In this document: positions 1 through 64,000 of the stretch, in pieces
Layout of the letters: every line of letters starts with the position of its first letter
Numbering within the stretch: position 1 is the stretch's first letter
Origin: Eublepharis macularius
Lineage: Eukaryota; Chordata; Lepidosauria; Squamata; Eublepharidae
Reading direction: 5' to 3'
DNA: 64,000 nt
Assembly: GCF_028583425.1 (NCBI RefSeq)
Contig: NC_072795.1
Coordinates: 10,067,001 to 10,131,000 of the forward strand
Notes under the pieces: model-generated
Database searches by the model: none
What the model was told of the DNA's origin: nothing
What the model saw: the letters and a program-made list of their open reading frames with translations, nothing else
Translations under genes and position numbers: made by a program

Positions 1-359
1 CCTAGCTTTTAAAATCATGCTGGGAAAAATTATCAGAGCCTTTGGTTAAAATCAGTAATGAACGCCTCACTGACTGGGTGAAGGGAGAGGTGTTAGAAAT
101 TTGCTTTAGAGATCTTTGTTGGTTCAAGATGAGGTGGCCAGTTACAGGTGAGTCTCCAATTTACCTTTTCTGCAAAGGCAATAAACTTGGGTTCTTGAAT
201 GACACATCTGCCCTTTATTCTTGTGTATGATTTCAATCTAGCTTCAGGTATGGGTTCAGAACCAAGGTTGTTATAGTTGCACTGGTGGAGCATATTTGTT
301 TAAAGGTGGACGGGAGAAAGACATCCTTGTTACTATTGTTAAATCTACCATGAAGATCA

Positions 360-985
360 TTTCAGACAGGTAGCCATGTTGGTCTGCACTACAGCAGCAG
401 AATTGGAGTCCTGTGGCACCTTATATTCTGGCAGGATTTTCTGTCCAATTGAACATGAAGCATTTTCATTGGAAAAGCAGACTCTGTTTAGGATAGCCTT
501 TCCGACACACAGTCTGTGCTTTTTCCATCATAGCACTTACCCTATAGAATGGACTTCCTGAGAAGGTGAGGGAACACGAGAGCCAGTTTGGTGTAGCCGT
601 TAATAGCATAGGACTCTAATCTGGAGAACTGGGTTTGATTCCCCACTCCTCCACTTGAAGCCAGCTGGGTGACCTTGAGTCAGTCACGGCTTCTAGGACT
701 CTCTCAGCCCCACCCTTACAGGGTGATGATTGTTGTGGGGATAATATGACATACTTTGTAAACCACTATGAGTGGGAGTTAAATTGTCCTGAAGGACGGT
801 ATATGTTGTTGTTGTTGTTGTTGTTAGCTACCTGGAAAGGGTTTTATGAAGCACTATGACTCTACTGTATTTGGGAGGACTCTTAATGGAGTATAGGGTG
901 CAGGAATTTGGGGGAAGGGGTGACATGGAACTTGTAAGCTGTCTTGAGTTATGGGAAAGATGGGATATAAACATTATAATACATA
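360..985 (+). repeat. Old LINE 3'-tail remnant
   Basis: The stretch has its paralogue at about 55005-55400. In copy B it keeps short peptide runs typical of the C-terminal end of Jockey-type LINE ORF2 (ALWNGLPEKARERA-like) followed by a short 3' tail ending near 'gggatataaacatt'. It is interrupted here by the Sauria SINE at 578-826, while copy B has the empty site. The LINE family (L2 or CR1 kin) cannot be fixed by eye. Confidence 0.35.
578..826 (+). mobile_element. Sauria-type tRNA-derived SINE
   Basis: It starts GAGAGCCAGTTTGGTGTAG, carries a pol III A box and a B box (GGTTTGATTCCCC), a tRNA-unrelated body, and the Bov-B-like tail (CTGAAGGACGGTATAT) ending in a TTG simple repeat. A near-identical full copy lies at 16849. 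The matching position in copy B (near 55216) lacks it, so it inserted in copy A after the duplication. Sauria SINEs are restricted to squamates, which is the best single clue to the organism. It is not a tRNA gene: the tRNA-like part lacks a full cloverleaf. Confidence 0.9.
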
Positions 986-1593
986 TAAAAATAACTCACA
1001 GTAACATTATAACTGTTTAATGCAGTGACCTCTGAATTCCTTCCTTCCTTCCTTGAGATATTTTTAATTATGGAAGTTGTCAACTAAAAAGGCTAGGAGA
1101 TCATGGCAAAATCGTTTTAGCATTATTGCATATTAGCATAATAGCAATTGCTACTATTTGTACAAGACTGCTGCAGGAGAAAATGGTGGCTGCAGATGGT
1201 TCAAGCAGGAAAGGCATAGGGGAAATTACTGTGTGGATGCTCTATTGTCACTGCAAATGTCTCTGCAGGAGGCTATGTGGCAACAGCTTTCCATGTACGC
1301 GAGTTCATAGACAGTCAAATCAATCTGAAATTATTATGTATCAGTCATAAATAAATGCAATGGTTTCTAAAAATCCTCAAGTCTGATGTTCATCAAATTA
1401 TTTATTCAATTTATTTTAAACATGTTAATGCCGTCTTTTTACCCTATGGAGTCCCTAAGGTGGCAAACATAAAAATATTAAAACATAATTCAATCAAAAC
1501 AAGTAAACACATAAACACACAGCACCAAAACCAGAGAGAATGGCCAGTAAGAGTGATTGAGGAGGCCACGTTGGAGTGGATCAAGAACCCAAG

Positions 1594-2160
1594 TCATCTA
1601 CCCTGTGCAATGCTGGCTGCACTGGCTCCCAGTTGAGTTCCTGATCCAGTTTAAGGTATCGGTTCTAGTATTCAAAGCCCTTTGCAGACTGGGACCTGCA
1701 TACCTGTGGGAGCGCCTCTCTCAGTATGTCCCCCGCAGGGCCACGACTAGGCCCAGGGCCTTTTCTGCCCTGGCCCCGGCCTGGTGGAATGCTTTCCCAC
1801 TGGAGATCTGGGCCCTGTGGGACCTAATACAAGTCAAGTCAATACAATTCAGCAGGGCCTGCAAGATGGAGATGTTCTGCAGAGCCTTTGATTAGGGGCC
1901 AGTTTTGTATCCCCCCCCCCTTTCTGGCCGCTTTTCCATCCTTTTGCAGCCACCCTGGATTTATACTGGTGCCTGGTGCCCATGGCTTGTAGTGATTTTT
2001 TAGTAACCTGGTTTGATCAGTGGTGCCTGAATTTTTTAATCTGGATTAAGTGGCTGTAATGTTTTTATTGTATTTATTGATATATTGTTGGAAGCCGCCC
2101 TGAGCCTGCTTGCAGGAAGGGTGGGGTATAAGTCAAATAAATAAATAAGATAAATAAATG
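1594..2160 (+). mobile_element. L2-like LINE 3' fragment
   Basis: The plus strand reads WLPVEFLIQFK, then FKALCRLGPAYLWERL and PRAFSALAPAWWN, the standard C-terminal end of L2-clade ORF2. This is followed by a 3' tail ending in AATAAATAAATAAG. Copy B joins the flanks directly ('gacccaagt' to 'gtacccaagg'), so the fragment is absent there. It is 5' truncated, as usual for L2. Confidence 0.7.
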
Positions 2161-3109
2161 AGTTATACCCAAGGTGTCCCCAAGAAAAAAAGTCTTCACC
2201 TGCTTGCAGGAGCCCACAACTGAGGGCGATAGACAACTCTCTAAGGACAGGGTTCCAAAGTTTCATCAATGTGTTCCAGAAGGCCCTTTCTCAAGCAGCC
2301 TCAGATGACAGGGGCACCTGAAACAGGGTCTCCAAAGATGACACGACAGGCAGATTCATATGGAAGAAGGCAATTCTTACAGTGCAATCCTTCATTAATT
2401 GTTTTGAGACACTATCTACAAAATACAATGATACTTACTTATATTGAGTACACTTCTATTCAACATTTAAGTTTTAAATTTCATAACGAATCTGTTTTAC
2501 AATTGTAATGTTTGTTTCATCATTACTATATATTGAATATTATGTACTTTCAGCACTTCTACATACCTGCTATTATTTTTAGCAAATAGATAACATATCT
2601 GAATACAACATTAAAATCTATTATATATCTCATGATAAGAAAATAAAGGATATTTCTGCTCAAGTTCTTCTTCTTTATATATCTGTATTCAAGATTCTTA
2701 TTCTTACGTTCAATTCTTTTGTTGATAAATCAAGTAGTCCTTTGTTGATTGAGCCACGACTGCTCATTAAAATTGAACAAAGTGTCCTCGATTATCAGAT
2801 ATGTTCCCCATAAACTTCATGGCATCCCTAATTAAAATAGCATAAAAATGGGGTAATTCAACAGTCAGATAGAGGGAAATGGATTCTGTAGTAGCCCTGA
2901 ATTTTTCAGTGCTGGAAGATGAGAGTAAATGAGGGCTTTGCTTCTCTGAAACATATAGCTGGCCAATATCAGAGACATATCACTAAAACAGATGGGACTA
3001 TTAGCAGACAGACCCCTCTCATGCTGGATGGATGCAATATCATAATACATACCTAGAATAATGAGGTTGCCCAAGAACTCCTGGCTAATCCCATCAAAGT
3101 CTTGCTTCT
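2161..3109. other. Intron sequence, no gene recognised
   Basis: AT-rich sequence with short open frames only. It is missing from copy B, where 'caagaaaaaaggctgggtc' follows directly. It is either an insertion in A or a deletion in B. I see no coding motif, terminal repeat or RNA gene. Confidence 0.5.
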
Positions 3110-3700
3110 CTTCCACAAGCCACCTATCCTAATTCAAAGCTAATCCTAATTCAGCACACCTGATAGCCTTCCTATCAGGTACTTACTGGGTCATCAAGCA
3201 CTGTTCACACCTTTAGTCTACCACAGGGAGAGATGTTAAACCTCTCCAGACTTGTTGTCCAAACCTCCAGACAAGCCATCAAGCCATCACCTCTGGGTAC
3301 ATTTTGCCCTATAACTAGATTCCCCAGACACCAGCTTGTGTTTTTGTGTGTCCTAGATCCGTAGAAATGCTGGTTGTTTTTCTACTCCTTCATAGACATT
3401 CTCCTTGTTCAGGTCTGAACATTATCACCCTATCCCAATTATTCTCTACCATTTTCAACCCAGTTTTCCTAGCTAGTCTAGTATGTGTGCCATGTATTTT
3501 TGACCCCATTTGATTACCTTTTCCTTCCCTTTAAATAAACCTTTGCTGTTGAATATCTGCCTGATTCATTTGAGAGTTCTGTAAGGGAATAATCCCTATA
3601 TACATAGGTTGAGAATCCCCGTAACCCCCTCTTGCTTCTCTCCATTACTGCTAATTCCCCCATCTAATTAAAGAGACCTCCTATTTGAGTAACAAGAATA
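3110..3700 (+). mobile_element. LTR-type fossil with short leader (copy A)
   Basis: This is one of four related stretches (also 6450-7110, 19860-20440 and 56120-56765). They share a TATA-like box ('ccctataa'), a poly(A) signal (AATAAA near 3535), a U5-like run 'gagagttctgtaaggga', and an LTR end near 'tataca' followed by a TTGGTGGAGA-type primer-binding-site leader. It lies in intron 2 of the dead P450 copy and is shared with copy B, so it predates the duplication. It is a remnant without coding capacity; the family is not determined. Confidence 0.55.
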
Positions 3701-3848
3701 ATTCAACAATGGCATTCCAGTTCTTTTTTTTTTTATTAGAAAGAGGGTAGCTTTTCAACACACAATTTGTTTTCTAGGCTGACAACCTAAACATATTTTA
3801 ATAGTAAAATTTTTACTGCTAATTTCTCATTGATTATCCTGACCTTAG

Positions 3849-4425
3849 GTATTGCACTGTCAAATGGCCACACCTGGAAGCAACAGAGGAAGTTTGGCGT
3901 AGTTGCCATGAGAAGGCTGGGACTGGGGAAGAATGGCCTGAAGGATCAAATACAACAAGAGGCCCAACAACTTGTTGAGACTTTTGCATCCCAATGCAAC
4001 CGATATTGTTTCATCATAGAGTATGCAAGTGAATACTACGGGAGATTTGTGTAATGGCCTGAGGAAAGAGACAAGTCTGAAACGAGTGCAAAGAAGCCGG
4101 CAAGGCTCGTCGCCTTTTCCTTACGGGGTTGCAGCCTTCCCTCTTGAAGTCTCGCAACTCGAATTTGACAGCCTGTTTGCAGACGCCAGCCTGAATATAG
4201 GGCGGCTTTCCGTCTACACCAAACTGTTTTTGAATTGTTCCTGATTGTTTGGAACTGTTTATTGTGGGGACTATACGTGTCCTACAGTTGTCATTATTAC
4301 TACACCAATTGGGGTCTGAATGTTAATATACCCTATGTTGATAAATCACGCCTAGTAGTGTTTCTTTGTGTGCTTCCTCGAGTCTCGGGCTCCCTTCTGA
4401 TCTGAGTCTTTTGCATCTGCAAAAG
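3849..4425 (+). pseudogene. CYP2J-like: Cytochrome P450 family 2 (CYP2J-like) copy A, exon 3, split by an insertion
   Basis: Exon 3 starts after the acceptor 'cttag' at 3848 and ends at the donor G|GTATGTG at 4425. It encodes GIALSNGHTWKQQRKFG and the helix C WxxxR motif (W-KQQ-R), which in P450s binds the haem propionate. Removing the insertion at 3991-4407 plus one target-site copy leaves exactly 150 bp, the standard length of CYP2 exon 3 and the length seen in copy B. The insertion adds 427 bp, shifts the frame and brings a stop, so this exon cannot give a normal protein. About 6 of 50 residues differ from copy B. Exons 1-2 would lie upstream of the window, and no exons 5-9 were found downstream. 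Intact P450s of this family are ER-bound monooxygenases acting on fatty acids and xenobiotics. Confidence 0.92.
3991..4407 (+). mobile_element. 417-bp insertion in a P450 exon, probably a Penelope-like fragment
   Basis: The insert is flanked by the 10-bp repeat CTTTTGCATC (3981-3990 and 4408-4417), which occurs once at the paralogous site in copy B. It codes for nothing clear. Near 4064 it has CTGAGGA, a short AGAC/GTCT stem and then GAAACGAG, resembling the hammerhead-type core found in Penelope-like terminal regions, but the expected cleavage-site base is not right. The PLE call is therefore inference; the insertion itself is direct observation. Confidence 0.6.
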
Positions 4426-5464
4426 GTATGTGATATTACAAAACTGAGCTTGCCCAAGATTACTGTGGCATACCTGGGGTTTTTTCCCATTATTCACTGG
4501 ATGTTTGGATTAATTTAACTGTACAAATAGGGTTGTCACAGCTCTAAAGCAGGCCTGGAGATCTTCCAGAATTACAACTGATATCCAGACTACTGGAGTA
4601 AATGCCCCTGAAGAAAATGACTGCTTTGGAAGGCGTTCTTTATGTTATTATGCCCCGTTGAGGTTCCTCCCCTCAGTAAACCTTGCCCTCTCCAGGAATT
4701 TTACACACTGGAGTTTGCAACCCTATGTACATAGGACTGTAAATAACAAGTGGCTTAGATGTTACCAAATTTATTATTTGCTGGGGTCTACTGGAAATAA
4801 GTTCTGGGCTTGGAGTTTCAGCTATTGGAAGAAGATGAAGCTAACTCTGAGATTACCCAGGTAAGAATATTACCTGCCTGAGAGATATAGGTACTATGAA
4901 GAAATAGCTTCATCTTCCTCCAAGGCCTAAGTGCAGCACTGGATGCAATAGATTACACTGGGCTAGAGTCTAATAGTTGGAGGAAAGGAAAGCTGCTTCT
5001 TCAGAATTCTGCCTCGTCATAGACTGTCTTGCCCAAGCTGAATTCCATAAATAGCCTTGGCTCAGACAAGCTGAGAAGAGGGAAATTATCTCTTTGTTTC
5101 AGGATTAGTGCTAATCCTGAGCTTTTGTGAAGACCTGTTGCCTAGCTGCTAACTGCACTAAAAACTTATTTTTAAAAAAAAATTACTCCATTTATACTCT
5201 CCCATTCTCCACAATGGGGACCCAAAGTGGATTACATCATCCTCTCCTCCATTTTTCTCACAACAGTCCTGTGAGGTAGGTTAGACTGAGAGTATGTGAC
5301 TGGCTCAAGGATAACCCAGCAACATTCCAAACAGAGCAGGGAATCAAACCTGAGTCACCCAGATCCTATTTCATCACTTCAGATATTGGAAACACTGGAA
5401 ATCCACTCTGAGTATTCCCGGAAGGGGGACAATATTAATATCTTGCAAACAATATTATTTGCAG
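4426..5464. other. Intron 3 of P450 copy A
   Basis: It is collinear with intron 3 of copy B apart from the CR1 present only there. It holds a MIR-like SINE at 5165-5385 and no coding sequence. The acceptor TTTGCAG ends at 5464. Confidence 0.7.
5165..5385 (-). mobile_element. MIR-like SINE (minus strand)
   Basis: The plus strand reads CCTGTGAGGTAGG, a 'gactggctcaagg' run and 'gggaatcaaacctgag', the reverse complement of a tRNA-derived CORE/MIR-type SINE. The same element lies at 62020-62225 in copy B, so it was present before the duplication. Confidence 0.55.
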
Positions 5465-5625
5465 GGCAGCCGTTTGACCCTTCAATGCCCATCACTAATT
5501 GCGTCTCCAATGTGATCTGTGCTGTGGCTTTTGGACACCGGTTTTCTCTTGAAGATAAAGAATTTCTCAAGCTGATGGAAGCCATTGACTACATGTTAAA
5601 ATTTACAGGTAGCATCGTTCATGCT
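5465..5625 (+). pseudogene. CYP2J-like: Cytochrome P450 family 2 (CYP2J-like) copy A, exon 4
   Basis: The exon is exactly 161 bp, the standard length of CYP2 exon 4, with acceptor TTTGCAG before it and donor GTAAGTC after it. It encodes GQPFDPSMPITNCVSN, VICAVAFGHRFSLEDKEF and a helix-F-like LKLMEAIDYMLKFTG. About 6 of 54 residues differ from copy B. The exon is open and its splice sites look good. It belongs to a gene whose exon 3 is disrupted and whose later exons were not found, so I call it part of a pseudogene. Confidence 0.9.
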
Positions 5626-6449
5626 GTAAGTCATTTCCTTTTTCTTATTGGGTCAGACAGCTATCCCTCAGATTTCCTTTTCTTCTAGCCTTAACATGAA
5701 CAGTTGACTAGGGATGCAAAAGAATTGCACATGTTATCCAGTTCCCTCAAATGTTGATGCTTTGAACGGGTTATTTCAGGATAAGAAAACACATTCATTT
5801 TGATAATGAACAACAGACAAATAGACGGGAGGCTCCTTGTTCATATGTTTGGATGTAAGAATCATTTTTCACACCTCTGCTGTACCTCTACTGGCTGATC
5901 ATTCCTTTGTAATGCTGATGTCTCAGACTGAGTAGTTGACATATCTTGAGTAAATCTGTTTCCTGTTTTGAGCCCCTGGCCATGCTAAACCAGTGAGGAA
6001 CATTTGACTCAGTAGTTTAAGAGAAATGAACCATTTTTTTAAATTGAGATAAAACATATGTTCAGCAGAGAAATTCTAAAGACATATAACAGATGATTAC
6101 ACAGACAAGTTCCCAGACTTTTTTGCATAATTCCATCTCATTTATTCACTCGAGACCAATATGACCCATGTTTTAATCACATCTTCCACATTCCTATAAA
6201 CCAGTACCCTCTTCGTCACTTCGTTAGCAGTTAGACCTTGCCCCACATGGAAAGAGCAGTTCATGAATATGGAATATAATAAACCCCTTCCTCTTCTGCC
6301 ATAAGCACAAAATACCGCCTAGCAAGGCAGAACAGATGCCAACCCCGGCTGGAGTTGGAAAATTTCCAGAAGATGTGTCAGATTGACTACCTGCCCTTTC
6401 ATGCCCCAGAGAAGCACTTAAGTGAAACAAAGAGGCCTTCTAGGAGTTC
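5626..6449. other. Start of intron 4 of copy A, then unassigned sequence
   Basis: The first 200 bp match copy B up to its L1 insertion. After that I see no exon 5 (which should carry a PWLM/FPGxHQ-type segment), no clear repeat and no RNA gene. Confidence 0.5.
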
Positions 6450-7110
6450 TTGCTTTATCTCATCAATGCCCTGCCATACCTTCCCTCACTCACCTTCCTA
6501 ATCAGCTCTATTCAGTGTACCCGATAGCTCTCCCCATCCAGCAATTGCTGGGTCATCAAGCCTGATTCACAACTTTTAACTGTCAGGTAGATTCATTAAG
6601 CCTCACCTAACTTATTGTCCAACCCTCCAGACAAGCCATCAAGCCTTGGTCTTTGAGGTAAGATGTCACTCTGTCCCAGGATACGTTTTGCATTATAATT
6701 GGGCTGCCCTCAGCCATGTGAAGTATGTGTGTTCTGGGACCCATCTACGTGCACCCAGATTAAGTCTGAGCCCTCCCATCTCCTATGTGTAGTGCTGGTT
6801 GTTTTGCTGCTCCTCCACAGACCTTTTCTCTTTCTTCAAGTCTGGTAACTAGAACCCTCCCTAAAACTGCTTTCCCATTTCCTCACTATTTTCTTAGCTA
6901 GTTCTGTGTGTATGTTGTGTGTGGTTGTCTGTGGATTTGCCTTTCTATGTTTTCTGTTAATAAAAAACAGAGAACATAGAAGTTCTGCCTGTTTATTTGA
7001 GAGTTCTCTAAGGGAACAATCCTGGTATACATTGGTGTAGATCCCACTTACCCCTTCTCACTGTGTCTCCATGATTGCTAGTTCCCCCTACTCATAAGGA
7101 CCCCCCCCCA
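6450..7110 (+). mobile_element. LTR-type fossil with short leader
   Basis: It aligns by eye with 3110-3700 and 56120-56765: 'gctgggtcatcaagcc', 'cctccagacaagccatcaag', a poly(A) signal (AATAAA, near 6960), 'gagagttctctaaggga' and then 'ggtatacattggtgtaga', the LTR end and primer-binding-site-like start. No coding part was seen. It is diverged from the other copies, so probably old. Confidence 0.55.
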
Positions 7111-7383
7111 GTAACTACTTGTCTTAGGTCTTCAACTTTGTTACAGCTCTGTCATAGGCACACTGCCAACTTCATCCATTTTATCAGTTAAGTTTCCAAA
7201 TATAGTTCTTGACTGCTTTCATAGTACTTTTGGAAGGTCCCACACAGACGGAAATTTGCCCACCCCAGACAGAAAGAAGAGACAAACACAAGTGTTGGAA
7301 ACTAATGGGCCATATTTATTTGGCAACAACATATCATTGAATATATATATACACAGCAAGTGTCTAATTAGCAGTACAGGTCG

Positions 7384-10300
7384 GGGACTTCTGGTCTGGA
7401 AAGACAGCGACCTGACATTGTTCAGCAAGCTGAGCAATCAAGGGTTCCTGTTTCAGCAGGTCAGGTACACCAGATACCTGCTGCCACTCTTCTACAGGGA
7501 GAAGAAGAGCTAAGATGCTACAAGCCCTGGAGAGTGTCTTATCTCGGTGCAGGGGGAAGCCCTGAATCAAGGATTTCTCCCAGCACCTTGAGATCCCCTC
7601 GGAGACGGGCGAGCTTCGACCTCTGCAGGACCCTTTTTGAGCCATAACTTGGCATAAGATCACCAGAATCCAGGCTTCTTCAACATAATTTAATCAACAT
7701 TGACTATAAGAAGCAGCATGAAAAAACCACAAAGAATAAAGCAAGGTAAAGATGTTTATCTATTTTCAGGACTAAAAAATAAGAAGAAAAGAATGTTAAA
7801 AAGTGAAAATATTAGGAAAAAATTAGGATCTTACAAGAACAATTGAGGGTTTTTGCGAATAAGGAATTAGAATGGAATTTAAAAAGACTGCAGCAAAAAT
7901 CCTTTGAAGGAGCAAACAAGCCAGGGAAATTTTTAGCCTGGCAATTAAAGAAAAAGAGGGGGAAAAAATAATTACCAAAATTTTGGAAGATGGGAAAGAA
8001 GTAGTGGAACACCAAGGAAAAAAGGAGTTTTCTACAAATAAGCCAAATTATTCCAAGAGAAGCTAGTTAATAAAGAAGAAATAGATCAATATTTGGATAA
8101 GATGAAGATACCTAAGATTTCAGATTCCATGAGGGCAACTCTGAATTCTCCAATTACCGAAGAGGAAATTACTAAATCTATAGATTCAATGAAAATGGGG
8201 AAAACGCCAGGTCCAGATGGAATTTAAGCTAAATTTTATAAAATTTTGAAAAAAGACTTGGTGCAAGTTCTACAAATTTTGATGAATGAGACAATGAAGA
8301 AAAGGGGATTACCAAATACATGGGAAGAATCTAATATCTCATTGATTCCAAAAGAGGCGCAAGACTTAATAGATGTTAAAAATTATAGGCCGATTTCTTT
8401 GTTAAACAGTGACTATAAGATCTTTGCAAGAGTTCTAGAGGAAAGATTAAAGATATTTTTAATGGATTTTATCGGAGAAGAACAAGCGGGGTTTTTACCT
8501 AACAGACAAATAAAGGATAATTTGAGAGTTGTTATCAATGCTATAGAATATTATGATAAACATCCTGAAAAAGAGGTAGGCTTTTTGTTTGCGGATGCAG
8601 AGAAAGCCTTTGACAATTTAAACTGGGACTTTGTTTTTAACAATGGAAAAGATGAGTTTGGGGCAAGAATTTATAGAAGCCATAAAGGCAATTTACCATG
8701 ACCAGCAAGCTACATTATGTATAAATAACGATTTGATGGAAAAATTTGAGGTAAGAAAAGGTATACGTCAAGGATGTCCACTTTCACCGTTGCTGTTCGT
8801 TATGGTCTTGGAAATACTGCTAAGACAGATAAGAGAAGATCAAAGTATTAAAGGTATAAGACTTAAAGGTTTCTCTTATAACTTCAGAGCATTTGCAGAC
8901 AATGTGATGTTTATTACTGAAGATCCGGTCCAGACATTACCGCTATTGTTGAACAAGATTAAGGAATTTGGAGATTTGGTGGGTTTTCATATTAACAAAT
9001 TAAAATCTAAATTGCTCTGTAAAAATATGACGAAAGTGAAACAGGTTAAACTAATGAATCTTATAGAGTGTGAAGTGGTCCAGAAAACAAAATACCTGGG
9101 AATAGAATTGACAATGAAAAATATAGATTTATTTAAGAATAATTATGAAAAACTGTGGATACAGTTGGAAAAAGATTTAATAAAATGGAACAAATTGAAT
9201 CTGTCACTGTTGGGTAGTATATCGGCGGTGAAAATGAATGTATTGCCAAGAGTGATGTTTTTACTACAAACAATCCCAATTGTAAAAGAGAAAAAGCAAT
9301 TTGATAAGTGGCAAAGGAAACTATTAAATTTTGTGTGGGCGGGGAAAAAGCCAAGAGTTAAGATGAAAGTGTTGTGTGATGCAAAAGAAAGAGGTGGCTT
9401 ACAATTACCAAATTTGAGATTATACCATGAAGCAGTTTGTTTGACATGGTTAAGAGATTGGGTAAACTTATCTAATCGTAAGTTGTTAACTTTGGAGGGC
9501 CATAATAATCTTTTTGGCTGGCATGCATATTTATGGTATGATAAATATAAAATGGATGGAATGTTTCAGCATCATTATGTAAGGAAAAATGTTTTTTCGG
9601 TATGGCAAAAATATAAAAATTATGTAGAGGAGAAAAGACCATTATGGATTATCCCGGCAGAGGTGATAAAACTACATACAGAATATCAAGGCAAAGACTG
9701 GATAACTTATAAGGACTTATTGTTGATTGAAGGAGATACAGTTAAAATGAAGAAAGAAGATTTACCTTTTAAATATGGATGGTTACAATATCGACAAATT
9801 AAAGACCTATTTGAATCAGATAAAAAAAGTGTTGGTTTTAGAACTAGAAATTTGGAACTAGAAGAACTTCTGTTAGGAGAGGGAACAAAGATAATTTCAA
9901 AATTTTATAAATTGTTATTGAAACGGTATACGGAAGATGAAGTGGTTAAGATTCAAATGGTGAAATGGGCTTTAAATTTTAACAAAGAGACTACCATGGA
10001 GGCATGGGAATATCTGTGGAAAAATGCTATGAAAATATCTACATGTGTTAATTTAAAAGAAAAGGGATATAAGATGATGTATAGATGGTATTTAACACCA
10101 AAAAAACTAGCAAATATGAGCAATGCTATGTCAAACAAATGTTGGAAATGTAAACAACATGAAGGCTCTTTCTACCACATGTGGTGGACTTGTGACAAGG
10201 CAAAACAGTTTTGGTCTAAGATGTACACAGAAATGTTGAAAATTATGAAGGGTAACCTGCCAAAAAATCCCGAAATGTTCTTGTTAGGACTTAATATGGA

Positions 10301-10795
10301 AAATGTAAATGCAGGAGATAGAACATTACTATGGTATACGATTGTAGCAGCTAGATTACTGTACACGCAATATTGGAAGCAAGAGGAAATACCAGAAGTT
10401 GAAGAATGGATACAAAAACTGTTATCTATGGTGGAAATAGATAAGTTGACCAGAAAACTGAGGGAGCAAAGTTCAAATGAATTTTTAAGAGATTGGGAAA
10501 AACTTAAAGAATATTTGGAAAACAATTGGGATGTAAAAGGTCAATGGATAACTTTTGATTTGCGTAGAATAATGGGGTAAGCTTTATGTATGAACTTTAC
10601 CTTTGAAAATAAGGAGAAGTAATAGAATAGAAGGAATATTTTAAGAATTAAAAGGGTTTTACTGCTGTTGGGGGTCAAGGGAGAGGGAGGGAGGGAAGGT
10701 GGGGAATGCATATATCAATTTGTAATTGTAAGGAAAATGAGACGTAGAGAAAAAATGAAGTTGATTTCATATGTAATACTCATGTTAACCTACCC
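7384..10795 (+). mobile_element. L1 LINE, internally deleted, 5' UTR joined to mid-ORF2
   Basis: The first 350 bp resemble the L1 5' UTR seen at 62677: a GGACTTCYGGT start, 'ttggcataaga' and 'aaggtaaagat'. By about 7830 the sequence is already inside ORF2 between endonuclease and RT, so ORF1 and the endonuclease are missing. ORF2 then runs through RT and C-terminal domain to 10580. The 3' UTR has the G-rich run (gggagggagggaagg) typical of L1 and fades out near 10795 without a clear poly(A) tail. I could not find a convincing target-site duplication. Confidence 0.8.
8246..10580 (+). pseudogene. L1 ORF2p fragment: reverse transcriptase and C-terminal domain
   Basis: Two overlapping frames (8246-8701 and 8631-10580) cover L1 ORF2. 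The first has NYRPISLLN and FADAEKAFD, the first catalytic Asp block. The second has GIRQGCPLSPLLF and, where FADD is expected, FADN, so one of the two catalytic aspartates is replaced by Asn. The C-terminus keeps the cysteine motif CWKCKQHEGSFYHMWWTC (C-x2-C-x8-H-x4-C) known to matter for L1 RNP function. A frameshift lies near 8640-8660, and a TAA sits just upstream, where a GPDGI-AKFYK type motif is read. The element cannot make an active RT. ORF2p normally nicks the target and copies L1 RNA there. Confidence 0.9.
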
Positions 10796-11162
10796 CAGGT
10801 CAGGCCCTGGGGTCACCCCTGGATCTCCACCCTGACCTGGGTGAGCCCTGTCTGGGTGAGCCCCGCTGCCCCAAGCATGAGCCATCCAAGCACATGGCTG
10901 AGACCCAGCCGGTCAGGCAAATGGTTCCCCCCTCCAAGCCTATAGTACCTCACTGTAAAGCAGGAGGGCCTTACTTGTACAGGGGGAGCCACTGCCTTAC
11001 TTGTACGGCAGTCTGCCCTCTCAGCTGGCAGCCGTCAAGCAGTACCAACAATCCTGACAGACCCCAATTCCCCCCGCCCAAATGGGGATGTTCCAGAGGT
11101 GCTCTGCAGCCCACTCATTTCTCCCCCACCTAATCCTGCCACCGCTAGGGCCAAGCCTCTGC

Positions 11163-11411
11163 TTAGGCCCTTGCACCCCACAGGTGGCCTACTGCCAACC
11201 AAAGCTCTTGCCACAGGTTATCTAAGCAGATGTTGTTGTCTCTCACTGATAGGTGAACCCCATCCCCTTTGTAGAGGTCAGGAAATCTGGCCCTTATTTG
11301 CAGGTTGGGCAGATAAATCTCTAGCCTATGTTCTAATGCCTGAAACAGGGCTCTATTGGCCTTATGCCTAGCCCTTTGCATCAACCCACCAGGCCACCAC
11401 TTGCCTATCAC
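11163..11411 (-). pseudogene. SGNH-esterase-like remnant of the retroelement fossil
   Basis: The minus strand reads FPDLYKGDGVHLSVRDNN, matching the C-terminal catalytic block (DGVHLS, an Asp-x-x-His pair) of SGNH/GDSL-like domains that some vertebrate LTR and DIRS-type elements carry. The rest of the domain is not readable. It is treated as a fossil part of the element at 10796-17700. Its role in such elements is unknown to me. Confidence 0.45.
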
Positions 11412-11695
11412 TGCGAGCCTGCGTGCATCTGCAAATGACCACTCATGAGACAGAGGACCGCACCTTCCCTCAAACCATCAGACCACTGCTTGCCTGGGCG
11501 ATGCAAGCCTGTGTGACCCTGAAAGGATAAGGCCATGCCCTATGAGACAAGGTCATACCACCCAGGTGAATGACCCAAATGTTAGGCGGAGGCCACTCTT
11601 CCCTTCCAGCTCATGAGGCCACTTTGCCCATGCGTGCAAGTTTGCATGAGCCTATATTGGAAGGGTCAGGCCCCACATCCAAAGTCATTACTCCA

Positions 11696-13326
11696 GAATT
11701 TATCTACAAGAAGGAACCCCTTTGTGGGTGGTTCCATATGAGGTGATAGACCCGAGAGCTGTTGATAATGAACAACAATGTTTAACGTATAAAGAAATAA
11801 CTAAAACTGAAGCATCCAAACTTAGAATAAAGACACAAGAGGAACTATCACCTAACTACGATTGGTTCCAGTATAGACAGATCAGAGACTTATATAATTC
11901 GGACTCTGTAAAGGGAGGTATACGAATAGAGAATTCGGAACTAGAGCAGACCCTTCTTAAAGAAGACAAGAAAAGAATATCCAAGGTATACCAAGTACTG
12001 TTGAAGTGGTATACCGAGGATGAGATAGTTAAAACACAAATGATGAAATGGGCTATAAACTTTAATAAAGAAATAACAATGGAGGCATGGGAATACTTGT
12101 GGAAAACTACAATGAAGACAACGACATGTATTAATATCAAAGAGAACATTTATAAAATGATCTATCGTTGGTACATGACACCAAAGAAGATTGCGCTAGG
12201 GAATTTGAATACTTCTAATAAATGCTGGAAATGTAAGAAGCATGAGGGCTCCCTCTATCATATGTGGTGGTCGTGTGAGGTAGCCAGGCAGTACTGGGGG
12301 GAAATAATAAGAGAAATGAGTGAAATTTTACAATTTCAAATTAATAAGAACCCAGAACTCCTGCTACTGAACTTGGGAATGGAGGGAATTCCAGCCCAAC
12401 ACAGGACGTTGATATTTTATATGACAGCAGCAGCTAGACTTTTGTATGCGCAAAAATGGAAAGTACAAGAAGTGCCAACTATTGAAGATTGGACTTACAA
12501 ATTGCTGTATATGGCTGAAATGGACAAGATGACAAGAAAATTGAGAGATCTGGACTCAGGGCAGTTCAACACAGACTGGGAGAAGCTGAAACAATACCTG
12601 GAGAAGAAATGGCAGGTGGGAGGAAAACTGTGGCAGTTTGAGAACTACTGAAGTATTGAAGTAGAGGGGGGAGACTTTACCGGGGGGAGAAGAGATAAAT
12701 GTGAATTAATAAGCAGTCAGATTAATAGATTGACATATATATAGATATATATAGGTTAACAAACAGAACATAGAGAAAATAATTAATTATAAGGACTAAA
12801 TATAAGGAGCGATTAACTAACAATATTTTCTTTTTTTTCTGACAAGTTTTGTACCAAACTGAATGTCTGAAGATATAGATGGGTCAAATTGATTGACTAC
12901 GTGAGGAGAGATATATAGAACTATTATAAAAAGATAGAATGAGTAATATATATAGAGAATAAGTCAAATTGTTTGATATAAACGAATGTATGATCTATAT
13001 GGTTTATGATATATAGAAATACCTGAAATTGAAAAATTGGGATAAATTGTTTATCTAAGATGGAAACAAAGGCTTACAGTTTGGGCATATAATGTTAAAA
13101 ATAGTTAAGGATGTACTGCTTAGAATAATGAAGAATATATATTTGTTTTAGATAGAGGAAGCTAATAAAAGTAAGGGAAAGGGGACAAAGGGTTGGAAAG
13201 CTGTTGAAGTCAACAAAAAGGGGGGGGAAAGGGAGGGGGTTAGAGATGAAAAAATTGGGGAAAATTGAATGTAAATGTGGAAATAATGGATTCTAACCCA
13301 ATAAAAATTTTTCAAAAAAAAAAAAA
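11696..13326 (+). mobile_element. 5'-truncated L1 LINE with perfect target-site duplication
   Basis: The element is flanked by the 16-bp direct repeat CAAAGTCATTACTCCA (11680-11695 and 13327-13342). It begins inside ORF2, has the G-rich 3' UTR (ggggggggaaagggagggggtt) and the conserved L1 end CCAATAAAAATTTTT followed by poly(A). It inserted into the older retroelement fossil. The perfect duplication and long open frame suggest a fairly recent insertion. Confidence 0.95.
11722..12651 (+). pseudogene. L1 ORF2p C-terminal part (309 codons open)
   Basis: This is an uninterrupted C-terminal ORF2 segment ending at the natural stop. It carries the cysteine motif CWKCKKHEGSLYHMWWSC and the conserved WEYLWKTTMK and YRWYMTPKKIA stretches. 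Endonuclease and RT are absent through 5' truncation at integration, so it has no function of its own. The same region is found at 10060-10580 and 22271-22754. Confidence 0.92.
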
Positions 13327-14537
13327 CAAAGTCATTACTCCACAGGGTGCACCGGGCCACATTGCCTATGCATGCTTGTTTATGGGGCCTGTAATGAAAG
13401 GGGCCGTACCCTTGAGAAGCCCAGCTCATTACCCCCAGGTGAAGGACCAGGAGTAAGGCAAAGGACCTCATCTCCCATCAAACAGCAGTAGCAGCCCAGC
13501 CATCATCAGCCCAGTGGCTAAGTACAAACTTGCCAGACCCTTCCTTAAGGGCTTGTGCCATCGCTGCCCTAACCCTCAGGATCTAACTCCCAAGCCAACC
13601 ATTAACATCGTGCAACCCTAGAAATCACCTGAAATCAAACTAAGGTTTACTGGCAAACCTAAAGGCACCTAAGCCACCCGATGGCTACCACTGGATATGA
13701 GGCAAGCCCCTTCACATTCCACTTCCCCATAACTAAGGAAAAGATGCACCAGCTCAGCCATAACTCCTACAGCCCAACCTGCACCCCAGCCTAGCAACTG
13801 CCAGCCAGTGAGTCATAGGTTCACTGCATGCTGGGGGTAATGGTGCCTGGTTGCCAAGCAACCACAGCCCTCCCTGTAAACATAGTTCAGAGGAAATCCA
13901 AGGAATAAGCTGCCTGTTCCATCTTCAGGTAAGACCAGGCGTTGCCTTGAAACATAAATGCCAGGACCAGTCTCCAGGACCCGTCTCAAAATCCTATGCC
14001 ACTTGGATGAAAGAAGGTTAGGTATGGGTACCGCTGCCTAATCGTCCACGGGAAGAGGGCTGAAGGGTTATCTACTTCCATCCCCCGCAATCCAACTGCC
14101 ACGAGGATTGGAAAATTCCAAATATATATGGTCTATAGTAAAACCCACATTCTGACTGGTAAATGGGCCACTGTTCAGCCCACCAGTGTTCCTGAAATAA
14201 ACCCAGAAGCCATTGGGCCCAAGGCAGTGGAAACTCCAAGGAAACTCCACTTCTAGGTTCAAACAATCTGGAGACAAGGCTCGGTGCCCCACCAGCTGCT
14301 GTAGCTCTCATAAAGGAGGCCAGCTAGCAGCCACCTGGCCCAGGTGAGGTAAACCTTCTTAAGTCTCATTTACTTGTCTCCCTCCCCAGGTCCACCTCAT
14401 CCTTCTCCTCCACTGAAGAGGAGGGTTAACCTCTAACATGCTGCTCCCTTTATGACTGTGTCCCTGATGGACTGAGTTAAGAAATAACCCAGTGGCCAAA
14501 CTGCAAAACTCAAAGACAAGACCCAAGATTTTGGGTC

Positions 14538-15416
14538 TTGAATCATCTCAACAACATCCACCAGAACATACAATTCACAATGGAGAAAGAAATCGAGGGA
14601 AAACTCCCATTTCTGGATACCTTGGTCATCTGCAAAGCAAACTTTCAGTTAGGTCACAAGGTCTACAGGAAACTAACTCACACTGATCGGTACTTACACA
14701 AAAATTCTAATCACCACCCCCGACAGAAAAGAGGCATAATGAAAACATTGGTGGATCATGCAAGACGGATATGTGAGCCGCACTTTCTCAATGAGGAAAT
14801 TAATCATCTAAACCACGCACTTCAGGCAAATGGCTACTCCAGAAATGAAATCCGAAGAGCAATAAAACCCAGGATGAATCAAACAACCAAGGAAAAACAG
14901 TCTCCTACAGGGAAAGTGTTTTTGCCATATATCAAAGGAATTACTGATCAGATGGGAAAACTTATGAAAAAGCATAACCTTTAAGCAGTATTCAGACCCA
15001 CCCGAAAAATACAACAGATGCTACAATCAGCAAATGACAGTAGAGACCCCCTCACCTCTGCAGGAGTATACCGTATACCCTGCAGCTGTGGACAAGTTTA
15101 CATCGGGACCACAAAGCGTAGCATCCAGACAAGAATAAAAGAACATGAAAGACACTGCAGACTTGGACAACCTGAAAAATCAGCAGTGGCGGAACATAGC
15201 CTAACTCAAACAGGGCACAGTATCTTATTCCAGGACACCAAAATACTGGACAACACTTCCAACTATTTTGTCAGACTGCACAGGGAAGCCATTGAAATTC
15301 ACAAGCATAAGCAAAACTTCAACAGGAAAGAAGAAACCTTAAGAATGAACAGAGCATGGTTTCCAGTTCTGAAAAACACCAGGCTAACAATACCCGACAA
15401 TAGCGGAGAAGATTAG
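14538..15416 (+). pseudogene. Penelope RT end plus GIY-YIG endonuclease
   Basis: The first part (14538-14984) reads EIEGKLPFLDTLV, the region after the RT catalytic core in Penelope proteins, then a basic stretch. The second part (15018-15416) has the GIY-YIG signature: GVYRI, CSCGQVYIG, the conserved Arg in QTRIKEH, and the C-terminal Glu region (LHREAIEIHKHKQNFN). In Penelope-like elements this nuclease cuts the target for reverse transcription. The frame is interrupted between the two parts and the RT core is missing. It is not host SLX1, which has a C-terminal RING-type finger. Confidence 0.88.
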
Positions 15417-15603
15417 CACATCAAGTACCAATCCATATGCAAAAGAACCTCCTCAGGATACAGTGAAGCCTCCCGCCATTAGCATTCCACACCCTGGGAA
15501 ACTCTTACAGGATGACTCAGCTCAACCCCACCCCTCCTGAGTAGATATAAATGACCTGCCAACATCTTTTCCACACTGTGACACTGAGAGATCTCTGTCT
15601 TTT

Positions 15604-15665
15604 GGTGCTACACCTCTGAAGATGCCAGCCACAGCTGCTGGCGAAACATCAGGAACTACAGTGCC
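15604..15665 (+). ncRNA. Hammerhead-type ribozyme motif of the PLE
   Basis: The core CTGAAGA (15616-15622) is followed by a perfect 6-bp stem II (GCCAGC with GCTGGC, loop CACAGCT), then GAAA (15643-15646) and the minimal stem III/cleavage stretch CATC. AGG after the cleavage site can pair with CCT before the core as the start of stem I. One base (T) is unpaired between core and stem II. Hammerheads with tiny stem III are known from Penelope-like elements. In this copy the stem III base that is G in the minus-strand copy at 31746 is A, so self-cleavage may be weak. Confidence 0.65.
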
Positions 15666-16199
15666 AAGACCACGGCAATACAGCCCGGAAAACCCACAAC
15701 AATCAAGACCCAAGATGATATAACCCAGGAATCTAATTGTCTGACCCCCATAGCCATGCACTATGGGCCAGTGGACTTACCTACCTTGTCAATCAGGTCC
15801 ACTGTCACCTCCACAGGACCAGATTACAGCAGCCTAGACCAGATCCGCTACCACCCTTCAATTGTGCTAATCTAGTAGAAAGATCAGATCACATCTTAGA
15901 CTTCTGTGCCCTGTCTGACAGCTTTGCATATTATTAGGTGGCCTGAGTGACAAAACCTAAAAAACAGTTCTTTAGGCTCACAAAGGCTGCAAAATTAAGC
16001 AGGTAAAGGGGGGTGGGGTTTAACCAGCCACCACCCTGGGACTGTAGATCCTTGCTAGGCCAGTAGAGATAATGCGTGCGGTAAACCACCCTTCAGATGA
16101 CTGCAAGCCCCCCGACCCCAGCCTCAGCCAGGCCTTCACTGCTGCTGCTGCTGCTGTAAGTACGCTCTCCAAATAAAGTGAAAACAGTGGGGGAGGCCT

Positions 16200-16760
16200 A
16201 GATAGGCAATAGGAACACATCACTCAATAAAATGGCCTCAGTGCCAGGGATCTAAGTAGGCCACCATGTGACGCACTCAAAATGGCCACTCCCAGCACAG
16301 GATAAGCTGCTACCCCTCCCCACAAACACACAAATGGCTGCTACTGCCAGTAAGCAGGAGGCAAATCTTAAAGCTCACCACCCCTGGAGCTGTGCATATT
16401 GTAGATGTCTTCACAACATGGCTGCCAGTGCCAGGAGGCTAAGCAGGCCACCGGGTGCCATCTCAAAATGGCCGCCCCAGCACAGGATAAGCTGCAAAAG
16501 CCTCCCCACCACCACCAAAAAAATGGCTGCTACTGCCAGTAAGCAGGAGGTAAATCAGACTACACAAATCCCACACTCAAAATTGCCACTCCCTGAGCTG
16601 GGCATATTATCTATGCCTTCACAACATGGCCACCACTGCCAGGAGGTTAAGCAGGCCACCGAGTGCCACTCTCAAAATGGCCACACCCAACTGAATAAAC
16701 TGCCAAGTCCTCTCATAAAATGGCCCCTGCTGCCTGAAGGCCTTAGGCCAAGCTATTGCT
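16200..16760. repeat. Tandem repeat with YY1-like AAAATGGCNGC motifs
   Basis: Roughly 2.5 units of about 186-209 bp start at 16276, 16462 and 16671, each opening CTCAAAATGGCC. Across the block at least eight copies of an ATGGC core preceded by A-rich bases occur (near 16230, 16280, 16332, 16420, 16466, 16521, 16626, 16675 and 16720). These match the YY1 consensus AANATGGCNGC loosely to well. The block lies in the leader part of the minus-strand retroelement fossil. YY1 arrays are known in promoters and 5' regions of several retroelements; binding here is inference. Confidence 0.55.
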
Positions 16761-16848
16761 GCTGGAAATACTCCCTCCCAAGTAAGTGTAATGGGGGCAG
16801 GGAAAAGCCTAGATTGGAAAGGGGGGCCTACCAGGATCCACCCTGCTA

Positions 16849-17119
16849 GAGAGCCAGTTTGGTGTAGTGGTTAAGAGCATAGGACTCTAATCTGAAGAGC
16901 CGGGTTTGATTCCCCACTCCTCCACTTGAAGCCAGCTGGGTGACCTTGGGTCAGTCACAGTTCTCTGGAACTTTCTCAGCCCCACCCACCTAACAGGGTG
17001 ATTGTTGTGGGGTAATAATAACACTTTGTAAACCACTCTGAGTGGGCATTAAGTTGTCCTGAAGGGCGGTATATAAATTGAATGTTATTATTATTATTAT
17101 TATTATCATTATTATTATA
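16849..17119 (+). mobile_element. Sauria-type SINE, full length
   Basis: It starts GAGAGCCAGTTTGGTGTAGT, has a good A box and a B box (GGGTTTGATTCCCC), a tail CTGAAGGGCGGTATATAAAT, and ends in a TTA simple repeat. It is better preserved than the copy at 578. It interrupts the retroelement fossil between the tandem leader and the promoter-like end. Confidence 0.93.
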
Positions 17120-17569
17120 GGCTGGTAGCAATAATGTATGAAACAATCCTTCCCTCAGATGGCTGCAATTCACCCCTGCAGCCTACAGCAAAGCCCTTGC
17201 TGATGCTGCTGGAAGTACTCCCTCCTAACAAAGTGAAAAGTGTTAATGGGGGGGGGGAGGAGCCTAGATAAGCCAGAGGCCTACAGAGGCTTAGCCTCAC
17301 CCTGCTTCAACCCTCCTGACTGATAGACAACAGGCCCCAAATGTAAACAAGAAAAACTCCCTGCCAAACTACTGAGCCTGGCACTAGGACTGGCTCTCAT
17401 CCTGGAGTTTGAAGGCAGCAAGCAGGGAAATAGCACAACTTCTCCAAGGCAGCTACAGTTGCCGAGACCCGAGGGCTTTCAATAAAAGCAGCCTTAGAGG
17501 AGCTCAGCTTGAAGTGTGCTCTGCTCAGGCCGAGCTCAAGGCAACTGCAGGGGAGCAGGGGCGGAGCCA

Positions 17570-17615
17570 CCTTATAAGGCTCTTAGCTGTGACACCTCCC
17601 TAATCCCCTGATTGG
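17570..17615 (-). promoter_or_regulatory. Promoter-like CCAAT plus CCTTATAAGG (CArG/TATA-like)
   Basis: Read on the minus strand, CCAATC (17610-17615) precedes CCTTATAAGG (17570-17579) by about 30 bp. CCTTATAAGG is both TATA-like and a perfect CArG box (the SRF site). Transcription would run left into the tandem leader and the coding remnants of the minus-strand fossil. Placement fits an LTR-type promoter; activity is not shown. Confidence 0.4.
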
Positions 17616-17700
17616 CTGGGAAGTTGTCTGTCAGCTCTTCTACCTGAGGGGAGGCAAAAGGCGGCCCCTGGCTTTAAGCAGCTACACTGCTGGCTGGGTT

Positions 17701-19048
17701 GGCCGAATTCTCACTGAACAGTGTAATGGAATGCTCACTGTCTTATCTCACAAGGTCACTGTGTACCAACGGTCTGCAAATTTCTCATGAAGTTTTCTTA
17801 GAAAGGCCTGAAAGTCTGAACCAAAGTTTTAAGAACATGGCTACAGTTTGAATGGAAAAGACAGGCATTTTCTCAACAGACAACATAGAACTACCCAGTA
17901 GGATCATACTTGAAGCATAGGTAGCACATACGAGCACATACTTAAAGCAGCAAATAGGACCAGTTTCAGGCTCTTACTCCATTTTTGACAGGAATAACGT
18001 TTCTCTACAAGCACAGGACACATATAGGATTCTAAGCATGGGTGAATTCCCAAATCTTCACCCCTTTAGGTAATGGTCAGCTAAGCTCAAAAGGAAGCAT
18101 CTAGGCAGGAAAAAGCAGAGTTAATGTATGTGAAGTCTCAAGGTCATGAGTGTCCATACAAGCATCTCTTCCCAGGGTACGGAGAGAGGAGTCTAGGAGA
18201 GCATACGGATAACAGTAGAGACAGCCCCTCTCTTGCATATTTCCACATCACAGTCAGGAAATAGCTTCAGCCTTTAGTTACACCCATACTATTAGAGCAC
18301 AAATATTACACATGATCTTGTTGCGTATGACAGGTGACGCACCGCAGGTGATGCACCTGACAAAACCCCTTTTGAATAATTCAGTTTTGCATTGTTTGTA
18401 GAAAGCCAGGAGAGTACACCTCAAGCCAGGTCTCAGTGACACACACCAGGTCAGTAGTATACAAGATTAAGTCCCAGATTCATTTCCACAGAACTACGAT
18501 TTACCCTACAACTATGAATTCTCATTGCTGGATGCCTGCAATCAATCATCAGAAATTGATTGCATGACCTCATCTTGATCAAACTCACATGGTAAACTTG
18601 AAATTACTTCTGCTTATCCATGTGATGCTTCCCTGTGGCATCCATATATGAACTCAAAAGGAGTGGTTGTCTTTCATATTCAGAGAGGCAATCTTAGCTG
18701 TAGCTTCTGTCATGTGTAGTCCAGAAGTCTCTTTCTCCATATCAAGTGCGTGTCCTTTCTAGACCCATAGGTAGCCCAGAACCAACACCTACCCTAGACT
18801 CAGTCTACTTACAGTATTAAACACCAGAATCAATTGGGCCTGGTCAGTAACAGAAGAAGCTCTCTTACTCAAAGGTGGGGGTGGGGGAAGAGGAGACTGG
18901 AGGCATGTTGCAACTTCTGAAACAGCTTGTGAACTTTTTAACATTTGCAGTACCCTGCTCTGGGATGATGGAATTCCAGGTTTACTGACTCATTGAAAGA
19001 TGCTGGATGTTTTCCAACATATTCTCTGTGTAATTTTAAACTGAGGTA
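17701..19048. other. Unassigned sequence
   Basis: No open frame of note, no terminal repeats and no P450 exon were seen. Composition is ordinary. It could be intron/intergenic sequence or a decayed repeat. Confidence 0.4.
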
Positions 19049-19225
19049 TCCTACTATATAAAAGGCAAAGCATGTTCCTGACAACTCCCCTCCTACCCTG
19101 GTGTGCCTCTAGATGGAGTTGCTGTAGAGGGAAACCCAGACAAAGCAGCCCATCCCTCCAGAGAGCACACCATGGTGGGAAGCCCAGGCAGAAATCAGGA
19201 ATGGAGCAGGTGGCAATGCCTGCCC
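19049..19225 (+). mobile_element. Helitron 5'-end fragment
   Basis: It begins TCCTACTATATAAAAGGC directly after an A, the form of Helitron 5' ends. The mirror of this end closes the Helitron at 47046-48621. No matching 3' hairpin with CTAG was found nearby, so this is a 5' piece only. Confidence 0.5.
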
Positions 19226-19399
19226 CCCAATCTTTGTAAGTGGTCGGCCTGGCCTCCACCATTTTAATAGCCATTTTCAATATGGCTGCTTGTGATATTA
19301 AAAATCACCAAGCCTCTGAATTTAAAATGGCAGCTGTACTGCCACCAGAGAACCTCCAACAGTTGCTGAATCCCACCCGGGAGAACAACAGCATGTATA

Positions 19400-19830
19400 G
19401 AACGAGTGCCTTTCGATGTCTGTTGTTTAGAAGCTCACTGTGTTATCTTTGCTTTGAAGTAAAACACTCTCCGGGGAAGCAAAATACTTTCGCTTAAAGG
19501 CAAGCCGCCTTGAGCCCTGCTGCACCCAACACAAATGAGGCTTCCCCTGGGAACAGGGATAATTTCATGCTTACTCGGTAGATGTAGTCTAAACTGTGAT
19601 CGTTTTTGTCTGTGGCGTTCGCACCAGAATTTCAACAGGCTACTAACCTGGGGGTGGGACTGTATAACTAACCATGCATTTCCTCTACACGTCACTTCTG
19701 CCAATTTCACTGTCTGAGTACCTTGAACCTGATGGATCTCTAATAAAGTTTACTTCAACCAAATCACCTGTGTGATTGATGGGGAGAACTTGGGGATTTA
19801 TTTGCCAAGGACTGACACGTGGCAGCTACC
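19400..19830 (+). mobile_element. LTR-like fossil end
   Basis: It has a poly(A) signal (AATAAAG at about 19742), then a short U5-like run and 'tgacacgtggcagctacc', which could be an LTR end followed by a primer-binding site beginning TGG. The 5' limit is not clear and there is no coding part. This is a weak call. Confidence 0.3.
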
Positions 19831-19859
19831 GATCAAGGTGATCAACCCTTTTGTCAAAC

Positions 19860-20440
19860 CCAGGAACTTACCATTGGAGCCTTTGTTCTAATGGCTTGGT
19901 GGGCTCTTCTACCTCAGGGCACATTTTACCTATAAAGGTAGGGCCCTGGCCTCATTCAAATGGTGCACGCTTCCTGGCTGTTCCCTTAGGGTCACTTCCC
20001 TAAGCCTCTCTTTTTTCGTACATGCTTCCAGATCCACAAGTGCTGTTCCTTTGAGGTTTGCCCTGAGCCTCTCGCTATCTTGGCCGAGGATGCTGGACGT
20101 TCGAAGCAACTCTCTTCTCCTGCAGACTGGACCCCTCTTCAGGATAGGTAGATATATTTGATCCCTCTCTCTCTGTTCCCAATTTCTGGCTAAGCTTCCT
20201 AGAACTCTGTGTGTGCGTGCAATTATTTTTACACATATTGCAAGTGTATGTGCATGTCATTTTGTTCTTGATAAAAGTTATTGGTGGACTTTAAGAACCA
20301 GCCTCATTTGCTATTTTGGGAAGGGACCTGGTAGAAATTGGTGATAGATCCCTGCTGTTACTGGCCTCTTGCATAGCCGTCTTCCTTGCTAGCTAATTCC
20401 CCCATAAATCATATTTATGCAAGGAGACCATTTCAGGTAA
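19860..20440 (+). mobile_element. LTR-type fossil, relative of 3110-3700
   Basis: It has TATA-like 'cctataaagg' (about 19931), a poly(A)-type signal (GATAAAAG near 20271), then 'gggaagggacctggtagaaattggtg' in the place of the LTR end and primer site. After this comes 'gctaattcccccat', the leader block shared with 3640 and 56720. It is more diverged than the other three and looks old. Confidence 0.4.
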
Positions 20441-21405
20441 CAGATTAATTGGCGGAGCTACGCGGGCATCACCCTGTACTTCTATAATCAGGACCATGCA
20501 ATCCCGAGGTATAGATCTCCAGACATAGGGAATCTTTCCCATAAAGCCAACAAAAATAACAAAGCGTTTGAGTCTGGTGAGTGATTGAGAATCGTGTGTG
20601 TGCCTCTTTAGTTGCCCCTGATTTGGGAAGGGAACCTTTACCCGATTTTCTGCCTTTCATTCCCTGGGAATTGTTCCCATGCGTTCTTTCGGGCTTTTTG
20701 TTGGGTGGGAAAAGTTAGGACATGATTTCCCCAGCCCCCTCCTTCATAAAACTTAGTCACAGCAGTTAGGGATCGGGATAGATTCCTCCCAGTTGCACAG
20801 AGGTCAGGATGGGCCTCTCTAAAAATCCACGGAGAAAGATTTAAAACTGAACCACGTGACTTTGAATTTTGGCCGCCAAGATGCTGAACTTGAAAAGTCA
20901 GCCATTGAGCTATAGAGTATTGTTTAAAATAAGGGTTAGCAATTAGGCGCCCTCCCTTCTGAAAATTAGCCAGTTTAATATACTTGACCAGTTGTCCAGC
21001 TTGGTTCCTAAAAGCCCTCTCCCCCTGTGCTCCGCTTAACCCCAGCCGAGACACAGCTGTAAGTTCCACCAAGTTTGTTTCCCCCTTTGTGCACTCTACC
21101 GGATAGTAGGAACAAGGTTCTTAGGCCAGGAAGAGCCTCCCCGTCCCTGGACACCAGCCCTTTTCTCTAGTTTCACTCCCGGGAAGAAACTGGCAGTGGT
21201 GCACAGATTGCTAAGGGTTCTAGAGCTGAGCATTCGTGTAGTGTGAGCAAAAACCAAAGGATTGTGAGCAAAGGCCAAAGGAGTGCAGACAGAGTAATGC
21301 ACTCCAGACGGAGTAATAAGGAGAGCACAGAGGAAAGCTGGATAGGCAACTAGAAACAGTTTATTCACCCCTAGACAATGAATTACAAGAAACAAAATAA
21401 GATGG
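20441..21405. other. Unresolved block with a 144-codon minus-strand open frame
   Basis: The minus strand is open at 20638-21072 and continues in another frame at 20469-20660. The product (with stretches such as IKLANFQKGGRLIANPYF) matches no family I recognise. It lies next to an LTR fossil, so it may be a decayed retroelement part. Without homology I do not call a gene. Confidence 0.3.
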
Positions 21406-22000
21406 GCATTAGATTGTATCAAAAGGGCCATTGCATTGAAATCACAGGAGGTCATAGTCCCTCTCTATACTGCCTTGGTCAGGCTGTACCTGGAGTACTA
21501 TGTGCAGTTCTGGAGGCCTCACTTCAAAAAGGATGTGGACAAAATCGAGAAGGTGCAGAGGAGAGTGATGAGGATGATCAGGGGTCTGGAGACTGAGCCC
21601 TACGAGGAAAGGCTGAGGGCCTTGGGAATGTTTAGTTTGGAGAAGAGGAGGTTGAGGGAGGACATGATTTCTCTCTTTAAATATTTGAAAGGCTGTCATT
21701 TGGAGGAGGGCAAGGAGCTGTTCCAGTTGGCAGCAAACAATAGGACCCAAAGCAATGGTCTGTAATTACATTAAATTACGGGCTAGATATTAGGAAAAAC
21801 TTTTTGACAGTCAGGGTAGTTCAAAGGTGGAATCAGCTGCCTAGGGAGGTGGTGAACTCCCCTTCACTGGCAGTTTTCAAGAAGAGGCTGGATGAATATT
21901 TGCCAGAGATGCTTTAGGCTGATCCTGCATTGGGCAGGGGGTTGGACTAGAAGGTCTGCATGGCCCCTTCCAACTCTGTGATTCTGTGATTATACTCTTC
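21406..22000 (+). mobile_element. CR1 LINE 3' fragment
   Basis: The plus strand reads RLYLEYYVQFW, RMIRGLETEPYEERLRALGMF and LEKRRLREDM, the C-terminal end of CR1 ORF2. The 3' end is GGACTAGAAGGTCTGCATGG-like, closing with ATTCTGTGATTCTGTGATT, the CR1 octamer-type tail. It is 5' truncated and has no target-site duplication, as usual for CR1. Confidence 0.92.
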
Positions 22001-22009
22001 TTTCAATGA

Positions 22010-24031
22010 AAATAGCTAAGATTATTTATAAACACTAGCACATCCTAGGAGACATAGAGGGGTGTGAAGAAAGACCATTGATAGGTTACCGGAAAACTAG
22101 GAGCTTGAAGGATATACTTATATATTCTGGATTTGAGGACTGTCAACCATCAATAGCATAATGGTGGACATTTCCCTTGTAGAAATTGTACTATTTGCAG
22201 TTTGTCAGTAAAACTTACAGAGATCAAGAATCTTTTTAAGTGGGAACCCCCTTTACAATAAGGATGTCTCCGTTGGTATCTGACACCAAAGAAAATTGCG
22301 CTAGGGAATTTGAATATGTCTAATAAATGCTGGAAGTGTAGAAAGCATGAGGGATCTTTGTATCATGTGGTGGACTTGTGAGGTAGCTAGGCAGTACTGG
22401 GGAGAAATAATAAAAGTAATGAGCGAGATTTTACAATTTCAAGTTAATAAGAACCCAGAACTCCTGCTACTGAACTTGGGAATGGAGGATATCCCAGCAC
22501 AATATAGGACATTGCTATTTTATATGACGGCAGCAGCAAGACTTTTGTATGTGCAGAAGTGGAAAGTACAAGAGGTGCCAACTATTGAGGACTGGATTTA
22601 CAAATTGCTGTACATGGCGGAGATGGATAAAATGACAAGAAAATTGAGAGACCTTGACCCAGGGCAGTTCAACAAGGACTGGGAGAAGCTGAAACAATAT
22701 CTGGTGAAAAAATGGGAGGTGGGAGGAGAACTGTGGCAGTTTGAAAATTACTGAAACACAATATAAGAAGAGGGAAGTGACTATACCGGGGGGCGGAGAG
22801 TTAATTGAAAAATTCTAAGCAAATATTATATTTGATTATTATGTAGGGTATTAGTAGTGTTATTATTATAAGAAATATAAGGATAGAAATTAAATATCTT
22901 TCTGATGGGAAATGATTGTACAAGGGAGAATGAATATATATTAGCATACGGAATGTGGACCTAATTGATTGACTTATGCTAAATGGGCATATGAATTGTT
23001 TACTTTTGTTAGATAGCTTTACAATGGAGAAATCAGATAGTTATAATGGTTAAGATATGCAAAAGGAAGTAAAGAGCAATATATAGAATATAAGTCAAAT
23101 TGATTGATTTATAATGAATGTATGCAATGTTTATAGAAGTACTAGTACTTATGTACAAGGAGGGGCAAATTGCTTGTCCCATATTGAAGAGAGTAGAAAG
23201 AGCAAGACAGAGTACAGGCTATTAAAATGATTATTATTAGTATTACTGAAGAAGATAGGTTAAGAGAGTTTTATTCATTTGTATGGGAAAGAAATCAGAA
23301 ATAGTATAATTATAACAGATAAGCTTAGAAGAATTTGAAAGTATATTATAATAAATATATTAAGGTTGATATGAGTAAAGGGATAATAGATAAGGGGTTG
23401 GAAAACTGTTGGAAGTCAATAAAAAGGGGGGGAAGGGAGGGGGTTAGAATTGGAAAATTTAAGGGAATGTGATTGCAAATGATACGATATGATATGTTTC
23501 TAATCCAATAAAAATTTTTATAAAAAAAAATACAATAAGGATGTCTCTAACTGTAAAACATCTATGTTATTCAATCCACACGCAAAAAATTATATATAGG
23601 GAAAACAACTTGCCCCTGAAGATTAGAGTACAGGAACACATATCTAGAATTAAAAACAAAATTGCAGATGCCCCATTGGTGACTCATTTTATGGAGAACA
23701 ATCACAGTGAAAGAGATTTTAAAGTGTAGGTTCTCACAGTTATCAAACCTTCTTTGAACTATGATGTGCAACAGAGATTATTGAGAAAGGAATCAGACTG
23801 GATATTCAAACTTAGTACATTGGCCCACCATGGTTTAAATAATGAGACTGAGTATTCTTGTTATTTACAAAGCAACACTGTATCTTTAAATTTGAACTCT
23901 CTGGCTGCAGAAACTGTTTTAAATGCTGTAATGGGAAGTAACAGTTCATGGCACTGGTCCACCGGACAAATCCTCACTTGGAGATGAATATCTTGATGCT
24001 GGGGTGAGCATAAGTTTAATATTATTAACTA
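22010..24031 (+). mobile_element. Penelope-like element split by an L1
   Basis: Two flanks (22010-22270 and 23531-24031) belong to one PLE coding region. The left has a Cys-rich linker (CRNCTICS-like), the right a GIY-YIG-type segment with VQEHISRIKNKIADAP, FMENNHS and RKESDWIFKLSTLAHHGLN. The protein resembles the PLE at 28371-28832. An L1 sits between them with a perfect 17-bp target-site duplication. The element is broken in several places. Confidence 0.75.
22271..23530 (+). mobile_element. 5'-truncated L1 inserted in a PLE
   Basis: Target-site duplication TACAATAAGGATGTCTC lies at 22254-22270 and 23531-23547. The element starts in the ORF2 C-terminal cysteine motif and reads CWKCRKHEGSLYH. 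A 2-bp loss near 22366 shifts the frame to 22347-22754, which is then open to the natural stop. The 3' UTR has GGGGGGAAGGGAGGGGG and ends CCAATAAAAATTTTTAT plus poly(A). It is the same L1 family as 11696-13326. Confidence 0.95.
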
Positions 24032-24500
24032 CTAGAAAATTAGCCTGTTTTTTGGGGGGGAGGGAATACAACGGGCTCTAGAAAGGGCAGGGCCAGTGGG
24101 TCAGGCATTGCCCCCTCCCCAGCGCCGCAATGCCTGCAACCGGCAGCGGCCCATTCTGGCTCCATTGATGCCACCACAGGCAGGGAGCGCTATGGGGTGG
24201 GGACACAGCGGTGCCAGGCAACGTGGTGGGCTCCTGTGCCTAGCAGCAGCCTTTTCCAGCCCTGTTTGCACTGGATCAGGCTGCTACAGGCAGGTAGCTC
24301 TGCCAGGGAGGCACCGCCAGGGAGTGGTGACTAGCGAGCTCCTGCTCCTGGCAGCGGCCCATTCTGGCCCTATTGAGGTTGGAATGGGCTACTGCCCAGG
24401 CCGCTGCAGACAGGGTGTGCTGCTGGGGGGGTGGCACCAGGTACCCTGGCAGGTGCCCTGTGCTCAACAGCAGCCTGTTCTGCCCCCCCCCCCCATATAA
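24032..24500 (-). mobile_element. Helitron 3' end with internal GC-rich repeats
   Basis: On the minus strand the element ends CTAG (24032-24035) followed by T, as Helitrons do. Just inside is an inverted block (ACAACGGGCT on the plus strand near 24069) shared with 26256 and 47046. Degenerate repeats of about 100 bp ('gcggcccattctggc') follow. The 5' end was not found. Confidence 0.45.
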
Positions 24501-25274
24501 CAGAAGCCAGGTCTACTGGCCCTGTAAAGGAATGGGAGATAGAGCTGGCCTCTGTGGGTCCAGAGGTCAGATCTACTGAAGCAACCAAGGAAGGGGAGGT
24601 AGACCTGGTCTCTGAAGGCACAGAGGCCAGGTCTACCAGCCCAGTAAGGGGAGCTGGACCGGCAGGAGCGATGGCTCTTGTGCGCCCCGATTCAGCCTAA
24701 TCAGGGAGCTGATGGGCAGGGAGAGCTACCATGGGTGGGGGTGGGAGAGAAGACAGGCAGGCAGAAGTCAGGCAAGAGTAGCACGTGGTGGAGATGGGAG
24801 GGCAAGGGGAGAATGCAGGGAAGGGAAAGACAGGCAGGCAGAAGTCAGACAGGAGTGGGCTGGCAGGCAGGGCACATGTTGGGGGGGGAGAGGAAAATTC
24901 AGGGAAGGAAAAGACTGGCAGGAGGAGGCTGTGAGGTGCAGGGTGCACAGCGGGGGTGGGGTGGGTGAGGGGAAAGACAGCATGGCGTGCTCCCTCACCT
25001 GCCAGGTTCCCATTTCGTCCCTGTTCAGCTGGAGGCAAGAATGGTAGCTCTCTTTGGAATTGGCTGTCTGTGCTCTTAGCTCCTGTCTTGCAACAATCTA
25101 ATTGGAAGGAAGAAATTCAGTACAGATTCAAGCGAAATGAGAACTCATGCTGCTGTAGGTAAATTCCAGAAGGTGTGTGTGTGGGGGGAAACCCATGAAT
25201 ATCACAAGGGAGGGGTTTCATGATGACTACCAAGCAGCCAGGAGTAGTGTTTCCATTCTGGAGAGTCACAAGTA
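24501..25274. other. GC-rich unassigned block
   Basis: G-rich on the plus strand with repeated 'caggcaggcagaagtca' runs. Many overlapping open frames on both strands arise from composition and low stop density. I see no protein family. It could be the inner part of the Helitron at 24032. Confidence 0.35.
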
Positions 25275-26095
25275 AGACCTGGAGGAGTTAGCCGTGTTAG
25301 TCTGTAGTAGCAAAATCAAAAAAAGTCCAGTAGCACCTTTAAGACTAACCAACTTTATTGTAGCTTAAGCTTTCGAGAATCACAGTTCTCTTCGTCAGAT
25401 GCATGGAGGGCAAGAAGAAACTGGTCAGATGGAGAGGGAGAGAGGGGAGGGTGGAGTAGATACAAACAGCTGCTTCTGATATTGAGATCAGTTTTCTTCT
25501 GTTAAGGAAGTCAGTTACTTCTGATAATGAGATAACCATTCATAGTCTCTATTCAATCCTATCTTGACAGAATCAAATTTACATATGAATTCCAGTTCAG
25601 CAGCTTCCCATTGGATTTTGTTTTTGAAAGGTTTCTGTTGAACTACAGTGACCTTTAAGTCCTTGATGGAATGTCCTGATAGATTGAAGTGTTCTCCCAC
25701 TGGTTTCTGGATGTTGCCACTTTTAATGTCAGATTTGTGTCCATTTATATTTTTGTGCAGAGGTTGGCTGGTTTGTCCAATGTACAGAGCAGATGGACAT
25801 TGTTGGCACATGAGGGCATATATCACATTGGAGGATGAGCAGTTGTAAGAGCCAGAGACAGCGTAGTTGACGCCATTGGGTCCTGTAATTGTATTTCCTG
25901 GGTAGATATAAGGGCAGAGCTGGCATCTGGGTCTGTTGCAGGGCCTGGTACCTGTTCTGGTGACTCTGCTGGCCGATTCATGATTGTAAGTGAGAAGTCG
26001 TTTCAGGTTGGGGAGCTGTCTGTAGGCAAGGAGAGGTCTTCCACCCAGGGCTTCTGAGAGAGAGGCATCATTTTCCAGGATCATAGATGTCTGTT
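25275..26095 (-). mobile_element. Penelope-like element with terminal region
   Basis: The minus strand carries an open GIY-YIG segment (25515-26084) and ends in a tail that reads CTGACGA, a GAGAA/TTCTC stem, GAAA, GCTTAAGC and then 'ggttagtcttaaaggtgc' and 'cagactaacacggctaac'. The same tail, doubled as a palindrome, is at 53122-53378. The 5' part is missing. Confidence 0.88.
25515..26084 (-). pseudogene. GIY-YIG endonuclease region of a Penelope-like protein (189 codons open)
   Basis: Reading on the minus strand: an upstream linker (RPLLAYRQLPNLKRLL), a Cys cluster CNRPRCQLCPYI, then VIYALMCQQCPSALYIGQT, the GIY and YIG strands, and a C-terminal EAAELEFICKF with the conserved Glu. The Arg expected a few residues after YIG is not in its usual place (HKNINGHKSD), so nuclease activity is doubtful. 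The Cys cluster before GIY-YIG is typical of the Neptune-type PLE branch. The RT is absent by 5' truncation. Confidence 0.85.
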
Positions 26096-26235
26096 TTCCT
26101 GTTTACCAGCTTTCTACTACCGATGGGAAGAAGGTTTAACCCGGGACAAGGGCTAACTCCTGTTCTGGAAGGGGTTGCACTCCCTGTTAAGGATCAGGTT
26201 CATATCTTGAAGGTTCATATCTTCATTTTTCTAAA
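26096..26235 (+). mobile_element. Short L2-like fragment
   Basis: It matches the first 130 bp of 27345-27480 ('tttcctgtttacca', 'accgatgggaagaagg', 'ctcctgttctggaaggggt'). It is a piece of L2-clade ORF2 C-terminal part, cut short near 26235. Confidence 0.5.
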
Positions 26236-26255
26236 TTAAGTAATATTATTTATTA

Positions 26256-26470
26256 CTAACAACAAAGCCCGTTGTGGGAAAAAATACAACTGGCTCTAGA
26301 AAGGGGAGGTGGCAGGCAGGCATTGACTCCTCCTCCATGACTGATGCCAGATGGGTGATCTTGGGGGGTGGGCATTGCCACCTGCTCCACATCTGATTCT
26401 GGATGGGTGAAGGCAGGCGTGGACACTGCTATCTGCAGATTTGGGAGTCTGTAACTCGGACCTCCAAAAT
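26256..26470 (-). mobile_element. Helitron 3'-end fragment
   Basis: On the minus strand it ends TTAG then T with the hairpin ACAACGGGCTTTGTTGT just inside. It holds about two units of the minisatellite that fills 47070-48545 (gggtgggcattgccacctgc). The 5' end is missing. Confidence 0.5.
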
Positions 26471-27339
26471 GCAATCTTGGCCAAACTTGGAGGGTGGCTG
26501 GAGGGGAGCCTGCTGAAGCCTTGCTGTGAGTTTGGCATCTCTGAGTGTGAAGGGGGTGGTCCTAGGGCCCCCAGAAGTGATGGACCATGGAATGACAAAC
26601 TGGTCTGTGAACGGGGTGGCTCCATGAAAAGTTCGTGGTCTGTGGTCCGTGAAAATCAATGGGCCACGGGCTGGCAGTCTGTGACATTTTCCTGGTCCAT
26701 GCGGACCTCTACCATTCAGATAAAAATGTGTCCCTTTCATTCTTCAGAGGCTCATCAAGGCTTGTTAAGTCCGTGTATAGAAAGACTTCATGATTCCCTG
26801 TGGGCAAGCATCTCGATCCACATTGTGGGGGCATACATATGTTCATAATCTGTCTCCATTTGGTAATACTCGTGGAGACTTCTAAAAAGGATAGTTTATT
26901 CTTTGAAAAGAATTGGGAAGTTCACTTCTTCATGAGCTCTATTTGAGTATTCTACTGCTGTAGAATCTTGGATCAGGAACAATATGTAGATTTTGTACTC
27001 TTTTTTTATTCCCAGAAATAACGACTGCATGAGAGCACTGATTTGGCTGGCTTGTTTTGTGTACCACCACAATGGCAATGGGTGTTCATCCATATTTATG
27101 AAAGAAAGGTATTCTGTCAGCAATCAGATCTTACTGTCGAAATATAATTGTAGTGCATTAGTCAGCTGCTGAAGAAAGCAACACACAACAAAACCAAAGA
27201 ACCCCTCTAGGTTCCTAAGAACTATAGTCTACATAAGTTAATGAGAGTTCATCATAGATACAAGCCAGCTGATATGAAGATGTAGCTCTAATTACAAAGC
27301 AATTATTTCTAAATGTCAGGTCACAGTTGATATACAGAA
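26471..27339. other. Unassigned sequence
   Basis: No coding motif or terminal repeat was recognised. A palindrome-rich part near 26570-26700 (tggtccatg, gtggtctgtggtccg) may be a small foldback element; its ends were not resolved. Confidence 0.35.
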
Positions 27340-27811
27340 AGAGACATGTCCACTTTCCTGTTTACCAACTTTCTACTACCGATGGGAAGAAGGTTTAAAC
27401 TAGGAAGTGAGATATCTCCTGTTCTGGAAGGGGTCGCACTCTCTGTTAAGGAGCAGGTTCATAGCTTGAGGGTGCTGCTGGACTTAGGCCTTCTGTTGGA
27501 TGAACAACTGGCTGCAGTGGCCAGGGATGCCTTTCACCAGCTTGCACTGGTGAACCAGCTGTGGTCCTTCCCGGGTGGGAAAGGTCTTGCCACTGTAGTG
27601 CATGCCCTGGTAACATCTAGGTTAGATTTCTGCAATGTGCGGTATGTGAGGCTGTCCTTGAAGACTGTCTGTAAACTATTGGTGGTACAGAATTGTGCAG
27701 CCGGAACGTTTACTGGAGTGAGTTGTAAGGATCATATCACTCCAGTTTTGTTCCATCTACACCAACTCCCAATTTGTTGTATTCAAGGTGATGGTATGGT
27801 GCTTTAAAGTC
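27340..27811 (+). mobile_element. L2-like LINE fragment
   Basis: Open on the plus strand with the L2-clade ORF2 end: LRVLLDLGLLLDEQ, ATVVHALVTSRLDFCN, KTVCKLLVVQNCAA and HITPVLFHLHQLP. It stops abruptly at the next element near 27811. The same protein block is found reversed at 35991-36800. Confidence 0.7.
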
Positions 27812-29315
27812 CTAGGCAAAAAGACAGGGGGAACGGTCCCAAACTCCAAGACAAAGGCACACTAAGGACACGCCAAAAGACCGCTGCTGCAATCCAAAAC
27901 TTTATTCATAAATGCCGAGGGTCAAATCAAAAGGACAGGGGAGCACCCACTCTCTCCGGCTGCTCCCGGCAGGAGATTGGCAACGGGTTTGCCTGGCTAA
28001 ATTGTCCCGTTTTGCAAGGCTCACAGCTTCATCAAAAGCAACAAATAAATTCTACAATGAAATATACAATACATATGTTGGTTACATCACAAACTGAAAC
28101 AAAACAATGTACATTTTATTTTAAACAGTGTAACAAAATTTCAATAAAGATTGCAACAAAACATTACCTTGGTGTAAAGTGTATTTCCTTTACTGCAAAA
28201 TAACCTGCTGGACAAGAATCAAGTTTCTTCTTAGTTTTAGTTAAACAAAATTTCCTCTCTTGTCGGCAGTTGTGTGGGCGGGCAGCAATTAAGTAGCCTG
28301 CCAAACATCCAATTTGTAACTCAAGGAATCAGGTTTAAAGGGAAAACCAGACCAATTTTGCATTAGAAAGCTACCCCAAAAATGGGGTGAAATCTATCTC
28401 CTGGTTAAGACCATTAGGGGCCATTGTCCTGAGGTTAAAAATCCATTTAGCTTCCAACCGAAGAAGTGCTTTTCGATCTATTTTCCCACCATTTGGTTTT
28501 AGTACCTGAAGGACTGTGTAGACAAATTCCCACTCATTTCTGTGATGCTGAATAAAGTGCTGTGTCAAAGGTGCATCTGTAACAGTACTTCTAATTTTAG
28601 ACATATGCTCCTGTATACGGAGCCTCACTGTCCTAGTTGTACTGCCAATATATAGGAGGTTGCAAGTACACTTGATACCATAAATTACCCCTGGTGTGCT
28701 GCAAGTAGAGAAATCCCGTGTTTGCAACTTCTCTTTGGTCACGGGATGTGAGAATTTATCTACATTAGCAGCCATGGAACAGATATTGCAATGGCCACAA
28801 GAAAAGTGGCCCATAGGCTTGTTTGCCACCACAGGGGTATATATACTTGCAACCTCCTATATATTGGCAGATCGAAAAGCACTTCTTCGGTTGGAAGCTA
28901 AATGGACTTTTAACCTCAGGACAATGGCCCCTAATGGTCTTAACCAGGAGATAGATTTCACCCCATTTTTGGGGTAGCTCTCTAATGCAAAATTGGTCTG
29001 GTTTTCCCTTTAAACCTGATTCCTTGAGTTACAAATTGGATGTTTGGCAGGCTACTTAATTGCTGCCCGCCCACACAACTGCCGACAAGAGAGGAAATTT
29101 TGTTTAACTAAAACTAAGAAGAAACTTGATTCTTGTCCAGCAGGTTATTTTGCAGTAAAGGAAATGCGCTTTACACCAAGGTAATGTTTTGTTGCAATCT
29201 TTATTGAAATTTTGTTACACTGTTTAAAATAAAATGTACATTGTTTTGTTTCAGTTTGTGATGTAACCAACATATGTATTGTATATTTCATTGTAGAATT
29301 TATTTGTGGCTTTTG
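27812..29315. mobile_element. Two Penelope-like copies joined head to head (inverted repeat)
   Basis: A minus-strand PLE (27812-28832) meets a plus-strand partial copy (about 28833-29315). Arms of about 440 bp (roughly 28028-28480 and 28865-29315) are near-identical inverted copies covering the end of the GIY-YIG gene and its 3' tail. The plus copy lacks the middle of the nuclease domain: it jumps from the LLYIG region to the RKALLRLEAK region. A short reverse piece of Sauria SINE 5' end (29316-29341) follows directly. Inverted partial copies are a known outcome of Penelope integration. Confidence 0.85.
28371..28832 (-). pseudogene. GIY-YIG endonuclease of a Penelope-like element (153 codons open)
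   Basis: Reading on the minus strand: Cys cluster SCGHCNICS, then GVIYGIKCTCNLLYIGST, the conserved Arg in RLRIQEHMSKIR, and the Glu-containing end RLEAKWIFNLRTMAPNGLN. All GIY-YIG landmark residues I can check are present. It ends FTPFLG before a stop, the natural C-terminus judging by the second copy at 28977. The RT part is missing. It is close to the PLE at 22010-24031 and distinct from those at 14530 and 25275. Confidence 0.87.
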
Positions 29316-29341
29316 ATGAACCACTACACCAAACTGGCTCT

Positions 29342-30480
29342 CAGATTTAGAGGGAGGACTGTGTTCTGTGTGATTTTCGTACTGCTATATGCTGAAACCG
29401 CTGCCCGAAAGAGCTTGGAAGACCTCATTGCAAAGAAATGGTCCAAAACTCATGATAGCAATAAAATGCAAACACATCAGATCTGAGCTGGCAACACATC
29501 AGCCAGAAAAAAAACAATTATAGCAAATAGTCAGTAGTACAGACCCCCAGATACAAAACTGAAATGGAATTTTTTTAAGTGCACACCTCTAATAGTGGGG
29601 CAAGGGGAATACGGTGTGTGTGTGTGAAGGGGGGGGGAACAAAACTCAGATACTATAGGTCTTAACTCCTGACTAGGCCAGACTATTAGTTAACTCTCAA
29701 ATGGCAGACACCATACAACAATTAATTGGGTGCTTGGGGAAGGATTCTTATCTTTTGTAATTAATGAATTAAAAATTAATATTTTTCTGTATATTCAGGA
29801 ATTCTCACAATCTGCAGAAACTCAGTCTTGTCTATAGGAGGCAACAACAGAGGAAAGCCTCGGCCACTATGTAGCTGTCCATTTCCAGGAAAATGTCTGA
29901 GCACATATTTGCTGACAGAATTTTGCTCTTCTCCTTCTCTACAATTATACATGGACACAAACTCCAGGGTAGACAGTAAAATGGAATTGAAATGAAAGGG
30001 AAATCTCCAACCTTGCACATCCATTTGTTCACTAAAAATGTCAACATACGTATATTGCCACCACGGTATTGTGCATCAATTTGCAACATTGTTTTATCAG
30101 GAAAAAACAAAGACCCGGTTCTTGTAGAAGTTGAAGAATTTGTAGAAAACAAGAATGACAGAAATTGTTCAGACTTTCCACAGATCTGAGAGTGTGAGGA
30201 TAGAAGGCATAAATAAAAGGGCATACTGTACAACTCCACAGGCATGTATATTTCATAAGCAAATAGCAATCTAATCTTTCAGAAAATACATGGAACAACA
30301 TTGATGCTTTACAGCCCAAGGTCGGGTTATATAGAACTTAAATATTAAACTCTCCCCTATAATTAATTGAGTAACCATATCAGGATTAAACTTATTGATA
30401 ATTACACATACTACAACAATACATGCCAGGATGACCACATTCCAAAACTAGTTTGAAATCGTGCCCATTGACTTCCTGTG
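29342..30480. other. 5' flank of P450 copy B, unassigned
   Basis: Between the PLE pair and the P450 promoter there are open frames on both strands (minus 29832-30269, plus 29992-30189), but no family I recognise. These may be a decayed repeat. P450 regulatory elements could lie here, but I cannot point to a specific site. Confidence 0.35.
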
Positions 30481-30501
30481 CATTTTGCTGTGTCTCTGGT
30501 G

Positions 30502-30508
30502 TATAAAA
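30502..30508 (+). promoter_or_regulatory. CYP2J-like: TATA box of P450 copy B
   Basis: TATAAAA follows 'ctctggtg' 130 bp before the start codon. This predicts transcription from about 30530 and a 5' leader of about 100 nt with no upstream ATG. A second TATAAAA is at 30520. The start codon context is GGACAATGT. This supports copy B as a gene with its own promoter. Confidence 0.6.
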
Positions 30509-30631
30509 AGGATGCCTGTATAAAACTGAGATAAGTGGCAACCATCGGGAAGGAAAGAAAAGCCACTAGAGGAAGAACATTCAGCCTATCCAGGTGAAAG
30601 ATAGAAAGTCAGAGAAATAGAAGCAAGGACA

Positions 30632-30802
30632 ATGTTGGGACTACAGGGAATTCTGATAGCCCTGCTGGCATGCCTCCTAATTCTGTTCTTTCGGAAACCG
30701 TTGGCTTCACAGAGGACCTACCCTCCTGGGCCTCTCGGGTTACCAATCATTGGAAGCATTTGGATGTTAGGCTTCGGGCTTTCCAAAGATCTTCTCATTA
30801 AG
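30632..30802 (+). CDS. CYP2J-like: Cytochrome P450 family 2 (CYP2J-like) copy B, exon 1
   Basis: This encodes 57 residues: a hydrophobic N-terminal anchor (LQGILIALLACLLILFF) that would hold the enzyme in the ER membrane, a short basic hinge, then the proline-rich YPPGPLGLPIIG motif found after the anchor in microsomal P450s. It ends LLIK at the donor GTATGTC, phase 0, which fits exon 2. It is the first ATG after the TATA box. Microsomal CYP2 enzymes use NADPH-P450 reductase to hydroxylate or epoxidise lipids and foreign compounds. The subfamily call (2J rather than 2K-like) is inference from overall resemblance. Intron 1 is unusually long, about 20 kb, because of transposon insertions. Confidence 0.93.
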
Positions 30803-31651
30803 GTATGTCATTCCATATAGCAAATCCACATACTGAAATAAGTGAGAACATTTTCAGGCAAGCACTTACACGGGTTGCTTGACAGTCTTTGGTAGTCATG
30901 CATACAATGTCTCATAGGAGCACTGCGCCTATACAGAGCTCACTTAAAGAAATTTTTGGAGATCTTGGCAAAGAGAGACAGTCTGAACTGTCTTCTCAAG
31001 AGGTTCTCTACACATATTTTCTAGACAGTCACTTCATGACCACCATGTGAATGCCCAGATCTAAGGAAGGGCACCAGCAAAGGAGAATGGCGGCTTCACT
31101 GACCATACCAATGAACAATGAAAGATCAGCAGTTTCACTTAAGCAACTTATTTGCTTTGTTTGTCATTTCTGAACAGTCCAACAAATCCAGTGGCCCATG
31201 AGCTGCGCATCCAATTGCAAGTGCAGGTTGTCTAAGGAAAATGAGCACGGAAGAACTGCTCTTTCAGAAGCACCTTCAGTTTAGCCCATACATCACTAGG
31301 AACTTCTCAAAGGCTGAAGGTATTGATTTAACAGCAGCTTTGAACTGCTATGTAATAGAAGCAATTGAGGAGAAAGTGGCAAAATCAGCCACCCCAATAC
31401 TCCTTGCACTACTAACTGCTTGATAAGTTTATGTCAAATTTTAATGAAAGACATATTTTCAGCACTTGAAGGACACATTTATTTACAGGACTGGAGTAGG
31501 AAAGAACAAGATTCCTGAAGTCTTTTCTGAAGTACAGACACATTGGAGGTAAAATGCTAGTCCAGTATGCAATCCTCTGATATCCTTCCATTCAGGAAAA
31601 GAGGAGGGGAAAACACATCCTTACCCAAAGGGAAAATCAATAACTATGTTA
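30803..31651. other. Start of intron 1 of P450 copy B
   Basis: Ordinary sequence with no repeat termini or coding motif that I recognise. Confidence 0.5.
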
Positions 31652-31945
31652 AGGAGTATTGTCGAAGGCTTTCACGGCCGGAGAACGATGGTTGTTGTGG
31701 GTTTTCCGGGCTGTATTGCCGTGGTCTTGGCATTGTAGTTCCTGACGTTTCGCCAGCAGCTGTGGCTGGCATCTTCAGAGGTGTAGCACCAAAAGACAGA
31801 GATCTCTCAGTGTCACAGTGTGGAAAAGATGTAGGTCATTTGTATCTACTCAGGAGGGGTGGGGTTGAGCTGAGTCATCCTGTAAGAGTTTCCCAGGGTG
31901 TGGAATGCTAATGGCGGGAGGCTTCACTGTATCCTGAGGACGTTA
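31652..31945 (-). mobile_element. Penelope-like 3' terminal fragment
   Basis: It is the reverse complement of 15430-15703, the 3' part of the PLE at 14530. It includes 'aacccacaacaacc', the hammerhead-type motif and the 'gtgacactgagagatctc' block. There is no coding part. Confidence 0.85.
31735..31795 (-). ncRNA. Hammerhead-type ribozyme motif, better preserved copy
   Basis: On the minus strand: CTGAAGA (31778-31772), stem II GCCAGC/GCTGGC, GAAA, then CGTC with cleavage expected after the C at 31744 and AGG starting stem I (pairs with CCT). Unlike the copy at 15604, the stem III bases AC/GT are all present. One unpaired base separates core and stem II. In-cis activity is inference from structure. 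Confidence 0.65.
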
Positions 31946-31959
31946 AGGAGTTTCAGATG

Positions 31960-32160
31960 GGTAGCCATGTTAGTCTCTAGTAGAAGAAGATGATTCAGGT
32001 GCTATTGGAACATCTAGAACAAGTAGATTTCTAGGGTATGGAAGAGTCAGAGCTCCCTTCCCTTTGACAAAGGGAGTTTTGTCTCTTGAAAACTCCAGAG
32101 TAAAAGTCCTCCAGAGTAAAAGATCCAGTTGGGCTAAAGGTACTAATGATCATTCAGCAT
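31960..32160 (-). repeat. Decayed PLE-tail-like sequence
   Basis: 'gggtagccatgttagtct' and 'tctcttgaaaactccagag' resemble, with many changes, the PLE tail seen at 25280 and 53122. No coding part was seen. This is a weak call. Confidence 0.3.
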
Positions 32161-32304
32161 GTTTCCACCTAGGAACTCCAGTGGTGCGATTTTATAAATA
32201 AGCATACATTATTGTTAAGTGCTGCATTAATCTCATTCCAGAGTCATTCCCTCCCTTAATCTCATTGGAATGCTGCTCCAGTATCTCCTAAACAGTCTCT
32301 ACAG

Positions 32305-32732
32305 CAGGGATCCTCAACCTTTTTGAGCCTGCATTCTGAGATAGGGGAGAGGGTGCAACCACAAAATGGCTGTCCCAAGAGGTGAAGCCAAACACAAAAT
32401 GCCACGTAGTGAATTAATGAATAATTCTAATAGTAACTCCTTAACATTTCAGATAGACACTCTGATTAACAGAGTGCCTTTTAAATGAACATATTGTTCA
32501 AAAATATTTTCTTGTATACATACAGCTTACCTTTAGCCATGCAGTGAAGATCCTTATGATGGGATGGCAACTGTTGCTAAAGCAACAACAAAAAAAATTC
32601 ACAGCCAATCAGATCTCCAATGGTCAATCAGAAATTCCGCTGGACAAAAGCCTCAACTAAAAACATGACACACACCGAGAAAGATGTCAGGGGGTGCTCT
32701 GGTGCCCATGGGCACCATATTGAGAAACTCTG
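32305..32732. mobile_element. hAT-type MITE
   Basis: Ends CAGGGATCCTCAACC and GAGAAACTCTG form imperfect terminal inverted repeats beginning CAG. The flanks CTCTACAG and CTCTAAAG make an 8-bp target duplication with one change, the hAT signature. At 428 bp with no transposase it is non-autonomous. Confidence 0.72.
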
Positions 32733-33007
32733 CTCTAAAGGCTAACTTTTAAAAAGCATATAGCCTATAATAGCAAGTTATCAACCACACACATCTCACA
32801 CTAGCCTAGTAGATGTAAACACAGGCAACTAAAGCAAATAAGCGTCTAACAAATACACACGTTTACACATGTCCCAGCATTTTTTTGAAAATTGACCACA
32901 GTGCAAGAGAATAGGAGATATCTCCATGTCACTTCATTAATCTGAAATAAACTTTGGGACTGCTATTTGCCTTATTGGGGAATATTACATTTACCCTTAT
33001 TAGTACA

Positions 33008-33223
33008 CCCTGACCTGGATAGCCCAGGAAAGCGTGATCTTGTCAGATCTCATAAGCTAAGCAGGGCCAGCCTTGGTTAATAATTGGATGGGAGACCTCC
33101 AGTGAAGACCAGAGTTGCAGAGGCAGGCAATGGCAAACCACCTCTGTTAGTCTCTTGCCATGAAAACGCCACCAGCAGCCACCATAAGTCAACTATGGCT
33201 TGAGGCACTCACCACCACCACCA
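33008..33223 (+). mobile_element. 5S rRNA-derived SINE
   Basis: The first 100 bp match 5S rRNA with its internal promoter (GATCTTGTCAGATCTCATAA, AAGCTAAGCAGGG, GGATGGGAGACC). They are followed by a non-5S body ('ggcaatggcaaaccacctct', 'cataagtcaactatgg') and a CAC simple tail. The target duplication CCTTATTAGTACA (32995-33007 and 33224-33236) is perfect. It is not a 5S gene: the 5S part is diverged and fused. Confidence 0.92.
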
Positions 33224-33236
33224 CCTTATTAGTACA

Positions 33237-34438
33237 AACAAATGTCCTTAGCAGCATTCCCAGGAGCCAATTCAAACAGGGACGGTGATGAGGGGAAGTG
33301 AAGGGTGGTATATTAATCAAATGTTGTTGTTGTTGCTGTTATAAAGCTTAATCCCCCTTCTTCTATCACTGTCATCCCCATAAAAACTTGATCATTGGGT
33401 TTTTTAAAAAATGCACATCTGGCTGGACCGTAAGAGGCAAACAATACTGGCATCTTTGCAGCCTCGTCTAATGGCCTAGAAAATGTCACTGCATCATAAC
33501 ATTGATTCTGCCTATCCTCTCTCCGTTCAGCAGATCCTCTGATAGGAAACAGGCACATGTAGATCACAATCTCTTCCAAAGAAGAGGGAAACTTTGCTGG
33601 CAGGAAAGAGAGGTGGAGCAAGCAAGAAGCAAATAGCACAGGACCCACATCTGACTGCTTGCAGCATAAGCTATATGGAGCAATACAATGTGGGTGTAGG
33701 CTCAGCAATCACCAGCAGTCTTGAACTATGACGAATGGTGGAGTGGGGAATGCTTATTTAGATAAATAAATCATCCTCAGGCAATGAGTGCATTTCTCAG
33801 TCAGTTTTAGATCACAAGCTCTTCCAAACAAGATACAAGGTAACTTTCCCTGAAAAACCCAGCTACTGTTGAGATAGCTGGAATTTAAAAGGGAGAAACA
33901 ATACCGGATTCATTATTTTTATTCCTACTGGCATAGCAAACAGTTCTTTATTAATGCATACTGATCACACACACACACACACACACACACTGATGACATA
34001 CAAGGGAGAGTCAGCTATTTAGCAAACCTGGGCTTACTTACACCTTTACAAAGCAAAACATGGACTTATATAGTAAGAGAGCAAGAATAACAACAAAAAA
34101 TAGCAACACAATGCAAATCTTAGGAAGGAATTCATGAAAGCCTGCCTCCACTTGTGTGTTAATCAGCCGAATTGTAGCAGATTTGTCTCAATGAGCTCAC
34201 ACGTCTTTTATCAGAATATCGACTGGGATGGAGCCAGGTTGGTGGTTGTGGTATTGAGCCTGCAGCGGCCCCAGCTGGCCAAAAAGGGGGGAAAAAAACA
34301 GAATAAACAAGGGGATTTTGTTACCTGTTTATTTAGCAAATTCCTATGCCACCTCTCATGAAAATTGCTTGAGGAGGCTTCTAACATAAAATATAATAAA
34401 AACATCATATAACTTACAAGTTTTCTACTATTAAAACT
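33237..34438. other. Intron sequence with a CA microsatellite
   Basis: It holds (CA)n at about 33966-33990 and a Sauria-tail-like piece with a TTG repeat near 33305-33340. The minus-strand open frame at 33313-33708 matches nothing I know. Confidence 0.4.
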
Positions 34439-34447
34439 ATAGTATTA

Positions 34448-34903
34448 TACCAAGTACCTGAGTGGGGTATATACCCACGAGGTATAGAGAGCTGTTTAAA
34501 TAACATGATCAAGTGATTTAAGTTTAACTGTAATTCTTCTCTTTTTTTGTTTAGTGCATAACGCTTGATTAGCGAATCTAGCAATTTGTATCTATCTTTG
34601 TAGGGGGAGGGGGAGGTTAGGGAGGGAAGGTTTGTTAAGGATGGAGGGAGGGGTGGGCAATTTCAGCAGGAGGGAGGGTAGACAACTGTTTACGTAAATG
34701 TTAAGGCATGTTGGTAAAATTTTCCAAATTATTATTTGTCATAGCTCTAACTATAATTGCTTTTAGATGTAGAATCCTTGTGATAATGTAACGCTAAAAA
34801 TCTTTGTACAATATCTTATTTTGCTGTTGAATATCTTCCCTTTTGTTGTTATTGAAAAAGTTAAAAATAAAATTAAATTAAAATAATAATAATTAAAAAA
34901 AAC
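34448..34903 (+). mobile_element. 5'-truncated L1-type 3' end
   Basis: It has a G-rich tract (gggggagggggaggttaggg) and an A-rich end with AATAAAATTAAATT, flanked by ATAGTATTA (34439-34447 and 34904-34912). The 3' UTR differs from the L1s at 11696 and 22271, so it is another L1 subfamily. Confidence 0.6.
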
Positions 34904-34958
34904 ATAGTATTAAAACCCCAGCGTCATTAAAAGAAAATTCCTTCAAGATAGCATCTGA

Positions 34959-35164
34959 GGGCCAAACTACAAGTGACGAATGACACAGGTTGGACACTTG
35001 TCAGCTTCCCTCAGATTTTGATGGGAAATGTAGACTGCTTGGCGGAATGTTGGACAAGTGACAGTTGAAAAGTCCATTGGACAGCAGTCAGAGAGCCAAG
35101 CTGCAAGACCAGGATGCCTACATTTCCCATCAACCTGTGTCATTTGTCACTTGTAGCTTGGCCC
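34959..35164. mobile_element. MITE with GGGCCAAGCTACAAGTGAC-type inverted ends
   Basis: Its ends read GGGCCAAACTACAAGTGAC and GTCACTTGTAGCTTGGCCC. It shares these termini with the 118-bp element at 36415. The GGGCC start suggests PIF/Harbinger, but the 3-bp flanks here (TGA and AGA) do not match. Confidence 0.6.
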
Positions 35165-35656
35165 AGAGACTTCCACCATTAGTGGTTTGGGATTCTGGTA
35201 ATAAATCTCCTTCTCCCCCTCTGTGCTGTGATGTCTGCATCGGGGCTGCTTACATACAGCGACCTCAAAGACATGCCCCCCTCCAAAATGCTCACATTTG
35301 GGACTGAGTTAATCCCTACTACTCAGTCTTGTGCTGATATCTCTTCTACCTCCAACAATTAGTTCCAGGTAGAATGATGGAGCAGCTTGTGAAATTACTT
35401 GCTTTGGATGTCATGTCTCAGCAAAGGCCAATTTTTAAAAGAGGACTTTTACCCATTAGCCTAACTTCTGTTACATGTGACAGATTCTAGTGGTTTCACT
35501 TTGTTGAAGTGAAAACAACAGGAACGTTGTGGTATTTTAAAGACTAACAGAAATATGGTAGCCTCACCTTTCCTGGGATGGACTTCATCATATGTAGGAA
35601 CTCTTGTCTGTACTTGGCAGCAATGTGAAAATATTGTGAGAAAGAAAATTTATTCA
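35165..35656. other. Intron sequence, no gene recognised
   Basis: A PLE-tail-like piece ('ttgtggtattttaaagactaac') occurs near 35528-35555. Nothing else was identified. Confidence 0.35.
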
Positions 35657-37560
35657 TATATTTATTTATTTATGTTATTTATATTCTTCCTTTCTCACTG
35701 AGGCTCAAGGTGGATTACATAGTGTGAGATTAGTACAATCAGTGGCAAGGACAAGGGCAGGCATTTCCATACAGAGTCAAGAACATTTCCATAAACAATG
35801 TCATGGGGTAAAAGAATATAAGTTTACAAAGATATAGCATTAGCAAGGATCCAGTATGGGGTTGAGGAATTGCTGAAACAGAAGATAATTCTAGGACTTA
35901 CATTCAACGACATAAAGCACAGGTAGGATATTTAAAGCAACAGATAATATGTAAGGCAACAGAATGGTGAAATCTATAGTTTCTAACTCATTAGCGAAAC
36001 ATTTGGGGTCCCTTTCCTATAATACCACTCTCTTTGCGGAAAGCCAGGAGGGTGGGGGCTCTTCTGACCTCCTCAGGCAGGCCATTCCATAGGGTAGGGG
36101 CCACCGCAGAGAAAGCTTGTGTATGGGCTGCTGTTGATTTTGCCCATATGCAGGCCGGCACCTGCAAGAGACCCTGTTCAGATGAGTGAAGCTGCTGTGG
36201 AGGGACATAGGGAAAGAGGCGGTCACTTAGGTATGCTGGACCAAGGCTGTGAAGGGCTTTGTATGTAATAACCAATACCTTGAACTGAGCATACTAACTG
36301 ATAGGTAGCCAATGGAGTGACTGTAGGATGGGAGTGATGTTCAAGCTCCTGCCCATTCCTGATAACAGTCGAGCCGCAGTATTTTGCACCAAGTGGAGCC
36401 TCCTAGTTAACTTAGGGCCAAGCTACAAGTGACAAATGACACTTGAATGGCAAGTGTATTTCTCCCTGTTCACTTGCCCTCCACTCAATCCACTTGCCAG
36501 GCAAGTGTCTTTCGTCATGTGTAGCTTGGCCCTTAGATGGGAGACCAATGTATAGTGCACTACAATAGTCAAGTTTTGATGTTACCATAGCATGGATCCA
36601 GGTGGCCAAGTCGATCATGTCGAGATAAGAAGCCATCTTCCAGGCTAGAGTGAGGTTGTAGTAAGCGTTTTTTTGCAGCTGCCTTAATTTGTTTTTCTAG
36701 TAGTAGCTCTGGATCCAGTATAACCCCTAGGCTCTTAACCAAGTCTGCAAGGGTCAAACGAACTCCATCGAAGGTGGGGAGTACAATGTTTTTCAAGATC
36801 TCTGATAAGATCTCCCAGCAAGCATCACTTCAGTCTTGTCTAGGTTCAATTTTAATTTATTTTTCAGCCATTTTTCTACAGCTGTTAGTCAGCGATCTAA
36901 GATTTCTACTGCATCCTGTGCAGATCTGGATAGTGAGATACAGAATTGGGTATCATCTGCATATTGATAACATCCAACTCCATAGCCACAAATGACTTCT
37001 CTTAAAGGCTTTACGTAGAGGTTGAATAACATGGGAGATAAGATTGTGCCCTGCGGGACCCCACAACATAATTCCCATTCTGGAGATAGCTGATCTCCAG
37101 CAACCCTTTGTTTCACGAGAAATTATTTAAACCAGTCCAAGGCACATCCTTTGATGCCCACTTCTGTTTCTAAACACCTCAACAGGATGGCATGGTCTAC
37201 TGTGTCAAAGGCTGCAGACAGATCCAGGAGGAACAATAAGGAGGCGTGGCTTTTGTCTATATTTAGACAGAGATCATCCACTAATACTACTAGTGCTGTC
37301 TCTGTCCCATGCCCTGATCTGAATCCGGATTGGAAAGGGTCTATAGCGCTGGAGCTTTCCAAGAAGATCTGGAGTTGGTCAGCTACTGCTCTCTCAATCA
37401 CTTTGCCCAGAAAGGTCAAATTAGAGACTGGACGATAATTGGCCACATCATTTTTATCTAGAGATGGCTTTTTAATTAGCAGATGGATAACTGCCTGTTT
37501 GAGCAGCCGGGGGAAGGTGCCCTGAGTTAGACTCCTTGTAATGACAGTTCGTTAGAAGAT
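35657..37560 (-). mobile_element. L2-like LINE with RT, minus strand
   Basis: The minus strand runs from RT (37446-36889) through the C-terminal part (36796-35991) to a 3' end with ATAAATAAATAAATA at 35657. The RT has NYRPVSNLTFLGKVIE, FQSGFRSGHGTETAL, LLDLSAAFDTVDH, GVPQGTILSPMLFN and YADDTQ, so the catalytic Asp residues are still there. The frame is broken several times. A MITE is inserted at 36415-36532. The element is 5' truncated. Confidence 0.85.
36415..36532. mobile_element. 118-bp Harbinger-like MITE inside the L2
   Basis: The ends GGGCCAAGCTACAAGTGAC and GTCATGTGTAGCTTGGCCC are inverted repeats, and TTA flanks on both sides (36412-36414 and 36533-36535) fit the TWA target of PIF/Harbinger. 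It cuts the L2 frame between the SKLDYCSALYIGLP block and the next conserved part. Confidence 0.65.
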
Positions 37561-37724
37561 ACAGAGCTTAATGTTTCAGTCCCATCCTTGCTTGCAGCTA
37601 TAAGGACAGGACTGTTCCCTTCTAGAATTTTCCTTTAATCTTCAAGTACAAAAAAAGTCCTGGAGTGGATTCACAGGTGATTAATTCCAAGCAGTCTGAA
37701 ATACTGAGAGCTTGTTGGGATGCC

Positions 37725-37840
37725 TTAGAAACATAGAGCTGGAAGGATACCCCAGAGTCATCTAGTCTACTCCCTGCACAATGCAGGATATTCACAGCTA
37801 TCTCCCCCTTTCTTCCCCCAGTGACCCCTGCTCTTTTTTC
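37725..37840 (-). mobile_element. CR1 3'-end scrap
   Basis: 'gagctggaaggataccc', 'catctagtctactccctgc' and 'caatgcagg' are the reverse of a CR1 3' end. About 115 bp remain, between the L2 and the old L1. Confidence 0.55.
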
Positions 37841-37941
37841 TTTTTCTTTTTAAAGTTTTATTTATTTAAGAAATAAACAAAACATAAAAATACAGTTACA
37901 CAAAGACCCACTCAATGTCAACAAAAAATTTAGCTAACAGA

Positions 37942-39433
37942 TTCGGTTTCATTTTCCCGGCCATGTCGGACGCTCCTCTCCGCAGGTCCGGGAGGAAGCG
38001 CCCGAGCAGCCTGACTGGGCAGTTGACCTGCGAGGGTTAACCCCCAGGACTCCCAGTGAGGGGGTCAGGGTCTGGAGCGCGTCAGGAAGAGCCCCCTGAA
38101 GTCGATGCAGGGGGTAAATTGCCCGTTTGCTCCTACGGAGGCCGGCAGACTTGTGGAGCACATTGCGTGCTGCCGGGCCATGGAGAATGGCAAAAAGCAG
38201 ATTTAAGGTGAAAACCTGTAAGTAGCGAATCCCTTCTGTCATTTCAAGCGTATGTGAAGGATTGGTGGGAGTTGAAGCTAAGAAGGTTCGGATATCTCCC
38301 CCTTCATTGAGTCTCGGAACTTAGTTGGCGGATTCCCCACCCCCCTAAGATGGCGACGAAAAAGTAGAGCCCTGCTATGGGCAAATCTGTTTCGGCTGCC
38401 TTGAAGGGGAAAGGAGAGTCTCTTGAAGAGCTGGTTAAGCGGTCGGTTGTCAAAGCTATAAAGCCCTTTGTTGATAAGCTGAATGAAATCGGTCAAAGGG
38501 TTGGCTCAATTGAGAGTGAAGTGAAAACCATTAAGGAAGCAGCCTCGGGGGCAGAGCAGTCTGCTCGGGAAAACGCAGAACTCATGAAGGCAACAAACAA
38601 AGAAGTAAAGCTTTTGGAGAATCAACTGATAGGGCTACAAGTGGATCGTGCTCAGACGGTATTGCATCTCCAGAATGTGAAGGAGGAGGAAAGTGAAAAT
38701 TTAAAGGACTTGGTGTCGGAACTTTTGGCGACATCCGCAAAGGCAACTAAAGAAGAGTTAAAAAGCGACATTTTGGAAGTCCGTCGGACATCTTCAAAAT
38801 ATGCAACGAAGCGTCAGCTGCCTCATGAGATCATTATCGACTTTTCATCTAAGAAGACTCGGGACACCATCTTATATAATTCGTACAATGTGGATTTGGA
38901 CTTTCTGGGTAACAAGGTTAAGATATTGAAGGACGTTCCATTTTTAGCTCGGAAAAGAAGATTTAAATATAAAAGGTTTGCAGCTCTTCTGAGGAAGCGT
39001 GAAATAAAATACAAATGGTTATTTCCGGAAGGTATCTGGTTTAGTTATAAAGACCAAGCCTACAAGATAATATCGGAAGCACAGCTAAGGGACTTTGTGT
39101 CTAATCATCAAGAGTTCCAACAAGAAGAGGACTTAGAAGCTGAAGGGGGGGAGGAGGGAGCGAGCACAGCTACTGTAGCTGTTCAGAGAGAGCTGCGACT
39201 GAGACGCAGGGGGGGGGGGAGAAGACCTGATCCTGATTGTAGTTTGTATTTTATAAGATCTACCAATCTAATAGCATATTATAAAGTTTTAACTTTAAAC
39301 AATTGTAGTATGAAGGGAAAGCAATACCTGTAGATGTAGTGTGTGTGTTTTTATATGTTGTTTTTTCCCTTTCCCCCTGTTCCCATTTTTCCCTTTTAGT
39401 AGTGTTAGTAATTAAAAATAAAATTTATTTAAA
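37942..39433 (+). mobile_element. Half-L1 (ORF1-only, HAL1-like) element with intact ORF
   Basis: Perfect 19-bp target duplication AAAAAATTTAGCTAACAGA (37923-37941 and 39434-39452). The element has about 435 bp of 5' leader, one open frame (38377-39333), then a short 3' UTR ending AATAAAATTTATTT plus A's. No ORF2 or endonuclease sequence occurs in it. It inserted in the 3' UTR of the older minus-strand L1. Mammalian HAL1 elements have the same plan; I do not know of this one being named. Intact ORF and perfect duplication point to a young insertion. Confidence 0.85.
38377..39333 (+). CDS. L1 ORF1p-like RNA-binding protein, intact (318 aa)
   Basis: The first 100 or so residues form a coiled coil (LEELVKRSVVKAIKPF, then NELIENQ-type heptads up to LLENQLIGLQ). 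Then comes an RRM-like part with LHLQNVKEEESENLKDLV at about 105-125, the counterpart of LRFRGLPEVEGK in the L1 at 63592. A C-terminal domain follows with LPHEIIIDFSSKKTRDTIL at about 150-168 and IKYKWLFPEGIWFSY at about 208-222. The tail is acidic then Arg/Gly-rich (RLRRRGGGRR), coded across a run of ten G, and may vary in frame between copies. L1 ORF1p trimerises and coats L1 RNA. This one would need ORF2p from another L1. It is not a host gene: it lies within a TSD-flanked insertion. Confidence 0.87.
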   Translation: MGKSVSAALKGKGESLEELVKRSVVKAIKPFVDKLNEIGQRVGSIESEVKTIKEAASGAEQSARENAELMKATNKEVKLLENQLIGLQVDRAQTVLHLQNVKEEESENLKDLVSELLATSAKATKEELKSDILEVRRTSSKYATKRQLPHEIIIDFSSKKTRDTILYNSYNVDLDFLGNKVKILKDVPFLARKRRFKYKRFAALLRKREIKYKWLFPEGIWFSYKDQAYKIISEAQLRDFVSNHQEFQQEEDLEAEGGEEGASTATVAVQRELRLRRRGGGRRPDPDCSLYFIRSTNLIAYYKVLTLNNCSMKGKQYL

Positions 39434-39636
39434 AAAAAATTTAGCTAACAGACAAAACTAACAAAGTTCTAAAACTTCTTTCCAACTGAATGTCCAACAT
39501 TCCCAACAGGAAGGTCTCTGGTTTCAATTGTATTTTAGTCTTTAAAATCTCATGAATTAATAATTGTATTTGTGACCTTTTTTTTTTTTTTTTTTGCTTT
39601 TCTTACATGTTCACCACATATGGTAAAATGACCATT

Positions 39637-42115
39637 AGGGGTGTGCAAGCCAAAAATTTTCGGCTATAGCCGAAAGTAGAAAGCCGAAAGAAGATTCTCT
39701 ATCGTTAAAGCCGAAAGCCGAAACAAGAATCTCTTTCGGCTTTCGGCTTTCGGGATTCTTTCGGCATTCTTTCGGCTTTTTTCTATGGGAAAATGCCTCC
39801 GTCTTCCAGGACGCCTGGAGGAGGCATTTTCCCACCGAATAAGCCCAAAATTGGTGGGGACCTTCCTCTAACCCTTCTCTAACAACCACCCAAGTTTCAG
39901 ACAGATTGGACTTTGGGGGACCATGTTATGGCCCCCCAAAGCAGGTCCCCCCATCCTCCCATAAGAAAGCGAAGGAGCAGCATATTGTTAGCATGCTGCT
40001 GCTCATCTTTCTTCATTATTTCCTATGGGGAAAAAATGAAGAGGCAGGCTTCCTTTGCCAGGGGTGGCATTTTGCATGCAAAATGCCCCCTTACCCTCAG
40101 GGGCCCTTCTCCCACCCCTCCTCCCACCCCCCACCAAGGCTCAGCCTGCTCCCACTTGGGGGGGCCATTTCATGGCCTCCCCAAGTAGGTGCTCTGCTCT
40201 CATCTCTACCACTGACAGCTGGGGGAGGCTTGTCTTGCCAGGGGTGGCATTTTGCATGCAAAATGCCCCCCAGCCCTCAGGGGCCCTTCTCCCACCCTTC
40301 CTCCCACCCCCCACCAAGGCTCAGACTGCTCCCACTTGGGGGGGCATTTCATTTGGAACACCAAAGGGCATGGAAGCAGTATCTTACACAAAAATAACAC
40401 AACTCACTTCACATTAAAGAATCACCCCAAAAAATTGCTGTCAAAAGCACTTTATTTCTGTAACTGCTTTAGGTTACACAGTAGGAAGGCACCACAGAGC
40501 AGGAAAGCAGTGTACTACACAAAAATAACACAACTCACTTCACATCAGAGAATCACACAAACACAATTGCTGTCAAAAATGGTGAAGTGGGTTGTATTAT
40601 TTTTTGTAGTACATTGCTATCATGCCCTGTTGTGCCCTCCTACTGTGTAACCTAAAGCTGTTCAAGAAATAAAGTGTTTTTGACAGGAATCGTGCTTTGT
40701 GATTCTCTGATGTTAAGTGAGTTGTGTTATTTTTGTGTAAGATAGTGCTGCCATGCCCTTTGGTGTTCCCCCCTGCTGTGTAACCTAAAGCTGTTCAAGA
40801 AATAAAGTGTTTTTGACAGGAATCATGCTTTGTGATTTTCTGATGTTAAGTGAGTTGTGTTATTTTTCTGTGTGGGGGGACTGCTGGTGTAATGTGTCAT
40901 AATGCTTTGCCTACTTGTACTTTGGAAGGGAGAAAAAAAATTTAAAACTTTATTTTGTGTTGTTCTTGTTTTATTCTTTGTTGTGCAGTTGGTTCCCATC
41001 ATAGGGAACAATGGGGCTGGCTGGCCAGCCATCTCTGTAGGTGGTGGGGGAATTTGAGGGAGGGTGTCTGTGGTTCAGGTGCTCTTTCACAGGGACCAGC
41101 TGGCACTCAGAAGTGTGCCCACCATTGTGGCACCCCTGGGCTGTGCAGAATTGCCCAGGGAAAGAGAGTTTAGAAGTTCCCAGCATAGGGAACAAAGGGA
41201 GAGGGCTGGCCTTTGCCAGCCTGTTCCTGGGGTTATGGGTGTGGGGCAGGTGGGGGTGGATTTGGGTCTGTGAGGGGCTAATGTGGGGATTTGGGTCTGT
41301 GTGTGGCAGCTGGGGGGGAATTGGGTTTGTGTGGGGCTGTAAGGGGTGGACTTTAGGGGCTGAGAGGACCTATTTGGGGAGGCCATGAAATGCCCCCCAA
41401 GTGGGAGCAGTCTGAGCCTTGGTGGGGGGTGGGAGGAAGGGTGGGAGAAGGGCCCCAGAGGGCTGGGGGGCATTTTGCATGCAAAATGCCACCCCTGGCA
41501 AGACAAGCCTTCCCCAGCTGTCAGTGGTAGAGAAAAGAGCACCTACTTGGGGAGGCCATGAAATGGCCCCCCCAAGTGGGAGCAGGCTGAGCCTTGGTGG
41601 GGGGTGAGAGGAGGGGTGGGAGAAGGGCCCCTGAGGGTGAGGGGGCATTTTGCATGCAAAATGCCACCCCTGGCAAAGGAAGCCTGCCTCTTCATTTTTT
41701 CCCCATAGGAAATAATGAAGAAGATGAGTAGCAGCATGCTAACAATATGCTGCTCCTTCGCTTTCTTATGGGAGGATGGGGGGACCTGCTTTGGGGGGCC
41801 ATAACATGGCCCCCCAAAGTCCAATCTGTCTGAATCTTCGGTGGTTGTTAGAGAAGGGTTAGAGGAAGGTCCCCACCAATTTTGGGCTTATTCGGTGGGA
41901 AAATGCCTCCCCCAGACGTCCGGGAAGACGGAGGCATTTTCTCATTGAAAAGCCGAAAGAAAGCCGAAAGAATCCCGAAACGTTTCGGCTTTTTTCTTTC
42001 GGCTACCCGAAACGTTTCGGCATTCCCCGAAACGTTTCGGCATTCCCCGAAAGAAGCCGAAACACTTTTGTTTCAGCATTCTTTCGGCATTCTGAATGCC
42101 GAAACGCACATCCCT
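39637..42115. mobile_element. 2.5-kb nested palindromic (foldback) DNA element
   Basis: Ends AGGGGTGTGCA and TGCG..ACATCCCT lie inside the 10-bp duplication AATGACCATT (39627-39636 and 42116-42125). The arms (about 39637-40390 and 41360-42115) are long near-identical inverted repeats. Next to each end is an array of GCCGAAAG / CTTTCGGC. Each arm carries two tandem copies of a roughly 180-bp block containing GCATTTTGCATGCAAAATGC, itself a palindrome. The centre again has inverted blocks ('cacaactcac' against 'gtgagttgtg'). I see no transposase. The 10-bp duplication suggests a Mutator-like or hAT-like element mobilised in trans. Confidence 0.8.
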
Positions 42116-42664
42116 AATGACCATTCATACTGAGCATATTTCCAGCATAGGTTCAAGGAACCCTTATATATTCTGGCTAATTTTTCAGGAGTCATGTACC
42201 AACAATACATCATCTTGCAAAAATTCTCAAGACTTGAGTTTAATGTAAATTTCAACTCTTTTAAACACCTATTTTCCCATCGATCCACTATTATATCATA
42301 TCCAGAAAAAATGCCCATATAATCATGCATTCTTTCACTTGCCCTTCCTCTGTCTGGAATTTCAAGAAGTGTTTACACATTTTAGAAATAACATGTTTGC
42401 CATTTGTATGAAGAGCTATCTCAAATTCAGTCTTATATTTATCAAAGTCAAATGGCTCTAGTCTAGTTTAAACATTTCCAAAATTTGCAAAATGTTTATA
42501 TTCTGTGGAGCATTCTTTAATTCTTCTTTTTTTTAATCTCATCCAAAATATTTTTCTTTTTCTCCTGGTTCATTCTATTCAATTGAACATTATGTTGTAT
42601 TAAATAACCTCTGGTGAAACCCGTATTTGCATCCCAAACTGCTCTCATGTCTGTACCATTATGG

Positions 42665-43550
42665 GCAGCTCAATCCTAAGCCGTGAGTCTGTGCTGCTGC
42701 CTATGCAGCAACGTAAATGCGGCCCCCTTCCACCGCTCAGGGCAGTTTACAACATGATTTTGAGGCTCACAAATTGCTGTTTCACATGTGAGAAATGTGT
42801 GTTTCAGCACTGATTTCTATTTTACTTTAATCGTCCTATACTTATTATTAGTATATTTTAAACTTGTAAGCTGTGTGTCAGTCTATGGATACTCTGAATC
42901 CTTCTCCCACCCCTTGCACCAAGAAATCCAGAGCTCAGCAAGGTGAGGTGTGGCCACTGACAAGAGCACCCGCCTGACGTTCCCCTGACAACCCACAGCA
43001 GCCAATGGCTGCACCACTCCTCTGACAGGCGGGTGAGGGGCAGGTGGCAGTGCAACCAATGTGATCCCCACTGCCCACCACCAACCTCCTCATTATCTTC
43101 ATTAGGGAGAAGGCCTCCCTGCCACGGAGGGGCAGTAGAGGTAACACTAGATGGGAACTACCGTGTGGGACAATTCACATGTGCTTCTGGGGTGGGTTCC
43201 CATCCTATGCTCCTTTGGGCTGTGGGGGCAGGCCTGGGCGTAAGGAGCGGGGGATGAGTTTTCCCAATCAATGGGCGCCTATGAGCCGTGCCTCCTTTTT
43301 TTGTGATGTAACTTTCTGCCACTTCAGGAGGCATTCCCAGGCCTAGAGTAGCTTTGGAAGCTGACTAACTCGTGGCCCGCCAGCTGCCCAGCTGCCAAGC
43401 ATGCCCACCAATGGCAACCTATCGGCGGTAGTGTGCCTCAGGTGGGCGCTGGTGGATGGGGAATTACATCCACATAAGTGCCATTTACACCCGCACAAGC
43501 ATTAGTTCTCTCCCTATGTGCTTTCCACTTTACAGCTTAGGATTCCACTG
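42665..43550. mobile_element. Inserted element with CAATCCTAAGC-type inverted ends
   Basis: Near the ends CAATCCTAAGC and GCTTAGGATTC are inverted. The block interrupts L1 endonuclease sequence, which is readable on both sides. The inside is GC-richer than the L1 and codes for nothing I recognise. No clear target duplication was found, so borders are approximate. Confidence 0.45.
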
Positions 43551-44116
43551 TCAGTTTAATTTCAAAAAATTATTTTAATTTACTTTTACAGGCTTTACAA
43601 TCTTTAACAGTTATTTCATTTTGTAACAAACCTTCATTTAATATCTAAAAGTACCCACTTTCCTCTTATAAACCATAGACTCAGGATTATGATCTGAAAC
43701 AGTCTTGGGTAGAATCTCTACTTTAGAAACCTTGGTGGCTAAGTCTCTATCTTGATGTCAAAATCATATCTACTCTTGAGAAGGATCTACGCCTTTCTGG
43801 AAAAAGGTATACTCTCTTGCATTGCCATTTTTCTGTCTCCACAGATCAGTCAAACCTAAATTATCCATCAGATCAAAAAATATTTTTGGTAATTTCCCCT
43901 GGAACATTTAAATATATTTCTTTGAACTCTTATCTATTTTTGGATTAATCACTCCATTCCAGTCCCCCATCAAACACTAACTTTCATAGGGTAGATCTGT
44001 TAAATACTCCATAATTTAAAAAAAGGAAATCCAGATTTATCTTCATTTGAGGCATAGATTCCTATCACCATTGTTTTAACTGCCTCTACAGTGACATATC
44101 TTCCATGGTCATCACT

Positions 44117-44860
44117 AGAGATGGGCACTACCTGCATTACAATCGAAAAAAACCCATGATAATGGCGATCGCGCGATCGCGACCCGGCGGATCGTGATAG
44201 TCCACGGCCAATGATCCAGTGATCAGGAGGGGCCCGGATTGGGGCGATCAGGCTTGGGTCGGGGATCCAGACGCTCAGGCGCCAGCAATCTATTCCCCTG
44301 GCAACGGAGCCAGGGGAATGCCTGAGCTGTGTTTGCCCTCCTTCTGTTGCCCTGGAAACCCGAATGGAAGCCCAGCTTTTCTTGATCAGCAGGGCTTCCT
44401 TCCAACCACGAAGCAGCAAAGCAGTCACCAGTTGGGAGAAGACACCCAGGGGAGGGAGGGGGAAGCAGGTGTTCTGTAGCCATGGGCACTCCAATCTCAT
44501 CCCTGCAAACCCTGATAGGCAGCTCTGACAGCCAAACACAGACGGCCAAACACAAACACAGATGCTGCCAGCATCACCCACCCTTCTTTTCTCGCCAGCT
44601 CGCTCCTCTTTGGCCTGGCAGGCAGGCACATGGGGGGGGCTGCCATCGAGCGGCCAGACCCCCCCCACCCCCTGAGGGGAGGCGGCTCGTCTCCATCTCC
44701 CCAGGCCCACCGGGCCCGGCAGTGGCCACCGCTACCACCCACCTTCTCACATAGCTGGGAATAGCAGCGCGCCCAGCTTTGGCCTCCACGATCCACAAAT
44801 CGGGAACAGGAGATGATCGGTATGGATCGTTAATTTTTTTTGGATCGTGCCCACCTCTAA
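44117..44860. mobile_element. DNA element with AGAGATGGGCAC ends, hAT/Mutator-like
   Basis: Ends AGAGATGGGCAC and GTGCCCACCTCT are inverted, and TCATCACT flanks both sides (44109-44116 and 44861-44868). The subterminal sequence has GGATCG/CGATC repeats ('gcgatcgcgcgatcgcg', 'gatcggtatggatcg'). The inside is GC-rich and open on both strands without a recognisable protein. The ends resemble those of 39637-42115 in form (AGRGRTGKGCA). Confidence 0.65.
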
Positions 44861-44900
44861 TCATCACTCAATACCAAATTAGGTTTTAAATGTGGTTTAA

Positions 44901-45846
44901 TGTCAGGGCTTGTCGCTGCTGCCCCTAGGCAGGGCGCCGGCTGGGCTGGTCCTGACGTCAGAGGGGTGCCAGGGATACTGCAGGACCCTGCTCTGTGGAA
45001 GGAGGGGCGGTATACATCACCCAGACTCCCTCTCAGTCCACTTGCTGGCCTGCTCAACCTGGCATGCTCACCCCCTGCATCCTCCATCATCTCCTCCCAG
45101 AACTCTCCTCCAAGCCTCCACTCTCGCACTGCTCTGCTCCCACTCGACACCATCACTCCTTACTCACACCCATCACCCAGAGCTCTCCCTAGCCAGCCTT
45201 TATAGGGCCTTCTCTCACCGCCCCGCCCTCCTTGCAGGTCCTGCCTGCCAGGCCACATCCCTCCCTGGCCTTCCAGCGTTGGCCTGGGCTGTCTCAAGCT
45301 GCTGCAGTTGGGGTAGCTGGCTGTTCTGCCTGGATCAGCAACAGCTGCATCATGTAGGCTAGCTGCCAGGCCTCTCTGGCTGAGCTGATTACTGAAGGTA
45401 GGCCCAGCTGTGGCCCCTTGGCTGGCTTCCCAGCTCTTCCCACAGAATGCCTTCAGCAGCTTCACCTGGAGGGGCTTGGTTCTGAGCATCTCCTGAGCCA
45501 GGTCGTTGTCTTCAAGCTGAGGTGGAGGCTGGGGCGTGGCTCTGAGCTGCTGTGGCTGCTTCTCCCCTCTGCCAGGTAAGAGCTCTGTTTGAGCAGCTGC
45601 TGGGTCCCTATTCCCCCTGATTTTGCCCTCTCCCTCTGCTCTGCTGAGCCCCCTATTGCCCCCCTGGAGGGTGGCTCTAGCTGGTGCCTCTCTGCCTCCT
45701 CTAGCTGTCTGAGGCCCTGGCCCTTGGCCCCTTTCCCCGGGTGTAGGTGGGTTCTGACCCTGGTTGATGGCTGGGGCGGCAGGGCTGATGTCTCCCAGTT
45801 GTCTCCCTCCCGGCAAGTCTGGGGGCTGAGGCCCAGACCCCGGACA
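44901..45846 (-). mobile_element. Candidate solo LTR
   Basis: It starts TGTCAGGG and ends CCGGACA (TG...CA), with GTTTAA on both sides (44895-44900 and 45847-45852), inserted in the L1 endonuclease region. On the minus strand a TATA-like CCTATAAAGG lies near 45205, so it probably reads leftwards. There is no coding part. It is a fossil; the family is not known. Confidence 0.6.
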
Positions 45847-46310
45847 GTTTAATATATAAAAAATGAATCCATTCTTCATTTTATTGTCTGCTGATATAAA
45901 TTCTTCCCCCAATGCTTTATAAACCAAATATTTTATACCCTCTTTTCTAGTATGGGTTTCTTGCAAACAAATAATGTTGTGTTTTAAATTTTTTCAAATA
46001 ATGAAGTACTTCCTTCCTCTCCTGTGGGGAGTTTGCTCCACTGATGTTCCCTGTTAAACCTTTGTACTCCACATTAGAATCAAAAGTAAAAAATTAAAAA
46101 ATGAAAATACCATACCTTCCAGAGTATCCGATCGAAAAGCAATCTTTTTCTGTCTTCATTTTTCAACCAAAAAAATTATATTCCATTCTCTTATGGAGGA
46201 TTATAATAGGGATTTCTTTCAGAACAGTTATTTCTGTTATACCAGTTTTTAATTTTATATTGTAATGCCGTTGCAAGAACCACTCCTTCACCTTTCTTCT
46301 TATAAAATAA

Positions 46311-47045
46311 ACTAGAGGTGTGCTCCCCCTCGGGTTTCCCGCTTTGGGTTTACCGAACCTCAAAGCAGCAATTTTCTTACTGTGTGCAAATGGCAAGAGA
46401 AGTGTTGCTTTCAAACAGTGGCCACTTTTCAGCTGATGGGAGAGGGGTTCCCCATCAGCTGAAAAAAGCTGCCAGTGTTTGAAAGCAGCAAAACTTTCTG
46501 GTGTGGCAAGAAAAGTGTTGCTGCTTTCAAACACCAGGCACTTTTTTCAGCTGAGGGGAGAGAGGAGGAGGGGGTCCTGCTCATCTCAGGAAATAAAATG
46601 CAGTGGTCTCTGCTTCTGCAGTAAATCACCACCACCCTAAAGCAGTCTTAAGAATACATATGGGAAAACTCATGACCTGTCCTTTAATCCAGGTAGACTG
46701 GCCAGCAGGAGTCTCTCCACCCTTGCCAGTAATGAGCTATAATTTCTCTCCACTCTGGTGGGGGATGTCAGCCCTCCGTTTCCTACTCACCAGAAGCCCC
46801 ACAGTGAACCCTGCTCAATGTCCAGATGAAGGCAAAAGAGCCTCCAGGATACCAAGCCAATCTGGCCTGGAGGAAAATTCCTAACTGACATGAAAGTGTT
46901 GATTGGCATTACTCTGGGATGTAAGAAAGAGCCACAAGAGCCTAGCAACAGCTTCTCCCTTCTTGACATCCCTTTCACAATCTAAATTCATACCGAGTAA
47001 TAGAATCAGCAGTGTTGTCAGGTATTATCAGATGATATTAACTGA
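46311..47045. other. Intron sequence with a possible small DNA element
   Basis: It starts 'tagaggtgtgctcccc' next to L1 sequence and has imperfect inverted blocks ('gctttcaaacag', 'gtttgaaagcagc') up to about 46600. This may be another element with GGTGTGC-type ends. The rest is unassigned. Confidence 0.35.
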
Positions 47046-48621
47046 CTAGCAACAAAGCTCGTTGAAAGGGGCGGGTGGGCATGTGGGCATTGCTGCCTCC
47101 TCCATGACTGATCCCAGCTGGGTGCAGAGGGGGTGGGCATTGCCGCCTGCTCCATGTCTGATCCCAGATGGGTGAAGGCAGGGGGGTGGTCATTGTCGCT
47201 TCCACCGCACCTGATAATTGCGGGGTGAAGTCAGGGGGGCGGGCATTGCCACCTGCTATGCACCTGATCCTGGTAGGGTGAAGGAGGGAGGTGCTTCACA
47301 CCTGATCCTGGCTGGGTGAAGGGGGCAGTCATTGCTGCCTACTCTGAGCCTGATTCCAGCAGGTTGAGGGGGGATGGGCATTACAACCAGCTCCACTCTT
47401 TATCCCGGCTGGTCAAAGCGGGGAGCAGGAATTGCCTCCTGCTCCGGGCCTCATCCCAGTCAGGTAAAGGGGGAAGGCCGCCATTGCTACCTCCTCCACT
47501 CCTGATCCCAGCTGGGTGAAGGGTCCCAGCATTGCCACCTGCTCCATCCTGATCCCAGCTGGGTGAAGGTGGGGGTGGGCATTGCCATACCAGCCACTTG
47601 AAGAGGTAGTGGGCATTGCCACCTACTTTGTGCCTGAGTCAGGTCAGATAAGGGGGGGAGGGCTTTGCCACCTGCTCTGCTCCTGATCCCATCTGGGCGG
47701 GCATTGCTGCCTTCTCCATGCCTGATCCCAACTGGGTGATAGGAGGCATTTCCTGCTGCTCCGCACGTGATCCCAGCTGGGTGAATATAGAGGGTAGGCT
47801 TTACCACCTGCTCTGCTCATCATCCCAACTGAGTGAAAGGGGGTGGGCATTACCACTTGCTGTGTGCCTGATTATGGCAGGTTGAAGAGGGCAGGCTTTG
47901 CTGCTTACTCTGCACCTGATCCAGCTGGCTGAATTGGGGGAGGGCATTCCTACCTACTCCATGTCTGATTCCAGTGGGTTGTGGGGAGGGGGGCGGGCAT
48001 TCCAACATGCTCCACTCCTTATCTTGGCTGGATGAAGGGGGAATGGGCCTTGCCTCCTGCTCTGCACTTGATTCTGAACAGTTGAAGGTGGGATGGTGGA
48101 CATTGCCACCTGTTCTGCTCATGATCTTAGCTGGGGCAGGCATTGCCACCTGTTCTGTACCTGATTTCTGCAGGGTAAAGGCAGGGGGGTGAGCATTGCC
48201 ACCTGTTCTGCTCCTGGTCCCAGCCAGGTGAAGGGAGCAGGCAAGCATTGCCACCTTCTCCACTCCTGATCCCAGATGGGTGAAGACTGGTGGAGTGAAT
48301 TGCCACCATCTCTGCACCTGATCCTGGCCAGATGACAGTGGGGGGTGGGCATTGCAACTTGCTCCACACCTGATCCCGGCCACTTGATGGGGTGGTGCAC
48401 ATTTCCAGCTGCTCTGTACCTGATCCTGGCCAAGTGAAGGGGAAGCAGGCATCGCACCTGCTCTGCTCCTGATCCCAGCAGGTGAAGGCAGGGGGTAGGC
48501 ATTGCCTCCTGCTTTCTTCCTGATCCTGGCCTGGGTCTCTCTCCTCAGCGGTGCTCTCTGGTGGTGCACCAGTGTAGGAAGTGAGTTGTCTAGAACATGC
48601 TTACTCTTTTATATAGTAAGA
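47046..48621 (-). mobile_element. Non-autonomous Helitron filled by a minisatellite
   Basis: On the minus strand it begins TCTTACTATATAAAAGAG after an A (48622) and ends with a hairpin (AACGAGCTTTGTT) then CTAG (47049-47046) before a T. These are the expected Helitron ends and AT target. The inside (about 47070-48545) is a tandem array of about 60-70-bp units of the type GGGCATTGCCACCTGCTC..TGATCCCAGCTGGGTGAAG, some 20 or more units, diverged from each other. There is no Rep/helicase. Related 3' ends lie at 24032 and 26256, and a 5' end at 19049. Confidence 0.7.
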
Positions 48622-49284
48622 TGATGTAGTTGTATTGCTTGAGTAGATATGGGGATAGAATTGGCACCTGTATTTATTAGATGTCCAGATTATTTCATCT
48701 TGAGGCAGGCAAGGATTTAAAACATAATGAAGACAATTTATCCTTCTTTCCTTTCTACAGACTCTGCCATTCTTTGTCCCCTCTCTCTTCCTTCCTTCTC
48801 TCTTCCTGTTTTTTCTCTCAGCACAAGGCGAGTCTAATTTTCCCAGCTACAGATTCTATCATGGGCCAGACTTTCCAAATAGAACAATGGAACAAATAGC
48901 AGCTTCCCAAATAAAACTGATCCTTCTTCTTTACAGCAACATTTTTAAAAAGATTAAAAACCTCGAATCAAAATCCTCAAGAACTTTGGGAATTCTCCTA
49001 ACCATTCTTCTAACCATTGGAAGGGGGAAAGAAAAGGAAACAAAAGGTGGGATAAACTGTCACACTCTGCTGTCAGTCTGCTCTGATTCTCTATGGCAGC
49101 TTCGGATAAACAAGTCATGGAAACAAAAGGTTCCAGTCCCCAATGTGGCAGGAAGTTCACCGGGTGACCTTGGCCCAGTCAATCTCTCTTAGCCTAGACT
49201 ACCTTATAGGGCAGATGAAGGAGGGAGAAAATAGTGTATGACACCCAAAAATCTTTGGACGATGAGGAGGATAAAATGTACTAA
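48622..49284. other. Intron sequence, no gene recognised
   Basis: Ordinary sequence. A pyrimidine-rich run (ctctctcttccttccttctctcttcc) lies near 48781. No coding motif was seen. Confidence 0.4.
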
Positions 49285-50150
49285 ATAAATGCGGTACTCC
49301 CGGCTGCCACACAGTGGCTTGAGCTGGGGACCGTACTTTGCCACTTCGGAAGGAGAAGCAGGCAGAGACATCTCCCAGGCATATGGGGATATAGCTGGGG
49401 GGGCGGAGACAAAGCCTTCAGAAGACGGCTCCGCCCTCCCTGCTGGCAGTTGCTCTGCATGCTTGGCCCACCCACCTCACCCTGTAGTAGTGCAGGATTA
49501 GCCGGCTGCTGTTCCCAGAGCCAGGTAGGAATTTTTTCTCCTCTCCCCATATTGGCAAGGTGGGAGAGGTGGTTTTTTGCCTACCTTGCACTGCAGGCAG
49601 AGGTTTGAGGTAATTGGCAGTGGTGGTGCATCGTTGTAAGTCACTGGCAGGAGAGAGTTTGGGGATAGGGAGCGGGCCGGTGAGCACCCCTTGGCAATTC
49701 CCCATTGGTGGGGAAATGGGGTCTACCAGGAGCGGATGGTATGCTTGTGACGGCTACCACCACCTGGAGACTGCCTGCAGTGAACCCCATGTGTAAGTCC
49801 TTCCCTCATGCTGTATGGCTGAGGCTTTAGGAGCTTGAAGGGGGGAACCATTTTGCCTGGCTGGCCGGGGGAAAGCCATTACATGGATGGCTCCTACCCG
49901 GGGCTGTGGGGCTGGCCCAGACAGGTCAAGGCAGTGGTCCAGGGGTGACCCCGTGGCTTGACCTGTACCGCTAGTTTGCCCTTGCCGTATTTAATGGTTG
50001 ATGTTATATTAATAAAGTGGCCCTTTAGTTCCAACTCCTGTGTCTGCCTCTTCATTCCGACTGGGGTGGCAATAAACCATTCTCTGGAATACAGATTTAT
50101 CTCGGACTTGCCAGGAGGGTGGACAGGTAAGAGAAGCCTATGAAGGGAAG
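49285..50150 (+). mobile_element. Retroelement fossil end, same family as 10796-17700
   Basis: The block near 49880-49970 ('catggatggctc', 'cagacaggtcaagg', 'ggtccaggggtgacccc', 'gacctg') matches the reverse of 10796-10900. A poly(A) signal (AATAAAG near 50013) and a U5-like run follow. No coding part was seen; it is a fossil. Confidence 0.4.
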
Positions 50151-50170
50151 CTTAGAAGTGAGCGTGCCCC

Positions 50171-50599
50171 AAAGTTGAGAGAACAGAATCCAGAAGAACT
50201 TTTTAATGACTGGGGGAAGTTAAAACAGCATTTGGAAAAGAAGTGGGATGTAAAGGGAGAATTATGGTTGTTAGATAACTATTAAGCTTACAGAAAGGAA
50301 GAGATATTGATCTTTACAAGAGAAGAGAGGAAATAAGTTAGAAATATAATCTAATTGATAGTTCAATGTTAGGTTTTGCTTAATTTAATATATATTATCT
50401 ATCTTAGTAGCGTATTAAGACAGTTAAGAATAGAAAAAAAGATGTAAGTAGTAGGTCTAGACAGCGGGTTGGAAAACTGTTGGAAGTCTTAGATCAAGGG
50501 GGGAAAGGGTGGGAGAATATGGAAATGAGGGTTTCAATTGAAAATCTGTAATATTAACTTTTACTCACCCAATAAAAATTTCTTTAAAAAAAAAGAAGA
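50171..50599 (+). mobile_element. Short 5'-truncated L1
   Basis: Target duplication AGAAGTGAGCGTGCCCC (50154-50170 and 50600-50616). It keeps the last part of ORF2 (LEKKWDVKGELWLLDNY), the 3' UTR with 'ttggaaaactgttgg' and a G-run, and the end CCAATAAAAATTTCTTT plus A's. It sits 200 bp upstream of P450 exon 2 and so lies close to its branch site region, but leaves the acceptor intact. Confidence 0.93.
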
Positions 50600-50799
50600 A
50601 GAAGTGAGCGTGCCCCTAGGACAAGGAAGTAGAGGTGGGAACCTAAGGAAAAGGAAATCAATAAGGAAGAACAGGCAGAGAAGAGAGCAGCACATGGCCG
50701 GAAGCTGAAGGGGTAAAGGAGAGTGAACTGCACATGCCACCAAAAAACCTAGCTGAAATAACGTAACTTTTCTCTTGTCTCTTTTGATGTGTATGGCAG

Positions 50800-50962
50800 C
50801 TGGCAAAGAGATATGGAAATATTTTCACTGCATGGCTGGGATCTAAACCTGTCATTGTACTCTCTGGATTTGAGGCCATGAAAGAAGGGCTGATCAACCA
50901 CTCCAAAGACTTTGCTGACCGGCCAGTGACGCCTCTCCTGAAAGCTGTAGGAAAAGAACGGG
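50800..50962 (+). CDS. CYP2J-like: Cytochrome P450 family 2 (CYP2J-like) copy B, exon 2
   Basis: The exon is 163 bp, exactly the CYP2 exon 2 length, between acceptor ATGGCAG and donor G|GTAAGTT. It encodes LAKRYGNIFTAWLGSKP, VIVLSGFEAMKEGLIN and DFADRPVTPLLKAVGKERG, the helix A, beta-1 sheet and B-C loop region (substrate site SRS1) of a microsomal P450. Phase 1 at the 3' end joins exon 3 to complete a Gly codon. There are no stops or frameshifts. The N-terminal part of the fold is therefore intact in copy B. Confidence 0.95.
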
Positions 50963-53108
50963 GTAAGTTCCTGGAAAGACAGGATTGTACGTCTCCTACA
51001 GGTACAAGATACAAGAGGCAGCAAAGGAAGCCGTTGAATGTTGCACTCACTTTTAGATTTATCCAGCTGGTGAAAACCAGAAACCAAAATTGCTCCACAT
51101 TTAGTAGTCTTTTCCTTTGGTACTCCCACATAACTGGTTATGATTGATTTTGTTTTACACAGATTAGGCAGTTGTTGTGCTCAGGGGCTAGGTTGCCCTC
51201 CATGGGCGGCGTTGAGAGTGCCTGGTCAACAAGGTACCTCCCCAGCAGGTCAGGCAGTCCAACTTCGTACATGAGCAGGACAGTCCAAGAATAGTCCAAA
51301 CAGTCCAAGTCAATCCACAGACAAGTCAGTCCAGAAGCAAGTCCAGGGGTCGAACCCAGATCGTAAGCCAAGAGTTCTGTCTGTGGGGAGCAGGATGCAA
51401 GGTAGGGTCAAGAGCTTCCAGGCACGGGAATGCAGGTCGCAGGGAGTGGAGAACAAGGTTGCTTCCACACCAAGCCCTGCTTGGCTTCCTCCTTTTATCC
51501 TCTGCTCAAGTTAAGAGACCGAGTTACACATGTTCCTTCTTCCTCTGATTATGGCGCCTTGGTCTCAGAGAGTTGCACCACCCAGTGTTGAACACGGACA
51601 CAGGCACTCCTCCGTCGCTCCTAGATTGCCTTCTGCTCATGCTGCCTGTCTCGCTCAGGGGATGCCGGCAGTGCTGGCTCCTCTGCTGACGATTTCCCCT
51701 TAGCTAATGTAAACATTTGCAACACCAAATGTTTACTGCAGGAGATGTAATGTGAGGAACTCCTCTATGCTGGCACTTGCAAACACTGTAGTCACAGAAA
51801 TATTTTAAATAACATTTCATGTATCACATTTACGAATACTCGATCACCCATCAGGTCAGCCCATATTCTGCTTCCTGGTCGCTAAAAGAGAGCGAGTTTT
51901 TAGGTGGACTGTTCCCCATCAACCCCTTTGTTTGGTAGGTTGCTTTCCTGTATTCCTTCATAACCATACAGAACAGCATGATTCGCTTTTCACAAATGCA
52001 TCTTCATGCAGCCTGTTTGAGTTCTACTGTCCCCCTTACTGTGCCAGGGTTCTGCTCCGCAGGCAATTTTTAAATTAGATTATCCCTCTTCCCAACACCA
52101 CAGGGTTTCCACAGGATTTCTTTTTTTAAAAAAAAACGGCAATTGTTGGGAAATTGCTGTTTCTGGTCTTTATAATGCTGCCCTCTTGCCTAGCCAGTGA
52201 GTGCTTGCAGATTGCCCTGACACCAAGGATAAAGTAGGGGAGATTGAGCCATTTAGTCCTCCCATCCTCTTGTTGCATTCTGCTTGCCTCTAGGCATTGA
52301 GGAGAGTCCTGCTGAAAATAGTGTGAGTGCAAGGGAAGAGAAGGATGATGGGTCGTTTGATTCCCTGCCCTTGGGGGATAGCTCCTGACACAGCATGTTC
52401 TTCAGCCAGCCATTTGCTGACCTTTATAATGCTTGGAGACCCATTCTTGCAAGCAGTAATTTTCGATGCCGAGGGAATTGAGATAATACTAATTGCAGGC
52501 TAGGTTGATGTGGGGAAGGATGGGTGAGGGACCCAGGGAAAAAACACAACTGACAACAGTGCTGGAGGCCACAAAGGAGCATTGTCACTTCATGGGACAT
52601 GGATCCCAGCATCAGCTGACCCACCTGACAGCTGAGGACCCCCATGCCCCTTCAGATCCTTGCCAAGGGAGGGGAACCATGGGATGACAGAGGAATAACA
52701 TGAGGATGGACTCCTCTGTGTGGATCCCCTGCCATCTGGGAGTGAGGCAGACACAACAGTCCCCAAACTGGGCATGCACCTGCCAAACTTCACTCTCCAA
52801 ATCCTTTAAGGGGATTCCATAATAGGCAAATGGTGCTCCAAGGCCTTGTTTCCCCCCAAACAGATCGGTGCCCCATGCCCAAAGTTTCTCCACATAGTTG
52901 TGACAAAGAGAAAGCAATTACACAACGTCCCCACATTCACCTGCGACCATCTACAACCAACCTCCAACTACTACTGCTGAGCGCCACACAACATCATTGT
53001 TGTGTGGCGTAGCAATCTAGAGAAATCTTGCTACTGAGATGATAACGTGGGGACACGGATCTGATAAAAGGAGAGAAACAAGCCTTACTTCTGGGAGGCT
53101 ATACCTGT
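50963..53108. other. Intron 2 of copy B: LTR-like block and unassigned sequence
   Basis: About 51150-51730 looks like a decayed LTR-type repeat ('tgttgtgctcaggggctagg' on the left, 'ccttttatcctctgctc' inside, 'taatgtaaaca' on the right), but ends and target duplication are unclear. The rest has no recognisable gene or repeat. Confidence 0.35.
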
Positions 53109-53121
53109 TATACAAAATAGG

Positions 53122-53378
53122 AAAATCAAAAAGAGTCCAGTAGCATCTTTAAGACTAACCAATTTTATTGTAGCATAAGCTTTCGAGAATCAAGTTCTCT
53201 TCGTCAGATGCATGGTACAGAAACTGGTCAATTTGACCAGTTTCTGTACCATGCATCTGATGAAGAGAACTTGATTCTCGAAAGCTTATGCTACAATAAA
53301 ATTGGTTAGTCTTAAAGGTGCTACTGGACTCTTTTTGATTTTGCTACCACAGACTAACACGGCTAACTCCTCTGCATC
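53122..53378. mobile_element. Palindromic PLE-tail insertion (2 x 110 bp) with hammerhead-like cores on both strands
   Basis: Flanks TATACAAAATAGG (53109-53121 and 53379-53391) are a perfect 13-bp target duplication. The left arm (53122-53231) is the inverse of 53233-53342 with two mismatches and a single central base (53232). The right arm runs on 36 bp further. Each arm carries the tail of the PLE at 25275: CTGATGA or CTGACGA, a GAGAA/TTCTC stem, GAAA, GCTTATGC and TA, then 'ggttagtcttaaaggtgc'. Stem I pairing is not evident, so ribozyme activity is uncertain. There is no coding part. Confidence 0.88.
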
Positions 53379-53616
53379 TATACAAAATAGGGTTATTTAG
53401 GACTTCCTTTATGGATGTAAAACTCACATTGGAGCAATATGTGAGCAATTGACTCTGGTTCCCTGTTGTTGCATGGGTAAGTTGTTTCGTGGCAGGGCAA
53501 TTTCATAAATCTTCTGTAAAGAACTGCAGATGGGAAGTCATTGAATCTTGCTAACATAAAAGCACAGCGATTCCTAAGAGCCTACTGTGGGATAAGTGAT
53601 ATATGTTGGGTAAAGG

Positions 53617-53844
53617 CAGGGCTTTTATTCAGCTGGAATGCGGTGGAACGGAGTTCCGGAACCTCTTGAAAATGGTCACATGGCTGGTGGCCCCGCCCCC
53701 TGATCTCCAGACAAGCGACACAGAGGGCAATCTAAACTCCCCTCTGTCTGGAGATCAGGGGGTGGGGCCACCAGCCATGTGACCGTTTTCTCCGAGGGCA
53801 ACCCACTGAGTTCCACCACCTCTTTTCCCAGAAAAAAAGCCCTG
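53617..53844. mobile_element. hAT-type foldback MITE
   Basis: Ends CAGGGCTTTTATTC and GAAAAAAAGCCCTG are inverted. The inner part is also self-complementary (CTGATCTCCAGACA against TGTCTGGAGATCAG). Flanks GGTAAAGG and GATAAAGG make an 8-bp duplication with one change. 228 bp, no transposase. Confidence 0.75.
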
Positions 53845-53879
53845 GATAAAGGAAAACGACTATTATTTCTTGTCTGGAA

Positions 53880-54180
53880 ATTATGTTCTTCCAACAGCTG
53901 CCAAGTCAAACACAGAGGCTCAGGTCAGTTAACATCTAAGATCCCCATAAATCGGGGCATTAAACAAGGCTGCGTTTGGGCTCTCTATGTATTCAATCTA
54001 TTTTTGAATGATTTGGATGTGGTATTGAGGACTCCAGGAATGATTATCTTCAGGGATTTTAATATACATAGAGGCCAATTTGAGAGGTCAAGCTCAGAAC
54101 TTCATGGCTCCTATGAGAATGATGAATCTGTTGTAAGTTGTGGTGGGCCCAACATGTTCCTTTTTAAAAAATAAGTTGGA
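53880..54180 (+). mobile_element. LINE reverse-transcriptase fragment
   Basis: The plus strand reads IPINRGIKQGCVWALYVFNLFLNDLDVVL, in 53779-54174, matching the GxxQGCxLSPxLFNLxxND block of LINE RTs. The catalytic YADD part is missing. The clade cannot be told from this piece. Confidence 0.5.
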
Positions 54181-54844
54181 CCTTATTTTCTGTACCAAGC
54201 AGCTTGCTGGTGATCTAATTACGGGCTTGGAGGTTCAGCCCTTACCCTGCTGAAATCGATAACTACTGAAGGCACGGTTGACCTTGCTGTCTCTGCTCTG
54301 TGGGGGTGGAGGGCCATTTCAGATGCACTTGGAGATTAATGGACACTAAAGATGTTCAGGTGACTCTGAGGGATTTTGAAAGCCTCCTTGATGACTATCA
54401 CAGCACGGAATAATGGACCGTCATAAGAGATGAAGTAGTCTGGGAGATGACTAGAATGCTGTTGGTGGAAGACTTAGCATGAATTAGTCAGAGAATGCCA
54501 TACAACCCATTTTCAGGCCTACAAGGTGGCAGTGATGCTGTTGAAAAAAAGTTCTCTGTCACCTTTGCATCAGCTGAAACTTTGAGACTTGATAACGCTT
54601 GATTAACAGGGTTAATGATGTTAATGATGATTATTTGGCCTCCATGACTGAATTGACATTCTTTGGTGATAAAATCACTCTTACCTGCTCCAACTTGGAA
54701 GACAAGTACAGAGCACAGCCAGTGCGCAAGTTGTCAGAAGCACCTGCTTATCTTTTAGTTATGAATAGATGCCAGCGTATCTTGCCAATGGATACTGAAC
54801 AGGCTCCTTGGGAATGTGAGAGCCACTACTTGACCCATGCCAAT
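54181..54844. other. Unassigned sequence before duplication copy B
   Basis: No family recognised. The open frame 54599-54856 may continue the LINE remnant of 53880. Confidence 0.3.
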
Positions 54845-56119
54845 TCTGGCTTTTAAAATAATACTGGGAAAAGTTATCAGAGCCTTTGGTTAAAATCAGT
54901 AATGAATGCCTCACTGACTGGTGGAGCATATTTGTTTTAAGGTGGATGGGAGAAAGACATCCTTGTTAATATTGTTGAATCTACCATGGAGACAGTTTCA
55001 GGCAGGTGGCCATGTTGGTCTGCAGCACAGAAGCAGGATTGGAGTCCAGTGGCCCATTAAAGACCGCCAGGATTTTCCGTCCAATTGGACACAAAGTGTT
55101 CCTGCTGGAAAAGCAGACTCCACTTAGGGCAGCCTTTCTGGCACACAACCTGTGCTTTTCCCATCATAGCTCTTGCCCTGTGGAACGGGCTTCCTGAGAA
55201 GGCGAGGGAACGTGCTACACGGAAACATTTTTATGAAGCACTTTGAGTCTTCTCTGTTTGGCAGGACATTTAATGGAATATATGCTGTAGGAATTTAGGG
55301 GGAGGAGTTACGTGGGGGCTTATTGTAATTGGTATGCCTTGAAATTTGAACTTGTACACTGTCTCCAGTTATGGGAAAGATAGGGTATAAATATTTTATA
55401 GCTATAAACAAATAACTCACAGTAACATTATAACTGTTTACGCCATGATCTCAGAATTCCTTCCTTCCTTCCTTCCATCATTGGAAGAGTCTAGCCCTTG
55501 CCATTGTGTGCTGTAAAGAGGAGGGCTAGATACTATTTTACCTATGGAAATTCTTTTTTTAAAGATAGGAGATTGTTGCAAAGATCATTTTACCACTATT
55601 GCATATTAGCATAATACCAATTGCTGATATTTGAACAAACCTGAGAAAGCATGTGAGATCTGCACAAAATAATGGTGACTGCAGATGGTGAAGCAGGAAA
55701 AGCACAGGGGAAATAACTACACAAAGGCTGTATTGTCACTGTCAATGCCTCCGCAGGAGGCTATGTGGCAACAACCCTCCATGTACGCAAGCTCATAGAC
55801 AGTCAAATCAATCTCAAATGATTATCTATCAGTCATAAATAAATGCAACAGTTTCTAAAAATCCTCAAGTCTGATGTTCATCAAATTATTTATTCCATTT
55901 ATTTTAAACATTTTAATGCCAACTTTCTACCCTATAAGGTTCCTAAGGTGGCAAACATAAAAAATTTAAAACATAATTCGATAAAAACATATAAACATAA
56001 ACACACAGCATCAAAAACAGGGAGGAGGGCCAATAACTGTGACTGAGTGTATGTCAAACAGAACAAAAAAGGAGGTCAAGTTGGAATGGATCAAGGACCC
56101 AAGTTGTACCCAAGGTGAC

Positions 56120-56307
56120 CCCAAGAAAAAAGGCTGGGTCACCAAGCACCAGTCACACCTTTAGTCTACCACAGGTACAGTCATTAAGCCTCTCCAGACT
56201 TACTGTCCAAACCTCCAGACAAGCCATCAACCCATTTCCTTTGAGGCAAAGACATCCGTGTTCCTCTGTGTATGCTTTTGCCCTATAATTAAACTCCCCA
56301 GACACTA

Positions 56308-56362
<55 letters not shown>

Positions 56363-56765
56363 TGTCTGTCTGTCTGTCTGTCTCCTGGATCCATACACCC
56401 ACACTCGAGTTCACACTTGAGCCTCTTCTTCTCTTCCATGAAACACTGGTTGTTTTGCTACTCCTCTGCAGACCTTCCCCTTCTTCAAAACTGGAAATTA
56501 TCACCCAGCCCCAATTACTCTTTCCCCTTTTCCTCCTTGTTTTCCTAGCTAGTCTTCTATGTGCACGGCGTGTTTTCTGAACTCATTTGATTGTCGTTTA
56601 AATAAAGAATCCTTCTCTGTTGAATATCTACCTGATTTATTTGAGAGTTGTGTAAGGGAATAATCCTGGTATACATTGGTGGAGAAACCCAGTTACCCCC
56701 TCTTGTCTCCTTTAATGCTAATTCCCCCAACTAATGAGGAGACCTCCTGTTTGGGTAACAAGAAT
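56120..56765 (+). mobile_element. LTR-type fossil with short leader (copy B)
   Basis: Counterpart of 3110-3700, with AATAAA near 56600, 'gagagttgtgtaaggga' and 'ggtatacattggtggagaaaccc' at the LTR end and primer site. A TG microsatellite has expanded inside it. It is a remnant only. Confidence 0.55.
56311..56383 (+). repeat. (TG)n(TCTG)n microsatellite
   Basis: About 25 TG units are followed by six TCTG units inside the LTR fossil. Copy A has only a few TG-like bases at the same place ('cttgtgtttttgtgtg'), so the array grew after the duplication. Confidence 0.97.
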
Positions 56766-56917
56766 GATTCTACAATGACATTGCAGTTCTATGGGGTTTT
56801 TTTTAGAAAGGAGTAGCTTTTCAACACACAGTTTGTTTTCTAGGCTGACAACCTAAAAAAGAAACTTAACAGCAAATTTTAGAGTACTAATTTTTCATTG
56901 ATTCTTCTTGATCTTAG

Positions 56918-57067
56918 GTATTATACTGTCAAATGGTCACACCTGGAAGCAACAGAGGAAGTTTGGCATAGTTGCCATGCGGAAGCTGGGACTGGGGAAG
57001 AAAGGCCTCGAGCACCAAATACAACAGGAGGCCCAACAGCTTGTTGAGACTTTTGCATCTGCAAAAG
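56918..57067 (+). CDS. CYP2J-like: Cytochrome P450 family 2 (CYP2J-like) copy B, exon 3
   Basis: The exon is 150 bp, the standard CYP2 exon 3 length, with acceptor ATCTTAG and donor G|GTATGTG. It encodes GIILSNGHTWKQQRKFG, where W and R form the helix C WxxxR motif that contacts the haem, then LGLGKKGLEHQIQQEAQQLVE and TFASAKG. The site CTTTTGCATC at 57051-57060, where copy A carries its 417-bp insertion, is single and uninterrupted here. The frame is open and in phase with exons 2 and 4. Confidence 0.95.
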
Positions 57068-57789
57068 GTATGTGATATTAGGAAACTGAGCTTGCCCATG
57101 GTTACTATGGTATACCTGGGTTGTTTTTTTTCATTACTCACTGGATGTTTGGATTAATTTAATTGTACAAATACGGTTGCCACAGCTTTAAGGTAGGCCT
57201 GGAGATCTCCCAGAATTACAACTGATCTCCAGACTACAGGCATAAGTTCCCCTAAAGAAAATGGGTGCTTTGGAAGGTGGACTTTACATTATTACACCGC
57301 AGTGAGGTTCTTCCCCTCTGCAAAACTTACCCTCCCCAAGCTCTTTCCCCAAATCTCCAGGAATTTCATACCCTGGAATTGGCAATCCTAGATACATAGG
57401 ACTGTAATTAACAAGTGGCTTAGACATTGCCATATTTATTACATGCTGGGATCTACTGGAAATAAGTTCTTCTGGGCTTAGAGTTTCAGCTGTTGGAGGA
57501 AGATGAAACTATCTCCAGGCTTACTCAGGTAAGAAATGTAAATGGAGTTGGGCCTGAGAGAGAGAGAGGGACTGTGAAGAAACAACTTCATCTTCCTCCA
57601 AGGCCTAAGTTCAACACAGGATACAAGAGACTAGGGGACTACGGGCTAGTAGTTGGAGGAAAGGGAAGTAAATTCTAGATTCTGCCTCTACATAAACTGT
57701 CTTGCCCAAGCCCAATTCCATAAATAACTTTGGCTCAGAAAAGCTGAGGAGAGGGAAATTGGATCTCTATTTTCAGATCAATGCTAATC

Positions 57790-60700
57790 AAAGAATCACA
57801 GAGTTGGAAGTGGCCATACAGACCTTCTAGTCCAACCCCCCCTGCCCAATACAGGATAAGCCTAAAGCATCCCTGACAAATATTCATCCAGTCACTTCTT
57901 GAAAACTAGAAAACAACAAAAGCTCTCCGAAACAAGTATCTACTTCTTGAAAACTGCCAGTGAGGGAGAGCTCACCACCTCCCTAGGCAGCTTATTCCAA
58001 CTTTGAACTACTCTGACCATGAAAAAGTTCTTCCTGACATCCAGCTGGTACCTTTCTGCATGTAATTTAAGCCCATTGCTTTGAGTCCTATCCTCTGCTG
58101 CCAACTGGAACAGCTCCTTGCCCTCCTCCAAATGACAGTCTTTCAGATACTTAAAGAGAGCAATCATGTCCCCACTCAATCTCCTCTTCTCCAAACTAAA
58201 CATTCCCAAGGCCCTCAGCCTTTCCTTGTAGGGCTCAGTCTCCAGGCCTCTGATCATTCTTGTTGCTCTCCTCTTCACCCTCTCAATTTTGTCCACATCC
58301 TTTTTGAAGTGAGGCCTCTAGAACTGCACACAATACTCCAGGTGTGGCCTGACCAAGGTACTATAGAGAGGGACTATGACCTCCTGCAATTTCGATGCAA
58401 CCCAAACTGAGTTTACCTTTTTTGCCATCGCATCACACTGACTTTAGTTTACAGTCAGCTCTTACCCCAAGATCTCTTTCACATACACTACTACCCAGAA
58501 GTGTATCTCCCATCCTGTATTTGTGCTTCACATTTTTGTGGCCCAGATGTAGTATTGTGCACTTATCTATGTTGAATTGCATCCTGTTCACAACCACCCA
58601 CTTCTCCAGAGTATCCAGGTCTTGTTGAATGTTAACTCTATCTTCTTGGGTGTTTGCCACTCCTCCCAATTTGGTATCATCGGCAAATTTAATGAGTAGC
58701 CTGTTTACCCCTTCATCCAGATCACTGATAAAAATATTGAAAAGGACAAGACCCCAAACTGAGCCCTGTGACACCCCACTGGACACCTCCCTCCAATCTG
58801 ATGAAATGCCATTGACCACCACTCTTTGGGAGCGGTCCTCTAACCAGTTCCCTATTCACTGAACTGTCCTATAGTCCAGTCTGCAGTCTTCCAGTTTACC
58901 CATTAGAATGTCATGGAGAGCCTTATCAAAATCTTTACTGAAATCCAGGTAAATCACGTCAACAGAGTTCCCTCGATCCAGTAAGCTTGTCACTCGATCA
59001 AAGAAGGAAACCAGGTTGGTCTGACAAGATCTGTTGGGGAAATCATGTTGACTTCCTCGGATCACTAAGTGGTCCTTCAGATGCTTACCAATCAATCCCT
59101 TTAAAACCTGCTCTAATATCTTCCCAGCAGCAGAAATCAGACTGATTGGCCTGTAGTTTCCTGGGTCATCATTCTTCTCTTTCTTAAAGATTGAGATAAC
59201 ATTTGCTCTTCTCTAATCTTGTGGCACATCCCCAGTCCTCTAGAAGGCCTTGAAGATGATGGACAGAGGCTCTGCAAGTTCTCTAGAAAGTTCTTTGAGC
59301 ACTCTCGGGTGCACCCATCCAGCCCAGGGGATTTGTATTTGTCCATTGCAGCCAGGTGTCTCTCCACAACCTCTCTGTCAATGTCAACTAGTCCTGTCAT
59401 GTCTATTACCATCTCTAGATAGGCTCGAGTTCTTCAGGGAAAAAACAGAGGCAAAAAAGTCATTAAGCCTGTCTGCTTTTTCTCTCTGTCCTCCATCAGA
59501 GTTTCTCCTTCAACTCCCAACAGTGGTCCAATTGCCTCTTATACCTTGTGTTTGCTTCTCACATATCTGTAGAAGTTTTTCTTATTGTAGCAAGTCCTCC
59601 TGGCCAGACCCAGCTCGTACTGAGCTTTGGCCTCTCTGATGGCTGATCTGCAGTACCTAGTAACCCTCACATATTCCTCTTTAGAGATCTGTCCATGTCT
59701 TCATTTCCTGAACATTTTCTATTTCTCCCTTAGCTTATTCTGGAGCTCTCTGTTTATCCACATTGGTTTTTTGGAGCCCTCACCATGTTTCTGTCTTGCT
59801 GGAATAGTCAGGGCTTGAGCTTGCAAAAGCTCATGTTTGAGAAGAGGCCACCCTTCACTTGCTCCTTTCCTTTGCAGCACATTCCCCCATGGAATGACTC
59901 TCATCAAGTCTCTGAGTTCATTGAAGTCGGCCCTACGAAAATCTAACCTACGAGTCTGGCTACGAACTTCCTTGGCCCCCCATAGCAACTAGAATTCAAG
60001 GAGGACATGGCCACTTCCCCCTAAGGTCCCCACCACCTTCATCTCATCTACCAATTCTTCCCTGTTGGTTAATATCAAGTCTAGTATGGCCGAGCCCCGT
60101 GGAGCTTCCTCCACCATTTGAAACAGGAAGTTATTGGCGAGGCATGTCAGGAAGTTGCATGAGTCTTGTCACTTTGCTGAGCTTGTCTCCCAGGACACAT
60201 CAAGGAAGCTGAAGTCTCTCACAATTATAAGTTTCTGATGTCTGGATACTCTCCCAATCTGTTCAAGGAGGGCAGCATCCATTTCCTCTCCCTGGTCAGG
60301 CAGTCTGTAGCAGACTCCAACAACAATACCCTTTGTTGTCCCCTTTTTTCCACCCATATACTTTCCACTGGACTGTCCACCAGCACTTGCTGACAATCAA
60401 GCTCTCTCATCACATACAATGCCACTCCGCCTCCTCTTCTACCCTTCCTGTTTTTCTTGAACAACTCGTACCCATCCACTACCACATTCCAGTTGTGGGA
60501 ATCATCCCACCAAGTCTCAGTAATTTCTACTATATCGTAGCCCTCTGTTTGCAAGAGAAGCTCAAGCTCTTCCTTCTTATTACCCATACTTCAGGCACTT
60601 GTAGCCTTGTACCTTTGTTTGATCCATCCTACCCAGATGGGCTCCCTCTGTTATCACTTTTTCATTGAAATCCCCATGTTGATCTTCCCCTTCCCTTTGC

Positions 60701-61975
60701 TGGATCAGTTTAAAACTCTCCAGATGAAGCTCTCCAGGTTATTTCCAAACATTTTCTTCCCTGATCTTGAGAGGTGAAGCCCATCATGTGCTAGAAAGCC
60801 TTCTCTAAGAAAACTTATCCCGTGGTCCCAGAACCCAACGCGCTCCTGCTGGCACCACCACCACAGCCAATGATTCACCTCGAGTATGGTTTGCTCCCTT
60901 TACATTTCTCTTCCTTTGACAGGAAGGATAGAAGAGAATACCACATGTGCCCTCACTGTCTTCAACTGCCTTCCAAGAGCTTCATAGTCCTCCTTAATTC
61001 TTGCAATGGTTTTTGCGGCCATGTCATTCGTTCCCACGTGAACCAGCACAAATGGGTACTGATTAATTAGCCAGATTCGTTTTGGCAGTCGATCTGTAAT
61101 ATCCTGAATTCTGGCTCCTGGCAAGCAACACATCTCTCAGAGTAGAGGATCTGGCCTGGACACATGATGTTCCATATTCCTGAGCAGAGAGTCCCCAATG
61201 ACCACCACCTTCTGTTTTCTTCCACTTCCATGTGGCCCCATGCCCTCTTCACTCCCTCCTCCAGGTTTTTGTGGTTCTCTTTCCATTCTCATCTCCATCA
61301 CCATAGGAAGCACCTCAAAATGATTCTTGAGCTCCAGTGGACCAGAGCATCGCCTTAGTCCATATCTTCTGGTTTGTACTGCAGAACTGAGAGGAGACTC
61401 AGACTCTGACTCAGAAGGGAGATCGACTCTTCCTTCTTCTCTTGGACTTATTTCTTCATGCTTGTGCAGACCCCCCAGGCTCTTCTCAATAAAATCCTCC
61501 CCTTCCTTGATTTCCTGAAGGGTGGTGATCCTCTCCTCCTTCCAAAAGCCTGACCAGCTTACACTTCTGACAAGTGAAATCTGTCTTCTCTTCCGGGAGG
61601 AAAACAAATGTGGCACACTCCATGCAGGTGACTGGAGAGGGGCCTTCTGTCGACATCATCGCCTTCCAAGTATATTCCAAGACTACTCTTCTAGCTGCAG
61701 GTCCCTTTTCTTCTCCTTCTCAGAGCCCAGATGGCTGTGATGTGCCTCTGGTGAGGGGAAGTCTAACTCAATCACGGCTCACTCAGTAGAAGGTGGGGCC
61801 AGCAGCCCCAGGCAAAACAGAAACTCTCCAATTAGTAACAATCCCCCTCTGCAATCAGCTCCAACTCAGGCAAAAAAGAAACAGAAACACTTAGTCCAAC
61901 TGGTACCACCTTTACAGCAGGCTCTACACACTTACGCAGCCCCAAACACTGTCCTCCCACTAATGGTCTGCTATT
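57790..61975 (-). mobile_element. Almost full-length CR1 LINE, minus strand
   Basis: On the minus strand, 5' to 3': ORF1 (about 61680-60900), endonuclease (60587-60225, ITETWWDDSHNW and RGGGVALYV), the linker, RT (GSVWGLVLFNIFISDLD and FADDTKLGG at 58822-58433), the C-terminal part (RMIRGLETEPYKERLRALG at 58296-57940), and the 3' end 'ctagaaggtctgtatggcc' closing near 'ctctgtgattcttt' at 57790. Length is about 4.2 kb, close to complete. ORF2 has several frame breaks, though the RT catalytic Asp pair is present. It is absent from intron 3 of copy A, so it arrived after the duplication. No target-site duplication, as is usual for CR1. Confidence 0.93.
60900..61680 (-). pseudogene. CR1 ORF1: zinc-finger-like and SGNH-esterase-like protein, broken
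   Basis: The minus strand frame at 61680-61486 has CMECATFVFLPEE and FTCQKCKLV, a Cys-pair zinc-finger-like part. The frame at 61616-61137 goes on through an acidic linker to KVVVIGDSLLRNMEHHV, the GDS block of an SGNH/GDSL esterase. The frame at 61133-60900 has FVLVHVGTNDMAAKT, the GTND block of the same fold. This order (finger, then esterase) is that of CR1 ORF1 in birds and reptiles. Frames change between parts, so no whole protein is made. Confidence 0.85.
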
Positions 61976-62019
61976 GTGAAGACCTGTTGTCTAGCTGTTA
62001 ACTGCACTACAAAACTCAT

Positions 62020-62225
62020 TTTATTTTCTCCCTTCATTTGTACCCTGCCATTCTCCCCAATGGGGACCCAGACTGGATTATATCATCCTCTTCTCCATTT
62101 TTTCCTCACAACATCCTTTAAGGTAGGATAGGCTGAGAGTGTGTGACTGGCCCAAGGTCACCCAGCAAGATTTCATGGCAGAGCAGGGAATTGAACCTGG
62201 ATCACCTAGATCTTGGTTCATCACT
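62020..62225 (-). mobile_element. MIR-like SINE (minus strand), copy B
   Basis: Counterpart of 5165-5385, with 'gtgactggcccaaggtcacc', 'catggcagagcagggaatt' and 'gaacctggatcacc' reading as the reverse of a CORE/MIR-type SINE. It ends about 85 bp before exon 4. Confidence 0.55.
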
Positions 62226-62311
62226 CCAGACACTGGAAATACTGGAAATCCACTCTGAGTATTCACAGAAGGGAGGAAATATTAATATTTTGCAAACAAC
62301 TTTATTTGCAG

Positions 62312-62472
62312 GGCAGCCATTTGACCCTTCACTGCCCATCACTACTTGCATCTCCAATGTGATCTGTGCTGTGGCTTTTGGACACCGGTTTTCTCTTGAA
62401 GATAAAGAATTTCTCAAGCTGATGGAAGCCATTGACTACATTTTAAAATTTATAGGTAGCATCAGTCATGCT
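62312..62472 (+). CDS. CYP2J-like: Cytochrome P450 family 2 (CYP2J-like) copy B, exon 4
   Basis: The exon is 161 bp, the standard CYP2 exon 4 length, from acceptor TTTGCAG to donor GTAAGTC. It encodes GQPFDPSLPITTCISN, VICAVAFGHRFSLEDKEF and LKLMEAIDYILKFIGSISHA, covering helices E-F and the SRS2 area. Exons 1-4 together give 215 open codons. Exon 5 and the haem-binding Cys exon lie beyond the window, so I cannot say whether the whole gene is functional. A young L1 begins 205 bp into the next intron. Confidence 0.95.
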
Positions 62473-62676
62473 GTAAGTCATTTTCTTTTTCTTTTTGGAC
62501 CAGACAGGTATCCATAGCTTTCCTTTTCTTCCAGCCTTAACATGAACAGTTGATTATGGATGTAAAATAATTTCATATATTAATTGGTTCACTCAAACAT
62601 TTATTGTCTTTATGGATTCTGTCAGGATAAGAAAACATTCATATTGATGATGAACAACAGAAATAGAGACAGGAGG

Positions 62677-64000
62677 GACTTCCGGTTCGGGATTCATGGA
62701 GGTCTGAAGCAGCTCCACTTGCGGAGCTGACCGGACTGCCGTTTTTAAGCGGCCGGCGGGGGAAATATAGCCCGCGGCTGACTGCTCTCAGGCGGAGAGC
62801 AGGCAAAGAATGCTCAAGACCCTAGGGTGTGTTTGATCTCGGACGAGGGGGGGGCTCTACGCAACGGGTCCCCTCCCGATCCTTGAGGTCCAACCCTGCG
62901 ACAGGTCGGCTACGATCTCTGCGGCAGTTCTGGGGCCAACCTGGTTGGCATAAGACCTACATACCCAAGCTTCGATTTGGGGAAAAAGTGGAGAGGAGAA
63001 TTTAAAATCGAAACAGCGACTACAACCCAAGAAAAGTGAATGAGAAGGTAAAGATCACTATCTTCTGATACGGGACAGATTGTTAAAAGTAAAGAAGAAT
63101 AAAAGTAGATTTTCAAACTGCAACAGGCTAATAACAAGGAGGGGAAGACTCGGCAAGAGTTGTATTAGAAAAGAGACTAAGTTTAAAGAAGTTATTAAAG
63201 AAATTGGACTATTGTTTTGAATACTTGCGGTTATGGAGCTGTGAGAAAAAGATACCATCGCGAGACCTACTGTGGGAAGTCGGGAGACAGGAAGTACGTA
63301 ATAACAATAGAGTTGCTGGAGAGAAGCGGCCCTTGCCGGAGGGCAGGAAGAAGGGAATCGCCATCTTTGAAAGGGGAAGGGTCGCGGCTTCAGCGGAAGA
63401 GGAAGCAAGCCATTTTGGATTACAAAAATCATAGAGGAACCATAGAGAAAAGACGCCCGACATTTTGGACTCTTTAAAAATTAGTTTTTGCAAGAAGACC
63501 GGGATATTTGACTAAAAAAGACATTAAATTTTACGCCACGGAGTTAAGGAAGAGAGCGGACTCGTGGGAGCGAGCTAAAGCAAGCCCCACGATGTCGAAA
63601 AAAGAGTGGCAATCGGCAATAGAAAACCTGGATAAAAAACTTTTAGAAGTGATTAAAGAACTTAAAGACACGAAATTGGAGCTGATTAAAGAGGTTAAAC
63701 AGACAGTAAAATCGGAGCTGTCAGAAGTGAAGAAAGGTATGGAAACAATACAAAATGAATTACAAGGAACGCAGCAGAGAGTTAAAGCAGTAGAAGGCGC
63801 GATGGAGAATTTAGCAGACACGCAACAAACAGAGATGAGACTGATGAGGGGAAGAATGGCGGTTGCGGAAAGTAAACACATGGAGAAGCAGCTGAGGTTT
63901 CGCGGCTTGCCGGAAGTGGAAGGAAAGACAGCGCAAGAACAGATGACTGAGGTGTTAGCTGAATACCTGGGGAAGGAGGAGGAGGAAGTTGTGGCTATCC
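62677..64000 (+). mobile_element. L1 with full 5' end, running off the window
   Basis: It begins GACTTCCGGTTCGGG at the point where copies A and B diverge ('aatagacgggagg' in A). The 5' UTR of about 915 bp is GC-rich at first (promoter-like), then A-rich. ORF1 starts at 63592. A relative of this 5' UTR is joined to ORF2 in the L1 at 7384. The 3' end is outside the window, so completeness is unknown, but presence of the 5' end and an open ORF1 suggest a long, young copy. Confidence 0.88.
63592..64000 (+). CDS. L1 ORF1p, N-terminal 136 codons (cut by window end)
   Basis: It opens MSKKEWQSAIENLDKKL and continues as a coiled coil with clear heptads (ELKDTKLELIKEVKQ, then METIQNELQGTQQ, then MENLADTQQTEMRLM). 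It passes into the RRM-like domain at LRFRGLPEVEGKTAQEQ. No stop or frameshift is seen to the window end. The start is the first ATG of the frame after the 5' UTR. The protein would form trimers that coat L1 RNA. It is distinct in sequence from the half-L1 ORF1 at 38377, though domain order is the same. Confidence 0.9.
   Translation, partial: MSKKEWQSAIENLDKKLLEVIKELKDTKLELIKEVKQTVKSELSEVKKGMETIQNELQGTQQRVKAVEGAMENLADTQQTEMRLMRGRMAVAESKHMEKQLRFRGLPEVEGKTAQEQMTEVLAEYLGKEEEEVVAI

Follow-up and report, generated by a model that had tools for sequence, protein, structure and literature searches.

An ORF1-only, L1-like element of Eublepharis macularius and its probable place in a HAL1-type half-L1 family copied by L1 enzymes

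The window analysed here, a stretch of 64,000 nucleotides of Eublepharis macularius DNA, contains at positions 37942-39433 a complete retroposed element whose single gene is related to the ORF1 of L1 elements. This element very probably belongs to a non-autonomous half-L1 family of the HAL1 type, copied in trans by the ORF2p of L1s. In the copies sampled, the family is numerous, divided into several subfamilies and devoid of ORF2; its members have common ends, tails and target duplications, show an L1-like nick preference and selection on ORF1, and L1s with an open ORF2 are present in the same genome. An earlier note, made from the window alone, had recognised the plan of HAL1 in this insertion, a reading to which the common ends, the absence of ORF2, the target duplications and the selection on ORF1 now lend support.

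The element is bracketed by an exact target-site duplication of 19 bp (37923-37941 and 39434-39452), which confirms to the base both the limits and the perfect duplication given in the earlier note. Between the two copies lie a GC-rich leader, one reading frame, and a short 3' end that includes a C/T-rich tract and finishes in an A-rich tail. The features, all on the forward strand, are:

37923..37941, + strand: target-site duplication, 5' copy, identical to 39434-39452
37942..38349, + strand: 5' leader, 408 bp, 57% GC; its start is common to family copies
38350..39208, + strand: family ORF1 frame as far as the second G-run; a TAG at codon 6 (38365-38367) breaks the window copy
38377..39333, + strand: open frame of 318 amino acids, beginning at codon 10 of the family frame
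38422..38688, + strand: predicted coiled coil, residues 16-104 (AlphaFold2 single-sequence model)
38686..39114, + strand: L1 ORF1p RRM-like and C-terminal domains, residues 104-246, by homology to 2ykp, 2yko, 2ldy and 2w7a
39145..39151, + strand: first G-run, 7 G; the reading frame of the stretch downstream differs among copies
39209..39219, + strand: second G-run, 11 G; its length variation sets the C-terminus
39220..39433, + strand: 3' end, with a C/T-rich tract at about 39361-39398 and an A-rich tail at about 39410-39433; the last 199 bp are common to the best 40 3'-end matches and have a counterpart in subfamily D (L090, L091)
39434..39452, + strand: target-site duplication, 3' copy, identical to 37923-37941

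The 408-bp leader is a candidate promoter. The predicted fold of its RNA is not clearly more stable than that of shuffled sequences (z -1.8; 6 of 100 shuffles equally stable), and an Rfam search of 37900-39500 returned no family at the gathering score. The length of about 1.5 kb and the selected ORF contradict a SINE, as does the lack of an Rfam family at that score. A short reading frame within the leader was not taken as coding, since the differences between the window copy and a copy of subfamily C (see below) appeared by eye to be amino-acid changing.

That the insertion is one of many emerges from a genome search with the whole element, in which the best 40 of 5178 loose candidates, window copy included, were scored. 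All 40 extend from base 1-2 to at least base 1476 of 1492, and the 39 others are 91-97% identical to the window copy. When the ORF2 of an L1 from the same genome (locus L049) was compared with these 40 copies by tblastn, there was no match at E 0.01, so that the absence of any trace of ORF2, first remarked in the window copy, extends to the whole scored set. A complementary search used the last 199 bp of the element. Among its best 40 matches, 12 were whole-element copies (again including the window), 9 were inspected with long flanks and 19 with 150 bp upstream; in all 40 the half-L1 ORF1 adjoins the 3' end. Four of the 19 are judged to be truncated or interrupted because the match begins only at element base 1169-1215. 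The earlier note had suggested looking for copies that share both ends and lack ORF2, and the 40 scored copies do both, while ORF1 adjoins the 3' end in all 40 3'-end matches. Every genome search listed the best matches only (39-150); the figures therefore describe a sample and not the whole genome, and an ORF2-bearing relative could be missed for the same reason.

Simple 5' truncation, which the earlier note had already rejected, and a single internally deleted copy are both excluded by the 40 copies with shared ends together with the 40 3'-end matches. Taken alone, the window copy, with its missing ORF2, would indeed permit the idea of one L1 that suffered an internal deletion and was copied locally or recently without founding a family. 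This idea has practically no chance of being right: it is refuted by 40 copies on many contigs with the same ends, whose target duplications differ from one copy to the next and which, with their relatives, form the subfamilies A, B, C and D. Nor is the element an autonomous L1, as an ORF2 with endonuclease and reverse transcriptase is absent from the copies and 3'-end loci sampled.

The leader was searched in the same manner. Of its best 40 matches, 20 were already among the whole-element copies, and the 20 others were examined with about 8 kb each. Thirteen of these are collinear with the element, while seven (L049, L050, L053, L055, L064, L065 and L068) are interrupted, cut or internally deleted. 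ORF2-like stretches lie outside the element in L051, L054, L056, L065 and L067, and a second such stretch in L064. In L056 and L054, ORF2-like remnants of about 32% identity occur soon 3' of the element; the first is situated beyond the target duplication and the second begins about 110 bp past the element end, and by their position both were taken as flanking DNA and not as an ORF2 of the element itself. L064 contains a nested 3' fragment of an L1 with a 17-bp overlap of element bases 1123-1139. A candidate for an ORF2-bearing autonomous relative was L049, where 7.5 kb separate the two ends of the half-L1. The intervening DNA is a nested L1 of 6.1 kb (620-6756, - strand). Element bases 1169-1187 are duplicated on either side of it, a target duplication of 19 bp; it brings an A-tail and an ORF1 unlike that of the half-L1, has an open stretch of 1187 codons in its ORF2, and belongs to the family of the L1 at window position 63478. 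The earlier note would have taken an ORF2 between 39333 and the 3' end of other copies as the sign of a mere internal deletion. In the sample, all 40 3' ends adjoin ORF1, and the ORF2 of L049 is part of the nested L1.

Some of the interrupted loci have peculiarities of their own. In L055 (301-2103), half-L1 bases 1-938 are followed directly by bases 617-1483, either a copy within a copy or a duplication. The leader-bearing copies of L050 and L065 end at near-identical element bases (965 and 970), perhaps through early polyadenylation or a shared breakpoint. L053 has an insert of about 1 kb within the half-L1 (6426-7431) with inverted ends (ATGCCAAGACCACGG and its complement), which resembles a DNA transposon.

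The 40 whole-element copies divide into subfamily A (27 copies, including that of the window) and subfamily B (13 copies), with mean distances of 4.2-4.5% inside the groups and 7.7% between them. This split has a support of 1.000 in a first tree of the 40 copies; when 54 copies are placed in one tree and a distant copy of subfamily C serves as root, bootstrap support for the two deep branches is no higher than 56 and 70, and the terminal branches of A together with B measure 1.2-3.9%. Subfamily C stands farther away, at 81% identity to the window copy. The best 40 matches to the C copy are the copy itself and 39 others at 97-98% identity, 38 of which cover base 1 to at least 1428 of 1435 and one of which covers 56-1435. 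Although its 81% identity to the window copy might suggest an older subfamily, C is younger than A, because its copies are 97-98% alike as compared with the terminal branches of 1.2-3.9% in A and B. The best 40 matches to the 3' end of C include 30 with an ORF1 match directly upstream and one with about 1.1 kb extra, a tally cross-checked by eye against the lists of C copies and protein matches; the other 9 of the 40 are in neither list. A protein search with C reveals a further group, D, at about 92-95% protein identity. Two D loci (L090 and L091) contain the ORF1 tail, G-run, 3' end and A-tail, with no match to ORF2.

The gene itself is less well preserved in the window than it first appears. 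In 37 of the 40 copies, the position equivalent to 38350 is where the longest ORF begins, mostly with MATKKQSP or a near variant, and 28 of the 40 are open for at least 290 codons from this family start. The window copy is not one of them, since a TAG occupies codon 6 of its family frame (38365-38367) and the 318-residue reading begins only at codon 10. The protein that the earlier note had called intact thus starts downstream of a stop in the family frame, which opens at 38350; the window copy is a faded member of the family whose ORF1 is not intact.

The same note was right, on the other hand, in seeing a single, L1-ORF1p-like gene. Human L1 ORF1p (2ykp) is matched across residues 35-246 at E 1.6e-6, and a profile built from four half-L1 and two L1 ORF1s matches 2ykp at E 1.5e-13. 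The Pfam L1 RBD-like domain stays below its cut-off in the window protein (17.3 vs 22.4 bits), and the ORF1 of subfamily C has no Pfam match at E 0.01. With this homology to ORF1p, and no ORF2 match in the 40 whole-element copies, an L1-type ORF1 is the only gene of the element. The AlphaFold2 single-sequence model has a mean pLDDT of 48; ten-residue blocks within residues 21-80 reach 74-88, and the coiled coil is the sole part predicted with confidence, the remainder of the model being untrustworthy.

Beyond about residue 246, the ORF contains the two G-runs, whose length varies from copy to copy and shifts the frame. For this reason the length of open copies ranges from 292 to 330 residues, with the C-terminus lying at 292-296, 301-307, 312-313 or 326-330 amino acids. 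Stop counts over the full query were set aside, as the tail of the query overruns the frame end found in many copies; a shared TAG or TAA in this tail need not mean damage, because the frame of many copies ends earlier. The 3' UTRs of mammalian L1s have a G-rich purine tract, with which the G-runs within 39145-39219, near the end of ORF1, may compare; a G-rich tract is also visible at the L1 ends in L049, L064 and L067.

The copies could, instead of a mobile family fed by sources of its own, be processed pseudogenes that derive from a domesticated host gene of the L1TD1 type; at one locus, a lone L1-ORF1-like gene with an A-tail and target duplications would look much alike. We judge this origin very improbable. 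The copies share an untranslated leader and a 3' end and fall into subfamilies, and many of them are open: 28 of 40 for at least 290 codons, as noted above, and 128 of the 150 best-scoring ORF1 protein matches are stop-free within 242 residues, in a list ranked by score and hence biased toward open copies.

The insertion sites are consistent with the action of an L1 enzyme. Among 54 copies, 46 are flanked by a target duplication, 9-21 bp long with a median of 17; 43 of the 46 reach at least 12 bp. At positions 1 to 4 of the duplication A occurs in 36, 31, 25 and 34 of the 46, where 0.49, 0.36, 0.32 and 0.30 are expected, the expected frequencies allowing for overlap between duplication and A-tail. 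T is present at -2 in 23 of 46 (0.33 expected) and a pyrimidine at -1 in 39 of 46 (0.71 expected). An A-rich start of the duplication with such flanking bases is the type of site that the L1 endonuclease prefers, and the nick preference of the family is L1-like.

Codon comparisons between subfamilies indicate that ORF1 is under purifying selection, the outcome for which the earlier note had proposed a dN/dS test. The majority sequences of A and B differ by 23 silent and 15 amino-acid-changing codon changes, which corresponds to a dN/dS of 0.17 (bootstrap 0.07-0.33); the values are 0.10 (0.06-0.16) for A-C and 0.14 (0.08-0.20) for B-C, where C is represented by one copy. With changes confined to single copies (162 nonsynonymous to 95 synonymous) as a control for mutation bias, the ratio is significantly lower both between A and B (15:23, p 0.0075) and between A and C (60:95, p 2e-6). 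Selection appears strongest in the RNA-binding part (residues 96-245, dN/dS 0.07-0.08), followed by the coiled-coil part (0.09-0.23). The tail past about residue 246, at 0.60-0.77, seems on these ratios to experience weak or no selection.

Inside the groups, the raw ratio is 0.36-0.39, or 0.53-0.85 of the neutral expectation derived from the untranslated parts. That selection looks weaker inside groups than between them is what one would see if the majority of copies are dead from the moment of insertion. Changes shared by two or more copies, presumably the older ones, stand at 0.53 of neutral in subfamily B and single-copy changes at 0.85, which is the expected order; in subfamily A the figures are 0.81 and 0.59, the reverse of the simple expectation.

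The leader is the part that changes least between subfamilies (A-B 2.0%, A-C 12.7%), and dS lies far above its divergence: 0.136 for A-B and about 0.99 for A-C, by a simple counting method that inflates dS where transitions dominate. The slow leader may reflect constraint on the leader combined with this bias of the method, or else an exchange of ORF1 between lineages.

L1s that could provide the enzyme are close at hand. The ORF2 of the L049 family yielded 39 scored matches at 99-100% identity, query copy included, and 35 of the 39 have no stops; this L1 family is young. Since near-identical L1s with an open ORF2 exist in the same genome, donors of the enzyme are present. In the window, 8228-10580 and 11650-12651 represent two L1 families, 60% and 93% identical, respectively, to the ORF2 of L049. 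A further ORF of the window (28371-28856, - strand) contains a GIY-YIG domain (PF01541, E 2.5e-6), a domain that occurs in Penelope-like elements; the ORFs at 14481 and 25515 look similar to it by eye and have no Pfam match at 0.01.

The L1s sampled are not close kin of the half-L1. The ORF1 of the L049 family is 26% identical to that of the window element, which substantiates the earlier observation that the latter is unlike the ORF1 of the L1 at 63592, a member of the same family. Two other L1-type ORF1 families, L089 and L088, reach 29% (over 113 residues) and 24%. No parental or partner L1 was identified among these three sampled families. At the DNA level, a comparison of the half-L1 with the L049 L1, leader and 3' UTR included, revealed no significant similarity (best E 0.25). 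The comparison of 3' ends with autonomous L1s, also proposed in the earlier note, was productive in one respect, a short A/T-rich terminal resemblance to which the likeness of the two 3' termini is confined, and yielded nothing further.

These distances bear on a further explanation, in which the family would not sustain itself: autonomous L1s with such an ORF1 would repeatedly spawn half-L1s or exchange ORF1 with them, and selection would act in those L1s. Mammalian HAL1s did arise from L1 several times, according to excerpted text of PMC5753468, and the divergence of silent sites far beyond that of the leader between subfamilies is what ORF1 exchange would give. We nevertheless regard this explanation as unlikely. 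No ORF2 of the same element turned up in the best 40 whole copies or the best 40 3' ends, and in the 20 further leader matches the ORF2-related finds amount to a nested L1, a nested piece of an L1 and remnants in the flanks. Moreover, 38 of 39 C copies are collinear by their coordinates, the two D loci examined have no ORF2 match, and the sampled L1 ORF1s are very distant (24-29%).

Returning to the reading of a half-L1 family copied in trans, we infer transcription and translation of the element, coating of its RNA in cis, supply of ORF2p in trans and an origin from an L1 via loss of ORF2. The leader of about 408 bp would drive an RNA that codes for an L1-type ORF1p alone, with its coiled coil, RRM and C-terminal domain, and this ORF1p would coat chiefly its own RNA. 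ORF2p, endowed with endonuclease and reverse transcriptase, would be supplied by autonomous L1s of the same genome; it would nick L1-type sites and copy the A-tailed half-L1 RNA into the genome, and the resulting insertions would carry target duplications of about 17 bp. The half-L1 itself would have arisen from an L1 by losing ORF2.

Were ORF1p to serve every RNA alike, keeping ORF1 would bring no benefit to an element that lacks ORF2, and the gene would degenerate. That the ORF1 of a family without ORF2 is under purifying selection hence suggests that ORF1p helps the RNA encoding it, the enzyme coming from elsewhere. A more far-reaching version, which we put forward tentatively and consider somewhat doubtful, is that the family represents an old, self-perpetuating reptile lineage without ORF2: no autonomous counterpart of its ORF1 would be left, its subfamilies, at least four, would always have been without ORF2, and its ORF1p would act on its own RNA while ORF2p came from unrelated L1s. 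A non-mammalian case, if true, suggests that the half-L1 lifestyle would arise wherever relaxed L1s live, and would offer a natural system to separate the preference of ORF1p from that of ORF2p.

Among known elements, HeT-A of Drosophila is a non-LTR element with a coat protein and no reverse transcriptase of its own. The present family too encodes a coat-type protein without reverse transcriptase. However, HeT-A is telomere-specific and its Gag is not of the L1 ORF1 type, whereas the half-L1 copies are dispersed and have target duplications. With the autonomous L1s of the L049 family (window 63478), the half-L1 shares a homologous ORF1 with the LP...I and PEG..F positions, an A-tail and an A/T-rich terminus; these L1s differ in having an ORF2 with endonuclease and reverse transcriptase domains, and there is no significant DNA similarity.

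The closest parallel is mammalian HAL1, which, as characterised in excerpted text of PMC5322556, has ORF1 only, a poly(A) tail and target duplications and depends on the enzymes of full-length LINEs. As far as excerpts of the respective papers go, HAL1s originated several times (PMC5753468), several subfamilies may inhabit one genome, for instance that of the guinea pig (PMC3183009), and a study of L1TD1 names L1 as the likely provider for HAL1s (PMC4161310). On the strength of tailless retropseudogenes in the anole, a relaxed L1 is also predicted for lizards (excerpted text of PMC5322556); a lizard L1 that can copy RNAs other than its own would agree with this. Among the top-listed papers of an open-licence PMC library, no report of a reptile half-L1 was seen, which is weak evidence of absence. 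The HAL1 families described are mammalian, and the present ORF1 has only distant relatives among the L1 ORF1s sampled in its own genome. Otherwise the likeness to mammalian HAL1, as described in those excerpts, extends to the ORF1p-only content, the A-tail, the target duplications, the presumed dependence on L1 enzymes and the existence of several subfamilies. The half-L1 design is thus already known in mammals, and the present family is a further case that displays the testable features of HAL1.
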